Assembly: GCF_010915705.1 (NCBI RefSeq)
Contig: NZ_JAAIKE010000004.1
Span: forward strand, 124,001 to 188,000
Reading direction: 5' to 3'
DNA from: Pseudotabrizicola algicola
Lineage (GTDB): Bacteria > Pseudomonadota > Alphaproteobacteria > Rhodobacterales > Rhodobacteraceae
DNA: 64,000 nucleotides
In this document: piece after piece, positions 1 through 64,000 of the stretch
Position numbering within the stretch: position 1 is the first letter of the stretch
How the letters are laid out: every line of letters starts with the position of its first letter
Program-made: the position numbers and the translations under genes
Notes under the pieces: generated by a model
Seen by the model: only the letters and a program-made list of their open reading frames with translations
The model's database searches: none
What the model was told of the DNA's origin: nothing

Positions 1-10
1 TGTCTGATCC

Positions 11-448
11 ATGTTTGAAAGACTCCTCTCCGGCCTTCTGGCCCCTGCCCCCGCGCGACTGCCCGAACCCGATGCGCGCCTTGCGCTCTGCGCGCTGATG
101 GTGCGCGTGGCGCGGTCTGACGGCGATTATGCCGCTGCCGAGGTTGCGCAGATCGACAGGGTCATGGCCGCCATGCACGGTCTGTCGCCCTTTGCCGCCG
201 CCAGCCTGCGCAAAGAGGCCGAGGTGCTGGAGGCCGAAGCCCCCGACACCGTGCGCTTCACCCGCGCCATCAAGGCCGCGACCGCGCAAGAGGACCGCAA
301 CAGTCTGCTGCAGGCGCTGTGGTCTGTCGCGCTGTCGGATGGCGGACGCAATGCCGAAGAGGACAGGTTGCTGCGTCTGGTTGCCAATCTGCTGGGGCTC
401 ACGGATGTGGAATCGGCGCTGGCCCGCCAGCGGGCGGCCAAAGGGTGA
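11..448 (+). CDS. TerB-like (tellurite resistance TerB fold) protein
   Basis: A 145-residue, mainly helical soluble protein without signal peptide. Two internally similar segments carry acidic loop motifs, RSDGDYAAAEV near residue 34 and LSDGGRNAEED near residue 108. These paired S-D-G-x(3-5)-E elements are typical of the TerB/DUF533 fold, where acidic residues are thought to bind a metal. The family occurs in tellurite and stress loci but also as stand-alone proteins, so no tellurite role is claimed. The stop overlaps a GTG start of the next gene (GTGA), implying translational coupling. ATG at 11 lies at the window edge, so the promoter is not visible. Confidence 0.72.
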   Translation: MFERLLSGLLAPAPARLPEPDARLALCALMVRVARSDGDYAAAEVAQIDRVMAAMHGLSPFAAASLRKEAEVLEAEAPDTVRFTRAIKAATAQEDRNSLLQALWSVALSDGGRNAEEDRLLRLVANLLGLTDVESALARQRAAKG

Positions 449-1215
449 TTGCCTCGCTTGCCATGTATGACCGCGCCGAGACGCGCGAGGCTACGGATAG
501 GCTGTGGCGTCACATCCGCGACGGATTGCAAGCGCGCGGAATTGAGGCGCCACATGAACTTTCGCGAGGCGACGGGGCCTATTGGCCCGCATGGCAGGCG
601 CCGAGCCTCGTGTTGTCGCAAACCTGCGGTCTGCCGTTTCGGGCACGGTTGCACGGGCAGGTCACGCTGATCGGCACGCCGGATTATGGCGTCGACGGAT
701 GCCCGCCGGGCTATTACCGCTCGGTGCTGATCGCGCGGGCGGATGATGCGCGCACCGATGCGGCGGCATTCGGCGGCGCGGCACTCGCGTTCAACGAGGC
801 ATTGTCGCAATCGGGCTGGGCCGCGGTGCATGAGCATTTTCAAAGCCTAGGCGTGCCACTTTTTCCTGCGCTGCAAACAGGCAGCCACCGCGAAAGCGCG
901 CGGGCGGTGGCCGAGGGGAGAGCGGATTTCGCGGCAATCGATGCGGTGACATGGCGGCTGTTGTGCCGCCACGACGGCTTTGCAGCACGCTTGCGCGTGT
1001 TTGCGCAGACCAGGCCCACGCCGGGCCTGCCGCTGATTGCCGCCAAGGGCGCGCCGCGCAGGGCGATCTTTGAGGCAGTCGCCGAGGCGATTGCGGCTCT
1101 GGGCGAGGCAGAGCGGCTCAACCTTGGCCTGCAAGGGATTGTCGATATCCCGCAAAGCGCGTATCTGGCTCTGCCCATCCCCCCTGCCCCCGCCCAAATT
1201 CAAGGCGAAAGGTGA
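445..1215 (+). CDS. PhnD-like phosphate/phosphonate-type substrate-binding protein
   Basis: About 256 residues of periplasmic-binding-protein type II fold resembling PhnD-family proteins: the N-terminal IASLAMYDR strand, a central GSHRES loop, and an ADFAAIDAVTW segment typical of the PhnD core. I chose GTG 445 because its GTGA overlaps the upstream stop and the family-like N-terminus begins exactly there; ATG 463 is the alternative. Unlike a normal ABC binding protein it shows no signal peptide. It is coupled to the TerB-like gene and followed by an amino acid ABC operon rather than phosphonate permeases. Its ligand cannot be inferred. Confidence 0.7.
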   Translation: MIASLAMYDRAETREATDRLWRHIRDGLQARGIEAPHELSRGDGAYWPAWQAPSLVLSQTCGLPFRARLHGQVTLIGTPDYGVDGCPPGYYRSVLIARADDARTDAAAFGGAALAFNEALSQSGWAAVHEHFQSLGVPLFPALQTGSHRESARAVAEGRADFAAIDAVTWRLLCRHDGFAARLRVFAQTRPTPGLPLIAAKGAPRRAIFEAVAEAIAALGEAERLNLGLQGIVDIPQSAYLALPIPPAPAQIQGER

Positions 1216-1280
1216 TAAAAGCCGCGGCATCTGCCGCTGCGTCTGTCACAAAGGGCGTTGCAAAGGGAGCAATCTTGCGT

Positions 1281-1301
1281 CCTAATTTGATCAACTGTTC
1301 C
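1281..1301. promoter_or_regulatory. Candidate operator: CCTA-ATTTGATCAA-n4-TCC box upstream of the ABC operon
   Basis: The box holds a TTGATCAA palindrome and lies 18-38 bases before the GTG start of the ABC ATPase gene. An almost identical box (4675-4696) precedes the first glutamine-synthetase-like gene. AT-rich palindromes are rare in this genome, so a shared regulator site is plausible. No factor is known to bind it. Confidence 0.4.
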
Positions 1302-1318
1302 AAACGGCGCGAGGCAAA

Positions 1319-2152
1319 GTGACCACTGCCCATCTGAGCGAGAGTGATCGGACCAAGCCCGCGCCCATTCCCGGCGCGGCCAATGGCGTGGGCACCCCGG
1401 TGATCGAGATTCGGGGTCTGCACAAGGCCTATGGCTCGCTCGAGGTGCTCAAGGGTGTGGACCTGACGGCACCGCGCGGGCATGTCGTCAGCCTGATCGG
1501 ATCGTCGGGGTCGGGGAAATCGACGCTGCTGCGGTGTTGCAACCTTCTGGAGGACAGCCAGCAGGGCGAGATTCGCTTTGAGGGCGAGGCGGTGCGCTGG
1601 AAGGGGGAAGGGCTGAACCGCCACCCCGCCGACCGCGCACAGGTGACCCGCATCCGCACAAATCTGTCGATGGTGTTCCAGCAGTTCAACCTGTGGTCTC
1701 ACATGACGATTCTGCAGAATGTGATGGAGGCGCCGGTGACGGTGCTGAAGCGCGATCCGGGCGAGGTCGAGGCGAAGGCGCGGGAATATCTGGCCAAGGT
1801 GGGCATTGCCGACAAGGCCGATGCATGGCCTGCGATGCTGTCGGGCGGGCAGCAACAGCGCGCCGCGATTGCGCGGGCGCTGTGCATGGAGCCGCGCGCC
1901 CTGTTGTTCGACGAGCCGACAAGCGCGCTGGACCCGGAACTGGAGCAAGAGGTGATCCGCGTGATCAAGGCGCTGGCCGAAGAAGGGCGCACGATGATCC
2001 TCGTCACGCATGACATGAAACTGGCGGCCGATTGTTCGGACCACGTCATCTTCCTGCATCAGGGCCTGATCGAGGAAGAAGGACCGCCGGAGCGGGTGTT
2101 CGGCGCGCCGCAGACCGCCCGTCTGCGCGGTTTCCTTTCCGCGACCGCCTGA
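1319..2152 (+). CDS. Polar amino acid ABC transporter ATP-binding protein (HisP/GlnQ type)
   Basis: The 277-residue ATPase energises uptake of a polar or basic amino acid or related amine through the two permeases downstream. Walker A GSSGSGKST is at residues 61-69, the signature LSGGQQQR at 174-181 and Walker B with D-loop LLFDEPTSALD at 195-205. The N-terminal 25 residues extend beyond the usual HisP start, and the GTG at 1319 with GAGG four bases upstream is a weak start, so initiation slightly downstream is possible. It is the first gene of an ATPase, binding protein, permease, permease cluster, and a conserved box lies just before it. Family assignment is firm; the exact substrate is not. 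Confidence 0.93.
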   Translation: MTTAHLSESDRTKPAPIPGAANGVGTPVIEIRGLHKAYGSLEVLKGVDLTAPRGHVVSLIGSSGSGKSTLLRCCNLLEDSQQGEIRFEGEAVRWKGEGLNRHPADRAQVTRIRTNLSMVFQQFNLWSHMTILQNVMEAPVTVLKRDPGEVEAKAREYLAKVGIADKADAWPAMLSGGQQQRAAIARALCMEPRALLFDEPTSALDPELEQEVIRVIKALAEEGRTMILVTHDMKLAADCSDHVIFLHQGLIEEEGPPERVFGAPQTARLRGFLSATA

Positions 2153-2197
2153 CGATACACGAAACCATAACAACAGCTAACAACTAGGGAGACACAT

Positions 2198-2923
2198 ATG
2201 AAAAAGCTGATGCTCGCCACCGCGCTTGTCGCGCTCACGGCAGGGAGCGCCTTTGCGCAGCAGGTCGTGCGCATGGGCACCGAGGGCGCCTACCCTCCGT
2301 ACAACTTCATCAATGACAACGGTCAGGTGGACGGGTTCGAGCGCGAGCTGGGCGACGAGCTGTGCCGCCGCGCCGAGCTGACCTGTGAATGGGTGACAAC
2401 CGATTGGGATTCGATCATCCCGAACCTTCAGTCCGGCAACTATGACACCATCATCGCCGGCATGAACATCAATGAAGAGCGGTCGAAGGTGATCTCCTTC
2501 ACCCAGAACTACACCCCCCCGGCCCCGTCGGCCTATGTCGCACTGTCGCCCGATGCCGATATCGAGGGCGGCGTGATCGCGGCGCAGGTCAACACCATCC
2601 AATCGGGTTACATCGCGGCTTCTGGCGCGACGCTGCTGGAGTTCGCGACGCCGGATGAAACCGTCGCAGCGGTGCGCAACGGCGAGGCCGATGCGGTGTT
2701 TGCCGATAAGGACTACCTGGTTCCAATCGTGAACGAATCGAATGGACAGCTGGTGATCGTGTCGGATGACGTGACGCTGGGCGGCGGTGTGGGCATGGGC
2801 CTGCGCCAGTCGGACACGGAACTGCGCGGCAAGTTTGACGCCGCCATCGGCTCGATGAAAGAGGACGGTTCGCTGAACGCCTTGATCATCAAGTGGTTCG
2901 GCGAAGACGCCGACGTGTTCTGA
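2198..2923 (+). CDS. Amino acid ABC transporter periplasmic substrate-binding protein (HisJ/ArgT type)
   Basis: A 241-residue periplasmic protein. A Sec signal peptide (MKK, hydrophobic stretch, AFA cleavage motif near residue 20) precedes a classical SBP_bac_3 domain that starts with the GTEGAYPPYNF strand. It also has the GFERELGDEL, NLQSGNYDTIIAGM and GEADAVFADK segments of the basic-amino-acid/opine branch. The start is supported by GGGAG eight bases upstream. It delivers ligand to the two permeases below. A GC-rich stem-loop lies between its stop codon and the first permease gene. The amine-ligase cluster downstream suggests that the ligand could be a diamine-like or basic amino acid, but this is inference. 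Confidence 0.92.
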   Translation: MKKLMLATALVALTAGSAFAQQVVRMGTEGAYPPYNFINDNGQVDGFERELGDELCRRAELTCEWVTTDWDSIIPNLQSGNYDTIIAGMNINEERSKVISFTQNYTPPAPSAYVALSPDADIEGGVIAAQVNTIQSGYIAASGATLLEFATPDETVAAVRNGEADAVFADKDYLVPIVNESNGQLVIVSDDVTLGGGVGMGLRQSDTELRGKFDAAIGSMKEDGSLNALIIKWFGEDADVF

Positions 2924-2930
2924 TGAACAG

Positions 2931-2957
2931 GCCCCCGCGCGCGCTGCGGGCGGGGGC
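2931..2957 (+). terminator. Intercistronic stem-loop after the binding-protein gene
   Basis: GCCCCCGC (2931-2938) pairs with GCGGGGGC (2950-2957), 7 bases after the binding-protein stop and 8 before the permease ATG. There is no U-run, so it is more likely an mRNA-stabilising or partially attenuating hairpin than a full terminator. It also buries the G-rich stretch that could serve as the permease ribosome-binding site. Confidence 0.6.
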
Positions 2958-2965
2958 AATTTCGC

Positions 2966-3847
2966 ATGTTTGAATTTTGCGCTGATCCCAAATCGCTGGA
3001 AGGCCTGTCATGGCTGTCGTGCTACCTGACCTCGGGTAAGCACCTGAATATGTATTGGGCATTTGGCACCGTGCTGCTGCTGCTGGCGGTGACGGCCCCG
3101 ATTGCCATGCTGTTTGGATTTTTCGGCGCGATGGCGGCGCGCAGCCAGTTTTTCGCGCTGCGCCTGATCGGCAAGGGTTATACCGGTATGGTGCGCGGTG
3201 TGCCCGATATCGTGTTCTTCCTGTTCTTCGTGATCGCGCTGGATCAGGGGATCGAATACATCATGCACCTGATCCGCTGCCCCGACTGGGTGGAACCCGT
3301 GCGCAACGGGTTGGAATTCAGGGTGTGTCCGCAGGCAAAGGTGCCGCTCGGGTCTGCCCCGCAGACGGTGCATCAGTTCTACGGCTTCATGCTTGCGGTG
3401 CTGACCTTCGCGCTGGTCTTCGGGGCCTTTGCGGCCAATGTCCTTTATGGTGCGATGCAGGCGGTGCCGCGCGCGCAACTGGAAACCGCCGAAGCCTATG
3501 GTCTTAGCCCGTCACAGGTGTTCCGCCGTGTGCTGGTGCCGCAGATGTGGGTTTACGCCCTGCCGGGCCTGTCAAACCTGTGGCTGATCCTGATCAAGGC
3601 CACGCCCTTGCTGTTCCTGCTGGGTGTGCAGGATATCGTCTACTGGGCACGGGAATTGGGCGGGGCCAAGACGCAGGCCTTTGACTACCCGCACCCCGAC
3701 TGGCGGCTCTATTATTTCATGGCGTTGCTGGTGTTCTATCTGGGCTTCACGCGCCTGTCGGAAATCGTGCTGAACCGCATTGCCGCGCGGTTGGCCAAGG
3801 GTCAGGCCACGGCGGCGGGCGAAGCGATGCGAAAGGCGGGGATATGA
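2966..3847 (+). CDS. Amino acid ABC transporter permease 1 (HisQ/OccQ type)
   Basis: A 293-residue inner-membrane permease of the MetI/HisMQ superfamily, with about five hydrophobic helices. The EAA loop ETAEAYGLSPSQVFRRVLVPQ lies around residues 172-192 and contacts the ATPase. An insert with two cysteines in the loop after helix 2 (IRCPDW and FRVCPQ) makes it longer than E. coli HisQ. The ATG has only a weak ribosome-binding site because the preceding hairpin takes up the G-rich sequence. Its stop overlaps the next start (ATGA), so the two permeases are probably made in equal amounts and form a heterodimer. Confidence 0.92.
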   Translation: MFEFCADPKSLEGLSWLSCYLTSGKHLNMYWAFGTVLLLLAVTAPIAMLFGFFGAMAARSQFFALRLIGKGYTGMVRGVPDIVFFLFFVIALDQGIEYIMHLIRCPDWVEPVRNGLEFRVCPQAKVPLGSAPQTVHQFYGFMLAVLTFALVFGAFAANVLYGAMQAVPRAQLETAEAYGLSPSQVFRRVLVPQMWVYALPGLSNLWLILIKATPLLFLLGVQDIVYWARELGGAKTQAFDYPHPDWRLYYFMALLVFYLGFTRLSEIVLNRIAARLAKGQATAAGEAMRKAGI

Positions 3848-4671
3848 CCTGTTGGGAAACCATCGGTGCCTATGCCTTTCGGTCCTTGGGCTATGGCGAG
3901 CGGTTGCTGCCGCGCACGGACTTCACCCTGTGCCAGCAATTCACGCTGATCGGATCGGGCCTGATCTGGAACGTGTATTTCGGGGTCGTGGCGCTGCTGT
4001 TCGGCTTTGTGCTGGCCAATGCGATTGCCTTTGCCAAGGCCTCGCATAACCCGATTGCCCGCAAGCCCGCGGAATGGTTCATCTTTCTGTTCCGCGGCTC
4101 GCCTTTATTCATCCAGTTCTTCCTTGCCTACGAGGCATTGCAACTGCTGCCCCGCGCCGGAATTGACGTGTTCGGCGTCACGGTGCAGACGGCGTGGACG
4201 ACAAAGGCCTGGGCGGGAGCGCTGTTTGTGCTGTTCCTCAACACCGCCGCCTATTCGGCCGAGATCTTCCACGGCGCGCTGCGATCCATCCCCAAGGGCG
4301 ATCTGGAGGCGGCCGAAGCCTATGGCCTGACCGGCTTTGCCAAGTTCCGCCGGATCCAGTGGCCGACCATGCTGCGCCTCGCCTGGCCCGCCTATACGAA
4401 TGAGGCGATCTTCCTGTTCCATTCCACGACGCTGGTGTTTTTCTCGGGCTTTCCGGCGTTTCAGCAGCGGGGCGATGCGCTTTATTACGCCAGCTATTTC
4501 GCGGACAAGACCTTCAACCCTTTTATCCCCTATCCGATCGTGGCGGGCTACTTCATCATCCTGACGCTTTTGCTGATCTGGCTGATGGGGCGGATCAACA
4601 CGCGGCTGAACCGGCACCTGCCTTCCAATCTGAGCGGCAAAATTCGCTTGCGTCCTCAGTTGATCCGATAG
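3844..4671 (+). CDS. Amino acid ABC transporter permease 2 (HisM/OccM type)
   Basis: A 275-residue inner-membrane permease, partner of the preceding one. Hydrophobic helices alternate with short loops, and the EAA motif EAAEAYGLTGFAKFRRIQWP sits near residues 154-173. The start codon overlaps the upstream stop by four bases, and the gene ends the transporter unit. About 120 bases without a gene follow before the ligase genes, containing a repeated TTTGATCAA box, so a new promoter is likely there. Substrate specificity cannot be read from the permease. Confidence 0.92.
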   Translation: MTCWETIGAYAFRSLGYGERLLPRTDFTLCQQFTLIGSGLIWNVYFGVVALLFGFVLANAIAFAKASHNPIARKPAEWFIFLFRGSPLFIQFFLAYEALQLLPRAGIDVFGVTVQTAWTTKAWAGALFVLFLNTAAYSAEIFHGALRSIPKGDLEAAEAYGLTGFAKFRRIQWPTMLRLAWPAYTNEAIFLFHSTTLVFFSGFPAFQQRGDALYYASYFADKTFNPFIPYPIVAGYFIILTLLLIWLMGRINTRLNRHLPSNLSGKIRLRPQLIR

Positions 4672-4674
4672 TAG

Positions 4675-4696
4675 CCTACATTTGATCAAATTATCC
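4675..4696. promoter_or_regulatory. Candidate operator: CCTAC-ATTTGATCAA-n4-TCC box upstream of the ligase genes
   Basis: Second copy of the box at 1281-1301, here with a perfect TTTGATCAAA palindrome (4681-4690). A further inverted repeat, TCCGGAC-ACCC-GTCCGGA, follows at 4694-4711 and might end the upstream transcript. Placement between the transporter and the ligase genes suggests coordinated control of both units. Confidence 0.4.
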
Positions 4697-4790
4697 GGAC
4701 ACCCGTCCGGACCCGCATCACAGGCGGGACGCAAGATCGTAACCCGAGGATGGACCACGGGCCGCGCCCCCGGCGAGGCCCCGACCAGCG

Positions 4791-6131
4791 ATGATGATGA
4801 AGGACTATCTGCGTAAGCACCCGCAAGTGCGCACCATACGAGTGGCGGCCGCCGATCTGAACGGACAGGCCCGTGGCAAACGTATCCCGTCGCGCTATGC
4901 CGAAAAGGCGGTGAAAGACGGCACCCGCTTTCCGTTTTCCGTTTTGTCTTTGGACATCTGGGGCGAGGATATCGACGACAGCCCGATGGTGTTCGAACAG
5001 GGCGATCAGGACGGCGTTCTGAAACCCACCGAGCGCGGCTTCATGCCGATGCCCTGGCTCGAGGCCCCCACCGCGCTGTTGCCGATCTGGATGTTCCGCG
5101 AGAATGGCGCGCCCTATGAGGGCGATCCCCGTCATGCGCTCAATGCAGTGGTCAAGCGTTACAAGGCGCGCGGGCTGACGCCGGTGGTGGCGATGGAGCT
5201 TGAGTTTTTCCTCATCGACGACTCCGGCAAGACTCTGCAAGTGCCGCCCAGCCCCCGCTCCGGCAAGCGGCGCAAGGCGGCGGAAACGCTGTCCATTCGC
5301 GCGCTGGATGCATTCGATACGTTCTTTACCGACTTGTATGATGCCTGCGAGGCGATGGACATTCCCGCCGATACCTCGACCTCGGAAACCGGTCTTGGCC
5401 AGTTCGAGGTGAACCTGATGCATTGCGACGACGCGCTCCGCGCCGCCGATGATGCGTGGCTGTTCAAGATGCTGGTCAAGGGTCTGGCGCGGCGGCATGG
5501 CTTTGCGGCCAGTTTCATGGCCAAGCCCTATGCCGAATATTCCGGGTCGGGTCTGCACACGCATTTTTCGGTGTTGGATGCGGCAGGCGACAACATCTTT
5601 GATTCCGGCGGGCCCAAGGGCACGGCGGCGCTGAAACAGGCGGTGGCCGGCTGTCTGGCGGCGATGCACGATTCGACGCTGGTCTTTGCGCCGCATGAAA
5701 ACAGCTATGAACGTCTGGTGCCAGGCCGTCATGCGCCCACCGCGATCTGCTGGGGCTACGAGAACCGGACCGCCGCGATCCGGATACCGGCAGGCAGCCC
5801 TTCGGCGCGGCGGATCGAGCATCGTGTGGCGGGGGGGGATGTGAACCCCTATCTGATGCTGGCCACCATTCTCGGCGCGGCGCTGGTCGGGATGGAGGAC
5901 GAGATGGAGCCGCCGCCACCGGTAACGGGCAACGCCTATGCAATGGACCTGCCGCAGATTCCCAGCTCGTGGGAGGCAGCGATTGATGCGTTCGAGAACA
6001 GCGACATGCTGTACCGGTTCCTGCCCAAGGAGCTGATCCGGAACTTCGTGCTGACCAAACGGCAGGAGATGCATTATATTTCGGACCTGACTCCGGAAGA
6101 GCGGATCGAGCTTTATCTCGATACGGTCTGA
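4791..6131 (+). CDS. Glutamine-synthetase-family gamma-glutamyl-amine ligase, paralog 1
   Basis: A 446-residue protein of the glutamine synthetase fold. Catalytic segments are MELEFF (135-140), QFEVNL (204-209), the phosphate/ATP signature AKPYAEYSGSGLHTHFS (244-260) and ENRTAAIRIP (324-333). It lacks the C-terminal adenylylation region of GlnA. The family (PuuA, GlnA3-like, gamma-glutamylmethylamide synthetase, IpuC) ligates glutamate to amines with ATP. A second, clearly different paralog lies two genes downstream. Three in-frame ATGs (4791, 4794, 4797) make the exact start uncertain by two residues. With the oxidase and amidotransferase neighbours, a role in gamma-glutamylated amine catabolism is the best inference. 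Confidence 0.88.
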   Translation: MMMKDYLRKHPQVRTIRVAAADLNGQARGKRIPSRYAEKAVKDGTRFPFSVLSLDIWGEDIDDSPMVFEQGDQDGVLKPTERGFMPMPWLEAPTALLPIWMFRENGAPYEGDPRHALNAVVKRYKARGLTPVVAMELEFFLIDDSGKTLQVPPSPRSGKRRKAAETLSIRALDAFDTFFTDLYDACEAMDIPADTSTSETGLGQFEVNLMHCDDALRAADDAWLFKMLVKGLARRHGFAASFMAKPYAEYSGSGLHTHFSVLDAAGDNIFDSGGPKGTAALKQAVAGCLAAMHDSTLVFAPHENSYERLVPGRHAPTAICWGYENRTAAIRIPAGSPSARRIEHRVAGGDVNPYLMLATILGAALVGMEDEMEPPPPVTGNAYAMDLPQIPSSWEAAIDAFENSDMLYRFLPKELIRNFVLTKRQEMHYISDLTPEERIELYLDTV

Positions 6132-6208
6132 TCCTTGATGACCGCGCCCCCTTGACCCTTGGCGGGGCGCGGCCCAAAGCTGTGGTTGCGTTATTTTTCG
6201 GACAGGTC

Positions 6209-6889
6209 ATGCTGATCGGCATTCTGCAAACAGGGCTCGCGCCCGAAGCCCTTGCGCCCGCGATGGGCGACTACCCCGACATGTTCGCGCGGCTGCTGGA
6301 CGGCCACGGATTTGCCTTTCGCACCTTTCAGGTGGTCAATGGCGTTTTCCCCGGGTCGGTTCACGACTGTGACGGCTGGCTGATCACCGGGTCCAAGCAC
6401 GGGGTCTATGAAGACCATCCGTGGATCGCGCCGCTGGAGGCGTTTATCCGCACGGCCTATGCGGAACATGTGCCGATGGTGGGCATCTGCTTTGGCCATC
6501 AGATCATCGCGCAGGCGATGGGGGGGCGGGTCGAGAAATTCGCGGGCGGCTGGTCGGTTGGCCCGACGTCCTATGATTTTGAGGGCCAGCAGATCACGCT
6601 GAACGCCTGGCACCAGGATCAGGTGGTCGAGCGTCCCGCGGGGGCGGTGGTTCTGGCCAAGAACGGCTTTTGCGAGAACGCGGCGCTGCTTTACGATGAC
6701 CGCACGCTGACCATTCAGGCACATCCGGAATTTCGCACGCCATTTGTCGAAGGGTTGATGAAAACCCGCGCCATCGGGGTGGTGCCGGATGCGCTGTTGC
6801 AGACAGCGGCGGCGAAACTGGATACACCCTTGGACGATACCGCGATTGCCGCGCGCATCGCGGCCTTTTTCAAAGCGCCCCGGTCCTGA
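6209..6889 (+). CDS. Class I (triad) glutamine amidotransferase, TrpG/GuaA type
   Basis: A 226-residue soluble protein with the GATase-1 triad: nucleophile Cys94 in GICFGHQ and His172/Glu174 in AHPEF. The ITGSKHGVYED oxyanion region is near residues 59-69. ATG 6209 is preferred because the homologous core starts there (MLIGILQTG); a TTG at 6152 would add an unlikely extension. It stands between two gamma-glutamyl ligase genes, so it may hydrolyse a gamma-glutamyl amide (the PuuD step, although PuuD is a different subfamily) or hand ammonia to a partner. It has no synthetase domain. The biochemical role is inference. Confidence 0.85.
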   Translation: MLIGILQTGLAPEALAPAMGDYPDMFARLLDGHGFAFRTFQVVNGVFPGSVHDCDGWLITGSKHGVYEDHPWIAPLEAFIRTAYAEHVPMVGICFGHQIIAQAMGGRVEKFAGGWSVGPTSYDFEGQQITLNAWHQDQVVERPAGAVVLAKNGFCENAALLYDDRTLTIQAHPEFRTPFVEGLMKTRAIGVVPDALLQTAAAKLDTPLDDTAIAARIAAFFKAPRS

Positions 6890-6918
6890 TCTCCGGCGGC
6901 CAAGCAACGGACGAACCC

Positions 6919-8274
6919 ATGTCGAAATGGACCGACAAGCTGCCCGAGGCGGCACGCGACTTTATCGGCAACCGCCGCGTGGATGAGGTGGAATGCATCA
7001 TCGGCGACATCGCCGGTGTGGCACGGGGCAAGGCGATGCCTGCCGCCAAGTTCGCGACGCAGAAAAGCTATTTCCTGCCCAATTCCATCTTCTTGCAGAC
7101 GATCACGGGGGAATGGGCGGACAACCCGTTTGATGCCTTCACCGAGCCCGACATGATCCTCGAGCCCGATTTCACAACCGCCACCGCAGCGCCGTGGACG
7201 GCGGATGTGACATTGCAGGTCATCCATGACGCCAAGGACCAAGAGGGCAATCTGGTGCCCTTTGCGCCGCGCAACGTGCTGCGGCGGGTGGTGGCGCTGT
7301 ATGAGGCGCAGGGATGGCGGCCCGTCGTCGCCCCCGAGATGGAATTCTTCCTGACCGCGCGCAACATCGACCCGAACATGCCCGTCCTGCCCCCGATGGG
7401 CCGCACGGGGCGGCGCGCGGCTGGCAAACAGGCCTATTCGATGTCGGCGGTCGACGAATATGGCAAGGTGATCGACGACATTTACGACTTCGCCGAGGCG
7501 CAGGGGCTGGAAATCGATGGCATCCTGCAAGAAGGCGGCGCAGGGCAGATCGAACTCAACCTTGCGCATGGCGATCCGGTGCGGCTGGCCGATGACGTGT
7601 TCTTCTTCAAGCGCCTGATCCGCGAGGCGGCGCTGCGGCATGATTGTTTTGCCACCTTCATGGCCAAGCCGATCGCCGGAGAGCCGGGATCGGCCATGCA
7701 TATCCACACTTCCGTGGTGGACGCCAAGAGCGGCAAGAACATCTTTGCGGGGCCCAAAGGGGCAGAAACCGAGGCTTTCCTGCATTTCATCGGCGGTTTG
7801 CAGAACCATCTGGGCGCGGGCGTGGCGTTGCTGGCGCCCTATGTCAACAGCTACCGCCGCTATGTCCCCGACTTTGCCGCGCCGATCAATCTGGAATGGG
7901 GGCGCGATAACCGCACCACCGGCCTGCGGGTGCCGATTTCATCCGCAGCGGCGCGGCGCGTGGAAAACCGGCTGCCGGGCATGGATTGCAACCCCTATCT
8001 CGGCATCGCAGCCACGCTGGCCTGTGGCTATCTGGGTCTGATGGAAAAACGCCTGCCCCGCCCCGAATTCGTGGGCTCCGCCTATATCGACAGCGACGAA
8101 ATTCCGGTGAACATGGGCGATGCGCTTGACCTCCTCGATGAGGATGCAGCGCTCAAGGCGGTGTTGGGCGAGGATTTCTGCAAGGTTTACGACTCCGTCA
8201 AACGCAACGAATACAAAGAGTTCCTGCAGGTCATCAGCCCGTGGGAACGCGAACACCTGCTTTTGAACGTATGA
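6919..8274 (+). CDS. Glutamine-synthetase-family gamma-glutamyl-amine ligase, paralog 2
   Basis: A 451-residue glutamine synthetase homolog with PEMEFFL (139-145), QIELNLAHG (210-218), the AKPIAGEPGSAMHIHTS signature (249-265) and DNRTTGLRVP. It differs clearly from paralog 1, including an unusual AMHIH in place of GLHTH, so the two probably use different amines rather than being a recent duplication. Its stop overlaps the start of the FAD oxidoreductase gene (ATGA), linking ligation with oxidation. In known pathways a gamma-glutamylated amine is the substrate of a PuuB-type oxidase, which fits this coupling. Confidence 0.88.
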   Translation: MSKWTDKLPEAARDFIGNRRVDEVECIIGDIAGVARGKAMPAAKFATQKSYFLPNSIFLQTITGEWADNPFDAFTEPDMILEPDFTTATAAPWTADVTLQVIHDAKDQEGNLVPFAPRNVLRRVVALYEAQGWRPVVAPEMEFFLTARNIDPNMPVLPPMGRTGRRAAGKQAYSMSAVDEYGKVIDDIYDFAEAQGLEIDGILQEGGAGQIELNLAHGDPVRLADDVFFFKRLIREAALRHDCFATFMAKPIAGEPGSAMHIHTSVVDAKSGKNIFAGPKGAETEAFLHFIGGLQNHLGAGVALLAPYVNSYRRYVPDFAAPINLEWGRDNRTTGLRVPISSAAARRVENRLPGMDCNPYLGIAATLACGYLGLMEKRLPRPEFVGSAYIDSDEIPVNMGDALDLLDEDAALKAVLGEDFCKVYDSVKRNEYKEFLQVISPWEREHLLLNV

Positions 8275-9572
8275 ACCTGCTGCACGCCAATGATCGCGCG
8301 GGCGAATATCCCGCCTCGTACTACGCGGCCACAGCGACACCTCTGGCCCCCTTTCCGGCGCTGAAAGGCCAACACAGCGCCGACGTCTGCATTGTCGGTG
8401 GCGGCTATACCGGACTGTCCGCCGCGCTGCATCTGGCGCAGGCAGGGCTGCGGGTGGTGCTGCTCGAAGCGCATCGGGTGGGCTTCGGGGCCTCGGGGCG
8501 CAACGGCGGGCAAGTGGGCAGCGGCCAGCGTCAGGATCAGGATTGGCTGGAAGCCAAGGCCGGACGCGAGGCGGCACGGCACCTGTGGGATATGGGCGAA
8601 GAGGCAAAGGCGCTGGTGCGCGGCCTGATCGAGCGCCACGCCATGCCGGTGACCTTTTACCCCGGCATCGCCCATGCCTGCCGGTCCGAGGCCGAGGCCC
8701 GCCATGCGTGGCACTATGCCGAAAAGCTGCGCACCGATTACGGCTATGACCAGATCGAGCCGCTGGACAAAGGCGCCATGCGGAAGATCATCGGGTCAGA
8801 CGCCTATCATGGCGGCGATCTGGATATGGGCGCAGGGCATCTGCACCCGCTCAACTACGCTCTGGGTCTGGCGCGGGCCGCGGCGGCGGCCGGGGCGCAT
8901 ATCCATGAACGATCCGAGGTGCATCACATCCGCCACGGTGCGCGCCCCGTGGTGCAGACCGCCAGCGGGCAGGTCACCTGTGACCATGTGATCCTCGCGG
9001 GCAACGGCTATCTGGGCGGGCTGGAGCCGAAAGTGGCGGCGCGGGTGATGCCGATCAACAATTTCATCGTGGCGACCGAGCCTCTGGGCGAGCGCGCTGC
9101 CGGGGTGCTGGCACGCCCGATCGCGGTGGCAGATACCAAGTTTGTGGTGAATTACTGGCGCTTGTCCGAAGATGGCCGCCTGTTGTTCGGCGGCGGCGAA
9201 AGCTATGGCTACCGCTTTCCCGATGTGGTCAAGACTGTGATGAAACCGATGCTGGAGGTTTACCCCCAGTTGCGCGGGGTGCGCATCGATTACGCATGGG
9301 GCGGCACTCTGGCGATCACCATGAACCGCATGCCTTGCCTGATGCGCCCTGCGGCGAATGTGCTTTCGGCCTCGGGCTATTCGGGGCACGGGGTGGCGAT
9401 GGCGACGCTGGCGGGCAAGATGATGGCACAGGTGGTGCAGGGTCAGGCCAGCGGATTTGACCTTCTGGCGGGCCTGCCGCAGCCGCGCTTCCCCGGCGGG
9501 GCGGCGCTGCGCTGGCCGCTCTTGGTGGCGGCGATGACATGGTATTCGCTGCGCGATCGGCTGGGTGTGTAA
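8271..9572 (+). CDS. FAD-dependent amine oxidoreductase (PuuB/OrdL-like, DAO family)
   Basis: A 433-residue flavoprotein. The Rossmann motif VGGGYTGLSAALHLA begins near residue 42, LLEAHRVGFGASGRNGG follows, and the C-terminal FAD-binding segment ASGYSGHGVAMA lies near residue 367. The family oxidises gamma-glutamyl-putrescine (PuuB) and similar secondary amines to aldehydes. ATG 8271 overlaps the upstream stop by four bases. A perfect 16-base palindrome lies just after the stop and may end the transcript. In this context it probably oxidises the product of a ligase above. No aldehyde dehydrogenase gene lies nearby, so that step would be encoded elsewhere. Confidence 0.9.
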   Translation: MNLLHANDRAGEYPASYYAATATPLAPFPALKGQHSADVCIVGGGYTGLSAALHLAQAGLRVVLLEAHRVGFGASGRNGGQVGSGQRQDQDWLEAKAGREAARHLWDMGEEAKALVRGLIERHAMPVTFYPGIAHACRSEAEARHAWHYAEKLRTDYGYDQIEPLDKGAMRKIIGSDAYHGGDLDMGAGHLHPLNYALGLARAAAAAGAHIHERSEVHHIRHGARPVVQTASGQVTCDHVILAGNGYLGGLEPKVAARVMPINNFIVATEPLGERAAGVLARPIAVADTKFVVNYWRLSEDGRLLFGGGESYGYRFPDVVKTVMKPMLEVYPQLRGVRIDYAWGGTLAITMNRMPCLMRPAANVLSASGYSGHGVAMATLAGKMMAQVVQGQASGFDLLAGLPQPRFPGGAALRWPLLVAAMTWYSLRDRLGV

Positions 9573-9582
9573 GGTTTCGGCG

Positions 9583-9598
9583 GCCTTGCGCGCAAGGC
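9583..9598. repeat. Perfect 16-base palindrome after the oxidoreductase gene
   Basis: GCCTTGCGCGCAAGGC begins 11 bases after the stop. It is the first of three dyads in the 106-base gap before the aminotransferase gene. It could be a terminator stem, though it has no loop and no U-run, or an operator. Confidence 0.45.
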
Positions 9599-9605
9599 GT
9601 TGACC

Positions 9606-9619
9606 GACATGGAAATGTC
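9606..9619. promoter_or_regulatory. Inverted repeat GACAT-GGAA-ATGTC next to a -35-like TTGACC
   Basis: The dyad directly follows TTGACC (9600-9605), a good -35 match, although I cannot find a matching -10 at 17 bases. The arrangement suggests a factor binding over a promoter for the aminotransferase gene. Confidence 0.3.
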
Positions 9620-9641
9620 ACTGGCTTTGAGGCGGCACAGA

Positions 9642-9670
9642 GTTTAAGCAGAGCTTAAACTGAGTTTAAG
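9642..9670. promoter_or_regulatory. Three GTTTAAG half-sites upstream of the aminotransferase gene
   Basis: GTTTAAGC (9642-9649) and GCTTAAAC (9653-9660) form a perfect dyad with a three-base spacer. A third GTTTAAG copy (9664-9670) is in direct orientation 22 bases from the first. The third copy overlaps the AAGGA ribosome-binding site of the gene starting at 9679, so binding there would block transcription or translation initiation. Confidence 0.45.
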
Positions 9671-9678
9671 GATTCCAA

Positions 9679-10908
9679 ATGGCACATGACGGCCAGACAG
9701 TGACCGACCTTACACCCCCCGCCTCTGCTGCCCGACCCGTCGCCCCTGATGTCTATAGCGCCGAGCCGATCCCCGATGCCGCGCGGATCGAGATAGAGCG
9801 TCTGCTGACCTCGGGCGATCTGTTCCGCTACACCGCCGCCAAGGATGCACCTGTCAGCCTGCTGGAGCAGGAGTTCGCAGACCTGCTGGGGGTGCGATAT
9901 GCGCTTGCGGTGTCAAGCTGTTCCGCCGCGCTTTTCCTGTCGCTCAGGGCGCTGGACCTGCCGCGCGGCGCGAAGGTGCTGATCCCCGCCTTCACCTTTG
10001 CCGCCGTGCCATCGGCGGTCGTCCATGCCGATTGTGTGCCAGTGCTGGTCGAGGTGGGAGAAAGCTACCGCATCGATCTGGCGGACTTCGAGGCCAAGCT
10101 GCCAGGTGCGGCAGCGGTGTTGATCAGCCATATGCGCGGCCATACATCGGACATGGACGCGATCATGCGGCTGTGCGATGCGGCAGGCATTCCGGTGATC
10201 GAGGATGCGGCGCACAGTCTCGGCACGGTCTGGGGCGGGCGTAACATCGGCACCATTGGCAGGGTGGGCTGTTTCAGCTTTCAGTCCTACAAGATGGTGA
10301 ACGCGGGTGAAGGCGGAATTCTGGTGACGGATGACCCCGAACTTGCCGCGCGGGCGGTCATCATGTCGGGCGCCTATGAAGAAAACTGGAAGAAACACCC
10401 AGGTTTCCAGAACAGTTTTTGCGCATGGCAGAACAAGTTGCCGCTGTATAACCTGCGGATGCAGAACCTGTCGGCGGCGGTCATCCGCCCGCAACTGCCC
10501 GAGATTGCGCGGCGGGTGCGCGACGGGCGGCACAACCATGACCATGTGGCGGCCGCGCTGACTGAAAGCGGGCTTTTCGTGGTGCCACCCGCCCTGCCCC
10601 CCGAAGAACGGGCACCGGATTCGATCCAGTTCACGCTGGCAGGGCAGTGGAGCGATGCCGAGGCGCTGCGCTTTCAGGCAGAGGCCAAGGCGCGCGGGGT
10701 GGGCGTGCAGATCTTTGGTCTGTCAGAGGGCAATGCGCGGGCATTCTGGAACTGGGAGTTTCTGGGCGCCGCCCCGGAATTGCCGCTGACACGGGCGATG
10801 CTGATGCGGGCCTGCGATGTGCGCCTGCCCGCGCGGCTGACGCAGGCCGAGCTTGATGTGATCGCGGCCGCGCTCTGCGACGCAGGACGGGCTGCGCGCC
10901 GCGTGTGA
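9679..10908 (+). CDS. DegT/DnrJ/EryC1-family PLP-dependent aminotransferase
   Basis: A 409-residue PLP enzyme. The cofactor lysine is Lys205 in FSFQSYKMVNAGEGG, Asp/His residues lie in IEDAAHS (174-180), and the phosphate-binding SSCSAALFLS segment is near 79-88. The family aminates keto or aldehyde groups, most often of sugars, using glutamate or glutamine. Sugar genes are absent here and amine-ligase genes are adjacent, so transamination of an aldehyde from amine oxidation is a guess. AAGGA seven bases before ATG 9679 supports the start. Three inverted repeats upstream suggest independent regulation. It converges with the LysR gene. Confidence 0.85.
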   Translation: MAHDGQTVTDLTPPASAARPVAPDVYSAEPIPDAARIEIERLLTSGDLFRYTAAKDAPVSLLEQEFADLLGVRYALAVSSCSAALFLSLRALDLPRGAKVLIPAFTFAAVPSAVVHADCVPVLVEVGESYRIDLADFEAKLPGAAAVLISHMRGHTSDMDAIMRLCDAAGIPVIEDAAHSLGTVWGGRNIGTIGRVGCFSFQSYKMVNAGEGGILVTDDPELAARAVIMSGAYEENWKKHPGFQNSFCAWQNKLPLYNLRMQNLSAAVIRPQLPEIARRVRDGRHNHDHVAAALTESGLFVVPPALPPEERAPDSIQFTLAGQWSDAEALRFQAEAKARGVGVQIFGLSEGNARAFWNWEFLGAAPELPLTRAMLMRACDVRLPARLTQAELDVIAAALCDAGRAARRV

Positions 10909-10926
10909 TGCCCTGCCCCCGCGCCG

Positions 10927-11901
10927 TCAGGAAAGGCGCAACGCGGGGGCCAGCCACGGCCATTGCGCCACGGCGGGGGTGACGATGCGGCTGCCGATCA
11001 ACCCCCTCAGGTCTTGCGCGATGCGGCCTGGCACCGCACCCATCACCCCGGCCCGCGCCGAGAGCGAGATGCTGCGCGCCAACGGTGCGCCCGGCAAGGG
11101 ATGCACCGCCACCTCGGGCAAAAAGCGGGCTGCGTGGTGCAGGGCTAGCGGGGTCAGGATGGTCCAGCCTGCCCCTTGCGCGACCAGCGCCAGAATGGCG
11201 TGATAGCTGTCGAGTTCGAAGCGGACCTGCGGGCGCTGGTTGGCGCGGGCCAGATGGCCAGCAATCTGGCGGCCCATCAGGTGACGGGCGGAATAAAGGA
11301 TGAGTGGCGCATCGGCGCTGTCTGCCTGCGCCCCGCCCGCCGCCTTGCCCTGCCCCTTCGGATGCACCGCGACAAAGGGATCGCTCAGGATCGGATGCAC
11401 CTCACGCCAGCCCGCATCGGCGGCCTCTGCGCCCAGTTCAGCCGCCACCGCCACATCAAGCGCCCGCGCCTCTAGCTTGTCGAGCAGGCGGTGGCTGGCC
11501 CCGGTCTCGAGCAGGAAGCGGCAGTCTGCCATGTCTTGCGCCAGACCTGACAAGAGGGCGGGTGTCACCTCGGCGTCAAGGTCTTCGATCATTCCAAGGC
11601 GCAGGGTGCTGAACCGCGCCAGATCGGCGCGGGCCAGATCGGCGCGGGCCTCGGCCTCGGTGTTCAGGATCACCTGCGCATGGCGGCGAAAGAGCCGCCC
11701 TGCCGGAGTAAGCGCAAAGGGCCGAGCGGTGCGGTCAAACAGCACCGCGCCCAAGCTTGCCTCGACCGCCGCAATCTGTTGGCTGATCGCAGGGGGCGAG
11801 ACGCCCAGACGGCGGGCGGCGGCGGATATCGTGCCCTCGTCGGCGACGGCCAGAAACACCTCTATCCCCCAGAGGGTGACGCGGGTCTGGGCTTCGGGCA
11901 T
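10927..11901 (-). CDS. LysR-family transcriptional regulator
   Basis: A 324-residue regulator: an N-terminal winged helix-turn-helix (residues about 9-68, with ISAAARRLGVSPPAISQQIAAVE) followed by a LysR-type effector domain. It is convergent with the aminotransferase gene and six bases upstream of the phaR stop, so it is not in the usual divergent position of a LysR target. It may control the amine cluster or an unlinked gene. The start codon is ATG at 11901 with no strong ribosome-binding site visible. Confidence 0.88.
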   Translation of the reverse strand: MPEAQTRVTLWGIEVFLAVADEGTISAAARRLGVSPPAISQQIAAVEASLGAVLFDRTARPFALTPAGRLFRRHAQVILNTEAEARADLARADLARFSTLRLGMIEDLDAEVTPALLSGLAQDMADCRFLLETGASHRLLDKLEARALDVAVAAELGAEAADAGWREVHPILSDPFVAVHPKGQGKAAGGAQADSADAPLILYSARHLMGRQIAGHLARANQRPQVRFELDSYHAILALVAQGAGWTILTPLALHHAARFLPEVAVHPLPGAPLARSISLSARAGVMGAVPGRIAQDLRGLIGSRIVTPAVAQWPWLAPALRLS

Positions 11902-11907
11902 GGCGGG

Positions 11908-12462
11908 TTACAGTTTGGAGAGCTTCTTTTGCAGCTCGGCAAGCTGCTTCTTGATCTGGGCAAGGTCTTCGGCGCTGCTCGGCTCTTCCTTGTCATCCTC
12001 GGGGCCGGAACTGCCCCAACCCGGAACGCCCGTCATCATGGTTTTCATGAAGGCTTCCTGTTGCTTGCGCATCAGATCAAAGCCCGGCATCGCGGCCATC
12101 GGATTGGGCAGCACACCCAGATTGCCCATCATCTTGGATTGGCCTTCGCGCAGCATCTCGAAACTGGCGGCAAGGAATTGCGGCACGATGGAGTTCACAT
12201 TGGTCGTATAGCTGCGCACGAGGTCGGTGAGCACGGCGATGGGGAGCACGTTCTCGCCCTTGGATTCATGCTCGGCCACGATCTGGAGGAGATACTGGCG
12301 CGTCAGGTCGTCGCCGGACTTGAGGTCGACGATCTGCACCTCGCGGCCGGCGCGGATGAAGCCGGCGATATCCTCCAGCGTGACGTAATCGGAGGTCTCG
12401 GTGTTGTACAGGCGGCGGCTGGCGTAGCGTTTGATCAGCAGCGGCTTGTCGGTTTCGGCCAT
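11908..12462 (-). CDS. phaR: Polyhydroxyalkanoate synthesis repressor PhaR
   Basis: A 184-residue PhaR. The conserved N-terminal DNA- and PHB-binding domain runs from IKRYASRRLYNTETSDYVTL to about residue 60, followed by the PHB accumulation regulatory domain and a Lys/Glu-rich coiled-coil tail. Family members bind TGC-rich operators and are titrated off DNA by nascent PHB granules, derepressing phasin. ATG 12462 is supported by GGGAGGGG just upstream; the longer reading frame is non-coding leader. Two PhaR-type palindromes lie in front of phaP, and a weaker one (12485-12496) lies before phaR itself, consistent with autoregulation. Confidence 0.95.
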   Translation of the reverse strand: MAETDKPLLIKRYASRRLYNTETSDYVTLEDIAGFIRAGREVQIVDLKSGDDLTRQYLLQIVAEHESKGENVLPIAVLTDLVRSYTTNVNSIVPQFLAASFEMLREGQSKMMGNLGVLPNPMAAMPGFDLMRKQQEAFMKTMMTGVPGWGSSGPEDDKEEPSSAEDLAQIKKQLAELQKKLSKL

Positions 12463-12484
12463 AGCCCCCTCCCCTGAGGTTATT

Positions 12485-12496
12485 ATGCGGTTGCAG
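12485..12496. promoter_or_regulatory. Degenerate PhaR-type site before phaR
   Basis: ATGC-GGTT-GCAG is one base from CTGC-n4-GCAG. It lies 23-34 bases before the phaR start, where binding would interfere with expression of phaR. PhaR autoregulation is known in Paracoccus denitrificans. With seven of eight positions matching, chance is possible. Confidence 0.35.
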
Positions 12497-12570
12497 AGAA
12501 GCTTACGCAGGCCGGGGCGAAAAGGAAAGCCTGACGGTGCGGTCAGGGGTTCCGCTGTGTTACAGGGCGG

Positions 12571-12585
12571 AAAATTATATAATAT
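12571..12585 (-). promoter_or_regulatory. AT-rich -10-like block for phaR
   Basis: The minus strand carries TATAAT (12579 down to 12574) within an unusually AT-rich stretch for this genome, about 110 bases before the phaR start. No convincing -35 element sits at standard spacing, so the call is tentative. Confidence 0.35.
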
Positions 12586-12752
12586 CAATGGGTTGATACT
12601 GCGGCGTTTACGATATCTTAACGCATCCGGCGCGCGTGGACGCGGCGCAGGGGGGCCAGCCCCCCGTCGCGGGCCGCGACTCCCCCCAGGATATTTGGGG
12701 ACGGAAAATGCTGCGGGATGCGCAGAGGCGAGAGGCCCGGGCGCCCGCAAGC

Positions 12753-12779
12753 AAAAAGGCGGACCCCGGGGGGTCCGCC
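12753..12779 (-). terminator. Rho-independent terminator of phaP
   Basis: On the minus strand GGCGGACC (12779-12772) pairs with GGTCCGCC (12765-12758) around a six-base loop and is followed by five T residues (12757-12753). It lies about 60 bases after the phaP stop. Confidence 0.8.
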
Positions 12780-12836
12780 ATGCGCTGTGTGCCGGCTGGG
12801 GAGGAGGTCAGCGACGCCAGCGCCGATCCGGCTGGA

Positions 12837-13289
12837 TCACTTGGCAGCGGTGGCTGCGGCCTTCTTGGCGGCGACGGTCACGTCATTGGTGGCTTTCTTG
12901 ACGGCGGCGGTCGCATCTTCGGAGATGTCCTTGCCAGCGGCCAGCATCAGCTCGACGGTTTCCATCTGCACTTTCTTTGCAACTTCTGCGAAAGCGGCCA
13001 GGTTCTCGGCAGCCATTTCAGCCGCTGCGGATGCGAAGTCGGTCACCGATTTGGTGTAATCGGTCGGCTCGGTCTTGGCCTTGGACACGTCAGCCATCTT
13101 GGCGATGGTGTCCTTGGTCCATTTCGCGGTGATCTCGGTCGACTTCTCGGCGGCTTCGAGAGCCACTTTCGACATCTTTTCAGCCAGAGCAGCCTGGGTC
13201 TTGAATGCGTTTTGCATTGCGGACGAGTCAACCGGGAAGGAAGCCATCATGTCCTGCATCACTTTGGTGAAATCCGGGGTCTTGGTCAT
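12837..13289 (-). CDS. phaP: Phasin (PHA granule-associated protein)
   Basis: A 150-residue, helical, Ala/Lys-rich amphipathic protein of the phasin_2 type, which coats PHA granules and limits their size. It lies between phaC and phaR on the same strand, the standard alphaproteobacterial context. The C-terminal AVKKATNDVTVAAKKAAATAAK-like tail is a low-complexity helix. GGAGAAGACC upstream of ATG 13289 is the ribosome-binding site. A consensus-quality promoter with a PhaR operator in its spacer precedes it, and a strong terminator follows, so it is probably a highly expressed monocistronic gene controlled by PhaR. Confidence 0.93.
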   Translation of the reverse strand: MTKTPDFTKVMQDMMASFPVDSSAMQNAFKTQAALAEKMSKVALEAAEKSTEITAKWTKDTIAKMADVSKAKTEPTDYTKSVTDFASAAAEMAAENLAAFAEVAKKVQMETVELMLAAGKDISEDATAAVKKATNDVTVAAKKAAATAAK

Positions 13290-13338
13290 TGGTCTTCTCC
13301 TGCTTGGCCGGAGCGTCCGACCTGTTTTCCATGACCTG

Positions 13339-13367
13339 AATATAGATGCTGCACCGCAGCATTTCAA
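13339..13367 (-). promoter_or_regulatory. phaP promoter (TTGAAA-17-TATATT)
   Basis: On the minus strand TTGAAA (13367-13362) and TATATT (13344-13339) are separated by exactly 17 bases, a strong housekeeping-type promoter. The predicted transcript start is near 13332, leaving a leader of about 45 bases before phaP. The spacer is filled by a PhaR palindrome. Confidence 0.75.
13346..13362. promoter_or_regulatory. PhaR operator 1 (17-base perfect palindrome)
   Basis: ATGCTGC-ACC-GCAGCAT contains the exact CTGC-n3-GCAG motif recognised by PhaR in Paracoccus and Rhodobacter. It sits between the -35 and -10 elements of the phaP promoter, so bound PhaR would exclude RNA polymerase. Confidence 0.8.
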
Positions 13368-13375
13368 CCATTTTT

Positions 13376-13386
13376 CTGCAATGCAG
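13376..13386. promoter_or_regulatory. PhaR operator 2
   Basis: CTGC-AAT-GCAG is a second exact motif, centred 27 bases upstream of the first and just beyond the -35 element. Two spaced sites suggest cooperative binding by the PhaR oligomer. Confidence 0.72.
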
Positions 13387-13423
13387 CATTATTTCCGGTT
13401 GTGTCCGGCTAAGTTATTGGCCG

Positions 13424-15229
13424 TCAATCACTTCCCGCAACAACCTTGGCGGTGACATAGGTTCCGGGCGCGTCGCAAAGGACCGGGTTGGTCGAATCGC
13501 CCGGAATACGGGCGGCCACCTGCTTGCCCGAACGCGCCTTGAGCCATGCGCCCCAGCGCGGCCACCAGCTGCCCTTGTGGAAGGTGGCCCCGGCCTTCCA
13601 TGCCTCGGGCGGGCCCTCGAGCGGGGCGTCCGAGGTGTAATGCCCGTACTTGTCCTTGGAGGGCGGATTGATGATGCCCGCGATATGGCCGGATTCCGAC
13701 AGGATGAAGGTCTTGTCCTTGGACCCCATCTGCTTGATGCCGTTGAAGCTGCCGCGCCAATGCGCGATGTGATCGGTTTCGCAGGCGATGGCGCAGAGCG
13801 GCACCTTGACGCCGGACAGGCTGACGGGTTCACCGAAGACGGGAAAGGTGCCCTTGGCAAAGCCATCTTGCTGGCAGAGCCCGCGCAGATATTCGACCGC
13901 CATCGTGGCAGGCAGGTTGGTGCCGTCGCCGTTCCAGAACAGAAGGTCGAAGGCGGGGGGCGCTTCGCCCATCATGTAGCTTTTGATTGCAGGCTGGTAG
14001 ATCAGGTCATTGGAACGCAGGAAGCTGAAGGTGCGGCCCATGAAGAACTTGGACAGGATGCCATCGCGCGACGACTGGCGTTCGATCCCGTCGACGAAAT
14101 CATCCTCGAGGAACACGCCCACCTCGCCCGGATCGGAAAAATCGGTCAGCGTGGTGAAGAAGGTCGCGGATTTCACCGAGGTATCGCCCGCCCGGTCAAG
14201 ATGCGCCAGTGTCAGCCCCAGCGTGGTGCCCGCGATGCAATAGCCCACCGCGTTGATCTGCTTTTCCCCCGTGATCCGGCGCACCTCGGCCATCGCGCGC
14301 AGGTAACCGTCGCGGATGTAATCATCCATGCCGACATCGGCATAGTCGGCACCCGGATTGACCCACGAGACGACAAAAAGGGTGAAGCCCTGATCGACGA
14401 TCCATTTGATCAGCGAATTCTGCGGCTTGAGGTCCATGATGTAGAACTTGTTGATCCAGGGCGGGAAGATCAGCAAGGGCGTGGCATGCACCTTTTCGGT
14501 GGTGGGGCTATACTGGATGAGTTCCAGCATGCGGTTGCGATAGACCACGGCGCCGGGGGTGGTGGCGATGTTCTGGCCCACATGGAAGGCATCCGGGTCG
14601 GCCAGCGTGACCAGCACATCGCCATTGTTCGCCTCGATGTCGCGCACGAGGTTTTCCAGCCCCTTGACGAGGCTTTCGCCTTCGGTCGCCACCGCGCGCT
14701 CCAGCGCATCGGGGTTGGTGCCCAGAAAATTGGTGGGCGAGAACATGTCGATGATCTGCTTGGTGAAGTATTCGACGCGGCGGCGGTCGGTCGGCTCCAG
14801 CCGTTCGAGATCGCCGATGGCATTGGTCATCGCCTCGGCATTCATCAGGTATTGCTGCTTGATGTAGTTGAAGGCCGGATGGGTTTCCCACAGCGGATTG
14901 GAGAATCGGCGGTCTTTCGGGGTGGGGTCGGCGGGGGCCTTGAGTTCGCCCGACAACAGGGCCTGCTGGGCATCGACATAGTGCTTGAGGCTCTTGCCCC
15001 AGTAGCTGATCTGCTGTTCCAGAATCTTCGAGGGGTTCTGCATCATTTCGGCCACATAAGCGGCCGCCGCCTTCATATATACCTCGTTCGAGGGGCCGGA
15101 GAGGGCGTTATCGGCCTGTTTGCGGTGGGCCAGGGCGGTCATCAGGCGCTGCGAGAGTTCCTCGACCCGTGCCAGATTGGCCTGCATCCTCTCCAACTTT
15201 GGTCCAGCGTCCTTGTCGTCGGTTGTCAT
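13424..15229 (-). CDS. phaC: Class I poly(3-hydroxyalkanoate) synthase
   Basis: A 601-residue polymerase that joins (R)-3-hydroxyacyl-CoA units into PHA. The lipase-box-like GYCIAG places the catalytic cysteine at residue 331, with Asp486 in CETDHIAH and His515 in ESGHIAG completing the triad. The N-terminal domain (residues about 1-200) is typical of class I enzymes. The usual second Gly of the box is Ala here (GYCIAG rather than GYCxGG). AGGGGGG before ATG 15229 marks the start. phaP follows downstream and phaZ is divergent. A TGC-rich PhaR-like sequence lies in the phaC-phaZ gap. Confidence 0.95.
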   Translation of the reverse strand: MTTDDKDAGPKLERMQANLARVEELSQRLMTALAHRKQADNALSGPSNEVYMKAAAAYVAEMMQNPSKILEQQISYWGKSLKHYVDAQQALLSGELKAPADPTPKDRRFSNPLWETHPAFNYIKQQYLMNAEAMTNAIGDLERLEPTDRRRVEYFTKQIIDMFSPTNFLGTNPDALERAVATEGESLVKGLENLVRDIEANNGDVLVTLADPDAFHVGQNIATTPGAVVYRNRMLELIQYSPTTEKVHATPLLIFPPWINKFYIMDLKPQNSLIKWIVDQGFTLFVVSWVNPGADYADVGMDDYIRDGYLRAMAEVRRITGEKQINAVGYCIAGTTLGLTLAHLDRAGDTSVKSATFFTTLTDFSDPGEVGVFLEDDFVDGIERQSSRDGILSKFFMGRTFSFLRSNDLIYQPAIKSYMMGEAPPAFDLLFWNGDGTNLPATMAVEYLRGLCQQDGFAKGTFPVFGEPVSLSGVKVPLCAIACETDHIAHWRGSFNGIKQMGSKDKTFILSESGHIAGIINPPSKDKYGHYTSDAPLEGPPEAWKAGATFHKGSWWPRWGAWLKARSGKQVAARIPGDSTNPVLCDAPGTYVTAKVVAGSD

Positions 15230-15248
15230 GCTAATAATTCCCCCCTAA

Positions 15249-15266
15249 CCTGCGCAGGTGCAGCAT
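15249..15266 (-). promoter_or_regulatory. Degenerate PhaR-like sequence between phaC and phaZ
   Basis: The minus strand reads ATGCTGCACC, identical to the left arm and spacer of the phaP operator, followed by TGCGCAGG, so the right arm is shifted. It lies about 20 bases upstream of the phaC start. It could allow weak PhaR control of phaC or phaZ. Confidence 0.35.
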
Positions 15267-15331
15267 AACGTCGGTGGACTGGGGGGGAAAGCGACGAATT
15301 GCTGGGCAGCGGGCCCGGATTGGAGACGGCG

Positions 15332-16612
15332 ATGAAGTACATGACCACCTATGACATGATGGAAACGGCGCGCAACACCAACGCCTGGATGGGGGCGACG
15401 GCGCGGGCGATGGCCTCGTACCCGATTTTCGCGCTGTCGATGAACCCGATGCTGCCCCTCATGGCCGCCTGGGGCGAGGTGACGGAGCGCACCTTTGACC
15501 GCATGGTGGCCAAGCCCGACTGGGGCATCCGGTCTATCGTGGGGGCGGATGGCACCGACCATCTGGTCGATGTGAAAACGGTGGTGGAGCGGCCCTTTGG
15601 CAACCTGATCCAGTTCTTCGTGCGCCGGCGTGCGCCGATGAAGCGGCGGGTGCTGCTGGTTGCGCCGATGTCGGGGCATTATGCGACGCTGCTGCGGTCG
15701 ACGGTGCTGTCGCTGTTGCCCGATTGCGATGTGTTCATCACCGACTGGCACAATGCGCGCGACATTCCGGTGAGCGCGGGCAAGTTCGACATCGAGGATT
15801 ACACGCTGTATCTGGCCGATTTCATCCGCGATCTGGGGTCTGACCTGCATGTGATCGCGGTGTGCCAGCCGGTGCCGCTGACGCTGGCGGCGACCGCCTA
15901 TCTGGCGGCGGAAGACCCGAGCGCGCAGCCGCGCAGCCTGACGCTGATCGGCGGGCCGGTGGACCCGGATGCCGCGGCGACCGAGGTGACCGATTTCGGC
16001 CGCCGGGTGACGATGGGACAGCTGGAGCAGCTGGCGATCCAGCGCGTTGGCTTCAAGTTCAAGGGCGCGGGGCGGCTGGTCTATCCGGGGCTGCTGCAAT
16101 TGCAGAGCTTCATTTCCATGAATGCGGACCGCCACTCCAAGGCGTTCAGCGAGCAGATCATGCGGGTCGCGCGCGGGCAGGCCTCGGACCATGATGCGCA
16201 TAACCGCTTTTATGATGAATATCTGGCCGTGATGGACATGACGGCGGAGTTCTACCTGTCGACGGTGGAGCGGATCTTCAAGAACCGCGAGATTGCGCGC
16301 AATGACTTCGTGGTGGCGGGGCGGAAGGTGGATTTTGCAGCGATCACCGATGTGGCGGTCAAGATCGTCGAGGGCGCGAATGACGACATTTCGGCGCCCG
16401 GCCAGTGCCTTGCGGCGCTGGACCTGCTGACCAACCTGCCCGATTCCAAGAAGGCTTCGCATCTGGAACCGGGCGCGGGGCATTACGGGATTTTTGCGGG
16501 CAAGTCGTGGCGGCTGAACATCCGCCCGCTGGTGCTGGCCTTCATCGACGCCAATTCCGATGCGCCGCGTGCGGTCAAGCCGCAGAATGTGGTGACGCTG
16601 GCCTCAGCGTAG
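15332..16612 (+). CDS. phaZ: Intracellular PHA depolymerase
   Basis: A 426-residue enzyme of the intracellular PHB depolymerase family (PhaZa type), which mobilises stored polymer. The nucleophile is a cysteine (Cys178 in AVCQP) rather than the serine of extracellular enzymes, as known for the Ralstonia enzyme. Conserved VLLVAPMSGHYATLLR (near 107-122) and DWHNARDIP (138-146) segments are present. ATG 15332 with GGAG upstream is preferred over the TTG at 15299. It is divergent from phaC, and its stop overlaps the end of the convergent hydrolase gene by nine bases. Confidence 0.93.
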   Translation: MKYMTTYDMMETARNTNAWMGATARAMASYPIFALSMNPMLPLMAAWGEVTERTFDRMVAKPDWGIRSIVGADGTDHLVDVKTVVERPFGNLIQFFVRRRAPMKRRVLLVAPMSGHYATLLRSTVLSLLPDCDVFITDWHNARDIPVSAGKFDIEDYTLYLADFIRDLGSDLHVIAVCQPVPLTLAATAYLAAEDPSAQPRSLTLIGGPVDPDAAATEVTDFGRRVTMGQLEQLAIQRVGFKFKGAGRLVYPGLLQLQSFISMNADRHSKAFSEQIMRVARGQASDHDAHNRFYDEYLAVMDMTAEFYLSTVERIFKNREIARNDFVVAGRKVDFAAITDVAVKIVEGANDDISAPGQCLAALDLLTNLPDSKKASHLEPGAGHYGIFAGKSWRLNIRPLVLAFIDANSDAPRAVKPQNVVTLASA

Positions 16613-17314
16613 GATCATCGGGCCGGTCAGAAACCCCTCGATCGCCGCTGTCACGGCCTCGGGGGCTTCGAGCATGGGCAGATGGCCCGCGCCTTCGATC
16701 AGCTTGAGCGCCGAGGTGGGCATCATGTCGCGCGCGAATTCCTGACGCCGCAGCGGCAAGAGCGTATCGGCCAGACCCGCAAGGAAGAGCGCCGGAACCG
16801 TGGCGCGGCGCAGGGTGCGCTGCTGGTCGGGGCGGCGTTGCAGGGCGCGGCACTGGCGCATGTAAACCCCTTCTCCCAGACCCAGCGCCATGTCCTGCAT
16901 CAGGGCAAGCACCGCGTCACGGTCGGGCGTGTCGGCCAAGGCACTGGCGGGTACGTCTTCGGCAATCGCCGCCTTGAGCCGTCCGGCCTGCGCCGCGACA
17001 AGCCGCGCTTCGCGCAGGGCCGCCATCTGGGGCGCTTCGGCCAGCGGATCGGTGGCCAGCAGAACCACGCGGGACACCCGTTCCGGCGCGCGGCGGAGGA
17101 TGTCGAGCGCGACATCGCCGCCCAGCCCGTGACCGATCAGCGCAAACTGCGGCGGCGCGTGGCGCAGGGCATCCTCGCTCATCTTTTCCACGGTGTCCTG
17201 CACGGGCAGATAGATTTGCGCGGCGTGGCGCAGGCCAAGTGCCACGATCTGCGGCAGGAAGGCGCGCGCGTCCTGCATCAGGCCGGGAATGAACAGGATC
17301 GGCTCGCCCATCAT
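16604..17314 (-). CDS. Alpha/beta-hydrolase-fold protein lacking the nucleophilic serine
   Basis: About 236 residues of alpha/beta hydrolase fold: ILFIPGLMQDARAF near the N-terminus, a nucleophile elbow and the usual late Asp (LAGLADTLLP) and His (GAGHLPMLE). The elbow reads GHGLGG (residues 61-66), with glycine where the common GHSLGG has serine; the DNA codon is GGG. The protein may therefore be non-hydrolytic, a lyase- or binding-type member, or an inactive paralog. The start is 17314 or 17311 (tandem ATG) with a weak ribosome-binding site. It lies between phaZ and another hydrolase, so a link to PHA oligomer metabolism is possible. Confidence 0.8.
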   Translation of the reverse strand: MMGEPILFIPGLMQDARAFLPQIVALGLRHAAQIYLPVQDTVEKMSEDALRHAPPQFALIGHGLGGDVALDILRRAPERVSRVVLLATDPLAEAPQMAALREARLVAAQAGRLKAAIAEDVPASALADTPDRDAVLALMQDMALGLGEGVYMRQCRALQRRPDQQRTLRRATVPALFLAGLADTLLPLRRQEFARDMMPTSALKLIEGAGHLPMLEAPEAVTAAIEGFLTGPMILR

Positions 17315-17411
17315 GCTGTCATCAGCGGAACGGAGCCGCTCATGTTCGAAAAGTGCAACTCTGGCACCGGAACAGGGGCCATTTTGCCCAGAACGATTGA
17401 AAACTGAAAAC

Positions 17412-18170
17412 TCATGACTGCGCCCTATCAAGAATTTCGCCAATGGCCTGCGGGATCAGGGCCAGACAGTCGGGCGTGGAAAAGCGGTGATCTGCCCCTT
17501 TGACCAAGGTCAGCCGCAGGTCGGGGCTGGCGGCGTGATCCATCAGGCGCAGCGCGACCGAGGGCGGCACGTCCGTGTCAGCCGTGCCCTGCAACAGCCT
17601 GACCGGAAAGGGCAAATCCAGCGGGTCACGCAGCACCAGACGGCCCCGCCCTTCCTCGATCAGCCGCCGCGTGATGACATAGGGCTCGTCGGCATAATCC
17701 GAGGGAAGCTCGACCCGTCCCGCCGTGGCAAGGGTCTGGCGCTGCGCCTCGGTAAAGCCTGCCCACATGCTGTCTTCGGTGAAGTCGGGCGCGGCGGCGA
17801 TGCCGACCAAGCCCGCCACCCGCTGCGGCAGGGCCTTGGCGACCAGAAGCGCGATCCAGCCACCCATTGACGAACCGACAAGGATTTGCGGCCCCTCGGT
17901 CAGCGTGGTGATGGCGGCGAGCGCATCTTCAAACCAGTCGCCGATGGCGCCGTCGAGAAACGCACCCGAGGATTGCCCGTGGCCGGAATAGTCAAAGCGC
18001 AAGAAAGCACGCCCCTGTGCGGCGGCCCAGTCTTGCAGGAAAAGCGCCTTGGTGCCGGACATGTCGGATTTGAACCCGCCCAGAAACACCACACCCGGCC
18101 CCTGCCCCGGGGTCTGGTGATAGGCGATCCGGCGATCTTGCGGCGTGGTCAGAACTTGCGGCTGTGTCAT
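17412..18170 (-). CDS. Alpha/beta hydrolase (ABHD10/esterase type)
   Basis: A 252-residue hydrolase with an intact catalytic set: nucleophile Ser101 in GSSMGG, Asp in GTADTDVPP and His in GADHRFS. The [11 protein letters not shown] oxyanion segment near residue 60 is typical of the family. Annotated relatives act on acyl esters or thioesters; the natural substrate here is unknown. GGAGGATGCC before ATG 18170 supports the start. It is transcribed in the same direction as the serine-less hydrolase and may form a unit with it. It is divergent from thrS, with 126 bases between. Confidence 0.85.
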
Positions 18171-18296
18171 GGCATCCTCCGTCCCTGCCGTTCTACGCGG
18201 GGCGTGTTGACTTTGCCAAGCACCCGGCGCAAAACCGCGTCCGATATAACCCGCAACCGGGCGTTTCGTAGGCGCCAAAACGACGAGGAGGCCGAT

Positions 18297-20243
18297 ATGG
18301 CACAGATCTCACTCACCTTTCCCGATGGCAATGTCCGCAGCTATGAGGCGGGGGTGACCCCGGCCGAGGTGGCCGCGTCGATTGCGCCCAGCCTTGCCAA
18401 GGCGGCGATTTCGGCCAAGGTAAACGGCGCGCATTGGGATCTGGCATGGCCGATCACGGCGGATGCGACGGTTTCGATCAACACGCTCAAGGATGACGCG
18501 GCGGCGCTGGAACTGATCCGGCACGATTGCGCGCATATCATGGCGCGTGCGGTGCAGGAGATCTGGCCCGATGTGAAGGTGACCATCGGCCCCGTGCGCG
18601 ACCACGGCTGGTTCTATGATTTCGACCGCGCCGAGCCCTTCACCCCCGACGATCTGGGCCAGATCGAAGCGAAGATGAAGCAGATCATCAATGCGCGTGA
18701 GCCGGTCAGGACCGAGCTTTGGGATCGCGACCGCGCCCGCACCTATTATGAAGAGCGCGGCGAGCCCTTCAAGATCGAGCTGCTGGACCGGATTCCGGCG
18801 GGCGAGGACATTCGCATGTATTGGCATGGTGACTGGCAGGACCTGTGCCGGGGGCCGCATTTGCAGCATACGGGCCAGGTGCCTGCCGATGGTTTCAAGC
18901 TGACCCATGTGGCCGGGGCCTACTGGCTGGGGGATTCCAGCCGCCCGATGTTGCAGCGCATCTATGGCGTGGCCTTCAAGAACCGCGATGACCTGAAGGC
19001 GCATATGACCATGCTGGAGGAGGCCGCGAAGCGCGACCACCGCAAGCTGGGCCGCGAGATGGGCCTGTTCCACATGCAGGAGGAAGCGCCGGGCCAGATC
19101 TTCTGGCATCCGAACGGGTGGAGCATTTATGTCGCCTTGCAGGATTACATGCGGCGGCGGCAGCGGGCCGATGGCTATGTCGAGGTGAACACGCCGCAGG
19201 TGGTGAACCGCAAGCTGTGGGAAGCCAGCGGCCACTGGGAAAACTATCAGGAAAACATGTTCATCGTGGAGGTGGACGAGGACCACGCCCGCGAAAAGAC
19301 GGTGAACGCGCTGAAGCCGATGAACTGCCCCTGCCATGTGCAGATCTTCAACGTCGGCCTGAAATCCTATCGCGACCTGCCGATACGCATGGCGGAGTTT
19401 GGCTCTTGCGCGCGCTATGAACCCAGCGGCGCGCTGCATGGCATCATGCGGGTGCGCGGCTTTACGCAAGATGACGCGCATATCTTCTGCACGCTGGCGC
19501 AGGTGGAAGCGGAATCGAAGAAGTTCATCGAGTTGCTGGCGCGGGTCTATTCCGACCTTGGCTTTGACAAGTGGCGGGTGAAACTGTCGACGCGGCCCGA
19601 AAAGCGCGTGGGCAGCGACGAGATCTGGGACAAGATGGAAGCGGCGCTGGCCAATGCCTGCCGCGCTGCGGGCTATGAGTTCGAGCTCTTTCCGGGCGAG
19701 GGCGCGTTCTATGCGCCCAAGCTGGAATTCGTGCTGACCGATGCGATTGGCCGCGACTGGCAATGCGGCACCTTGCAGCTTGACCCGAACCTGCCCGAGC
19801 GGCTGGAGGCAAGCTATGTGGGCGAGGATGGCGCCAAGCACCGGCCCTTCATGCTGCACCGCGCGGTCTTGGGCAGTTTCGAGCGGTTCATCGGGATATT
19901 GATCGAGAACTTCGCCGGCAAGCTGCCGCTGTGGCTCGCGCCGCGTCAGGTGGTGGTGGCCTCGATCGTCTCGGACGCCGATCCGTTCGTCGAGGAAGTG
20001 GTCACCGCGCTGACGCTGGCGGGGCTGCGGGCGGAGGCCGACATGCGCAACGAGAAGATCAACTACAAGGTGCGCGAACATTCCGTGGGCAAGGTGCCGG
20101 TGATCCTTGCTGTGGGCATGAAGGAAGTGGAAGATCGCACGGTGTCGGTGCGCCGTCTGGGCGAGACGCAGACGCGCACGGTGGGGCTGGATGCGCTGGT
20201 GGCCGAGTTGGTGGCCGAAGCGACCCCGCCCGATCTGCGCTGA
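18297..20243 (+). CDS. thrS: Threonyl-tRNA synthetase
   Basis: A 648-residue class II synthetase charging tRNA-Thr. Domains in order: TGS (1-60), second additional/editing domain (with the [17 protein letters not shown] histidine cluster near residue 77), catalytic core with zinc-binding [11 protein letters not shown] near 341, motif 2 and motif 3 regions, and a C-terminal anticodon-binding domain. GAGGAGG upstream marks ATG 18297; the longer frame upstream is not coding. The length is normal for a full editing-competent bacterial ThrRS. A GC stem-loop follows the stop. Confidence 0.97.
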
Positions 20244-20250
20244 ACCCGCA

Positions 20251-20271
20251 GCCGGGGGACGCCCCCCCGGC
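20251..20271 (+). terminator. GC-rich stem-loop after thrS
   Basis: GCCGGGGG (20251-20258) pairs with CCCCCGGC (20264-20271) around a five-base loop, eight bases after the thrS stop. There is no U-run, so termination may need Rho or be partial. Confidence 0.5.
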
Positions 20272-20505
20272 GCGCGCGTTGGCCGGGAAGATGCGCAGAA
20301 ATCAGCCGAGGAACCCAGAAACACCGCTTTGGCGGCGCGGGCGCGCGCGCGCCAGATTGTTTGTGCTTGATTTTGGGGGAATCTGAGTCATCCTTGGCGG
20401 AAGTGATGACAGACTTTCTGACCGCCTCGCAGACCGAAGGCCGTGGAATCTGGCGGCACGGCTTGCGGCAATTCCGCTGCGGGGTGAGTTGAGAGGAGAG
20501 ACAGG

Positions 20506-20712
20506 ATGCCTACCGGCACTGTAAAATGGTTCAACGCGACCAAGGGCTTCGGCTTTATCGCCCCCGATGGCGGCGGCAAGGATATTTTCGTGCATATCTC
20601 GGCGGTGGAGCGGGCGGGCCTGCAGGGCCTGAACGACAACCAGAAGATCGCCTACGAGCTGCAATCGGGCCGCGACGGCCGCGAGTCTGCGGGCGATCTG
20701 CGCCTGCTGTAA
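20506..20712 (+). CDS. Cold-shock (CspA-family) nucleic-acid-binding protein
   Basis: A 68-residue single cold-shock domain. RNP1 (KGFGFIAPD, residues 13-21) and RNP2 (DIFVHISAV) are intact, and it starts MPTGTVKWFNATKGFG as is typical of alphaproteobacterial Csp proteins. It binds single-stranded RNA or DNA and melts secondary structure. GAGAGGAGAGA precedes ATG 20506. About 260 bases without a gene lie upstream, room for a long leader of the kind known in csp genes, though I see no specific structure. A symmetrical terminator follows. Confidence 0.96.
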   Translation: MPTGTVKWFNATKGFGFIAPDGGGKDIFVHISAVERAGLQGLNDNQKIAYELQSGRDGRESAGDLRLL

Positions 20713-20730
20713 GGCGGCCAAGGATCAGAC

Positions 20731-20763
20731 AAAAGGGCGGCCGCGCCAGCGGGCCGCCCTTTT
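20731..20763. terminator. Bidirectional terminator between cspA-like and arsC-like genes
   Basis: AAAAGGGCGGCC (20731-20742) pairs with GGCCGCCCTTTT (20752-20763), giving a stem flanked by A- and T-runs. It can end transcripts from both the cold-shock gene and the converging ArsC-like gene. Confidence 0.88.
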
Positions 20764-20786
20764 GCATTTTCAGTCGGCGGTCGGGG

Positions 20787-21113
20787 CTAGCCGGCCAGCG
20801 CGTCGATCGTGGCCTGATCCCAGCCCAGATACCATTTGCCCTCGGCCTCGATCACCGGACGCTTCATCACCGTGGGCTGGCTGCGGATCTGCGCGTCGGG
20901 GTCCGAGGCTTTCAGGAAATCGCCGAAGCTGCGGTAGGTGGTGGAGGATTTGTTGATGATGCGGTCACCGAATTCGGTGACGATGGTGTCGATCTCGGCC
21001 TCGGTCAGCGGGTCTTTGCGCACGTCGCGGAAGGTGACGGAATGGCCGGCAGCTTCAAGCGCCTTGATGGCCTTTTTGCAGGTGTCGCAGGTGGAGATGC
21101 CATACAGGATCAT
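20787..21113 (-). CDS. ArsC/Spx/YffB-family thioredoxin-fold protein
   Basis: A 108-residue protein of the ArsC-like thioredoxin superfamily. It has an N-terminal CDTC (CxxC) motif in GISTCDTCKKA, whereas E. coli YffB has a single cysteine at this position, and the C-terminal MKRPVIE segment with the cis-Pro region. ATG 21113 is chosen because GAGG sits six bases upstream; ATG 21125 would add four residues. No arsenic genes are nearby, so an arsenate reductase role is not supported. A general thiol-redox or regulatory role is possible. Confidence 0.85.
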   Translation of the reverse strand: MILYGISTCDTCKKAIKALEAAGHSVTFRDVRKDPLTEAEIDTIVTEFGDRIINKSSTTYRSFGDFLKASDPDAQIRSQPTVMKRPVIEAEGKWYLGWDQATIDALAG

Positions 21114-21186
21114 TCGGGGCCTCATCTGGGTTGGGTGTGGCACGGGTGTAGCGCGGGGAGGGGCCGGTTGACAGCCCCTGCCCCGA

Positions 21187-21582
21187 TCAGCCGAAGATCA
21201 TGCGGGTGATCGTCACCCCCGCCCAAGCCGAAAACGCGGTCAGTGTCGCGCCCCACAGGGTATCGGTCACCACCATCGACCAGTGCCAGTCGCGCATGAT
21301 GGCATAGCTGGTGAATTCATAGGTGCCATAGGCCATCGCCCCGATGATCGCGGCGGGCAGGATCAGGGCGGCGTTGTCGCGCAGGGCGGGCAGGCTGACC
21401 AGATAGACCAGACCGGCGATATAGGCCGCGTAGAACAACCCCGCCGGCGCATAGCGGATGGGTTCGGCCATCAGCGGGCCGATGTGGCGGGTGAACAGGG
21501 GTTTCATCACAAGGCTGAGCATGACCGCATCGACGATCAGAAACACCAGCACGGTGGAGAGATAGAGGGTGAGAATTTGCAT
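21187..21582 (-). CDS. DUF2177-family integral membrane protein
   Basis: A 131-residue protein with about four membrane helices (residues 4-24, 45-65, 75-95 and 105-125) and the NAALILPAAIIGAMAYGTYE segment typical of DUF2177. Function is unknown for the family. GGAGCATCC upstream supports ATG 21582. It sits between an ArsC-like protein and the DctBD-type system, about 40-70 bases from each. Confidence 0.82.
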   Translation of the reverse strand: MQILTLYLSTVLVFLIVDAVMLSLVMKPLFTRHIGPLMAEPIRYAPAGLFYAAYIAGLVYLVSLPALRDNAALILPAAIIGAMAYGTYEFTSYAIMRDWHWSMVVTDTLWGATLTAFSAWAGVTITRMIFG

Positions 21583-21642
21583 CGGATGCTCCTTTCCCGT
21601 GATGGTAGAGCGCCGTTCCGAAAGGTCACGCGGGAAAGCGGC

Positions 21643-22941
21643 TCAGGTCAGGCCGTAACGGCGCATCTTGTCGTTCAGGGTGCGGCGCGGCAGGCCGAGC
21701 TTTTCGGCGGCGCGCAGGGTGTTGTCGCGGTGGCGGTCGAGGGCGGCGGCAATCTCGCGGGCCTCGAAGGCGGCGACCCGTTCGGCCAGCGTGCCTTCGG
21801 GCAGGCCGGTGTCGTCCGTGGCGGCAGGGGCAAAGAGGCCGAGCGCATGGGCCTCGGCGGCGGCCTTGAGTTCGCGCACATTGCCGGGCCATGCGCGGCG
21901 TTTGAGTTGCTGTTCCAGCGCGAAAGGCACAACCGGATCGGGGCGGCCATAGCGGCGGGCGGCGAGTTGCGCGTAATGGGCAAAGATCAGGGGAATATCC
22001 TCGCCCGCCTCGCGCAGGGGGGGCGTGCGCAGATCGGCACCGGCAAGGCGAAAGTAAAGATCGGGGCGAAAATCGGGGGCGTCGCGCAGATCGGCCTTGG
22101 TGGTGGCGATCACCCGCAAATCGAGCGGACGCAGGCCGTTTTCGCCGAGCCGTTCGACGCTGCGGTCTTGCAGCGCGCGGAGCAGCTTGGCCTGCACGGG
22201 GGGCGGCATCGATTCCACTTCGTCCAGCATCAGAGTGCCGCCGTGCGCGGCCTCCAGCTTGCCCGCGCGGGCCGTGGTGGCACCGGGAAAGGCCCCGGCG
22301 GCATGGCCAAAGAGGATGAATTCGGCCATGCCATCGGGCAAGGCGGCGCAGTTGATCGCCACGAAGGGGCCATCCGCGCGCGGCCCGCCCGCGTGCAGCG
22401 CACGGGCCGCCAGTTCCTTGCCGGTGCCGGTCTCGCCCGAGATCACCACATCGACATCGAGCGGCGCGAGGGCTGCGATGCGGTCGCGCAAGGCGCGGAT
22501 GGCGCGGCTCTGGCCCAGAAGCGTCACCTCGGCCCGTTCGGCAAGCACCTGTTGCAGCCGCCCCACCTCGGCCCGCGTGGCGCGGGCGGAAAGCGCGCGG
22601 GCGACAACGGCGATGAGATGCGCGGCGTCATAGGGCTTTTCCAGAAAATCCTCGGCTCCGGCGCGGATGGCCTGCACCGCGTGGCCGATATCGCCGTGGC
22701 CCGTCAGCAAGACCACCGGCAGATCGAGCGGCAGGGTGCGGATGGCACGCAACAGGCCAAGCCCATCCATCCCCGGCATCCGCAGATCGGTGAGGATCAG
22801 GTCGGGCGGGTCGGTCAGGGCGGCAAGGGCGGCGGCGGCGCTGGCAAAGCCGGTGGCCACATGGCCCGCCGCCTGCATCAGATCGCAGAGCGCGGCACGG
22901 TGGTCGTCATCATCTTCCACCACGAAAAGGCGCGCGGTCAT
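21643..22941 (-). CDS. dctD: Sigma-54-type response regulator (DctD/NtrC family) with variant GAFPGA loop
   Basis: A 432-residue response regulator: receiver domain (phospho-acceptor Asp52 in LTDLRMP), AAA+ ATPase domain (Walker A GETGTGKE 169-176; Walker B-like LMLDEVES) and a C-terminal Fis-type HTH. The sigma-54-contacting loop, normally GAFTGA, reads GAFPGA (216-221). The threonine normally touches sigma-54, so this regulator may use altered contacts or act without sigma-54. It overlaps dctB by four bases. The symbol reflects family resemblance; the neighbouring transporter is TAXI-TRAP rather than a classical DctPQM. Confidence 0.85.
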   Translation of the reverse strand: MTARLFVVEDDDDHRAALCDLMQAAGHVATGFASAAAALAALTDPPDLILTDLRMPGMDGLGLLRAIRTLPLDLPVVLLTGHGDIGHAVQAIRAGAEDFLEKPYDAAHLIAVVARALSARATRAEVGRLQQVLAERAEVTLLGQSRAIRALRDRIAALAPLDVDVVISGETGTGKELAARALHAGGPRADGPFVAINCAALPDGMAEFILFGHAAGAFPGATTARAGKLEAAHGGTLMLDEVESMPPPVQAKLLRALQDRSVERLGENGLRPLDLRVIATTKADLRDAPDFRPDLYFRLAGADLRTPPLREAGEDIPLIFAHYAQLAARRYGRPDPVVPFALEQQLKRRAWPGNVRELKAAAEAHALGLFAPAATDDTGLPEGTLAERVAAFEAREIAAALDRHRDNTLRAAEKLGLPRRTLNDKMRRYGLT

Positions 22942-24680
22942 TCGGCGGCCTCACGCGACCGGGCAGCCAAGGGCAGCGTGACGGTGACGGTGGTGCCTTG
23001 GCCGGGGGCGGAGGTGATGGCGAGATCACCGCCGAATTCCGACAGGATCGCCTTGCAGATGGCAAGCCCCAGCCCCAGCCCCTCGCCGCTGGTCTTGGTG
23101 GAAAAGAAGGGTTCTGTGACGCGGGGCAGGATATCGGGGTCGATGCCGGGTCCGGTGTCGCTGACGGTGAGGGTGGCGTGCGGGCCATGCGCCGAAAGGC
23201 TGACGGTGACCGATGCGCCGGAGTGGCCTTCGACGGCGTCGAGCGCGTTCAGGATCAGGTTGACCGCCACCTGTTCCATGCGCACCGCGCCCGCCAGAAC
23301 GGTGACGCTGGCGGGGTGGAAGACCGGAGTGACGCCCACAGCGCGGGCGCGCGGGGTGACAAGCTCCAGCGCCGAGACGATCACCGGCGACAGGTCGATC
23401 AGGTTGAGCGCCCCTGCCTCCTTGCGGCCAAAGCTCTTCAGATGTTTCGTGGTGCGCTGCATGCGGCGGATCAGCCCGCGCGCGGTGGCAAGGCGCGGCG
23501 CGGTGCCGGTATCGGCGGGGGGCAGGCCGATCTCGGCGGCGGCGAGCGTCGCCTCCATCGCGGCAAGCGGCTGGCTGATTTCATGCACGATGGCGGTGGA
23601 CATGCGGCCAAGCGCGGCCATCTTCTCGGCGTGGATCAGGTGCTCCTGTGCCGCGCGCAGGTCGGATTCGGCCTGCCGCCGCGCCTCGACTTCGCGGGCA
23701 AGGTCGGCGGTGCGGGTGGCGACCATCGATTCCAGCCGTTCGGATTGTGACAGGCGCAGGGCGATCAACTGGCGGCGCTGTTCCCAAGTCTTCAGGCCAG
23801 CGGCGGCGGCGAGGGCCAGAAGGGCGGCGATCAGCGCCCAGCCGAGCGCAAAGCCGCTGACATCGGCGGCGGGGCGCGCGGCGATCAGCCGCCAGCCGGT
23901 GCGGTCCACCCCTGTCAGCCGTGCGATCCAGCCCTCGCCGGTGGCATCTGCCCCGAGGGGCGCGCGCGGCAAGAGCGGCGGGGCCTCGGCCAGATCGACC
24001 CCGTCATAGGCGCGGGTGGCGTCGAGGCGCTGCAACGTCTCGGCGCCGAGCGGTGCCAGCGGGCGATAGAGCCAGTCTTCGCGCCCCGACAGGAAGATGA
24101 CGCCGTCGGCATCGGCAAGGGCCATCTGTGCGCCCGCGCTGCGCCATGTGGCCTGCAAGGGGCGCAGGTCGAGTTTTACCACCAGCACTCCGGTCTGGTC
24201 GCCCGAGGTCACGCGGGTGGACAGGAAATAGCCCGGCACCCCGGTGGTGACGCCGATGGCATAGAACTGGCCGCGCCCGCTTTCCATCGCTTGGGTGAAA
24301 TAGGGGCGGAAGCTGTAGCGCTCGCCCACGAAACTGCTGGGGCGGTTCCAGTTGGAGGCGGCGATGGCCTGACCTTCGGCATTGATGAGGAAAAGATCGG
24401 AGGCACCGCCGTGGGCCGAGATGGTTTCCAGATAGCGGTTGGCGGCGTCGAGCGCGCGCGGATCGATCAGCGCGGCGCGGATGCGGGCATCTTCGCCCGC
24501 CACATCGGGCAGCGCGCGGAAGCGGTCGATTTCCGCCTCGACCGCGCGGGCGGTCAGGAGGAGCGAGCGGTCAAGGCTTTCGCGAAGGCTGGCGGTGGCC
24601 CAGCGTTCGGCGACCAGCCAGGCAAGGGCGGCGGCGACCAGCGCGGCCAGCAGCGGGGGCAGGATGCCGCGTCCGGTCAT
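22938..24680 (-). CDS. dctB: Sensor histidine kinase of the DctB type
   Basis: A 580-residue membrane sensor: an N-terminal transmembrane helix (7-24), a large periplasmic tandem-PAS (dCache-like) region to about residue 270 with GERYSFRPYF and GYFLSTRV segments, a second helix (275-296), a coiled coil, a HisKA domain with His366 in IVHEISQPL and an HATPase_c domain. This is the DctB architecture, which senses C4-dicarboxylates in rhizobia; here the ligand may be the TAXI-TRAP substrate. It is translationally coupled to the regulator gene. A 133-base gap separates it from DUF1850, so it may have its own promoter. Confidence 0.88.
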   Translation of the reverse strand: MTGRGILPPLLAALVAAALAWLVAERWATASLRESLDRSLLLTARAVEAEIDRFRALPDVAGEDARIRAALIDPRALDAANRYLETISAHGGASDLFLINAEGQAIAASNWNRPSSFVGERYSFRPYFTQAMESGRGQFYAIGVTTGVPGYFLSTRVTSGDQTGVLVVKLDLRPLQATWRSAGAQMALADADGVIFLSGREDWLYRPLAPLGAETLQRLDATRAYDGVDLAEAPPLLPRAPLGADATGEGWIARLTGVDRTGWRLIAARPAADVSGFALGWALIAALLALAAAAGLKTWEQRRQLIALRLSQSERLESMVATRTADLAREVEARRQAESDLRAAQEHLIHAEKMAALGRMSTAIVHEISQPLAAMEATLAAAEIGLPPADTGTAPRLATARGLIRRMQRTTKHLKSFGRKEAGALNLIDLSPVIVSALELVTPRARAVGVTPVFHPASVTVLAGAVRMEQVAVNLILNALDAVEGHSGASVTVSLSAHGPHATLTVSDTGPGIDPDILPRVTEPFFSTKTSGEGLGLGLAICKAILSEFGGDLAITSAPGQGTTVTVTLPLAARSREAAE

Positions 24681-24814
24681 GCACGCCCTGCCCTTTCGCG
24701 CGCAGGCGGCGGCGCGGGCAGAGGGGTATGGGGGGCGCGGGCGGTCATCGGGCGGGGCCTTTGTCTTCGGGTCGGGTCATCTTGCACCCTCGGGCGGGGG
24801 CAAGCAAAGCGGTT

Positions 24815-25174
24815 TCAGGGGCTGTCGCAGGGGGCAAGCCGGATGGCGCGGCCCGCCGTGCGGCCGACGTCATGGCAGGTGCCGCCGTCGCACAGCCGCC
24901 AGCCCGCGCCTGTGCTGCCAGAGGCGGCGAGGTGTAGCTCGGCCACTTCGGTGCCGGGGGACCAGACCCACCAGCCGTTTTCCTGCACCGCGCCCTCCCC
25001 CGGCTCCATCCCCGCGCCGCTGCCCTTGATGCGGGCCTCTAGGAGATAGAGGCTGTGCGGGCGCAATTCCCACGCCTCGACCCATTCGGTTTTCTCGACA
25101 GAATGGGTCCAGTGCAGGGTGAAGCCGGGGCCGGAAAGCGCCAGCGCCACCGCCCCCGCCATCAGGCAGCTCAT
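24815..25174 (-). CDS. DUF1850 protein of a TAXI-TRAP operon
   Basis: A 119-residue protein with an N-terminal hydrophobic segment (MSCLMAGAVALALSG) that may be a signal anchor, the WTHSVEKTEWVEAW motif typical of DUF1850 and two C-terminal cysteines (LCDGGTCHD) that may form a disulfide. Its ATG overlaps the stop of the TRAP permease gene (ATGA), so it is made together with the transporter. DUF1850 genes are habitual companions of TAXI-TRAP permeases; their job is unknown. Confidence 0.82.
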   Translation of the reverse strand: MSCLMAGAVALALSGPGFTLHWTHSVEKTEWVEAWELRPHSLYLLEARIKGSGAGMEPGEGAVQENGWWVWSPGTEVAELHLAASGSTGAGWRLCDGGTCHDVGRTAGRAIRLAPCDSP

Positions 25175-27258
25175 GCGGCGGCCCTGCGGCGCAGCATCAG
25201 GTGCTGGGCCGCGAAGGCCAGCACCAGCGCAAAGCCGATGCCATCGGTGGCGGGCAGCGCCACCACCAGCGCGCCCGCCGCCAGCATCGCCAGCGCACGC
25301 TGCCACAGGGCAAGCGGCGTTCCCAGCCAGCCGATCACCGCCACGCCCCAGAGGCCGATGGCGAGCAGCGCCTTGGTGACGATGTAGATCACCGCGGGGA
25401 TGAAACCGATGGCCTCGGCCAGTGGCCCGCCGTTCTGCAGCATCAGCGCGGGGGTATAGACCGCCATGAAGGGGATCACGAAACCCGCCGCCGCGATCTT
25501 GACCGCGTTCAGGCTGATGGTCAGCCCGCGTTCCTTGGCGATGGGGGCTGCGGCAAAGCAGGCCAGCGCGACGGGCGGCGTCAGGTCCGCAAGGATGCCG
25601 AAGTAGAACACGAACATATGGCTGACGATCAGCGGCACCCCGAGTTCCAGCAGCGCCGGTCCGGCGATGGAGGAGGTGATGATGTAATTGGGGATGGTGG
25701 GAATCCCCATGCCCAGCACGATGCAGGTGATCATGGTGAGCACGAGCGAGAGGAACAGGCTGCTTTCCCCCACGCCCACGATGAACTGGCCAAAGGTGTT
25801 CGCGGCGCCGGTCAGCGTCATGGTGCCGATGATGATACCCACCAGCGCGCAGGCGATGCCGACGGGCAGCGCGGTTTTCGCGCCATCGGCCAGTGCGTCG
25901 CGGCAGATGATCAGCGTCTCGCGCCCACCCTGCGACAGCGCGTTGAGCGCGATCAGCGCGGCGACGACGCCGGCCACCACCCAGATGCCCCATTGCAGGA
26001 AGGCCCCTGCGGCAAAGCCCAGCCCGATCCAGAAGATGATGCGGATCACGCCAGCAGGCAGGCCCAGTGCCACGCTGGCCCCGAGGATCAGCATCAAGGT
26101 CAGGCCAAGGCCGACGGTGCCTGCGAACAGCGGCGTGTAGCCCGAGAACAGGAGCCAGACCAGCACGGCCAGCGGCAGGATCAGGTGCCAGCCTGCCTTG
26201 AGCGCGGCGAGGGGGGAAGGCAGCTCTGCCCTCGACAGCCCGCGCAGGTTCATCCGGCCTGCCTCGAGATGCACCATCCAGAAGGCGGCGGTGAAATACA
26301 GGATGGCGGGGATGATGGCGGCGCGGACCACCTCGATATAGGCAACCCCCAGCGTTTCGGCCATGATGAAGGCCACAGCGCCCATCACCGGCGGCATGAT
26401 CTGCCCGCCCATGCTGGCCGTGGCCTCGACACCGCCCGCGAAGGCGGGGCGGTAGCCGAAGCGTTTCATCAGCGGAATGGTGAACTGGCCGGTGGTGACG
26501 ACATTGGCGACGCCCGAGCCGGAAATGGTGCCCATCAACCCCGACGACAGGACCGAGACCTTGGCCGCCCCGCCCATCTTGTGCCCGACAAGGCCGAGCG
26601 AGACATCGGTGAACAGCTTGATCATCCCCGCCTTTTCGAGAAAGGCACCGAACAGGATGAACAGGAAGATGAAGGTCGACGAGACATAGGTGGGAATGCC
26701 GTAGATGCCTTCGGTGCCGTAGGCCATATGCTCGACCACCTGCGCGAAATCATAGCCGCGATGGTTGAGCGGGCTGGGCAGATACTGGCCCCAGAGGCAA
26801 TAGGCAAGGAAGGTGCCCGCGATGATCGGCAGCGCCGCCCCCATCATGGCCCAGGCCGCGCCGAAGACGGTGGCCAGCGCGATGACGCCCACCACGATAT
26901 CGAGCGGCAGCGGATCGCCCGCGCGCATGAGCAGCGGCACATATTCCGCCCATTGGTACCAGGCGACCCCGACCGACAGCGCCGCCAGCCCCCATGCCAG
27001 CGCGCGCACCAGCGGCCTTGCCCCGCGCATCAACGCCAAGAGCGGGAACCCCAGGAGCAGCAGGAAGCCCACATGGAAGGCGCGGGTGATCTGGCTGGCG
27101 AAATCCACCAGATGCGCCGCCGTCAGGATCTGGAACACGGAAAACGCGATGGCGATATAGAACAGCGCCCGCCCCTCCCACCCCGGCGGGAAACCTGCCG
27201 CCAGCGGATCATGCGGGTTATGCGCCTCTACCACGGCGTCGGCTTTGTCTTTGGTCAT
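25171..27258 (-). CDS. TRAP transporter fused permease (4TM-12TM, TAXI type)
   Basis: A 695-residue inner-membrane protein fusing the small (DctQ) and large (DctM) TRAP subunits. The N-terminal third carries about four to five helices, followed by the DctM-like repeat with GSGVANVVTTGQFTIPLMK and MGIPTIPNYI motifs. It drives sodium- or proton-coupled uptake of an organic acid presented by the TAXI binding protein. ATG 27258 follows GGGGAGGGG; the longer frame is rejected. It is the second gene after the binding protein, with a stem-loop between, and overlaps DUF1850. Confidence 0.93.
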   Translation of the reverse strand: MTKDKADAVVEAHNPHDPLAAGFPPGWEGRALFYIAIAFSVFQILTAAHLVDFASQITRAFHVGFLLLLGFPLLALMRGARPLVRALAWGLAALSVGVAWYQWAEYVPLLMRAGDPLPLDIVVGVIALATVFGAAWAMMGAALPIIAGTFLAYCLWGQYLPSPLNHRGYDFAQVVEHMAYGTEGIYGIPTYVSSTFIFLFILFGAFLEKAGMIKLFTDVSLGLVGHKMGGAAKVSVLSSGLMGTISGSGVANVVTTGQFTIPLMKRFGYRPAFAGGVEATASMGGQIMPPVMGAVAFIMAETLGVAYIEVVRAAIIPAILYFTAAFWMVHLEAGRMNLRGLSRAELPSPLAALKAGWHLILPLAVLVWLLFSGYTPLFAGTVGLGLTLMLILGASVALGLPAGVIRIIFWIGLGFAAGAFLQWGIWVVAGVVAALIALNALSQGGRETLIICRDALADGAKTALPVGIACALVGIIIGTMTLTGAANTFGQFIVGVGESSLFLSLVLTMITCIVLGMGIPTIPNYIITSSIAGPALLELGVPLIVSHMFVFYFGILADLTPPVALACFAAAPIAKERGLTISLNAVKIAAAGFVIPFMAVYTPALMLQNGGPLAEAIGFIPAVIYIVTKALLAIGLWGVAVIGWLGTPLALWQRALAMLAAGALVVALPATDGIGFALVLAFAAQHLMLRRRAAA

Positions 27259-27280
27259 TTGCCCCTCCCCGAGCGATGCG

Positions 27281-27301
27281 GGCGGGCCTGTGCGGCCCGC
27301 C
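27281..27301 (-). terminator. Intercistronic stem-loop after the TAXI binding-protein gene
   Basis: GGCGGGCC (27281-27288) pairs with GGCCCGCC (27294-27301) around a five-base loop. It lies between the binding-protein stop and the permease start, with no U-run, and probably stabilises the binding-protein message. Confidence 0.6.
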
Positions 27302-27335
27302 ACGGTCTTGTGTCTGGCCCCGTCTTGCGCGGGGA

Positions 27336-28295
27336 TTACTGGATCAGACCGGCCTCGCGGTAATAGCGTTCCGCGCCGGGGTGCAGCGGCACCGGCATGC
27401 CGTCGAGCGCGGTATCGAGCGAGATGGCGGTGGCGGCCTGATGTGCGGCGGCCAGCGCGGGCAGGTTCTCGAACAGGAGCTTGGTCATCAGATAGGCGGT
27501 TTCGTCATCCACGCCTTCATGGGTCAGGAAGAAGTTGCCGACGGCGAGGGTCGGGATGTCTTCGGTCTGGCCTTCATAGGTGCCGGCCGGAATGGTCGCG
27601 GCGAGGTAGGGCGCGCCAAGGGTTTCCGCCACTTCGGCCGGAACCGAGACGATGGTGGTCGGCACCGACGTTGCCAGATCCTTGAGCGAGGACACGCCAA
27701 GCCCCGCCGATTGCAGCGTGGCATCAAGCTGGCGGTTCTTCATCAGTTCCACCGATTCCGCGAAGGGCAGGTATTCGGTCTTGCTCAGATCGGCATAGCT
27801 CATGTCCAGCGCCTCGAGGATGGCGCGGGCGTTGAGTTCGGTGCCCGATTTCGCGGCCCCCACCGAGATCGACTTGCCCCGCAGGTCGGTCACGGTGGTG
27901 ATGCCGCTGCTCGCACTCGCCGCGATCTGGATGTAGTTCGGATAGGCGGCAGCGATGCCGCGCAGCTTGGTCAGCGGGGCGTTGAAGCCCGCCTCGGCAT
28001 CGCCTTCCCATGCCAGTTTCACGGAATCGCCCAGCGCGATGGCAAATTCGCCCTTGCCCTGCTGCAAGAGGTTCAGGTTTTCCACGCTGGCCTTGGTGGC
28101 CTGCACCTGCGTGCGCGCGCCTTCGATGCCGTCGGCATAGATTTTCGACAGGCCGACACCGATGGGGTAGTAGACGCCCGAGGTGCCGCCGGTCAGGATG
28201 TTGATGAATTGCTCGGCCTGTGCCGACACGGGCAGCGCTGTGAGCGCGGTGCAGGCGACAAGCGCGCGGAATCCGCGCGTCAGGGACATGGTCAT
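27336..28295 (-). CDS. TAXI-family TRAP solute-binding protein
   Basis: A 319-residue periplasmic protein. The signal peptide ends at VSAQA near residue 27, and the mature part begins EQFINILTGGTSGVYYPIG, a TAXI hallmark (NMT1/THI5-like fold). GGAGGATC before ATG 28295 supports the start. TAXI-TRAP systems import dicarboxylates or glutamate-like compounds; the ligand here is unknown, but the downstream DctB-type sensor suggests a carboxylate. It is the first gene of the operon and is divergent from a 2-hydroxyacid dehydrogenase. Confidence 0.93.
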   Translation of the reverse strand: MTMSLTRGFRALVACTALTALPVSAQAEQFINILTGGTSGVYYPIGVGLSKIYADGIEGARTQVQATKASVENLNLLQQGKGEFAIALGDSVKLAWEGDAEAGFNAPLTKLRGIAAAYPNYIQIAASASSGITTVTDLRGKSISVGAAKSGTELNARAILEALDMSYADLSKTEYLPFAESVELMKNRQLDATLQSAGLGVSSLKDLATSVPTTIVSVPAEVAETLGAPYLAATIPAGTYEGQTEDIPTLAVGNFFLTHEGVDDETAYLMTKLLFENLPALAAAHQAATAISLDTALDGMPVPLHPGAERYYREAGLIQ

Positions 28296-28549
28296 GTGAT
28301 CCTCCTTGGATGCGGGCAGGACTGGCCTGCCACGGCGTAACCCCGCTCCTCCGCGGGATGGCGCAGTTTGGCCCGTGCAGGGCGGGCCTGCAAAGAGGGC
28401 TTGGCACGCAGCCGCGCAGCTTCGTCGCAAGCTTTCGCCAGCCCCCGCGCGAGATTTCGCCACGAGGGCCGCGCGATGGCGCGGACTTGTCGTTTGACGG
28501 CCACGCGCATAGCCTGACCCAGAGCCGGAACAGCAGGACGAGGTGGGCC

Positions 28550-29548
<999 letters not shown>

Positions 29549-29561
29549 CGGCGGCGAACCG

Positions 29562-29587
29562 CCCCCCTGCCCCGTCGGGGCGAGGGG
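29562..29587. terminator. GC-rich imperfect hairpin between convergent genes
   Basis: CCCCCT...AGGGGG (29562-29567 with 29582-29587) encloses CCCC-GTC-GGGG (29569-29579). It lies between the dehydrogenase stop and the stop of the convergent DJ-1-like gene. It lacks a U-run. Confidence 0.42.
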
Positions 29588-29597
29588 GAGCGGAGCG

Positions 29598-30281
29598 TCA
29601 TGCGGCCTTGAGCAAGGCCAGCAGCTTTTCTGCTGCCTCTTCCGAGGAGGCAGGGTTCTGTCCGGTGACGAGCTGGCCGTCGACGATGACATGGGGCTGC
29701 CAATCGGCCGCCTTGCGATAGGTTGCGCCCGAAGACTTGAGCATGTCTTCCAGAAGGAAAGGCACAACATCGGTCAGGCCGGCCGCCTCTTCCTCGGTGT
29801 TGGAAAATCCGGTCACGGTCTTGCCCGCGACGAGCGGCCTGCCATCGGCGCCCTTGGCATCCTTGAAGACGGCGGGCGCATGGCACACCGCCCCGATGGG
29901 ACGGCCCGAGGCGGCGAACTGGCCCAGCAGGATTTGCGAATGGCGATCATCGGCCAGATCCCACAGGGGGCCGTGGCCCCCCGGATAGAACACGGCGTCA
30001 AACCCGTCGGCGGACACCGAAGCGAGAACAGCCGTATCGGCAAGGGCCGCCTTGGCCGCCGCATCTTCCTTGAAACGGTCGGTCGCGGGGGTTTGCGCAT
30101 CCTTGGCATCGCTGGCCGGATCAAGCGGCGGCTGGCCCCCCTTGGGAGAGGCAAGGGTGATCTGCGCGCCCGCATCCTTGAACACGTAATAGGGGGCGGC
30201 AAACTCTTCGAGCCAGAAGCCGGTTTTCTTGCCGGTATCGCCCAGTCGGTCATGCGAGGTCAGAACCATCAGTATTTTCAT
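29598..30281 (-). CDS. DJ-1/PfpI-family (HchA-like) type 1 glutamine-amidotransferase-domain protein
   Basis: A 227-residue protein with Cys133 in GAVCHAPA as nucleophile, Glu25/26 near the N-terminus and the FYPGGHGPLWD segment. The CH dyad, GHGPLWDL and large insert resemble the glyoxalase III/deglycase branch (HchA, Hsp31) more than Parkinson DJ-1 itself. Likely roles are methylglyoxal detoxification or protein protection. The start at ATG 30281 has a short purine stretch upstream (AAGGAAAACGG). It converges with the hydroxyacid dehydrogenase gene. Confidence 0.87.
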   Translation of the reverse strand: MKILMVLTSHDRLGDTGKKTGFWLEEFAAPYYVFKDAGAQITLASPKGGQPPLDPASDAKDAQTPATDRFKEDAAAKAALADTAVLASVSADGFDAVFYPGGHGPLWDLADDRHSQILLGQFAASGRPIGAVCHAPAVFKDAKGADGRPLVAGKTVTGFSNTEEEAAGLTDVVPFLLEDMLKSSGATYRKAADWQPHVIVDGQLVTGQNPASSEEAAEKLLALLKAA

Positions 30282-30596
30282 CAGCCGTTTTCCTTGTTCG
30301 TCTGGCCCCGGCGACCCGGATTGGCACCGGGGGCTGCGGACCAAACCCGCAGCGGGCCGCACAGGTTCCGGCGCGGCGCGGGATTGGCACATCACAGGAT
30401 TGACAGCGGCAGCACCGCTGCCGTTCTGTGACAGGGGCGGATGCATCCGCACGGCGGGGAACCCATGCGCGGGGTTGCGCGCTTTACCTGCGGCTGCCCA
30501 TGCCCGCTTCCTGTTCGTCTGGGCGATGAACAGGCGCAGCGGCGATGCCCCAAGGCAGAGATGAAACCGGCCTCGAGCCAGAAAGGATCAACGGGA
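30282..30596. other. Intergenic region between DJ-1-like and EEP-family genes
   Basis: These 315 bases carry no convincing gene. Near the middle is a nested dyad (30392-30431) containing a perfect -35 TTGACA (30400-30405), described separately. The rest is GC-rich leader. Confidence 0.5.
30392..30431 (+). promoter_or_regulatory. Nested palindromes around a TTGACA element
   Basis: TCACAG (30392-30397) and CTGTGA (30426-30431) flank a second dyad, CGGCAGC-ACC-GCTGCCG (30407-30423). A perfect -35 TTGACA lies at 30400-30405 so that the inner dyad fills the spacer position. No good -10 is visible, so either a factor-dependent promoter or a coincidental match is possible. It points toward the EEP-phospholipase D pair. 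Confidence 0.4.
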
Positions 30597-31325
30597 ATGT
30601 CCGACCTGAGCGTGGCAAGCTGGAACATCCGTGCCGGTCTGGGCCGCGACTTTCGCCGCCAACCCGCGCGCACGATCGATGCCATCGTGGGCTTTGATGC
30701 CGATGTGGTCTTGCTGCAAGAGGCCGATTTCCGCCTGCACCCACGCCCCGCCGCGCTGCCCCGCAGCCACGGCCGGATCGGCCCTTTCGAGGTGGTGGAC
30801 CTGACCGAAAACGCCGTGGGACTGGGCTGGCACGGAATTGCGCTGCTCAAACGCCCCGGCATCGAGGTCGAGGCGATCCATCTGCACGATCTGCCGTCGC
30901 TGGAGCCGCGCGGGGTGGTGATCGTCGATCTGACGGTGCGCGGCCTGCCCGTCCGCATCGTCGGCGTGCATCTGGGCCTGTTGCGCGGCAACCGGCGCAA
31001 GCAGCTTGGTTTCATCGTGGACCGTCTGGCCGAACTGGCCCATCGCCCCACGGTGATTGCGGGCGATTACAACGAATGGCGTGACCGACACGGGTTCGAG
31101 GCGGTGCCGGACTGGCTTTCGGTTCACAGCCCCGGCCCGACCTTTCCGGCGGGCCGCCCGTTCCTGCGGCTGGACAGGCTGGCCTTCAGCCGCGATCTGG
31201 AACTGCTCGGCAGCAGTGTCATTGCCGGACCCGAGGCGGTGATGGCCTCGGACCATCGGCCGATCCTCGGCCATTTCCGGCTTCTTGCGCCTGCCGAAGC
31301 GGTCTCTGCCGCTGCCGCCTCGTGA
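30597..31325 (+). CDS. Endonuclease/exonuclease/phosphatase-family hydrolase
   Basis: A 242-residue EEP-fold protein with metal and catalytic motifs ASWNIRAG (N-terminus), VVLLQEADFR (Glu near residue 42), VGVHLGLL, IAGDYNEWRD and the C-terminal ASDHRPIL. Relatives cleave phosphodiesters of DNA, sphingomyelin or inositol phosphates; the specific target is unknown. AAGGATCAACGGGA precedes ATG 30597. Its stop TGA overlaps the start of the phospholipase-D-like gene (TGATG), so the two are coupled and may act on the same class of phosphodiester. Confidence 0.87.
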   Translation: MSDLSVASWNIRAGLGRDFRRQPARTIDAIVGFDADVVLLQEADFRLHPRPAALPRSHGRIGPFEVVDLTENAVGLGWHGIALLKRPGIEVEAIHLHDLPSLEPRGVVIVDLTVRGLPVRIVGVHLGLLRGNRRKQLGFIVDRLAELAHRPTVIAGDYNEWRDRHGFEAVPDWLSVHSPGPTFPAGRPFLRLDRLAFSRDLELLGSSVIAGPEAVMASDHRPILGHFRLLAPAEAVSAAAAS

Positions 31326-32863
31326 TGGGCGTCGCTTGGGTCCTGTTCCAGTTTTGCCTTCTTGTCGCTTTGCTGATCGGGCTGGCGCGGGCGCTGTTTC
31401 CGGTGCCCGTGCTGCCCGGACGGACCGAAAGCCGCGCCCTGCCCCCGGTCACCGGTGGCCCCATCGTCGCGGCGCTGTGCCCGCCAGCCTCCGTCGCGCC
31501 GGGGCTGACGGGGATCAGGCCGATGCCGAACGGGGCCGATGCCTTTGCCGCCCGCCTGATGCTGGCCGATGCGGCGGTGTCCTCGATCGATGTGCAATAT
31601 TACATCTGGTATGGGGATCTGACGGGATTTCTGCTGCTCGATGCCCTCAAACGCGCGGCAGAGCGCGGGGTGCGGGTGCGGCTCTTGCTGGATGACAACG
31701 GCACGGCGGGGCTGGACCGGGAACTGGCCGCGCTGGATGCGCATCCCAATGCCGAGGTGCGGCTTTACAACCCCTTCAACCTACGGCGGGTCAAGCCGCT
31801 GTGCTATGGCTTCGATTTCTTCCGCCTGAACCGGCGGATGCACAACAAATCCTTCACCGTGGACGGGGTGGCGACGATCCTTGGCGGGCGCAATATTGGC
31901 GACCGCTATTTCGAAACCTGCCCCGAGGCGCTGTTCATCGATCTTGATGTGCTGGCCGCCGGGGCCATCGTGCCGGAGGTCAGTGCCGATTTTGACCGCT
32001 ATTGGGCCTGCCGCTCTGCCCATCCCGCCTCGGATATCCTGCGCCGCCCAAAGCAGGCCGACCCGATAGCGGCGGGGCTTTCGCGTTTTTGCGCCCTGCC
32101 CGCATGGACAGAGTTTCGCGCGCTGGTCGAGGCCAGCCCCATTTCCGCCGCCCTGCGCGGGGGCGATCTGGCGCTGCAATGGACGAAGGCGGTGCTGGTC
32201 AGTGACGACCCGATCAAGGGCCAGGGCGCGGTGCCGCGCCAGGACCTGCTGGCCACGCGGTTGCGGCAGGCGGTGGGGCAGATCGAGCATCGGCTGGATG
32301 TGGTTTCCCCCTATCTGGTGCCGGGCAAGGCGGGGGTGCGCGCCTTTGCCACCCTGACCGCGCAAGGCATCGCGGTGCGGGCGCTGACCAATGCGATCGA
32401 CGCCACCGATGTGGTCGCGGTCCATGCGGGCTATGCGAAACGCCGCCGCGCGATGCTGCGGGCCGGAATGACGCTGTTCGAGGTGCATGCCCGCGCCGAA
32501 GCCCATCCGCAGCGTCGCAGGCGCGGGCGGTTCCGGCGGGCGAAGGCCAGTCTGCACGCGAAGACCTTTGCGGTGGATGGCAAACGCGTCTTCGTCGGCT
32601 CGTTCAACTTTGATCCGCGCTCCACCACGCTCAACACCGAAATGGGCATCCTGATCGACAGCCCGCAAATGGCCGAGGCGCTGCACACAACCTTTGACAG
32701 CGGTCTTGCGGGGCTGGCGTGGAAAGTGGCGCTCAAGGGTCGGCGAAAGATATGGATCGACATGGCCAGTGGCGTGATCCGCACCAAGGAACCCGGCCTG
32801 ACCGCCCCGCGCCGGCTGGTGGTCGCCGTGGTCGGATGGCTGCCGGTGGAATGGCTGATGTAG
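31325..32863 (+). CDS. Phospholipase D-superfamily protein (cardiolipin synthase-like)
   Basis: A 512-residue protein with an N-terminal hydrophobic helix (residues 4-25) and two HxKx4D catalytic motifs: HNKSFTVDG (His173) and HAKTFAVDG in the C-terminal half, followed by GSFNFDPRS. Two HKD motifs plus a membrane anchor are the layout of cardiolipin synthases and bacterial PLDs. It may transfer or hydrolyse phosphatidyl groups. Overlap with the EEP-family gene indicates one operon. A short inverted repeat (32865-32880) spans its end and that of the convergent metallophosphoesterase gene. Confidence 0.9.
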   Translation: MGVAWVLFQFCLLVALLIGLARALFPVPVLPGRTESRALPPVTGGPIVAALCPPASVAPGLTGIRPMPNGADAFAARLMLADAAVSSIDVQYYIWYGDLTGFLLLDALKRAAERGVRVRLLLDDNGTAGLDRELAALDAHPNAEVRLYNPFNLRRVKPLCYGFDFFRLNRRMHNKSFTVDGVATILGGRNIGDRYFETCPEALFIDLDVLAAGAIVPEVSADFDRYWACRSAHPASDILRRPKQADPIAAGLSRFCALPAWTEFRALVEASPISAALRGGDLALQWTKAVLVSDDPIKGQGAVPRQDLLATRLRQAVGQIEHRLDVVSPYLVPGKAGVRAFATLTAQGIAVRALTNAIDATDVVAVHAGYAKRRRAMLRAGMTLFEVHARAEAHPQRRRRGRFRRAKASLHAKTFAVDGKRVFVGSFNFDPRSTTLNTEMGILIDSPQMAEALHTTFDSGLAGLAWKVALKGRRKIWIDMASGVIRTKEPGLTAPRRLVVAVVGWLPVEWLM

Positions 32864-32871
32864 CGCGGCCC

Positions 32872-34512
32872 CTAGGCCGCATCCTCCGGGGCGATCCCTG
32901 CATCGGCGAGCATCTGCGCCAGCATGTGCACGAAAATCTGGATGCGCGCCTGCACCGAGGTCGGGTCGGCCCAGTGGCGCCCCGCGTAGGCCGCGATCAA
33001 GGCGGAATAGTCGCGCAGCGCGTCGTCGGTCAGGAAGGGCCTCGCCAGCTCGCCCGCGCTGCGCAGGGCATACCAGTCCGTCAGCAAACGGGTCACGGGC
33101 AGGCCCGCGCCCCCCTTGGGCAGTGACGGGTCTGCGGCATCGGCGGGCGCATCGCGGCGCGCCAGAGCCACCAGATCGCCCGTGCTGCGCCCCTCCAGAC
33201 AGGCGCGCAGGTCTTGCGGCCAGTCATTGGGCAAAAAGCGGTGCCGCACTTGCGCGCCGATATGGCGATAGAGAAACTCGGGGTAGGTCGCGGCCTCCAG
33301 CCAGTCGGGCGCTTCCCCGCCTTTGCCGTAAAAGCGAAAGAAGGCATCGAAGCCCGCAAAGTCGATCACCTGCGGGGTAGTGGTCAGCGTGGCAGGGGTG
33401 GCGCTGGCCAGCAGGAAGGCAGGCGGGAAGGCCACCGGCGACGGCACCGCGTGATTGACCAGCGCAGGCCCGCCCTCTGCGGCGCGGGCAGTCGCATGAT
33501 AATGCAGATGGCCCGAGAAATGCCTGCCGATTCCGGTGGCCGCGACGCGCGCCGTGGTGGCGGGCGTGGGGTTGCGCCGGACGCCGGTGCTTTGCCCGAA
33601 CAGCGCCCGTTCTGCCTCCAGCGTGCCGCGCAGCACATCGGCCACGGGGTAATGCGAGAAACAGATCAGCGTCTTGCCCAAGTCCTGCGCCCGCCGCGCG
33701 ACATCGGCCATCCAGTCCAGCAGAAAGGGTTTGAGCCGCACCAGCGCATTCCAGCCCGCGTTGGTGCTGTCTTCGAAGGCATCGGGCTGCGTGTTGTCGG
33801 GCCTGCCGCTGCGCGGCTCGAACACATTGGCATCGATCGACACCAGCCACAGGCCCGGCTCGGGTTCGACCAGATAAGACAGGTCGATCTGCCGATGCGT
33901 GGTGCGGCCATCGGCGGCGGTCATGTCATGCATCCGGCTGGCGGGGGAATCGTCGGGACCAAAGGGGCTTTCCCAGTGCAGATCACGCGGATCGCGCATC
34001 AGCCCGTGCGCGCGCCACGCCTCTGCCAGCCCGACATAGCTGCCGCAGCCCATGCGCGGATCATGGACGGTTTCGCCGCCCGCAGGCTTGCCTGCATCCT
34101 CTGGGCGGCTGCTGACGGTGACGCTGCCGCCGCTGCCGGTCAAAAAGGCCTTGGTATGGGGCCGCCCGCTCATGCCATAGGCGTCATGGTTGCCGGGGCA
34201 AAGGAAAAACCGCATGTCATGGCGCGTGCCGTAATCGACCAGCAGCGCCAGCGCGGCCTCCATGCTGGGGGCCTGCCCGTCATCGGTCAGATCGCCGGGG
34301 ATCAGCACGGTGCGGATGCCCTGCGCCGCGCAGGCCTCCAGCGCAGCCGTCAGGGCAAGGCCGCTTTCGTTGAAGATGCGGGTCGATTCCACACTGTCGC
34401 GGCGGCTGCGCACACAGGCCCCCGCGCGCCCCTGAAACCGGACGCCCTCCACGCCGTAGTCCGGAAACAGCGCATGGATATGCGGATCGGACACGACGGC
34501 AAAGCGGTGCAT
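32872..34512 (-). CDS. Metallophosphoesterase (calcineurin-like), about 546 residues
   Basis: It has the full metallophosphoesterase signature in order: DPHIH (residue about 10), IPGDLTDDG, CPGNHDAYG, FSHYP and GHLHYH. The protein is about twice the size of a minimal phosphodiesterase; the C-terminal 200 residues have no domain I recognise. No signal peptide is seen, so it is cytoplasmic. ATG 34512 is immediately downstream of the Na/Pi cotransporter stop (an adjacent GTG at 34515 is an alternative), so the two are one transcript. Together with the cotransporter this suggests phosphate release from an organic phosphodiester. Confidence 0.86.
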   Translation of the reverse strand: MHRFAVVSDPHIHALFPDYGVEGVRFQGRAGACVRSRRDSVESTRIFNESGLALTAALEACAAQGIRTVLIPGDLTDDGQAPSMEAALALLVDYGTRHDMRFFLCPGNHDAYGMSGRPHTKAFLTGSGGSVTVSSRPEDAGKPAGGETVHDPRMGCGSYVGLAEAWRAHGLMRDPRDLHWESPFGPDDSPASRMHDMTAADGRTTHRQIDLSYLVEPEPGLWLVSIDANVFEPRSGRPDNTQPDAFEDSTNAGWNALVRLKPFLLDWMADVARRAQDLGKTLICFSHYPVADVLRGTLEAERALFGQSTGVRRNPTPATTARVAATGIGRHFSGHLHYHATARAAEGGPALVNHAVPSPVAFPPAFLLASATPATLTTTPQVIDFAGFDAFFRFYGKGGEAPDWLEAATYPEFLYRHIGAQVRHRFLPNDWPQDLRACLEGRSTGDLVALARRDAPADAADPSLPKGGAGLPVTRLLTDWYALRSAGELARPFLTDDALRDYSALIAAYAGRHWADPTSVQARIQIFVHMLAQMLADAGIAPEDAA

Positions 34513-34515
34513 CAC

Positions 34516-36276
34516 TCAGCCCTTTCGCTTGACGGGTTGCAGACGCGTGTCGCCCAGAGCCCCGATGCCATCGAGGATCGGATAGGCCACCGAGATCAGA
34601 TGCGCGTTCACCCGCTTGAGATCGCGCAGGATATCAAGATGCAGGCTGGAGGTTTCCACCGTTTCCAGCCGCCGCTCGCGCAGACGCTCCATATGGCGCT
34701 CGGCGGACAGCGCCTCCATCTGCCGCACCTCGACCTTGCACTTGACCAGATCGCGCGCGAGGTTTTCGTCGCGCGACAGGAACACGCTTTGCGCCACCGC
34801 CAGAATCTCGATGGTGCGCTGGTAGAAGGCGGAAATCTCTTCCATCCCCTCGGGCGAAAAGCTCAGGCGGCGGCGGTCTTTCTTGATCGCAAGCTCCGAC
34901 AGGCCGGAATCGATCAGATCGCCGATATGTTCAAGGTTGACCGCATAAGACAGGATCTCGCTCATCCGGCGGATGTCATCTGCGTCCAGTTCCTCGCGCG
35001 AGAGGCGTGCAAGATAGATCTTGATGGCATTGTGCAGGCGGTCCACCTCGTCCTCGGCGGCAGAGAGGCGGTCGCGCGCAAGGTCATCATGGCCGCGCAG
35101 CGTATCGAGCGAAAGCTGAAGCATCTCGCCCACCAGATCGCCAAGGCGCAAGGTCTCGCGCGCGGCGGCGGCAAGCGCGATGGTCGGCGAGGACATGGCG
35201 CTGTCGTCGAGATATTTCGGCGCGAAATCGAGCGCGGCCTGATGCGGCATCCAGCGTTCGACAAGGGCGCAAAGCGGGGTCAGCAGCGGCAGGAACACCA
35301 CCGCCAGCACCAGCGAAAAGCCGATATGCGCGCCAAGCGTCAGGGCGGCGGTATCGGCGAAATAGGGCTGCGCCAGACGGGCCAGCAGCGGCGCGGCCAG
35401 CGTCAGCACCGCAGCCCCGCCCGCGCGCACGGCAAGGTTGGTCAGCGCCAGCCGCCGCGCCTGCACCCCGTCCGACATCACCGCAAGATAGGGCGGGATC
35501 GCCCCGCCCAGATTGGCTCCGGCCACCAGCACCAGTGCCAGTTCGGGCGACACCACCCCCGCCTGCGCCAAGAGCATCACGAACAGCACGGTCGCAAGGC
35601 TGGACGAGGCCAGCGCCGCCAGTCCGGTGCCGAAGATCAGCGCGAACAGCGGCGCGCCCCCCAAGGCCAGCAGCACTTGCCGCACCACCGCCGACTCGCG
35701 CATCGGTTCCGTCGCCTGCCCCAGCAGGTCCAGCGCCAGCAGCATCAGCCCCAGCCCGAGGATGGCGCGGCCAATGCCCTTGCCCCCCGCGCGCCCCGAG
35801 CGCGAGAACACCACCACCCCGATCAGGATCAGCAGCGGCGAGAGCCAGTGCAGATCAAGCGACAGCACCGCCGCCGCCACGCTGGTGCCGATATTGGCCC
35901 CCAGCATCACCGCCTGCCCCATCACCCCCGACAACAGGTCGCGCGCGGCAAAAGACGCGGCAATCACCGCCGTTGCCGTGCTCGACTGCACCGCCAGCGT
36001 GGCGACGAAGCCTGCGATCAGGGCCTTGATCCGGTTCGACGCGCCCCGACCGATCCAGACGCGAAGCGAACTGCCAAAGGCGCGCAACATGCCGGTCTTG
36101 ATCAGCCGCAACCCCCAGAGCAGCAGCGCCCCGGCCCCCAGAATATCGATCAGAACAAGCGTGGAGCCGATTTCAGAATCCTCCGGTTGACGGGGCAATG
36201 CGGTTGCCGAAAACGGCTCCCCCCCGAAGAGTTGCAGGCCCGCCGATCCGCAGGGCGCGTCGCTGCCGTCCAGCAT
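34516..36276 (-). CDS. Na/Pi cotransporter family protein with PhoU-like C-terminal domain
   Basis: About 586 residues: two repeated Na/Pi symporter modules with hydrophobic helices and the QSSTATAVI and SSSLATVLFV motifs (about residues 97 and 220), and a cytoplasmic helical PhoU-like region from about residue 340. These NptA/YjbB-type proteins move phosphate, often outward in bacteria. ATG 36276 is taken as start; the N-terminal 40 residues before the first helix are not typical, so a later start is possible. It is divergent from a LacI regulator (170 bases) and co-transcribed with the metallophosphoesterase. Confidence 0.88.
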   Translation of the reverse strand: MLDGSDAPCGSAGLQLFGGEPFSATALPRQPEDSEIGSTLVLIDILGAGALLLWGLRLIKTGMLRAFGSSLRVWIGRGASNRIKALIAGFVATLAVQSSTATAVIAASFAARDLLSGVMGQAVMLGANIGTSVAAAVLSLDLHWLSPLLILIGVVVFSRSGRAGGKGIGRAILGLGLMLLALDLLGQATEPMRESAVVRQVLLALGGAPLFALIFGTGLAALASSSLATVLFVMLLAQAGVVSPELALVLVAGANLGGAIPPYLAVMSDGVQARRLALTNLAVRAGGAAVLTLAAPLLARLAQPYFADTAALTLGAHIGFSLVLAVVFLPLLTPLCALVERWMPHQAALDFAPKYLDDSAMSSPTIALAAAARETLRLGDLVGEMLQLSLDTLRGHDDLARDRLSAAEDEVDRLHNAIKIYLARLSREELDADDIRRMSEILSYAVNLEHIGDLIDSGLSELAIKKDRRRLSFSPEGMEEISAFYQRTIEILAVAQSVFLSRDENLARDLVKCKVEVRQMEALSAERHMERLRERRLETVETSSLHLDILRDLKRVNAHLISVAYPILDGIGALGDTRLQPVKRKG

Positions 36277-36306
36277 TGCACCCGCGTGCAAATCTGTCAA
36301 CTCAGA

Positions 36307-36328
36307 CCCCGGAATTGTTGAACCGGGG
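36307..36328. promoter_or_regulatory. Inverted repeat CCCCGG-n10-CCGGGG in the Na/Pi-LacI divergent region
   Basis: The dyad lies 31 bases upstream of the Na/Pi cotransporter start and 119 before the LacI-type gene. Its position suits an operator for the divergent regulator, but no match to a known site is claimed. Confidence 0.35.
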
Positions 36329-36446
36329 GCCGATGGCCGCTATGACAGCTCAAGGCCCGCCCAGCCGTCCCGCCCGTCATGGCGATTAGACAGGGGCCGG
36401 ACCAGTAAACCGAAAGGTGCGCCGTGACCAACCCTTGCGTGACACG

Positions 36447-37484
36447 ATGAGCGAAACCGCAGGCGGCAAGCACCGGCAACGCTCTTACGTCAGCGCGCTG
36501 CAGGTGGCGGAACGGGCGGGCGTCTCGCGCTCGGCGGTGTCGCGCACCTTCACCGAAGGCGCCAGCGTTTCGGCGGCAACGCGAAAGCGGGTGATCGAGG
36601 CGGCAGAGGCGCTTGGCTATCATGTGAACCATCTGGCGCGCGGGCTGATCCAAGACCGCTCCAACATCGTCTCGCTGGTGGCGACGGACCTCAACACCCC
36701 CTATCAGGCGGGGCTGATCCATGCGCTGACCAGCCGTCTGCAGCGGGCGGGCAAGGTGGCGATGGTGATCAACACGTCGGGGCAGACGCAAAGCGTGGAA
36801 AAGGCCTTGCGCCAGACGCTGGAATACCGGGCCGATGCCACCGTCGTGCTGTCGGGCCAGCCGCCGGGATCGCTGATCCAGACCTGCCTGACCAATGGCC
36901 AGCATGTCATCATGCTCAACCGCGATGATGCGGTGCCGGGGCCGGACAGGCTGATGGTGACGAACCGCGCCGCCGCGCGCGAGGCGTTCCTGCACCTGCA
37001 GGCGGCGGGGTGCCGCCAGATTGCACTGGTGGCGTCCGAGGTGGGAACCGCCAGCGTGGTCGCGCGCGAAGAAGCCTTTGTCGCCGCTGCCGCCGAGGCC
37101 GGAACGACGGTGCAGGTCGCGCATTTCGGCCCCACCACTTACGCCTCGGGGCGCGCGCTCGGCCGGCAGATGCTGGCCCGGCCGCAGCGGCCAGACGGGG
37201 TGTTCTGCGTGACCGACCTGCTGGCCTGCGGTTTCATGGATGCCGCACGCAGCGAATTCGGCCTGTCGATTCCCGATGATCTGTGCGTGATCGGCTTTGA
37301 CGATATCGAACAGGCCGGATGGTCCTCGTTCGATCTGACCACGTTCCGTCAGCCCATCGACCAGATCGCCGCGCGGATCATCTCCCTGCTTGACGAACCG
37401 CCCCCGCCCGGCACCCAGCGTGAGCCCATTGCCTTTCCGGCCGAGTTGATCTGGCGCCGCTCGGTGCGCGGCACCCGTCGCTAG
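36447..37484 (+). CDS. LacI-family transcriptional regulator 1
   Basis: A 345-residue repressor: the helix-turn-helix and hinge region (residues about 13-65, VAERAGVSRSAVSRTFTEGAS) is followed by a periplasmic-binding-like effector domain with CVIGFDDIEQAGWSSFDLTT near the C-terminus. ATG 36447 is chosen; GTG 36417 would add ten residues and has AAAGG placed too close. It is divergent from the Na/Pi transporter operon and convergent with metallophosphoesterase 2. The DNA-recognition helix is nearly identical to that of the LacI protein at 42378, so the two may recognise similar operators. Confidence 0.9.
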   Translation: MSETAGGKHRQRSYVSALQVAERAGVSRSAVSRTFTEGASVSAATRKRVIEAAEALGYHVNHLARGLIQDRSNIVSLVATDLNTPYQAGLIHALTSRLQRAGKVAMVINTSGQTQSVEKALRQTLEYRADATVVLSGQPPGSLIQTCLTNGQHVIMLNRDDAVPGPDRLMVTNRAAAREAFLHLQAAGCRQIALVASEVGTASVVAREEAFVAAAAEAGTTVQVAHFGPTTYASGRALGRQMLARPQRPDGVFCVTDLLACGFMDAARSEFGLSIPDDLCVIGFDDIEQAGWSSFDLTTFRQPIDQIAARIISLLDEPPPPGTQREPIAFPAELIWRRSVRGTRR

Positions 37485-37494
37485 GGGCGCGCCG

Positions 37495-38286
37495 TTACAG
37501 ATCGGCGCGCGGCGGCAGGTTCATCTGGCGCGGATGCACGGCAAAACTGCCATCGGCGCGGCAATGGTGCAGCCAATAGGCATAGGGGGCGTCGATCAGC
37601 GGCGGCTCTGTGTCACCGTCAAAGCCGAACCCGTATTGAAAGGCCGGACTGCCCCCGACAGCGGCATAATGGCCTGCCCATTGGCTGTGGAACGCCTGAT
37701 GCACGTGGCCGCACAAAAGGCGCAGCGGCGCGGTGCGGGCGCGCAGGATCCGGCCCAGCCGCCCCGCTCCGGCGCGCAGGGCGCTTGCATCCCAATGCGC
37801 GTTTCCGGTGGGAAAGGGCGGGTGGTGCAGCAGCAGGAAAACAGGGTCGGCGGTGCTGGCCAGACGCTGCTCCAGCCAGTCAAGCTGGGTGCCGTCCAGC
37901 GCGCCCTCGACCCGGCCCGGCACCAGACTGTCGAGCCCGATGAGGCGCAGCCCCGCAAGCTGCGCCTCGAAATGCAGGGTGTCAGGCGCGGCAAAGGGGA
38001 TTGTGCCGCCAAAGGCCGCCCGCATCGGGCCGCGCTTGTCATGGTTGCCCGGCACCACGAAGACCGGCATCGGCAGCGGGGCAAGGATCTCGCGCACCAG
38101 CGCATAATCGGCCACGGACCCGCCATCGGCCACATCGCCGGTGATGACCACCGCATCGGGGCGCTGCGGCAGGGCGAGCAGATCGGCGATGACACGCCGC
38201 GCCATATCGGGCGCATCGCGCCGCACCGGAGCGGTTTCGGGCGCACCCGCGCTGATGTGCAGATCGGAAAGATGGGCAATCAGCAT
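37495..38286 (-). CDS. Metallophosphoesterase 2 (GpdQ/CpdA-like phosphodiesterase)
   Basis: A 263-residue cytoplasmic phosphodiesterase with all five calcineurin-type blocks: LSDLHIS, ITGDVADG, VPGNHDKRG, LLHHPPF and CGHVHQAFH. Size and motif spacing match class III cyclic-nucleotide/glycerophosphodiester phosphodiesterases. It is the last gene of the ABC importer operon (5 bases after the second permease gene), strongly suggesting that it hydrolyses the imported compound. This makes a phosphodiester such as a glycerophosphodiester the likely substrate of the transporter, although this remains inference. Confidence 0.88.
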   Translation of the reverse strand: MLIAHLSDLHISAGAPETAPVRRDAPDMARRVIADLLALPQRPDAVVITGDVADGGSVADYALVREILAPLPMPVFVVPGNHDKRGPMRAAFGGTIPFAAPDTLHFEAQLAGLRLIGLDSLVPGRVEGALDGTQLDWLEQRLASTADPVFLLLHHPPFPTGNAHWDASALRAGAGRLGRILRARTAPLRLLCGHVHQAFHSQWAGHYAAVGGSPAFQYGFGFDGDTEPPLIDAPYAYWLHHCRADGSFAVHPRQMNLPPRADL

Positions 38287-38291
38287 GGCGC

Positions 38292-39116
38292 TTACCTTCC
38301 GATCCGCGACAGAACGTCGGCCTTGAGGAACCGCTCGATCACCAGCATGAACCCGATGGACGGGATCAGCAGGATCAGCGCGGTGATCGCGGCGATCTGG
38401 TAGTTCCCGCCCATCGAGGCGTTGAACATCAGGATCGGCAGCGTCGTGATATCGGGCGTGCCGACAAAGAAGGTGCCGGTAAACTCGTCGATGCTGTCGA
38501 GAAAGACGAAGATTGAGGCCGCGACCAGTCCGGGAAAGGCCTGCGGCAGCGTGATGTCCCGGAAGGTGCGCAAGGGGGCCGCGCCAAGGTTGCGCGCCGC
38601 TTCCTCCATCGTGCGGTCGACGGCAGAGAAGGCGGCGGTGGCGATCCAGACCGCATAGACCAGACCGGGCAGCGAATGGACCAGAACCACGCCGGTGTAG
38701 GTGCCGTTCAGGCCGAGGCCATAAAACATCTGGGCGATGTTGACAAAGATCGGCAGGCTGGGAAAGGCCTGCGGCAACAGGAAGATCAGCATGATCGCCG
38801 CCCGCGCCGGCAGCTTCAGCCGCGCCAGCGCATAGCCCGCCGGCACCGCCAGCGCCATCGACAGCGCCACCGTGGCCAGCGCGATCCAGACCGAATTGAA
38901 CAGCGAGGTCCAGGCCCCTGCGCGCGGGCGGAACACCCGGTGCCAGAAGTCAAAGCCGAACTCGGTCGGGTAGCGCGCCGGAAAGAACCATTTTTCGGCA
39001 AAGGCCCAGAGGAAGAGGTTGGTCAGCGGGCCGAAGACCACAAAGGCGCAAAGGCCGATCATCACGGCGGGCAGAAGGTTGGCCGCCCCGCGCCGGGCCA
39101 AGGATGCAAAGGCCAT
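38292..39116 (-). CDS. ABC transporter permease B (PotC/PhnV-like)
   Basis: A 274-residue MetI-type permease with about six helices. Its EAA-type loop EEAARNLGAAPLRTFRDITLP lies around residues 173-193 and contacts the ATPase. Its ATG is two bases after the stop of permease A (TGACATG), so both are translated together. In this operon the order is ATPase, binding protein, permease A, permease B, phosphodiesterase. The FbpB/PotBC-like family imports iron, polyamines, thiamine, phosphonates or phosphodiesters. Confidence 0.9.
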   Translation of the reverse strand: MAFASLARRGAANLLPAVMIGLCAFVVFGPLTNLFLWAFAEKWFFPARYPTEFGFDFWHRVFRPRAGAWTSLFNSVWIALATVALSMALAVPAGYALARLKLPARAAIMLIFLLPQAFPSLPIFVNIAQMFYGLGLNGTYTGVVLVHSLPGLVYAVWIATAAFSAVDRTMEEAARNLGAAPLRTFRDITLPQAFPGLVAASIFVFLDSIDEFTGTFFVGTPDITTLPILMFNASMGGNYQIAAITALILLIPSIGFMLVIERFLKADVLSRIGR

Positions 39117-39117
39117 G

Positions 39118-39984
39118 TCAGCGCCCCCCTTCGTTGTGCTGGGTCAGCGTCATGCGCAGATAGACATAGGCCGCCACCGCCGTGATCAGATAGGAAAACA
39201 GGCCCAAGGCATTGGCGACCGCATAATCGCCGTAATAGGTGACGCGGTGGGCCATCATCGAGGTCATCATGGTCGGGTTTCCGGCAATCACCATCATCGG
39301 CACCGACAAGACCGACATGATGGTGACCAGAGACAGGATCAGCCCCACCAAGAGCGTGCCGCGCACCTGCGGCAGCACAATCTCGATCAGGCAGCGCAGG
39401 CGCCCTGCCCCCATGTTGCGCGCGGCCTCTATGGTGGAGCGGTCGACCGAGGCCATCGCCCCCGCCAGAAGCAGGGTGACGAAAGGCACCTGCTTCCACG
39501 CGAAGGTCAGCACCAGCCCGCGCCAGTCGAGCAGGCTCTGGGCCAGTGCAGGGTCCATCAGGCCGGAATCGATCAGAAGGCTGTTCATCAGCCCGTTGCG
39601 CGCCAGAAAGCTGCGCGCGGTCTGCCCCGCCACGATGAAGGGAATGAACAACGGCCAGCGATAGAGCCAGCGCAGCGCGGTGACCGCCCATGGCGTCGCC
39701 CCCAGCGTCAGATATCCGGCAATCGCGATCGAGGTGACAGAGATCAGCGCCAGCGACGCCAGTGCCACCATCACGGTGAAGATCACGTCGCGGCCATAAA
39801 GTTCTATCGCGGTGCGCAGATGCGCCGTGGTAAAACCGCCCTCTGCATCGACAAAGGCAAAGACCACCGAGCGCGCGAGCGGCACCACATACAGCAGCGC
39901 AATCGCCAGCAGCGCGGGGGCAATCAGCATCAGGCCGGGCAACATCCCGCGCCAGTCGCGCGCAGAGGGGTCAGCAATGGTCAT
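39118..39984 (-). CDS. ABC transporter permease A (PotB/PhnU-like)
   Basis: A 288-residue MetI-type permease with about six helices; the EAA loop STIEAARNMGAGRLRCLIEIVLP is near residues 179-201. It pairs with permease B as a heterodimer. A 9-base-pair stem-loop lies between the binding-protein gene and this gene. The ATG at 39984 follows a purine-rich stretch. Substrate is inferred only from context. Confidence 0.9.
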   Translation of the reverse strand: MTIADPSARDWRGMLPGLMLIAPALLAIALLYVVPLARSVVFAFVDAEGGFTTAHLRTAIELYGRDVIFTVMVALASLALISVTSIAIAGYLTLGATPWAVTALRWLYRWPLFIPFIVAGQTARSFLARNGLMNSLLIDSGLMDPALAQSLLDWRGLVLTFAWKQVPFVTLLLAGAMASVDRSTIEAARNMGAGRLRCLIEIVLPQVRGTLLVGLILSLVTIMSVLSVPMMVIAGNPTMMTSMMAHRVTYYGDYAVANALGLFSYLITAVAAYVYLRMTLTQHNEGGR

Positions 39985-40020
39985 CAGGCAAGGGCTTTCA
40001 TGGACGGCAAAGGGGAAAGC

Positions 40021-40050
40021 GCCGGGGCGACGGCCAGACCGCGCCCCGGC
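40021..40050 (-). terminator. Intercistronic stem-loop after the ABC binding-protein gene
   Basis: GCCGGGGCG (40021-40029) pairs with CGCCCCGGC (40042-40050), a nine-pair stem 7 bases after the binding-protein stop on the minus strand and before permease A. No U-run is present. It parallels the stem-loops at 2931-2957 and 27281-27301. Confidence 0.6.
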
Positions 40051-40056
40051 AACAGG

Positions 40057-41187
40057 TCAGTTGGCAACCTGCCGTTCGTAGGATTCGAGGATCGCGCGGA
40101 AGTAATCAGCCTGCGGCATCGACAGCCCGCGCTCGGCCAGCACCTCGGGCGAGACATCGGTGAACAGCGCGCCCCATTCCTCGGCAGTCAGGTTCTCCTT
40201 GACGGCGTTGGCATCAATCCCCGGCAGCCAGTTGAAGCGCCGCACGATGCCTTCGGCCTGCACCTCGGGCGAGGTGGCCAGTTCGATGAACTTCACCGCA
40301 AGATCGGCCTGCGCCGCCTTTTCCGGCACCACGTAATACATCGGCTGGCCCGGCATGCCCGGAGAGGGGATCAGCAGCTTAAGGTCGGGGTTCAGGCGGC
40401 CATCGGCAACCCAGGTGTAGAACATGTCCATCCAGACCGGACCCATCGCGATCTCGCCCCGGTTCAGCGCATCCAGCGTGCCGGCATTGCCGGGCGTGAT
40501 GGTGGCCACCGCGTTGAATTGCTTGAGGCTTTCCAGCGCCGGACCCCAGCCTTCGGTGGCTGCGGCATCGAAGGGGCCGCTTTGCAGCGTCTCGGCCATG
40601 TCAGAGAAGGCATACATCCAGCCAAAGACAAAGCCCACGCCCGCCATGCCGCCGGTGATGCCGTTATAGCCGAACTGGCCGGGGTTGGCCTGCGCCCACT
40701 CCACCAGTTCCGCATAGCTTTGCGGCGGGGTGCTGACCAGCGCCGGATTGTAGGCGATGGCGATCTGGCTCTGGAACATCGGCATCACATAGCCGCCCAC
40801 ATCCACGCCCAGCGCGTTCTCGGCGCTGGCGGCGGTGACGAGCGGTGCGGTGGCCGCCTTGTCGCGGTAGGATTGCAGCAGGCCCTCGGTCACCATCTGC
40901 CCCGCCATGCGCTGATGCACGACGCCGACATCGACATCCCAGACGTCATTACCTCGCTGCGCGGCCAGCTTTTCATAGAGCGCCTGACTGCCGCCATCGC
41001 CGGGGCCGGTGCCGAGTGCGCGCACCGTCACGCCGGGGTTCTGTTCCTCGAACAGGGGGCCGAGGTAATCGTTGATGTAATCCACCATATTGGTGTCGCC
41101 CGCTGTCACCACGTTCAGGGTCTGGGCGGCAAGGGGCAGGCTGAACACGGCACTGAAGGCCGCGCCGAGAAGAAGGGACCGTTTCAT
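40057..41187 (-). CDS. ABC transporter substrate-binding protein (family 1/iron-phosphonate-type)
   Basis: A 376-residue periplasmic protein. The signal peptide (MKRSLLLGAAFSAVFS, cleavage after LAA near residue 20) is followed by LNVVTAGDTNMVDYINDYL, the start of an SBP_bac_1/6-type domain. A C-terminal YYVVPEKAAQADLAVKFIE segment is typical of these proteins. The ATG at 41187 is preceded by GGAGA. It is the second gene of the operon. Its relatives include thiamine-, polyamine-, iron- and phosphonate-type binding proteins, so the ligand is not fixed by sequence alone. Confidence 0.9.
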   Translation of the reverse strand: MKRSLLLGAAFSAVFSLPLAAQTLNVVTAGDTNMVDYINDYLGPLFEEQNPGVTVRALGTGPGDGGSQALYEKLAAQRGNDVWDVDVGVVHQRMAGQMVTEGLLQSYRDKAATAPLVTAASAENALGVDVGGYVMPMFQSQIAIAYNPALVSTPPQSYAELVEWAQANPGQFGYNGITGGMAGVGFVFGWMYAFSDMAETLQSGPFDAAATEGWGPALESLKQFNAVATITPGNAGTLDALNRGEIAMGPVWMDMFYTWVADGRLNPDLKLLIPSPGMPGQPMYYVVPEKAAQADLAVKFIELATSPEVQAEGIVRRFNWLPGIDANAVKENLTAEEWGALFTDVSPEVLAERGLSMPQADYFRAILESYERQVAN

Positions 41188-41212
41188 TGGCAAGTCTCCG
41201 CTGTGAGTGGGA

Positions 41213-42232
41213 TCAGTTCGGCAGCAATCGCTGATCTGTGCCGAACGCCATGAGCGATGCGGTCGGCACAGCGACACACACCTGCGAGCCCGGCGCGACT
41301 GGCACGCCCGACACCGCCGAAATCACCTCGGCTCCGCTTTCAAGCTGAAGGTGATACCCCCCGCCCGTATAGGCACAGTCCAGAACCGTGCCATGCCGGA
41401 CGAGGGCATTTCCTTTGGCCTCCTCCAAGGCCGTGTCACGGATGCGGGCATCCATGCTGCGAAACCCCAGCGTCGCCGCCGCCACCGGATCATCGGGGCG
41501 CGCGGCAACCACATTGTCGACGCCCAGAAACCGTCCGGCGTCCAGATCGGCGGGTCTGGCGTAAAGGTCTTGCGGAGAGGCGACCTGCACCACCTGCCCT
41601 GCGCGCATCAGCACGATGGTATCGGCCATCGCCAGCGCCTCTTCCTGATCATGGGTCACCATGATGGTGGTGATCCCCAGCCGCTGCTGCAACCGGCGCA
41701 ACTCGCCGCGCAGGTTGCGGCGGATCGCGGCATCGAGGTTCGACAGCGGCTCGTCCAGCAAGAGGATCGGCGGATCGATGATCAGTGCGCGGCCCAGCGC
41801 GATGCGCTGCCGCTGGCCGCCCGACAGGCTGCCCACCTTGCGCGCGCCATAGCCGGGCAGACCCAGCAGCTCCAGCATCTGCTCGGCGCGCTCCTCCCGC
41901 TCGGCCCGCGCGATCCCGCGCAGCTTGAGCGGATAGGTCAGGTTGCCCGCCACCGTCATATGCGGCCACAGCGCGTAGGACTGGAACACCATCGCCGTGC
42001 CGCGCTTTTCGGGCGGCAGACCGGCAATCGACCGCGCCCCGAGGCGGATATCCCCCGAAGCGGGCGGCGCAAATCCGGCGATGGATCGCAACAGCGTGGT
42101 CTTGCCACAGCCCGATGGCCCCAGCAGGCAGGTAAAGCTGCCCGCAGGCACGCTCAAGCTGACATCATGCAAGATCTGCGCACCGCCCAAACGGATGGAC
42201 AGCCCCTGCAGCTCCAGCGCCTCGACTCCCAT
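41213..42232 (-). CDS. ABC transporter ATP-binding protein (PotA/FbpC-like)
   Basis: A 339-residue ATPase with Walker A GPSGCGKTT, signature LSGGQRQR, Walker B ILLLDEPLSNLD and a C-terminal TOBE-type regulatory domain. GGGAGGA before ATG 42232 identifies the start; an upstream ATG (42274) is rejected. It is the first gene of the operon that ends in metallophosphoesterase 2, and is divergent from a LacI regulator across 145 bases with a LacI-like operator. Confidence 0.92.
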   Translation of the reverse strand: MGVEALELQGLSIRLGGAQILHDVSLSVPAGSFTCLLGPSGCGKTTLLRSIAGFAPPASGDIRLGARSIAGLPPEKRGTAMVFQSYALWPHMTVAGNLTYPLKLRGIARAEREERAEQMLELLGLPGYGARKVGSLSGGQRQRIALGRALIIDPPILLLDEPLSNLDAAIRRNLRGELRRLQQRLGITTIMVTHDQEEALAMADTIVLMRAGQVVQVASPQDLYARPADLDAGRFLGVDNVVAARPDDPVAAATLGFRSMDARIRDTALEEAKGNALVRHGTVLDCAYTGGGYHLQLESGAEVISAVSGVPVAPGSQVCVAVPTASLMAFGTDQRLLPN

Positions 42233-42255
42233 ATCGTCCTCCCTCGACGCGGTTT

Positions 42256-42269
42256 TGAAAGCGTGTGCA
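42256..42269. promoter_or_regulatory. LacI-type operator candidate TGAAAGCGTGTGCA
   Basis: The sequence matches the general LacI/GalR layout (TGnAAnCGnTnnCA with a central CG) at most positions. It lies 24 bases before the ABC ATPase start and about 110 before the LacI gene, in the divergent promoter region. An obvious candidate ligand is the LacI protein encoded next to it. Confidence 0.5.
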
Positions 42270-42314
42270 ATCATGGTTTGCGACTTTCTGCCTGTGTGTC
42301 AAGGCTGAATAATC

Positions 42315-42343
42315 TTGATATGTAACAAGCATGTGTCTAAAGT
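42315..42343 (+). promoter_or_regulatory. Candidate promoter for LacI regulator 2 (TTGATA-17-TAAAGT)
   Basis: TTGATA (42315-42320) and TAAAGT (42338-42343) are 17 bases apart, about 35 bases before the LacI start codon. The stretch is locally AT-rich, in keeping with a promoter. Confidence 0.45.
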
Positions 42344-42377
42344 GAAATCGTGTTCATTTTCGGCCAAGGGGGTCGGC

Positions 42378-43361
42378 ATGCGGGTGACGGCGGATGATGT
42401 GGCGGCACGGGCCGGGGTTTCACGCTCGGCGGTATCGCGGGCCTTTACCGCAGGGGCGAGCATCCAGCCCGACAAACGCGCCCATATACTCGCGGTCGCC
42501 GATGATCTGGGCTACCGGCCCAACCTGATGGCGCGCAGCCTGACGGGCGGGGCCACGGGGCTGATCGCGGTGGTGGTCGGGTCGCTCTCAAGCCCTTATG
42601 AAAGCTGGTTTCTCGATCATCTGTCGCAGGGCATCCGCGCCCGTGGGCTCTGGCCGCTGCTGGTGCCGGTCAGCCCGGGGCAAGAGATCGAACCGGCGCT
42701 CGACCATGCGCTGGCCTATCAGGTCGATGGCGCGGTGATCGCCGCCGGATCGGTCAGCCAGAAACTGGCCGAACGCTGCACCGCCAATGGCGCGCCCATC
42801 GTGGTGGTGGGCCGCGTGCTGGACGGGGGCGGCGCCGATTCGGTCTGCTGCGACAACCGGGCGGGCATGGCGATGATTGCCGAGCGGCTGGTGGCGGCAG
42901 GCCGCCGCCGCATCGCCTGGATCGGCGGGCGGGCCGATACCTTCTCGAATGTGGAGCGGCTTGACGGGCTTACGGCGGCGCTTGCGGCGCATGGCCTCGC
43001 GCTCAGCGAAACGCGGCGCGGCGATTACAGCACCGACAGCGGTCTGGTGCAGGCGCTTGCCCTCTTGACCGCGCCCGAACGGCCCGATGCCATCGTCTGC
43101 GGCAATGACGCCATGGCGATCGGGGCCATCGCCGCCGCCCGCCGCCTTGGCCTGCGGGTGCCGCAAGATGTCGGCATCTGCGGCTTTGACGATATCCCCG
43201 CCGCCGCGTGGGAGCCGTTCTGCCTGACCACCGTGGCAAATCCGGTGGCCGAAACCGTCAGCGCCGCGCTCGACCTGCTTACCCGCCGGATCGGGGGCGA
43301 AAAGGGGCCCGTCGCCACCATCCGCCTGCCGCCCGCGCTGCGCCTGCGTCAAAGCCTCTGA
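42378..43361 (+). CDS. LacI-family transcriptional regulator 2
   Basis: A 327-residue repressor with an N-terminal HTH (VAARAGVSRSAVSRAFTAGAS, residues 8-28) and a LacI effector domain ending in CGFDDIPAAAWEPFCLTTV. ATG 42378 is favoured by AAGGGGG upstream. Divergence from the ABC importer operon makes it the probable repressor of that operon, using the operator at 42256-42269. Its recognition helix differs from that of regulator 1 by only a few residues, which suggests paralogs with overlapping control of phosphoester genes. Confidence 0.9.
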   Translation: MRVTADDVAARAGVSRSAVSRAFTAGASIQPDKRAHILAVADDLGYRPNLMARSLTGGATGLIAVVVGSLSSPYESWFLDHLSQGIRARGLWPLLVPVSPGQEIEPALDHALAYQVDGAVIAAGSVSQKLAERCTANGAPIVVVGRVLDGGGADSVCCDNRAGMAMIAERLVAAGRRRIAWIGGRADTFSNVERLDGLTAALAAHGLALSETRRGDYSTDSGLVQALALLTAPERPDAIVCGNDAMAIGAIAAARRLGLRVPQDVGICGFDDIPAAAWEPFCLTTVANPVAETVSAALDLLTRRIGGEKGPVATIRLPPALRLRQSL

Positions 43362-43379
43362 CCTTCGCGCGCCGCCCGC

Positions 43380-45242
43380 TCAGCCCCGCTTCGGCTCCGG
43401 CGCGCGGCTGGGGCTGATGCGCAGCGCGCGCAAGGCGTTCAGGATCACCGCCACGTCGATGCCCTCTTGCAGCACCGCCCCCTGCACCGGCGTCAGATAG
43501 CCGAAGGCCGCCGCGATCATCCCCAGCACCGACAGGCCGATGCCCGCCATCACGCTTTGCAGCGCGATGCGCCGCGCGCCCTGGGCAATCTCGATGCCCG
43601 ACAGCAGCCCGTCCAGACGGTCGACCAGAAGCACCACATCCGCCGCTTCGGCCGAGGCGGCGGCCCCCCGTGCGCCCATCGCGACGCCCACATCGGCGGC
43701 GGCCAGCGCCGGCGCGTCGTTTACCCCGTCACCCACCATGATCACCGGCCCACCGCTGCGCTCTTCCTGCACCAGCCGCGCCTTGTCTTGCGGCGAGAGG
43801 TCGGCACAGATCGCATCAAGGCCGACGCCCTGCGCCACCGTCTCTGCCACCGTCCGGCGGTCCCCCGTCGCCAGCGTGATGCGGCCAATCCCCCGCGCAC
43901 GCAGCGCCGCCAGCAGGTCCGGCACCCCGGCGCGCAGGCCATCAGCCAGCACGATCACCCCCGCCAGCCGCCCCGCGACCGCCACCGCCACCAGCGCCGC
44001 ACCGGGCGGGGCAGCGGCAGGCGCGGCGACCGCGCTGCCGGTCTGCACCGCGACAAAGCCAAGCCCGCCCACCACCACGGGGCGGCCGGCGACGCTGCCG
44101 CGCACCCCCTCGCCCGGCACCTCGGCCACGGCCTCGGGGATCGGCAGAGCAAGCCCCCCCGCCGTCGCAGCCGCCACCAGGGCCTGCGCAACCGGATGGC
44201 GCGAGGCCTGATCCAGCGCCGCCGCCAGCGCCAGCACCTCCTCGGGGCCAAAGCCGTCCTGCGCCGCGACCGACAGGATCTGCGGGCGCCCGTCGGTCAG
44301 GGTGCCGGTCTTGTCGAGGATCAGCCGCTTCGCCCCCGCCATCGCCTCCAGCGGCTGCGCCCCCTTGATGAGCACACCAAAGCGGGCCGCGCGTGACAAT
44401 CCGCCCACCAGCGCCACCGGCACCGCAAGGATCAGCGGGCAGGGCGTCGCCACCACCAGCACCGCCACCGCGCGGATCGGATCACCCGTCAGCGCCCATG
44501 CCCCGCCCGCCAGCGCCAAGGTCACCGCCAGAAACACCAGTGACCAGCGGTCGGCCAGCCGCACCATCGGTGCCTTCGAGGCTTGCGCCTGCTCGACCAG
44601 CCGCACGATCCCGGCATAGGTGCTATCCTCGGCGGTGCGGGTTGCCACCATCTCGAAGGCCTCGCCCAGATTGGTCGCGCCGCTCATCACCGCCTGCCCG
44701 CGCGCCAGCCGCACGGGCAGCGATTCACCGGTCAGCGCCGACTGGTCCAGCACCGCCACCCCCGCCGCCAAGGTGCCATCCACAGGGGCCACATCGCCCT
44801 GCCGGATCAAGAGCAGGTCATCGGGGCGCACCTCGGCCAGCGCAATCTCCTCGAGCAGCGTGCCCTGCCGCCGCGTGGCCCTGCGCGGCACACGCGACAA
44901 GAGCTGCGTCATCGCCCGCTGCGCGCGGCTCTGGGCGAAACTCTCCAGAAACGTGCCGCCCGAATACATCAGCGCCACGACAGCGGCGGCCAGCGTCTCG
45001 CCAAAGATCAGCGCCGCCGTCATCGACAGGGCCGCGACGATATCCAGCCCCACCTCGCCCCGCCGCAGGCTGCGCAGGATCTCGACGCCAAGCGCCAGCA
45101 GAACCGGCAGCACACCGGCTGTCCAGACCAGACCGGCCTGTCCCGGCTGTCCCGACAGCCACAAAACGCCCCCGCCTGTCAGACCCGCCAGCGCAAAGCC
45201 AAGCAGCGCCAGCGGCAGGGGGGACAGGGTGTTCCTGGTCAT
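43380..45242 (-). CDS. Heavy-metal-translocating P1B-type ATPase without N-terminal metal-binding domain
   Basis: A 620-residue P-type ATPase: TGES actuator motif (171-174), membrane TPCPL motif (266-270), phosphorylation site DKTGTLTDG (Asp310) and hinge GDGVNDAPAL. It lacks the N-terminal CxxC/HMA domain and the CPC or SPC motif of common copper or cobalt pumps; the TPC motif instead resembles less-studied P1B groups. The metal cannot be assigned. GGAGGAAGTGCCG precedes ATG 45242. No metal chaperone or regulator gene is adjacent. It is close to, but opposite in strand from, LacI regulator 2. Confidence 0.9.
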   Translation of the reverse strand: MTRNTLSPLPLALLGFALAGLTGGGVLWLSGQPGQAGLVWTAGVLPVLLALGVEILRSLRRGEVGLDIVAALSMTAALIFGETLAAAVVALMYSGGTFLESFAQSRAQRAMTQLLSRVPRRATRRQGTLLEEIALAEVRPDDLLLIRQGDVAPVDGTLAAGVAVLDQSALTGESLPVRLARGQAVMSGATNLGEAFEMVATRTAEDSTYAGIVRLVEQAQASKAPMVRLADRWSLVFLAVTLALAGGAWALTGDPIRAVAVLVVATPCPLILAVPVALVGGLSRAARFGVLIKGAQPLEAMAGAKRLILDKTGTLTDGRPQILSVAAQDGFGPEEVLALAAALDQASRHPVAQALVAAATAGGLALPIPEAVAEVPGEGVRGSVAGRPVVVGGLGFVAVQTGSAVAAPAAAPPGAALVAVAVAGRLAGVIVLADGLRAGVPDLLAALRARGIGRITLATGDRRTVAETVAQGVGLDAICADLSPQDKARLVQEERSGGPVIMVGDGVNDAPALAAADVGVAMGARGAAASAEAADVVLLVDRLDGLLSGIEIAQGARRIALQSVMAGIGLSVLGMIAAAFGYLTPVQGAVLQEGIDVAVILNALRALRISPSRAPEPKRG

Positions 45243-45370
45243 CGGCACTTCCTCCCGCGCGGGGTGGCGGGCGCATCCGCCCCCCTCCGCGCGCCTCCAA
45301 GGGGGTGTCATCCCCTGCCCCGCGCGGCCATGATCTCGATCAAGCGGCACAAACGCCGCCCTGCGCGCCT

Positions 45371-46885
45371 CTAGCCGCGTTCCGGATAGGGGATGTCAAA
45401 CCGCAGGCGGAAGCCCGTCTGCGTTTCCTTGGTGATGGTGCCGTGCCATTTCTGCTCGATCAGCGCGCGCACCAGTTTTGATCCGAACCCCGTGGCCGAG
45501 GCGTCCGGCGCGGCGGTCGACTCCGGGTCGGACCATTCGAAGCTGAAAATGCGCGCGCCATCGGCCTCGACGCGATAGGTCCAGTGAATGTTCACGCTGC
45601 CCAAGGTCCGCCCCAGCGCCCCGAACTTGAGCGAATTGCTCGCCAGTTCATGCAGCACCAGCCCCATGTCAAAGCACAGGTCGGGATGCAGCAGAATGTC
45701 GCGGCCCGTCGCCGTGATCCGCTCGCCAAAGGGTTTGAGCGTCTCTGTCACCACCTCGGCAAAGCGCGTCGCCCCCCACCCGCTGCGCGAGACGATGTAA
45801 TTGGACCGCGCCAGCGCACTCAGCCGCGCGCTGAAGGAATTGCGCGCCAGCTTGGGATCGCTTGCGGCGCTGAAGGTCTGGCCCGCGATGCTGTTGACAA
45901 GTTGCAGCATGTTGCCCGCCCGATGCGCCATCTCGCGCACCAGCAGGGCCTGCTGGCGCGCGGCCTCGACCTGCCGCGCCGCTGCCGCCACGATGTTGGC
46001 CAGCGACAGCAGGAATTCGGCATCGGCAGCCTCAAAACGGCGCACGTCGCGCGAATGGATGCCAAACACGCCGAAGGGGCGAAAACCAGAGCCTGGTATG
46101 ATGACCGAAATGCCGCTGCGCACGCCGTGGTCATGCAGCAATTGCGGGCCGTCAAAGCGCGTTTCGCTCAGCAGGTCCGCCACGATGACAGGGGCCTGCG
46201 CCAAGAGCGTGAACCCCGCCTGCGACTCGCGCTCGATGCCGACCTTGCCGCTTCCCACCAGCCCCTCTTGCCAGCCGAGACCCGAAACAAGCACCAGATG
46301 ATCGGCAGAGTCGGCGAATTGCAAAATCTTGGTCAGCGGCACCTGCAAGACATCGGCGGCGATGTGCACCGCGCGGTCCATGATCTTCTGGAACTCGGGC
46401 TCGGCCAGCGCGAATGACCCGAACGCCGCCACCGCGCTTTGCTGCGCCTGCCGCCGCGCCAGACGTTGCTCTGTCTCGACACGCGCGGTCACATCGGTGC
46501 ACACCCCCGTCAGATAGGCGGTGCCATCGGGCGCGACGCTGACGCCGCCCGCCGCCTCGATCCACAGATCGGGCAGGCCCGGACGCGGAATGGTGCGGTA
46601 AACCGTGCGGTAAGGCGCGCCCTGATCGATGCAGGCGATGATCTGCTGCCAGACGCCCGCCGCATCCTCGGGGTGCAGATCGTTCTGGAAACTGGCCAGG
46701 GTGCCGTCAAACGATCCGGCGGCAAGCGCGTGAATCTCTTCGAGATTGGCGGTCCAGCTCAGCAGGTTGGTGTCGATCTTCCAGCGCCAGACCCCGACCT
46801 TGCCAAGGCGCAGCCCTTCGACCAGATCAGCGCCATCGGCCATGAAGCCCGCCTTCGGAACCAAAGGAACAGAGTCTGAACTCAT
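45371..46885 (-). CDS. PAS-GAF HWE-family sensor histidine kinase
   Basis: A 504-residue soluble kinase: a PAS-like domain (about 25-140, ending in the VCTDVTARVETEQRL linker), a GAF domain (about 150-305), and an HWE-type kinase core with His321 in REMAHRAGN and N-box LHELASNSLKFG (411-422). The HWE family often feeds the general stress response in alphaproteobacteria. The G1 box reads FEWSDPES, rather than the usual W-x-E. No cognate response regulator is adjacent, so its target is probably encoded elsewhere. ATG 46885 is chosen over an earlier in-frame start. Confidence 0.87.
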   Translation of the reverse strand: MSSDSVPLVPKAGFMADGADLVEGLRLGKVGVWRWKIDTNLLSWTANLEEIHALAAGSFDGTLASFQNDLHPEDAAGVWQQIIACIDQGAPYRTVYRTIPRPGLPDLWIEAAGGVSVAPDGTAYLTGVCTDVTARVETEQRLARRQAQQSAVAAFGSFALAEPEFQKIMDRAVHIAADVLQVPLTKILQFADSADHLVLVSGLGWQEGLVGSGKVGIERESQAGFTLLAQAPVIVADLLSETRFDGPQLLHDHGVRSGISVIIPGSGFRPFGVFGIHSRDVRRFEAADAEFLLSLANIVAAAARQVEAARQQALLVREMAHRAGNMLQLVNSIAGQTFSAASDPKLARNSFSARLSALARSNYIVSRSGWGATRFAEVVTETLKPFGERITATGRDILLHPDLCFDMGLVLHELASNSLKFGALGRTLGSVNIHWTYRVEADGARIFSFEWSDPESTAAPDASATGFGSKLVRALIEQKWHGTITKETQTGFRLRFDIPYPERG

Positions 46886-47035
46886 CTCGTGTGACCCTGC
46901 CTGTTGATTGACCTGTGCAAGACGATCTTGATGGACACTCCGGAAAAACGCGCGCCCCAGGGCCGCGACACACCATTTACACACTCCGCACTACCACCGA
47001 TGCGAAGCTGTGCAATAGTCCTGCGACACTTGAAC

Positions 47036-47051
47036 TTGCAACCTGTTGCAA
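47036..47051. repeat. TTGCAA-CCTG-TTGCAA dyad upstream of the HWE kinase
   Basis: Two self-palindromic TTGCAA hexamers are separated by four bases in the 237-base gap between the HWE kinase start and the Hpt gene stop. It may be an operator; no factor is proposed. Confidence 0.3.
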
Positions 47052-47122
47052 ATGCGGTCCATGTCAATGTCTGCACGGGAATAGGCCGCAGACCGGCCGC
47101 GCCGCCCCCCCGAGGCCGTGGC

Positions 47123-47455
47123 TCAGTCGCTCAGGTCCGGCAGGTTGACCAGAAACAGCGCGCGCGACCGGTGCAAGGTGACGTAGATTTCTGCCAGCGG
47201 CAGATCGGTCTCGCCCGCCTCGGCCCGCGTCTCCAGCGTCTGGCACTGCCGCGCCAGATCGGTGAACCCGAGATTGAGCGCATTGCCCTTGAGCGCATGC
47301 AGCGCGTCGCGCAACTCGGGCGCGGTCCGCGCCACACGCAAGCGCGCCACGGCCTCATCCGCTTCGGTCAGGAACAGCGGCACCACCTGATCAAAGACCT
47401 CGGCCCCGATTTCCTGTCTCAGGTCGCGCACACGCTGCCAGTCTATCATCGCCAT
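47123..47455 (-). CDS. Stand-alone histidine phosphotransfer (Hpt) protein
   Basis: A 110-residue helical protein with the Hpt motif ALHALKGNALNLG; the phospho-accepting His is residue 53. Such proteins shuttle phosphate between receiver domains. It lies 237 bases from the HWE kinase gene on the same strand and is divergent from a hybrid kinase with a receiver domain, suggesting a local phosphorelay. Two in-frame starts exist (47455 and 47449). Confidence 0.87.
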   Translation of the reverse strand: MAMIDWQRVRDLRQEIGAEVFDQVVPLFLTEADEAVARLRVARTAPELRDALHALKGNALNLGFTDLARQCQTLETRAEAGETDLPLAEIYVTLHRSRALFLVNLPDLSD

Positions 47456-47846
47456 TCCTTCTTTCTTTCACGCGGCGTCGCCGGTGTGCCGACATCCGCC
47501 CGCCCTGTCTTGTTTCCGGCGATACGGGCCGGAACACCGGTGAAAGCACGGGGCCAGTCGCTTGATGGCACGGCTGGCGCGGCGCGGCAATGCCGCCCGC
47601 CGTGCATGGCGGCGCGGCCTGCGAGCAATCGCGCGGAAATGCCACTTGATCCAAACCGCTTTTGCAGCAAACCTTCCGGCATCGGAGGGTGCAACGCCGG
47701 GCGTTCAGCGGCGCATGGGCAGCGCCCGCTTTGATGCGGGCAGAGAAAGCGGTGTTTGACAGGCAATCACGATTGGCAGTAACGCTGTGCGCCTGATTTC
47801 AGTTAAACTGTGACATATATTTTCTTGGCTTGTCGAGGGGCACCGG
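47456..47846. other. Divergent region between Hpt and hybrid kinase genes
   Basis: These 391 bases contain no convincing gene. The part nearest the kinase carries a promoter-like element around CAGTTAAACTG (47800-47810), described separately. The rest is GC-rich, without clear repeats. Confidence 0.5.
47793..47821 (+). promoter_or_regulatory. Promoter-like CTGATT-17-TATATT with palindromic spacer
   Basis: TATATT (47816-47821) and a weak -35 CTGATT (47793-47798) are 17 bases apart, with CAGTT-A-AACTG (47800-47810) in the spacer. The predicted start is about 20 bases upstream of the GTG of the hybrid kinase. Confidence 0.4.
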
Positions 47847-49742
47847 GTGATCGCCAACGTTGACATCAGAGTCGTCGTCACCATTGCCGCGATCATGGTT
47901 GTCGTTGCCTTGGCGCTTGTCTTGCTCGAACGGCGCAGCCGCCTGATCGATGCAGACCTGCGGGCCGCGAATGACTGGCTGTGCGCGGCCAATCTGGGAT
48001 TGCTGGTTTCCTGCGTCACGCTGCTGTTTCACTGGTCACTGCCCTTCAAACTCAGCGCAAGCGTGATCGTGGTCGCAACGCTCTCGGGGATCGTGTTCGG
48101 CTTCATCGCGATGCACACCGCGCTCAAGGCGCGCCCGCCCTATCGCCTCCTCGCCGCGATCGGCGCCTTCATCCTTGGCGGGCAACTCTGGCTGACGCTC
48201 ACCGGATCGGGCGCCGCGATCCTGTTTGTCAGCACGGGCATCGCCAATGGCCTGATGACGCTCAGCATGGGGCTGGTCATCCTGCACCTGTCGCGCAGCT
48301 ATGACCGCGAATTGCGGCTGCTCATCAGCTTTCCGTTCTTCGTGCTGTCGATCGGCTATTTCGTCCGGCTGGTGCTGCTGGCTTTTGATGCCTCGATCCC
48401 GGTCATCCTGACGGCGACCGCGCTGATCGCCTTTGCGCTGGCCTTCTCCGCGCTGCAATGGTGCTTTGGCCTGATCGCCCTGCGCGCGGCGTGGCTGAAC
48501 CGATCGCTGACCGCCGAGCGGCAGCGCGCACAGGACCTTGCCGAAGCCCGCGCGAGGTTTCTGGCGCATATGAGCCACGAGATCCGCACGCCGCTCAATT
48601 CGGTGATCGGGCTGGCCGATGTGCTGCACGGCATGGTCAAACAGCCCGAAGCGCGTGATCTTGTGGGGCACATCCAGACCTCGGGCGATCTGCTGATGCA
48701 TATCGTCAATGATATCCTCGACGTCTCCAAGCTTCAGGCCAACGCGGTCACGCTCGAGGAGCGGCCCTTTGAAATCGACACGCTGCTGCGGCAGATCAAG
48801 ATCAGCCAGGAACTGCGCTGCCGCGACAAGGGACTCGCACTGGAGCTTGCGATCGGGGCCGAGGCCAGCGGCTTCTGGCTGGGCGATGCCCACCGCGTGA
48901 ACCAGATCCTGCAGAACATCGTCGGCAATGCGGTGAAGTTCACCGAAAGCGGCGGCGTGCGGGTGTCGGTCAGCGGGGCCGAGCAGCTGGTGCTGGTGGT
49001 CGAGGACAGCGGCATCGGCATGACGGCAGAGCAGATCGCCACGATGTTTGACGAATTCAGCCAAGCCGACGAAGGCATCACCCGCCGCTTTGGCGGCACC
49101 GGCCTTGGCATGACGATCGTGCACAAACTGGTCAAGGTGATGGGCGGCCGGATCGAGGTGCAAAGCCAAATCGGCCAAGGCAGCCGCTTCGAGGTGACGC
49201 TGCCGCTGCGGCGGGCCGATTTCGTGCAGCACCTGCACATCCACGCCCCCCCCGCCCCCAGCGCCGATTTCGCGGCGCTGAACGTGCTGTGCGCCGATGA
49301 CAGCAAGAGCAACCTTCTGATGCTCTGCGCCATGCTGCGCCAGATGGGGGTGGAACCGCTGACCGCCGAAGATGGCCACGCCGCCATCGCCATGGCCGAG
49401 CAGCAGGGCTTCGATCTTTACCTGCTCGACATTTCCATGCCGGGGCTGTCGGGCATCGAAACCCTGCAACGCCTCCGCCAGCTAGAAAAAGACCGGTTGC
49501 GCCCGCCTGCCTTTGCGGTGGCAGCCACCGCCAATGCCATGCCCGATGACCTGACGCTCTATCTTGCCTCGGGGTTTGACACCCATCTGTCAAAACCGAT
49601 CCGGCTGGACGCGCTGCGCGCCATCCTGCGCGAAGGTCAGAAGGCCAGCGCCGGAACCGGGGCCGGTGCCGAGGCAGCGGTCATCCCCGAGGCGGCCGCA
49701 GGGCAGGAGCCGCCGTTGCCGCGCGGCAACGGCCCGCATTAG
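47847..49742 (+). CDS. Seven-helix hybrid sensor histidine kinase
   Basis: A 631-residue membrane kinase: about seven hydrophobic helices (within residues 8-212) with no large periplasmic domain, a HisKA domain with His244 in HMSHEIRTPL, an HATPase_c domain (N, G1 and G2 boxes to about 452) and a C-terminal receiver with Asp528 in LYLLDIS. The tail after about residue 600 is Ala/Gly-rich. The GTG start at 47847 follows GAGGGG. It could pass phosphate through its receiver to the nearby Hpt protein. The signal sensed may be membrane-related, but nothing in the sequence identifies it. Confidence 0.9.
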   Translation: MIANVDIRVVVTIAAIMVVVALALVLLERRSRLIDADLRAANDWLCAANLGLLVSCVTLLFHWSLPFKLSASVIVVATLSGIVFGFIAMHTALKARPPYRLLAAIGAFILGGQLWLTLTGSGAAILFVSTGIANGLMTLSMGLVILHLSRSYDRELRLLISFPFFVLSIGYFVRLVLLAFDASIPVILTATALIAFALAFSALQWCFGLIALRAAWLNRSLTAERQRAQDLAEARARFLAHMSHEIRTPLNSVIGLADVLHGMVKQPEARDLVGHIQTSGDLLMHIVNDILDVSKLQANAVTLEERPFEIDTLLRQIKISQELRCRDKGLALELAIGAEASGFWLGDAHRVNQILQNIVGNAVKFTESGGVRVSVSGAEQLVLVVEDSGIGMTAEQIATMFDEFSQADEGITRRFGGTGLGMTIVHKLVKVMGGRIEVQSQIGQGSRFEVTLPLRRADFVQHLHIHAPPAPSADFAALNVLCADDSKSNLLMLCAMLRQMGVEPLTAEDGHAAIAMAEQQGFDLYLLDISMPGLSGIETLQRLRQLEKDRLRPPAFAVAATANAMPDDLTLYLASGFDTHLSKPIRLDALRAILREGQKASAGTGAGAEAAVIPEAAAGQEPPLPRGNGPH

Positions 49743-50048
49743 GCGCAGCGCCCCCTGCACGGCTGATCGCCGCGCCATGCCGCGCTGACCGGACAGCACG
49801 GGCGGAAAATTGCTCATGGCACGCCCGCACGCCGCCCAAACCCGCCCAAGGCCCGCAAGGGTCATGGCAAGTTCCCGTCACCCCTCCTATATGGGCGCGG
49901 CGAGCCGAGGCTCGCTTGCGCTGCACAGCAGCATTGCGCCGGACGCATGGCCGCAATGCCCCCCGTGCAACGCAAGCGTTCTGGTGCCGTGCCGGATAAC
50001 CTGCGATTGATGCTTAGTTTTTTCTCGAATCGAAGACTGGGATACACC
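49743..50048 (+). other. Leader of the opg operon with three inverted repeats
   Basis: These 306 bases precede opgG. They contain GCGAGCC-GA-GGCTCGC (49900-49915), GCATTGCG-n13-CGCAATGC (49931-49959) and AACGC-AA-GCGTT (49969-49980) in a row, followed by a short AT-rich block. No gene is seen. The repeats may fold in the mRNA or bind a regulator. Confidence 0.5.
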
Positions 50049-51650
50049 ATGCCGTCTCACCAGCGGTCTCTGACAGCCATGCCACGTCGCACCTTTCTTT
50101 CGGTGCTGGGCGCAGCCACCCTTCTGCAGTGCAGCACAAGCCTTTCGGGCATGGCGCGGGCGCAAACCCCCGCGCCCGAAGATGCGGCTGCCAGCCCCTT
50201 TGATTTTGACCGTCTGACACAGGACATGCAGGCGCTGGCGCAGGCCCCGCACAGTCCGGCCCCGCAGGCCAGCGGGTTCTTTTCGGATTTCACCTATGAC
50301 GACTACAAGGCGGTGCAGTTCAATCCCGAACAGGCCCGCTGGCGTGGCCCCGATGCCGGCTTCCACCTGCACACCTTCCATCTGGGCTGGCTGTTCGCCG
50401 AACCGGTGACGCTGTTCGAAGTGCAGGACGGCATGGCCCGCCCGATGACCTTCACCACCGACGATTTCCGCTATTTCGACCGGGTCAAGGACCGGGTGCC
50501 GGAACATGATCCGCTGCCGGGTGTCGCCGGTTTCCGCCTGAATGCGCCACTCAACAGCCTTGACCGCTTTGACGAGGTGATCGCCTTCCTCGGGGCAAGC
50601 TATTTCCGCGCCGTGGGGCGCGATACCGGCTATGGGCTGTCGGCGCGCGGCCTTGCCATCAACACCGGCCTTGGCAAGCCCGAGGAATTCCCCCGCTTTT
50701 CCCGCTTCTGGGTGGAACGGCCGGTTCCCTTCGCGCGCGAGGTCACAGTCTATGCGGCGCTGGAAAGCCAAAGCTGCACCGGCGCTTACCGCATGGTCAT
50801 CCGCCCCGGACGCGACACGGTGGTGGATGTCACCGCGCGCCTGTTCTTCCGCACCGAGGTGGATCAGGTCGGCATCGCGCCGCTCACCTCGATGTTCCTG
50901 TTCTCGGAAAAGAACCGCGCCGATTTCGACGATTTCCGCCCCAATGTGCATGACAGTGACGGGCTCGCCATCCACCGCCGCGATGGCGACCGCATCTGGC
51001 GGCCGCTGAACAATCCGGTGCGCCTGACGGAATCGTGGTTTGTCGAGGAAAGCCCGGTGGCCTTTGGCCTGATGCAGCGCGACCGCGACTTCGAAAACTA
51101 TCAGGATGCGGTGTCGCATTACGAACGCAGGCCCTCCCTGTTGATCGAGCCCTTGGGCGACTGGGGGCGCGGTGCGGTGCGTCTGGTCGAGATTCCGACC
51201 CCGCTCGAAGTGAATGACAACATCGTCGCCTTCTGGGTGCCAGAGGCAAAGCCCGTTCCGGGCACCATGATGGAGTTTGCCTACCGTCAGCACTGGGGCG
51301 CCCTGCCCGTCGATCCGCAGGCAGACATCGCCTACGTCAAGGAAACCCGCGCCGGTGCAGGCGGCGTGTCGGGCGTGCAGAACACCGACGGCACCCGCAA
51401 GTTCGTGGTCGATTTCGCGGGCGGCCTGCTGTCGCAACTGCCCGCCCAGGCCGAGGTGAACCCCGTGGTTTCGCTGAGTGGTGGAAAAATAAGCGTTCAG
51501 ACCCTCTCGAAGATCGAAGGAGAGCAGGTCTGGCGGCTTGTGCTCGATGTGCTGCCCGAAACCGGGGCCACGGTGGAACTCACTGCGCATATCGCAGGTT
51601 TCGGTCGCAAACTCACCGAGAACTGGCTTTATCAATGGGTGACCGCATGA
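50049..51650 (+). CDS. opgG: Periplasmic glucan biosynthesis protein OpgG (MdoG/OpgD family)
   Basis: About 533 residues from ATG 50049. The N-terminus carries PRRTFLSVLGAATLL, an RR-x-F-L twin-arginine-like export motif with a hydrophobic segment and an ARA-Q cleavage site. The mature part is the MdoG fold with FTYDDYKAVQFNPEQARW, FRAVGRDTGYGLSARGLA and FWVPEAKPVPG. It shapes the beta-glucan backbone in the periplasm. ATG 50082 begins right at the arginine motif and is a shorter alternative. It overlaps the next small gene (ATGA) as first gene of an opgGIHC operon. Confidence 0.93.
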   Translation: MPSHQRSLTAMPRRTFLSVLGAATLLQCSTSLSGMARAQTPAPEDAAASPFDFDRLTQDMQALAQAPHSPAPQASGFFSDFTYDDYKAVQFNPEQARWRGPDAGFHLHTFHLGWLFAEPVTLFEVQDGMARPMTFTTDDFRYFDRVKDRVPEHDPLPGVAGFRLNAPLNSLDRFDEVIAFLGASYFRAVGRDTGYGLSARGLAINTGLGKPEEFPRFSRFWVERPVPFAREVTVYAALESQSCTGAYRMVIRPGRDTVVDVTARLFFRTEVDQVGIAPLTSMFLFSEKNRADFDDFRPNVHDSDGLAIHRRDGDRIWRPLNNPVRLTESWFVEESPVAFGLMQRDRDFENYQDAVSHYERRPSLLIEPLGDWGRGAVRLVEIPTPLEVNDNIVAFWVPEAKPVPGTMMEFAYRQHWGALPVDPQADIAYVKETRAGAGGVSGVQNTDGTRKFVVDFAGGLLSQLPAQAEVNPVVSLSGGKISVQTLSKIEGEQVWRLVLDVLPETGATVELTAHIAGFGRKLTENWLYQWVTA

Positions 51651-51862
51651 CCTTCCAGACCCGCGCCCAGGCCGAGCGCATGGCACAGGCCGCAAGCCCC
51701 GCCGCGGCGGAGATGCCGCTCCCCGCACCGCCCCATGCTCCGCTGAAGATGCCGCGCCAGAGGCTTCAGGCCGAGCCGGGGCATTATCGCCGCGCGCTGG
51801 CCGCCCTGTTGTTCTCGCGCCTTCCCGCGGCGCTGCGCCCCAACATGCGGCGCACGGGCTGA
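51647..51862 (+). CDS. opgI: Small protein OpgI between opgG and opgH
   Basis: A 71-residue Ala- and Pro-rich protein, basic at the C-terminus, with no recognised domain. Its ATG overlaps the opgG stop by four bases and its stop is three bases before the opgH ATG, so it is clearly part of the operon. Rhodobacter sphaeroides has an opgGIH operon with a small opgI of unknown function in the same place; I assign the symbol on position. No transmembrane segment or signal peptide is evident. Confidence 0.75.
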   Translation: MTFQTRAQAERMAQAASPAAAEMPLPAPPHAPLKMPRQRLQAEPGHYRRALAALLFSRLPAALRPNMRRTG

Positions 51863-51865
51863 TCC

Positions 51866-53641
51866 ATGACCCCCGTTCGCAGCGCGGAGCAGGGGCGCGC
51901 GCCTTCCCCCGCCGCCGCGCGGGCCTTTGCGCTTGTCGCCAGCCTGACGGCGGCCACCGCTGCGGGCATGGTGTTCATGACTTACGGCGCGACAGACGGT
52001 GTCTCCTCGCTTGATGTCTTGCGCAGCGCGCTGATCTTCCTGTCCACATGGTGGCTGGCTTGGGGCGCGGCAACCGCGCTGGTCGGGCTGATCGCCCGCC
52101 AGCCCCCCGCGCCGCGCCGCCACGCGGGGCCGGTCCGTGGCAAGACCGTGGTGATCGTGCCGGTCTACAACGAGGATCCGGTGGCCACCTTCACCCGCAT
52201 CGCCGCGATGGACCAGTCCCTGCGCGCGCTGGATGATCCCGCCCGCATCGATTTCGCCATCCTCTCCGACACGCGCGATCCTGCGGTGGCCGAGGCGGAA
52301 ACCCGCTGCTTTGCCCGCCTTCTGGCCGAGCAGAATGGCACGGGCCGCATGTTCTACCGCCGCCGCAGCCAGAACACGGGCCGCAAGGCAGGTAATATAG
52401 AGGCGTTCATCACCACCTCGGGCGCGGCTTGGGATTACGCGATCATCCTCGACGCCGACAGCCTGATGGAAGGCGCGACAATGGTCGAGATGATCCGGCG
52501 GATGGAGGCGGACCCCGCCCTTGCGTTGCTGCAAACCCTGCCCCGCGTGATCCGCGCGCGCTCGGTCTTCGGGCGGGCGATGCAATTTGCCGCCGCCTTC
52601 CACTCCCCCGCCTTCGCGCGCGGCCTTGCCACCATGCAGGGCAGCGCAGGCCCGTTCTGGGGCCATAACGCCATCGTGCGGGTGCGGGCTTGGGCGCAAA
52701 GCTGTGGCCTGCCCGAACTGTCCGGCCCGCCGCCCTTTGGCGGCCATATCCTCAGCCATGACTCGGTCGAGGCGGTGCTGCTGGCCCGTGCGGGCTGGAC
52801 GGTGCGGCTTGATGATGACCTGACAGGATCATTCGAGGAAGGGCCGGAGAACATCCTTGACCATGCCAAGCGCGACCGGCGCTGGTGTCAGGGGAACCTG
52901 CAACACACCAAGGTGCTTGCCGCCCCCGGCCTGCTGCTCTGGAGCCGCTTTGCCCTGTTTCAGGGCATCTTCGCCTATCTTGCGCCGCTGCTCTGGCTCG
53001 GCTTCATCGCGGCCTCCATCGCCGCGATTCCGGCCACGGGGCAGCCCGATTACTTCCCGCTGGAAAACTGGCCCTTCCCCGTGTTTCCCAATGACGAAAC
53101 GCCCAAGGCCATCGGGCTTGCGGTTGGCATCTTCGGGCTTCTGGTGATGCCCAAGCTGCTGGTCGGGCTGGATGCCGTGATGACAGGGCGCGCACGCGAC
53201 TTCGGCGGGCCGCGCAAAAGCCTGCGCGCGGTGCTGTCGGAACTCGCGCTCTCGTCGGTCTTTGCCCCCGTGCTGCTGGCCTTCCAGACCCGCTCGGTGC
53301 TGCAGGTGCTGTCGGGGCGCGACGGCGGCTGGCCTGTCAACAACCGCGGCGAAGGCGGGCTCACCCTTGGCGAAAGCTGGGCAGCGGGGCGCTGGATCAG
53401 CCTGCTGGGCGCCGCAGGCATTGCGGTGACCCACATGGTCGCACCCGGCCTGCTGCTATGGCTGCTGCCGGTGACGGGGCCGATGCTGCTTGCGCCGCTC
53501 CTGATCTGCTGGACCTCGCGCCCTGCCCGCTCCGGCCAGTTTCTGGTGCCCGCCGACCGCGCCCTGCCGCCCGTGGTCGCCCTGCATGATGCAATCCTGT
53601 CCGACTGGAGCCGCCAGACCACGGAGCAACAGGTTGCCTGA
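51866..53641 (+). CDS. opgH: Glucan glucosyltransferase OpgH (MdoH)
   Basis: A 591-residue membrane glycosyltransferase (GT2). Two N-terminal helices (about 13-37 and 50-75) are followed by the catalytic domain with VIVPVYNEDP, ILDADSLM (DxD) and the RRWCQGN product-binding motif, then several C-terminal helices. It polymerises glucose from UDP-glucose and extrudes the beta-1,2-linked backbone. The E. coli protein is longer at both ends; this shorter form is typical of Rhodobacter. It overlaps opgC at its end. Confidence 0.94.
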   Translation: MTPVRSAEQGRAPSPAAARAFALVASLTAATAAGMVFMTYGATDGVSSLDVLRSALIFLSTWWLAWGAATALVGLIARQPPAPRRHAGPVRGKTVVIVPVYNEDPVATFTRIAAMDQSLRALDDPARIDFAILSDTRDPAVAEAETRCFARLLAEQNGTGRMFYRRRSQNTGRKAGNIEAFITTSGAAWDYAIILDADSLMEGATMVEMIRRMEADPALALLQTLPRVIRARSVFGRAMQFAAAFHSPAFARGLATMQGSAGPFWGHNAIVRVRAWAQSCGLPELSGPPPFGGHILSHDSVEAVLLARAGWTVRLDDDLTGSFEEGPENILDHAKRDRRWCQGNLQHTKVLAAPGLLLWSRFALFQGIFAYLAPLLWLGFIAASIAAIPATGQPDYFPLENWPFPVFPNDETPKAIGLAVGIFGLLVMPKLLVGLDAVMTGRARDFGGPRKSLRAVLSELALSSVFAPVLLAFQTRSVLQVLSGRDGGWPVNNRGEGGLTLGESWAAGRWISLLGAAGIAVTHMVAPGLLLWLLPVTGPMLLAPLLICWTSRPARSGQFLVPADRALPPVVALHDAILSDWSRQTTEQQVA

Positions 53642-54779
53642 GCTGCCGCACCAGCGCGATCAGCGCATCGACCTCTTTCGGGGCATCGCGCTGGTTATGA
53701 TCTTCATCAACCACATTCCCGGCACGATCTGGGAAAGCCTCACCTCGCGCAATTTCGGCTTTTCCGATGCAGCCGAAGGCTTTGTGCTGATGTCGGGCAT
53801 CGCGGCGGGGCTGGCCTATGGCCCGGCCTTTCAGGCACGCCAGCCGATCTGGCCCGCCGCGCTGCGGCCGTGGCGGCGGGCGCTGACGATCTGGGCGGTG
53901 CATCTTCTGGTGGTCGCGCTGGTCTTTGCGCTCTTTGCCCTGCTGGCCGATCACCCCGCGATTGCCGAGATGGCAAAGCGGCGCAACATCCTGCGCGCGC
54001 TGGAGGAGCCGGCCAGCTACCTCTTGCCCCTCGTGCTCCTCTCGCACCAATTCGCCTATGCCGACATCCTGCCGATGTATGTGGCGCTGATGCTGGTGGC
54101 CCCGCTGATCCTGTGGTGCGCCGTGCGCGCGCCCCGCACCACGATGGCGGCCTCGGTGGCGCTGTGGTTCGTGGTGGGGCTGTTGCGCATCCGCGTGCCG
54201 ACATGGCCGCAAGACAACGGCTGGTTCTTCAATCCGCTGGCATGGCAGGTGCTGTTCGTCGCGGGCATCGTCACGGGGCTTGCCATGCGGCGGCATCGCA
54301 GGGCCTTGCCGCTGCGGCCTTGGGCGGTCTGGCTGTCCGCCCTTGCGGTGATCGGGGCCGCACTCTGGGTTCAAGTGCCGCTGATTGCCGATTATGGCCG
54401 TCACGGCCTGTGGCTGCTGAACCAGAAGGCAGGCTTCCCCGGCGTGGTCACCGCCTTTGACAAAAGCTTCGTGTTCCTGCCGCGCCTTCTGCACATTCTG
54501 GCGCTGGCCTATCTGATCAGTGCCCTGCCCGCGTTGCGCGGGCTGGCCGCGCATCCGCGCCTTGCCCCGCTCACGCTGCTTGGCCGCCACTCGCTGCCCG
54601 TCTTTGCCGCAGGCACCGTGCTGGCCTATGGCGCGCAGGTGACAAAGGCGCTGGCCCCGCCGTCAACCCTGCTCGATACCGCGCTGATCGGCGCGGGGCT
54701 ATGCCTGTTGCTCGCCGTCGCGCATCTGCGCGAGCGCCAGAAAACCGCCAAACGCGCCGGCGCGGTCCCCGCAGCCTGA
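53634..54779 (+). CDS. opgC: Periplasmic glucan succinyltransferase OpgC
   Basis: About 381 residues with ten or so hydrophobic helices and the RIDLFRGIALVMIFINHIPG start typical of OpgC, which adds succinyl groups to periplasmic glucans. I place the start at TTG 53634, with GGAG upstream, an 8-base overlap with opgH and the conserved domain beginning about ten residues later; ATG 53586 or 53589 would give a 16-17-residue longer N-terminus. It is the last gene of the opg operon and converges with lepA. Confidence 0.9.
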   Translation: MPELPHQRDQRIDLFRGIALVMIFINHIPGTIWESLTSRNFGFSDAAEGFVLMSGIAAGLAYGPAFQARQPIWPAALRPWRRALTIWAVHLLVVALVFALFALLADHPAIAEMAKRRNILRALEEPASYLLPLVLLSHQFAYADILPMYVALMLVAPLILWCAVRAPRTTMAASVALWFVVGLLRIRVPTWPQDNGWFFNPLAWQVLFVAGIVTGLAMRRHRRALPLRPWAVWLSALAVIGAALWVQVPLIADYGRHGLWLLNQKAGFPGVVTAFDKSFVFLPRLLHILALAYLISALPALRGLAAHPRLAPLTLLGRHSLPVFAAGTVLAYGAQVTKALAPPSTLLDTALIGAGLCLLLAVAHLRERQKTAKRAGAVPAA

Positions 54780-54801
54780 CACGACGCCCGGCTGCGGCCG
54801 C

Positions 54802-56601
<1,800 letters not shown>

Positions 56602-56941
56602 GCGCGGCATATAGCTTGGAAATATGGGGGCGGGAAGAGGGTTGCAGCGCCATGCCGGGGCCAAGACAGCGACCGCCTGCCGCAACCCGTCGCCACGGGC
56701 CGATTCTCGCTCCCCTCGCCCGCCCCTCTGCCCCGCCGCAGGCTGCTCCGGTGATGCCGAAGCCGCGTCACCCCGCGCATCTTGTAGATGGCACCGACGC
56801 TACCGCAACACATGGACACTTTTGGGCAATCCACCGCCGAGCCGCGCTGCGGCATTGAAAAACAGCGCACGAATCGTCATGATGCTGGCAGAAAACGACC
56901 AGCGACGGAGGGAAACCCCGTCTCCGGCAATGAGGCAGAAA

Positions 56942-57262
56942 ATGATGATGAAACCTGTTGTTCTGGCAGCCTGCGCCGCCATGATGCTTTCCCTGTCATC
57001 CGGTGTTGTACTGGCCGGCCCGATTGAACGCGCCTGTCTGAACTCCGACCGCAAGGCAGCAACCCGCCCCGTCTGCGCCTGCGTGCAGCAAGTGGCCGAC
57101 ATGACCCTGCGCGGCGGCGACCAGCGCAAGGCAGCGTCCTTCTTCAAGAACCCCGACCGCGCCCAGAAGGTGCGGATGTCGAAATCCGACAACGACAACG
57201 AATTCTGGCGTCGCTACAAGGCCTTCGGCGAGCAGGCCGAAGCCTATTGCGCCACGAGTTGA
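56942..57262 (+). CDS. Small secreted four-cysteine protein of Rhodobacterales
   Basis: A 106-residue protein with a signal peptide (MMMKPVVLAACAAMMLSLSSG, cleavage after VLA near residue 25), then GPIERACLNSDRKAA and an RPVCACVQQVAD motif, with another cysteine near the C-terminus (AYCATS). The mature part probably forms disulfides. Related Rhodobacterales proteins are common; I do not know their function. GAGG six bases before ATG 56942 supports the start; tandem ATGs follow. A strong terminator lies downstream. Confidence 0.75.
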   Translation: MMMKPVVLAACAAMMLSLSSGVVLAGPIERACLNSDRKAATRPVCACVQQVADMTLRGGDQRKAASFFKNPDRAQKVRMSKSDNDNEFWRRYKAFGEQAEAYCATS

Positions 57263-57395
57263 CAGCCGCCCCGACCGGCGGCCCTCGCGCCAAACTCGGC
57301 TTCAAAGCCCCTCGCGCCAGCCTCATCGCGCGCGGGGCGGCACTCAGGCAGGGCGCCGAAAAGACCACCCCTGCCGCAACACTCGGCGCAAAAGC

Positions 57396-57432
57396 AAAAA
57401 ACCCGCCACGCATCCAGCGCGGCGGGTTTTTT
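57396..57432. terminator. Bidirectional terminator between the secreted-protein gene and rpmB
   Basis: AAAAAACCCGCC (57396-57407) pairs with GGCGGGTTTTTT (57421-57432) around a 13-base loop. A- and T-runs on both sides let it work for both converging transcripts. Confidence 0.9.
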
Positions 57433-57449
57433 TAGCCGATAACCGAAGC

Positions 57450-57737
57450 TCAGGCGGCAGCCTGTGCCTTGGCAATCTCTTTCTTGATCTTCAGCGCGGT
57501 GCTGGACAGTTCCTCGTCCTTGGCCTTGGCCAGAAACGCATCCAGCCCGCCACGGTGGTCCACCGTGCGCAGTGCCGCAGCAGAGATGCGCAGCTTGAAC
57601 GACTGGCCCAGAACGTCCGAGATCAGGGTCACTTCGTTCAGGTTCGGCAAGAAACGGCGACGCGACTTGTTGTTCGCGTGGCTGATGGTGTTACCGGTCA
57701 TCGGGCCCTTGCCCGAGAGTTCGCAGACACGCGACAT
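57450..57737 (-). CDS. rpmB: Ribosomal protein L28
   Basis: A 95-residue L28. It starts [29 protein letters not shown], the conserved L28 N-terminus, and has the [16 protein letters not shown] core. It is a component of the large ribosomal subunit. GAAGGATTACG precedes ATG 57737. It is longer than the E. coli protein (78 residues), as usual in alphaproteobacteria, and stands alone between a strong promoter candidate and a terminator. Confidence 0.97.
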
Positions 57738-57825
57738 CGTCGTAATCCTTCAAGTCAACGCCAGCAGGGCGTAAGGTGCATAAACAACAAGGCCCGCGCG
57801 CACGCGACCTCGAATTCGATGGCTG

Positions 57826-57854
57826 CGTTTACGCGCGATTGCCGCCCTCGTCAA
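57826..57854 (-). promoter_or_regulatory. rpmB promoter candidate (TTGACG-17-TAAACG)
   Basis: On the minus strand TTGACG (57854-57849) and TAAACG (57831-57826) are 17 bases apart, about 90 bases before rpmB. Confidence 0.55.
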
Positions 57855-58052
57855 GCGATTCACCCCGCCCGCCGCAAGATTGGGCCCACGCAGCACCGCC
57901 CCCGACTTTCCGGCCAGAGGTCCAGCCCCAAGGGGGTCAGCTACCTGTCCGGGAAAGCTGCAAACCGCGAAGGCCCCCCATTGCTGCTTTTCCAAATACT
58001 CCCCGCGCGGAGCGCATCGCCCGAGGCGGTTGGCCGCAGGCCAGAGCCGAGA

Positions 58053-58079
58053 CAAAAGCAGCGCGCGCGCCAGCGCGCT
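58053..58079 (-). terminator. Candidate hrpB terminator
   Basis: On the minus strand AGCGCGC (58079-58073) pairs with GCGCGCT (58066-58060), and CTTTTG follows. It lies just after the hrpB stop. The T-run is short, so this is a moderate call. Confidence 0.5.
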
Positions 58080-58087
58080 CCTCCGCT

Positions 58088-60517
58088 TCACGTCCCGCGG
58101 GGTTTGGCGCGCAAGGTGGGGGCGGCCTGCGTCGGGTCCTCGGGCCAGGGATGGCGCGGATACTGGCCGCGCATGTCCTTGCGCACATCGGCATAGCTGT
58201 TGGCCCAGAACCCGGGCAGGTCCAGCGTCACCTGCACCGGGCGCTGGCCCGGTGACAGCAGGGTGATGCGCAAGGGCAGCCGCGCGGCCCCCACAGTCGG
58301 GTGGCGCGTCACCCCGAACATCTCCTGCAGCCGCACCTCGATCGACGGATGGTCGCCGTCGTAATCGATCGGCACGCGGCGCCCGAGGGGCGTCTCGAAA
58401 CTGGCCGGCACCTGCGCGTCGGTCTGCGCCATGCGGTCCCAGCCGACCAGCGCCTTCAGCGGTTCGGCCAGATCAAGCGCCCGCAACTCCGCCTCGCTGC
58501 GCTTGCCCGCCAGATGCGGCAAGAGCCAGCCCTCGGCACTGCCGAGCAGCGCGGCATCGTCCAGATCGGGCCAGTCATCGCCCCTTGCCAGCCGCAGGCG
58601 GGCGCGCAAGCGGCGGGCAGCAGGCGTCCAGGGCAGGCCGATCTGGCGCAGCCCCTCCAGCGCCGCCCGCGCCAGCGCCTCGGGCGGGGCCTCTGGCCAG
58701 TGCCGCTCGGCCAGCACCAGCGCGCCAAAGCGTTCCTGCCGGCGCGCCACCACCTTGCCGTCGCGGCGCGACCAGTCGCAGACCTCGACCCAGCCGATCT
58801 CGTCGGCGTAAAGCGCCCGCACCTCGGCTTCCGAAATCGCCACCGCCTGCCGCACCTGCGCCTCGCGCGGATCGCCGTCCAGATCGGTCGCCACGATCAG
58901 CCGCGCGCCAGACAGGGCCTGCCCCGCCGCCATCGCCGCCCCCTTGCCGCCCGACAGCACCCAGCGCGGCGCGTCGCCCGCGCGCCGCAACCCGATGCGG
59001 TCGGGATAGGCCAGCGCCGCCATCTGCGCCGCCGACAGGTCGGGGCGCTGCGGCCCCTGCACCATCCGCGCCAGACGCCGCGCCTCGGCGCGGATGCGTT
59101 CCAGCGTGGCGCGGTGCGCCTCGGGCGGCGGGCGGTCGATGGCCTTGAGCCGCGCCAGAAGGTCCACCCCCGCCCCGCGCAGCGGATCACGTTCCGCCAG
59201 CAGCGCCGCCAGCGGTGCCGCAGCAGGCCCCGCGACAACCAGCATATGCGCCAGCCTCGGGTGCAGCGGCAGCGCCGCCAGCGCACGGCCATGCGCCGTG
59301 ATGCCGCCCTTGGCGTCCAGCGCGCCCAGACCCTGCAACAGCGCCTGCGCCTCGGCCAGCACCCCCGGATGCGGCGGGGTCAGGAACGGCAGGTCCGCCG
59401 CCCCCCAGAGCGCCAGTTCCAGCGCGAGCGGCGCCAGATCGGCCGCCTCGATCTCGGCGGGGGGAAAGGCGGCCATGCCGCCCTCTTCCCCCTTCGTCCA
59501 CAGCCGGTAGCACACCCCCGGCGCCACCCGCCCCGCGCGGCCCCGCCGCTGCTCTGCCTCTGCCTTCGTCACCCGTTCGGTCACCAGCCGCGACATGCCG
59601 GACCCCGCATCGAACCGCGCCCGCCGCGCGCGGCCCCCGTCCACCACCACCCGCACCCCCGGAATGGTCAGCGAAGTTTCGGCGATCGAGGTCGCCAGCA
59701 CCAGCTTGCGCCCCGGCGCAGGGGCCAGCGCGGCCTGCTGCGCGGCAAACTCCATCGCGCCGAACAGCGGGCGGATGGTCAGGCCGGACAGGCCCTGCAA
59801 CTGCGCCTCCACGCGGCGGATTTCGCCCTCGCCGGGCAGGAAGGCCAGCACATCGCCTTCGGCCACCTCCTCCACCGCCTGCCGGATCAGCGCCGCCACC
59901 GCCGCCTCATGGCGCAGCGAGGCATCGGGCGGGCGCGGCAGCCAGCGGGTCTCCACCGGATAGGCGCGGCCTTCGGATGTGATCAGGGGCGCATCGCCCA
60001 TCAGCGCCGCCACCGGTGCCGCGTCCAGCGTGGCCGACATCACCAGCACCTGCAGATCAGGCCGCAGCGCGCCGCGAATCTCGAGGACAAGCGCCAGCCC
60101 CAGATCGGCCTGCAAGGATCGCTCGTGAAACTCGTCAAAGATGACAAGGCCCACCCCCGGCAGTTCGGCATCGGACTGGATCATGCGGGTCAGGATGCCC
60201 TCGGTCACCACCTCGATGCGGGTGGCGGCACCGGTTTTCGCCTCGCCGCGAATACGGTAGCCCACCGTCTGCCCCAAGCCCTCCCCGAGCGTATCGGCCA
60301 TGCGGGCGGCGGCGGCGCGGGCGGCAAGCCGGCGCGGCTCCAGCATCAGGATGCGGCCCGTGACCTGCGCCAGCAGCGCCAGCGGCACCCGCGTGGTCTT
60401 GCCCGCTCCGGGCGGGGCCTGCAACACCGCCATTCCCTGCGCCGCCATCGCGGCCTGCAGGTCGGGGATCACCGCATCGATCGGCAGCGGGTCAGCAGGG
60501 GTCACGGGGTTTACCAT
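58088..60517 (-). CDS. hrpB: ATP-dependent RNA helicase HrpB
   Basis: An 809-residue DEAH-type helicase: Walker A PPGAGKTT (35-42), the DEAH-equivalent DEFH in VIFDEFHERS, motif III SATLD, the second RecA domain with QRRGRAGR, then HA2 and the HrpB-specific C-terminal domain. Biological function in bacteria is loosely defined (RNA metabolism, adhesion in some species). The ATG at 60517 follows no strong ribosome-binding site. Neighbours are unrelated. Confidence 0.95.
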   Translation of the reverse strand: MVNPVTPADPLPIDAVIPDLQAAMAAQGMAVLQAPPGAGKTTRVPLALLAQVTGRILMLEPRRLAARAAAARMADTLGEGLGQTVGYRIRGEAKTGAATRIEVVTEGILTRMIQSDAELPGVGLVIFDEFHERSLQADLGLALVLEIRGALRPDLQVLVMSATLDAAPVAALMGDAPLITSEGRAYPVETRWLPRPPDASLRHEAAVAALIRQAVEEVAEGDVLAFLPGEGEIRRVEAQLQGLSGLTIRPLFGAMEFAAQQAALAPAPGRKLVLATSIAETSLTIPGVRVVVDGGRARRARFDAGSGMSRLVTERVTKAEAEQRRGRAGRVAPGVCYRLWTKGEEGGMAAFPPAEIEAADLAPLALELALWGAADLPFLTPPHPGVLAEAQALLQGLGALDAKGGITAHGRALAALPLHPRLAHMLVVAGPAAAPLAALLAERDPLRGAGVDLLARLKAIDRPPPEAHRATLERIRAEARRLARMVQGPQRPDLSAAQMAALAYPDRIGLRRAGDAPRWVLSGGKGAAMAAGQALSGARLIVATDLDGDPREAQVRQAVAISEAEVRALYADEIGWVEVCDWSRRDGKVVARRQERFGALVLAERHWPEAPPEALARAALEGLRQIGLPWTPAARRLRARLRLARGDDWPDLDDAALLGSAEGWLLPHLAGKRSEAELRALDLAEPLKALVGWDRMAQTDAQVPASFETPLGRRVPIDYDGDHPSIEVRLQEMFGVTRHPTVGAARLPLRITLLSPGQRPVQVTLDLPGFWANSYADVRKDMRGQYPRHPWPEDPTQAAPTLRAKPRGT

Positions 60518-60625
60518 GCGCCGGGGTTAGGGCGAGTGGCGGCGCAGATCAAGGCCCCCGCGTGGCGCCTGTTCAAGGCCGCGGCCCGCCCCGGGTGCCA
60601 AAACCGCCGCACGCACCCTGCCGTG

Positions 60626-61351
60626 TCAGTCGTCCCGCACCATGCGGGCCGGGCCAAACAGGCTGTCCATCGACACCTCGGCCACCTGCAAGGTGCCATC
60701 CGCTGCCGGACGGTAGACCACCTCGAAGGGAAACTCGCTGCGCTTGGCCAGTTCCTTGGCCGGATAGCCGTCGACCCGCCGATAGACGCCCTGACAGACC
60801 AGCCCCTCACCCTCTGCCTGCGGGGAGCCCACGATCACGCGGCTGATGCGATGGCCGTCGAACATCTTGAAATCCAGTTGGCACGCGCTGTCGCGGTCGG
60901 TGTCGCGCAAGACGGTGTAGAGCCCCGTCAGCGGGTCGATCGCGCCCTTGTGCTGGCTCGGGTCCACCACGGGCGCGGCTCCGGGCCGGGCATCGGCCTT
61001 GATCACCGTCGCCACCCCGTCGGCAAAGGCAAGTTCCGCGCCGCGCCCCTGCCGCGCGCCCTCTGCCTTGGCGGCATAATGCTGCGGCATCAGACGACCG
61101 CCGCGCTCGCTGCCCTTGGCACGGGTGGTCAGGCTGAAGGAACGCAGCAGCCCCGCCAGCCCCGCCGAGGCTGTGTTGGCGCTCAGCGCATAGCTGCCCC
61201 CGCCGCGCTGTGCGGCCAGCACCAGCTTGCCCGCCGTCAGACCGCTCACCGATATGGTATAGCGCAGCTCCGACGCTTCCTGCGCCTGGACGGGCGCGGC
61301 CAGGCACTGCGCCATCAGGCCAAGGCCAAGGGCAAAAGATCGGACAAGCAT
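60626..61351 (-). CDS. DUF3108 secreted protein
   Basis: A 241-residue protein with a signal peptide (about residues 1-24, ending VQAQ) and a DUF3108 domain including LRYTISVSGLTAGKL and the late YRRVDGYPAKELAKRSEFPFEV segment. Two cysteines flank the domain centre. DUF3108 proteins are periplasmic and of unknown function, with a lipid-carrier-like fold suggested. GGAG precedes ATG 61351; GTG 61354 is an alternative. It is transcribed with hrpB downstream. Confidence 0.82.
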   Translation of the reverse strand: MLVRSFALGLGLMAQCLAAPVQAQEASELRYTISVSGLTAGKLVLAAQRGGGSYALSANTASAGLAGLLRSFSLTTRAKGSERGGRLMPQHYAAKAEGARQGRGAELAFADGVATVIKADARPGAAPVVDPSQHKGAIDPLTGLYTVLRDTDRDSACQLDFKMFDGHRISRVIVGSPQAEGEGLVCQGVYRRVDGYPAKELAKRSEFPFEVVYRPAADGTLQVAEVSMDSLFGPARMVRDD

Positions 61352-61528
61352 CACAGGCTCCTTGCGGCAGGGGTCGTCGGGTCAGGTCAGGGCGCGGGGC
61401 GTGGCACCGGGGCACACACTCTGGCCTAGGCGCCCAGTATAGGGCATGAAGGGCAGAGGAAACGACCTGATCTGTCCAGAGCGGCGGGAATGTGCCGCTT
61501 GTGCTATCAGATCAAGCAGATGTGACGG

Positions 61529-62518
61529 ATGGATGCCGCGATGGAGATGACCGATCTGGCAAATGCCGTGATCGCGGGCGACCGCAGGGCCTTGGCACGC
61601 GCCATCACGCGGGTGGAAAGCGCCCGCGCCGATCACCGCGCCGAGGCGGTGGACCTCGTGGCACAGGCCCGCGCCGCAGGGCGGCAGGCGCTGCGCATCG
61701 GGCTGTCCGGCACGCCGGGGGTGGGCAAATCCACCTTCATCGAGGCATTCGGCATGATGCTGGTGGCGCAGGGCCTGCGCGTGGCTGTGCTGGCGGTGGA
61801 CCCTTCCTCGGCCCGCTCGGGCGGCTCCATCCTCGGCGACAAGACGCGGATGGAACGGCTCAGCCGCGACCCTGCCGCCTTCATCCGCCCCTCGCCCTCG
61901 CAGGCGCAGATGGGCGGCGTCGCCCGCCGCACCCGCGAAGCGGTGGCCCTGTGCGAGGCGGCGGGCTTTGACGTGGTGCTGGTGGAAACCGTGGGCGTCG
62001 GCCAGTCTGAAACCGTGGTAGCGGAAATCTGCGACCTGTTCATCCTGCTGCTGGCCCCGGCGGGGGGCGATGAACTGCAAGGCGTCAAGCGCGGCATCAT
62101 GGAAATGGCCGACCTGATCCTCGTGAACAAGGCCGATGGCGATCTCAAACCCGCGGCCCAGCGCACCCGCGCGGATTACGCGGGGGCGCTGCACCTGTTG
62201 CGCCGCCGCCCGCAAGACCCCGAAGGCTTTCCCAAGGCGCTTTGCGTCTCGGCCATCGAAGACAGCGGCCTGACCGAAGCCTGGGCCGACATGCAAAGGC
62301 TGGCCGGCTGGCGCAAGGCAAACGGCCACTGGCAAAGCCGCCGCGCCCATCAGGCCCGCCACTGGTTCGGCGAAGAGGTGCGGCAGGGCCTTTTGTCGGT
62401 GCTGGACCGTGAACCGGCCAAGGGCTCGATGGCCGCCTTGGGCGCGCGCGTCGAGGCGGGCGATCTGTCCCCCGAGGCGGCGGCAACGCAGATGCTGGCG
62501 CTGCTGGGCCGCGCCTAG
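61529..62518 (+). CDS. meaB: MeaB/ArgK GTPase (methylmalonyl-CoA mutase chaperone)
   Basis: A 329-residue G3E GTPase: Walker A GTPGVGKST (near 60-68), VDPSSARSGGSILGD, the ETVGVGQSE switch and NKADGD. It protects and loads adenosylcobalamin-dependent methylmalonyl-CoA mutase (or ethylmalonyl-CoA mutase in this group). The mutase gene is not in this window. ATG 61529 with alternative ATG 61541. The C-terminal RRAHQARHWFGEEVRQ segment is typical. Confidence 0.94.
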   Translation: MDAAMEMTDLANAVIAGDRRALARAITRVESARADHRAEAVDLVAQARAAGRQALRIGLSGTPGVGKSTFIEAFGMMLVAQGLRVAVLAVDPSSARSGGSILGDKTRMERLSRDPAAFIRPSPSQAQMGGVARRTREAVALCEAAGFDVVLVETVGVGQSETVVAEICDLFILLLAPAGGDELQGVKRGIMEMADLILVNKADGDLKPAAQRTRADYAGALHLLRRRPQDPEGFPKALCVSAIEDSGLTEAWADMQRLAGWRKANGHWQSRRAHQARHWFGEEVRQGLLSVLDREPAKGSMAALGARVEAGDLSPEAAATQMLALLGRA

Positions 62519-62546
62519 CAGGCGCAAGGCACGGCAGAACTGCGGG

Positions 62547-62564
62547 GGCTGCCCGCGGGCAGCC
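62547..62564 (+). terminator. GGCTGCCC-GC-GGGCAGCC hairpin after meaB
   Basis: A perfect 8-base dyad 29 bases after the meaB stop, with no U-run. It may end the meaB transcript with help of Rho. Confidence 0.45.
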
Positions 62565-62677
62565 GCCACGATTCCCCTGCAAGACCTGTCACTTTTATGA
62601 CAAGAGATCACATCCCGATGAAATTCACCGCAGTCAGCCATGCACAAATCGCATAGCGGCTTTGGGTTTTCAGTGGA

Positions 62678-62705
62678 TTGTCGCGGTGCAGCATCCACCC
62701 CATGT
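62678..62705 (+). promoter_or_regulatory. RpoH-type (heat-shock sigma) promoter of the DUF1127-sRNA locus
   Basis: CCCCATGT (62698-62705) matches the RpoH -10 consensus CCCCATnT fully, with TTGTCG (62678-62683) as -35 and a 14-base spacer. The predicted start is near 62711, giving a leader of about 60 bases before DUF1127. In R. sphaeroides the equivalent locus is driven by RpoHI/RpoHII. Confidence 0.6.
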
Positions 62706-62771
62706 TAGCGTCAACGGAAAAGGCGGATGGGCCGCCCGATCCGGTCCGAAGATGATGAAGAGGAAAAGATC

Positions 62772-62987
62772 ATGGCTTACACGAACACGCAAACGGTTGC
62801 TGGCATTCAGGTCGGCGGATGGATGGGCGATGTTCTGGCCAAGTGGAATGTGGCCCGCGAGCGTCGCGCGGTCTATCTGCAAACCCTGAACGAATTGTCG
62901 GCCATGTCCGACCGCGATCTGGCCGACATCAACGTCGCCCGCGTGTCGATCGAAGACATCGCGCGCCAGGCCGCCTACGGCAAGTAA
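62772..62987 (+). CDS. DUF1127 small protein (CcaF1-like)
   Basis: A 71-residue protein ending in the DUF1127 segment LNELSAMSDRDLADINVARVSIEDIARQAAYGK; the central WNVARERRAVYLQTL helix is basic. In Rhodobacter sphaeroides a DUF1127 protein (CcaF1) lies in front of the CcsR sRNAs and binds RNA. The same order occurs here: an RpoH-type promoter, this gene and two CCTCC-rich stem-loops. GAGGAAAAGATC marks ATG 62772. A role in RNA turnover under stress is inferred from that parallel. Confidence 0.88.
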   Translation: MAYTNTQTVAGIQVGGWMGDVLAKWNVARERRAVYLQTLNELSAMSDRDLADINVARVSIEDIARQAAYGK

Positions 62988-63039
62988 TCGCCACCCCGGT
63001 GGCCCCATGAAACACGTCGCCCACGGGTGACACCAGCCT

Positions 63040-63118
63040 CCTGAAGGCGCTCTCCTCCTCCCTGCGCCAACAGGTTTCGCGGCGAACCGGTCCTCCCCCG
63101 GTTCGCCGCTTTCTTTTG
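63040..63118 (+). ncRNA. Cuckoo (CcsR)-type stress sRNA candidate
   Basis: Two consecutive stem-loops follow DUF1127. The first (GGCGC 63046-63050 / GCGCC 63064-63068) presents CCTCCTCCC (63054-63062) in its loop. The second has a 12-base-pair stem (63079-63090 / 63098-63109) with TCCTCCC in its loop, and is followed by TTTCTTTT, forming the terminator. This is the described architecture of the CcsR ('cuckoo') family, whose loops resemble an anti-Shine-Dalgarno. The RNA is probably cut from the DUF1127 transcript. Exact ends are estimated. Confidence 0.72.
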
Positions 63119-63237
63119 TCCGCCGCCGCCCCGCCCCTGTGGCGATGTTAGCGCTGTCATAATCTGTGAAGCGCGGGGGGCTTTCCGTGGCCTCTGCCCC
63201 GGTTTACCCAAGGGCGCATTACAGGGAGAAAGCCGCC

Positions 63238-64000
63238 ATGACCATGACCGAGGCAAACCGCGCCCGCTGGGCTGTCGCGATGATGTTCGCGGCGGCGGGT
63301 TTCGTCATGGGGGCCTGGGCCCCGCAGATCCCGCTGCTGCTGCCCCGCCACCAGATCAGCGAATTCACGCTGGGCCTTCTGATCCTCGTTCTCGGCCTCG
63401 GCGCGGTGGGGGCGATGGTCTTTACCGGACGGCTGATCGGGCGCTATGGCTCGGTCGCGGTCTTGCGCGCCTTTGCCCTCTCCGCCGCCGCCGCCTTGCC
63501 GATCGTGGTGTTCTCGCCCTCGCTCGTGGTGCTGACGCCTGCGATGGCGCTGTTGGGCGCGCTGATCGGCTGCATGGATGTGGCAATGAACGCCAATGCG
63601 GTCGAGGTCGAACGCCGCCTTGGCCGCGCCATCATGTCCTCCAGCCACGGGTTCTGGAGCCTTGGCGGCTTTGTCGGCGGATCGGCGGGCGCTTGGGTGA
63701 TCTCGCTTTGGGGCGCGGAAACGCAGGCGGCGCTGGTGGCTGTGGTCACGGCCGCGCTGGTCATCGCCGTGATGCCCTTCCTGCGGGGCGAGGCGCCTGC
63801 CCCCGTCACCGCCACGGCATCCGGCGAAAAGACCGTCCTGCTGCCGCGCGCGGCAGGGCTCTGGCTGCTGGGGGCGCTGGCGCTGTTCTCGATGGTGCCC
63901 GAAGGCGCGGTGCTCGACTGGGCGGCGCTCTACCTGCAAAAGGACATGCAGTCCGACGTGTTCCGCTCGGGTCTCGGCTTTGCCTTCTTTGCCGGGGCGA
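63238..64000 (+). CDS. MFS transporter, 3'-truncated by the window
   Basis: At least 254 residues of a major facilitator superfamily permease of the YbjJ/fucose-permease-like type. It has hydrophobic helices from residue 12 on, MGAWAPQIPLLL in helix 1, GRLIGRYGS between helices 2 and 3 and CMDVAMNANAVEVERR in the fourth helix region. GGGAGAAAGCC precedes ATG 63238. The reading frame is open to the last base, so the gene continues beyond the window. Its substrate is unknown. Confidence 0.88.
   Translation, partial: MTMTEANRARWAVAMMFAAAGFVMGAWAPQIPLLLPRHQISEFTLGLLILVLGLGAVGAMVFTGRLIGRYGSVAVLRAFALSAAAALPIVVFSPSLVVLTPAMALLGALIGCMDVAMNANAVEVERRLGRAIMSSSHGFWSLGGFVGGSAGAWVISLWGAETQAALVAVVTAALVIAVMPFLRGEAPAPVTATASGEKTVLLPRAAGLWLLGALALFSMVPEGAVLDWAALYLQKDMQSDVFRSGLGFAFFAGA

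Follow-up and report, generated by a model that had tools for sequence, protein, structure and literature searches.

The 64-kb stretch of DNA analysed here (the window) probably carries a second, single-unit locus of the ccaF1-CcsR type ('CIN1'), which would make an anti-Shine-Dalgarno (anti-SD) stress RNA together with a CcaF1-like protein. The analysis established the anatomy of this locus (Table 1), its conservation, the constancy of two loops over stems that vary, a promoter sequence shared with a full array, and the presence of that array in the same genome. A previous sequence-only reading had described at this place a TTG -35 element with CCCCATGT, a DUF1127 gene, and two stem-loops with anti-SD loops followed by a terminal U-run, and we recovered all of these elements, the gene by its Pfam domain.

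The same reading had taken the locus to be a minimal version of the one known in Rhodobacter sphaeroides. This had to be abandoned. A full ccaF1-type array is located about 32 kb downstream of the window locus (G000:C24:218776-219600), where a DUF1127 gene precedes six two-hairpin units with 12 CCTCCTCCC motifs in all, and the DUF1127 proteins of window and array share 39% identity. Since the genome carries the full array too, the window locus is a second, single-unit paralogue. With its upstream region the array locus covers G000:C24:218661-219600 (L039, L209), and its core promoter is the same as that of the window gene, called the solo gene from here on. In R. sphaeroides we counted 14 CCTCCTCCC motifs after ccaF1 (G066:C4:692493), that is, seven two-hairpin units, several of them near-identical repeats; the literature speaks of CcsR1-4. 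The genome used for this species, G066, is Cereibacter sphaeroides, and 3 kb of its 105-kb contig are 99.9% identical to plasmid records of strain 2.4.1.

Table 1. Elements of the solo locus, in positions of the window.
Feature	Start	End	Strand	Details
Dyad GCCATGC-N7-GCATAGC running into CGCATAGCGGCTTTG	62637	62664	+	Dyad 62637-62657; CGCATAGCGGCTTTG 62650-62664; aligned with the array element
RpoH-type core promoter (named by homology), TTG-N17-CCCCATGT	62678	62705	+	TTG 62678-62680; CCCCATGT 62698-62705
DUF1127 gene, 71 aa, CcaF1 paralogue	62772	62987	+	ATG 62772; TAA 62985-62987; Pfam PF06568, E 1e-7
3' UTR spacer, stop codon to hairpin 1	62988	63039	+	Sequence and length vary across the genus
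Hairpin 1, CCTG + GGCGC stem, loop TCTCCTCCTCCCT	63040	63074	+	CCTCCTCCC at 63054-63062
Hairpin 2, 12-bp stem, loop TCCTCCC	63079	63109	+	Loop 63091-63097; found by terminator scan
U-rich tail of the intrinsic terminator	63110	63117	+	TTTCTTTT after hairpin 2

Promoter, upstream box and protein

The exact pattern TTG-N17-CCCCATNTTA has two sites in the 4.49-Mb genome, one upstream of the solo gene and the other upstream of the array, and the reversed pattern, used as a control, has none. A looser version (TTG, 14-19 nt, CYATNT or near) was present at all 14 meaB-linked loci of the genus and at 12 of the 13 array loci examined. The ccaF1 promoter of R. sphaeroides is TTG-N17-GCCCATGTTT and matches that of the window in core and spacing; a figure legend in PMC10253847 gives the ccaF1 operon an RpoHI/RpoHII promoter. 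By homology to ccaF1, we name the window promoter RpoH-type. This label rests on the R. sphaeroides homologue, because in the genome of the window groES has no core promoter pattern upstream and dnaK is preceded by no more than a looser one, TTG-N-CCTATAT. A promoter common to groES and the window locus was rejected on the same absence, and a sigma-70 promoter for the window gene was discarded as no sigma-70-like site was found in 62500-63250. Upstream of groES (L108) there is an inverted repeat, TTAGCACTC-N9-GAGTGCTAA, which we take to be a CIRCE/HrcA operator.

The array locus carries in addition an exact TGCATGGCGGCATTG box 5' of the core promoter (L039, L209) that resembles the binding site of VtlR. 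The Brucella VtlR motif is given as CAATGCAGCCATGCA, in a paper that describes VtlR as activating DUF1127 genes and AbcR RNAs (PMC12595884), and the corresponding box in Agrobacterium has the form GCAT-N3-TG-N3-T (PMC7486931). Taken as its reverse complement, the Brucella motif fits just 5' of the array -35 element; arrays have AG or GG at the TG position of the box, one letter off. We scored the box out of 15 letters, at no more than 300 nt from the gene start and with one array of the genus (L046, in G006) excluded from the upstream counts. Scores of at least 13 were obtained for 24 of 27 array promoters (13/13 in the genus, 11/14 elsewhere). Among the short loci 1 of 5 scored as high, and among the solo-type genes 2 of 15; in the comparison sets, DUF1127 genes lacking anti-SD motifs gave 2 of 45 and window tiles 0 of 208. 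The best score at the window locus is 11, a value equalled by 25 of the 208 tiles. The strict dyad pattern appears in 7/15 solo promoters, 18/27 array promoters and 3/213 window tiles. By its alignment with the array element, CGCATAGCGGCTTTG upstream of the window promoter corresponds to the array's VtlR-like box in a degenerate form. As for the rest of the genome, TGCATGGCNGCATTG has a single exact site, before the array, and four one-mismatch sites elsewhere; with the genome's other four VtlR-like sites, L014 and L147, Rfam gave no matches at gathering scores. VtlR may bind at the array box. In the portions of the literature covered by our search, no mention of a VtlR-like site at ccaF1 was found. 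The box before the arrays suggests a tie between the VtlR-DUF1127 circuit of Rhizobiales and the CcaF1-CcsR stress locus.

Five DUF1127 matches were detected in the genome of the window. The best R. sphaeroides match of the window protein is the CcaF1-type gene (36% identity, E 2.6e-8). Another DUF1127 gene of that species, RSP_0557, was considered as the orthologue and rejected: the RSP_0557-like gene (G066:C4:2294439, 70 aa, which by its length is presumably RSP_0557 itself) matches the window protein at E 0.1 only. In the tree it groups with own_L014 (C26:107546), a gene of the window's genome that resembles it, and anti-SD motifs are absent downstream of both, over 800 nt for the former and over the 300 nt examined for the latter. 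This tree (94 rows, 71 columns, 4 of 89 inner branches starred, L197 and L205 left out for having no usable ORF) was used for the subfamily split alone. The solo and array proteins differ in a conserved motif, which is DIN in 13 of the 14 meaB-linked proteins (DIG in G010) and DLG in the 13 of 13 array proteins shown. DIN as opposed to DLG appears to be the paralogue signature.

The two-hairpin RNA and its distribution

We scanned both strands of the 64-kb window for hairpins with a stem of at least 5 pairs, at least 3 of them G-C, and TCCTCCC in the loop. Two were found, the adjacent pair of Table 1, and nothing else on either strand, so that the window does contain the single two-hairpin unit described before. 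None of 200 simulated order-2 Markov windows had such an adjacent pair. The fold of 62985-63125 is more stable than that of its shuffles by 5.5 sd (0/200 equally stable), and the terminator scan of 62500-63250 returned two terminator-like sites, hairpin 2 among them, against 0.7 in shuffles. Across 12 orthologues with two loops, the loop core CTCCTCCCT of hairpin 1 is invariant and is the sole invariant run of more than one letter in that hairpin. The loop of hairpin 2 is TCCTCCC in all 12, and the full CCUCCUCCC appears in none of these second loops. The stems of hairpin 2, when the 12 orthologues are read one by one, come in six versions of 12-13 pairs, two of which differ in the last pair alone (G-C or G-U).

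In the alignment of these orthologues 93.5% of the cells form standard pairs (88.9% in helix 1, 97.1% in helix 2), a value that 0 of 500 shuffles reach, and the covariation score was likewise matched by 0/500. Four pairs have both sides changed, a number reached by 2 of 500 shuffles. When the structure was slid by -3 or +2 columns there were also four double-changed pairs, but only 50.4% and 33.9% of the cells were paired. The RNAalifold covariation term was +0.29, slightly unfavourable and thus no gain; in the MAFFT alignment the G008 and G010 stems are out of register. The covariation support for the two-hairpin structure is therefore thin, and the strongest structural evidence is that of fixed loops over varying stems rather than the covariation statistics. 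Because the spacer before hairpin 1 is unconserved in sequence and length across the genus (about 9 nt in G011), a processing site cannot be read from it.

Rfam gave no match in the window at gathering scores. The sequence-only reading had proposed a kinship to the ccaF1-CcsR locus, to be checked by a covariance search, and in this respect it stood well. The CcsR1 model (RF02791) aligns with the window RNA over positions 1-83 of 83, with 34.0 bits (E 1.6e-4 in 64 kb) for a cut-off of 65.3. In a genome-wide search this was the sixth match (E 2.6e-6), better than chance; the five better ones are all in one array, and the best match outside the array and the window RNA had E 0.085 over the whole genome. 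Only one of the six matches in the array of the same genome passes the cut-off (68.8 bits, the others 12.8-52.3), so the score of the window RNA below it says little. Among 14 control genomes, 12 had some CcsR1 match at E up to 10 and none was above the cut-off. The kinship is borne out also by the gene order and the promoter, similar to that of R. sphaeroides ccaF1. The ar14 model (RF02344) gave 37.5 bits (E 0.0022), under its cut-off of 58.8. Elsewhere in the window, 20372-20764 (+) had a weak Rfam cspA thermoregulator match (24.8 bits, cut-off 78).

The protein has a match in 15 of 16 genomes of the genus (none in G009) and the solo gene has meaB upstream in 14 of the 16. At 12 of these 14 meaB-linked loci the solo gene is followed by a match to the MFS gene of the window, and at 12 of the 14 by two anti-SD loops. 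G007 has three anti-SD motifs and two DUF1127 genes in tandem, and in G012 a different terminator, one that lacks anti-SD loops, comes after the DUF1127 gene. The named relatives with at least 70% identity are Pseudotabrizicola species and records called Pseudorhodobacter, Cypionkella and Gemmobacter, among others; P. formosa and P. alkalilacus are two species in which the locus is present. Arrays with 9 to 16 motifs were found in 14 genomes of the genus, 13 of which also have the solo locus (the count excludes G007, with its second DUF1127 locus, and G009). Out of 136 genomes of other genera with a meaB match we examined 20, picked mostly by closeness of MeaB, and found no DUF1127 gene or anti-SD motifs downstream of meaB in the stretch covered for any of them (two of the stretches were short, L088 with 758 nt and L107 with 1600 nt). 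The identical HMM and motif search recovers the loci of the genus. The meaB neighbourhood as a family-wide trait was discarded on this result.

The RNA has a wider range. When the 12 solo RNAs were turned into a model, it had a match at E 0.001 or better in at least 87 of 149 genomes of the family, a lower bound, given that the scoring covered 29 candidates in each genome and failed to recover R. sphaeroides. Among 30 retained loci, seven (L118, L120, L124, L125, L131, L136 and L140) are two- or three-motif anti-SD RNAs with no DUF1127 gene within the 1.5-kb flanks. Seen from the side of the gene, 16 hand-picked genomes of other genera, R. sphaeroides included, contain 64 DUF1127 matches (L197 and L205 among them). 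Five or more motifs lie downstream of 14 of these, in 14 genomes, one or two motifs downstream of 5, and the remaining 45 have no motif within 800 nt. In G022 a DUF1127 gene with an array comes first, followed by two DUF1127 genes each with a short anti-SD unit and by one without; in G072 a DUF1127 gene is accompanied by a two-hairpin RNA in which the second loop is likewise TCCTCCC. These two genomes indicate that short loci of DUF1127 plus anti-SD RNA occur beyond the genus. In G022 (L117, contig C6, reverse strand) the last tandem DUF1127 gene ends in a plain terminator, a picture of cassette-like duplication and loss.

Possible mechanism and alternative readings

By analogy with the CcsR/CcaF1 system, for which the steps have been published (PMC10253847, PMC8625941, PMC8307010, PMC3927594), the window locus may be transcribed under stress and its RNA may be released and pair with targets, while the protein may bind RNA. 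RpoH would switch the locus on under stress through the core promoter shared with the array. One transcript would encode the 71-aa DUF1127 protein and finish in a 3' end with two hairpins, about 78 nt long, in which hairpin 2 would double as the transcription terminator. This end, freed or not, would expose the C-rich loops, and these could pair with the Shine-Dalgarno sequences of mRNAs, lowering the translation or stability of the targets under stress, as proposed for the CcsR family. The protein would bind RNA in a CcaF1-like manner; RNA binding by DUF1127 proteins in general is disputed (PMC12501420, PMC11707872).

Other readings of the same elements have to be weighed. The hairpins might be the remnant of an array unit, kept as the terminator of the DUF1127 gene and giving no trans-acting RNA. 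Hairpin 2 is indeed a terminator-like site, G012 carries a different terminator in its place, and the array elsewhere in the genome could provide all the CcsR function. Yet hairpin 1 and a fixed loop are superfluous for a terminator, and both loops are invariant in 12 of 12 orthologues where the stems change, which makes this reading unlikely. It is only somewhat less doubtful that the transcript works uncleaved, as a dual-function mRNA acting through its 3' loops. The spacer, short in some genomes (G011) and unconserved, has no obvious processing site, as would be expected then, but there is a close precedent for cleavage, since RNase E together with CcaF1 is reported to release the CcsR RNAs of R. 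sphaeroides (PMC10253847).

A role in cis appears improbable to us. The loops would pair with the start region of their own gene, or bind the CcaF-like protein, and in this way set the level of the mRNA. CcaF1 is reported to be involved in how the transcript that encodes it is processed, and to influence the amount of CcsR (PMC10253847, PMC8307010), and AGAGGA is found in the start region of the window gene. The duplexes between loop and start in the 12 orthologues, however, range from -5.2 to -9.7 kcal/mol, while random 25-mers average -4.9 with the best 5% below -11.6. The pairing is thus somewhat above average, not exceptional, and autoregulation by pairing with the own start was set aside as unsupported, none of the energies reaching the best 5% of random 25-mers. 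We keep the reading of a second CIN1 locus with a trans-acting anti-SD RNA as the preferred one.

The association of DUF1127 with CcsR is known already under the name 'CIN1'. The apparent novelty is a single-unit paralogue, conserved in the genus, with a second loop lacking the full CCUCCUCCC and a drifted VtlR-like box; a literature search, covering titles and the start of abstracts, found no mention of a single-unit second locus, and the cuckoo-family and CcaF1 papers might mention one. A tentative idea, possible but not one that we would hold to firmly, is that the DUF1127 gene plus anti-SD RNA is a duplicable cassette. The copy by meaB would have kept the stress promoter while its VtlR-like box drifted, and would have become a separate regulator (DIN for DLG, a shortened second loop), with the two loci answering different signals. 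Tandem CcsR arrays are hard to study on account of their near-identical copies. The solo locus occurs in nature as one copy, shares the core promoter, encodes a protein of its own and has fixed loops, and so offers a simpler system for asking what one anti-SD unit does and whether protein and RNA depend on each other; G012, which has the gene but lacks the RNA, provides a ready comparison.

Relation to known systems

The RNAs of the cuckoo family reportedly have two to four adjacent hairpins each, and the window RNA has two. Neighbouring hairpins with anti-SD loops are what it shares with this family and with ar14 (RF02344) of the Rhizobiales relatives. The Rhizobiales members are described as having CCUCCUCCC in each loop (PMC3927594), whereas the window RNA has it in the first loop alone, the second being TCCTCCC. 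RSP_0557 is reported as a further R. sphaeroides DUF1127 gene with an RpoHI/RpoHII promoter (PMC10673084, PMC5036791), but genes of the RSP_0557 type belong to another subfamily, and the gene presumed to be RSP_0557 has no anti-SD motifs within 800 nt downstream. The introduction of PMC10253847, citing the cuckoo family paper, gives the name CIN1 to the arrangement of a DUF1127 gene with a CcsR-like RNA, and the window locus, a short DUF1127 gene with such an RNA, agrees with this definition. Among the closest systems is ccaF1-CcsR1-4 of R. sphaeroides, with which the window locus has in common the spacing of the core promoter, a 71-aa DUF1127 protein and a two-hairpin anti-SD RNA by the stop codon. 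It differs in having a single two-hairpin unit instead of several tandem RNAs, in its TCCTCCC second loop, in a protein that is 36% identical, and in that its genome additionally carries a full array of its own.
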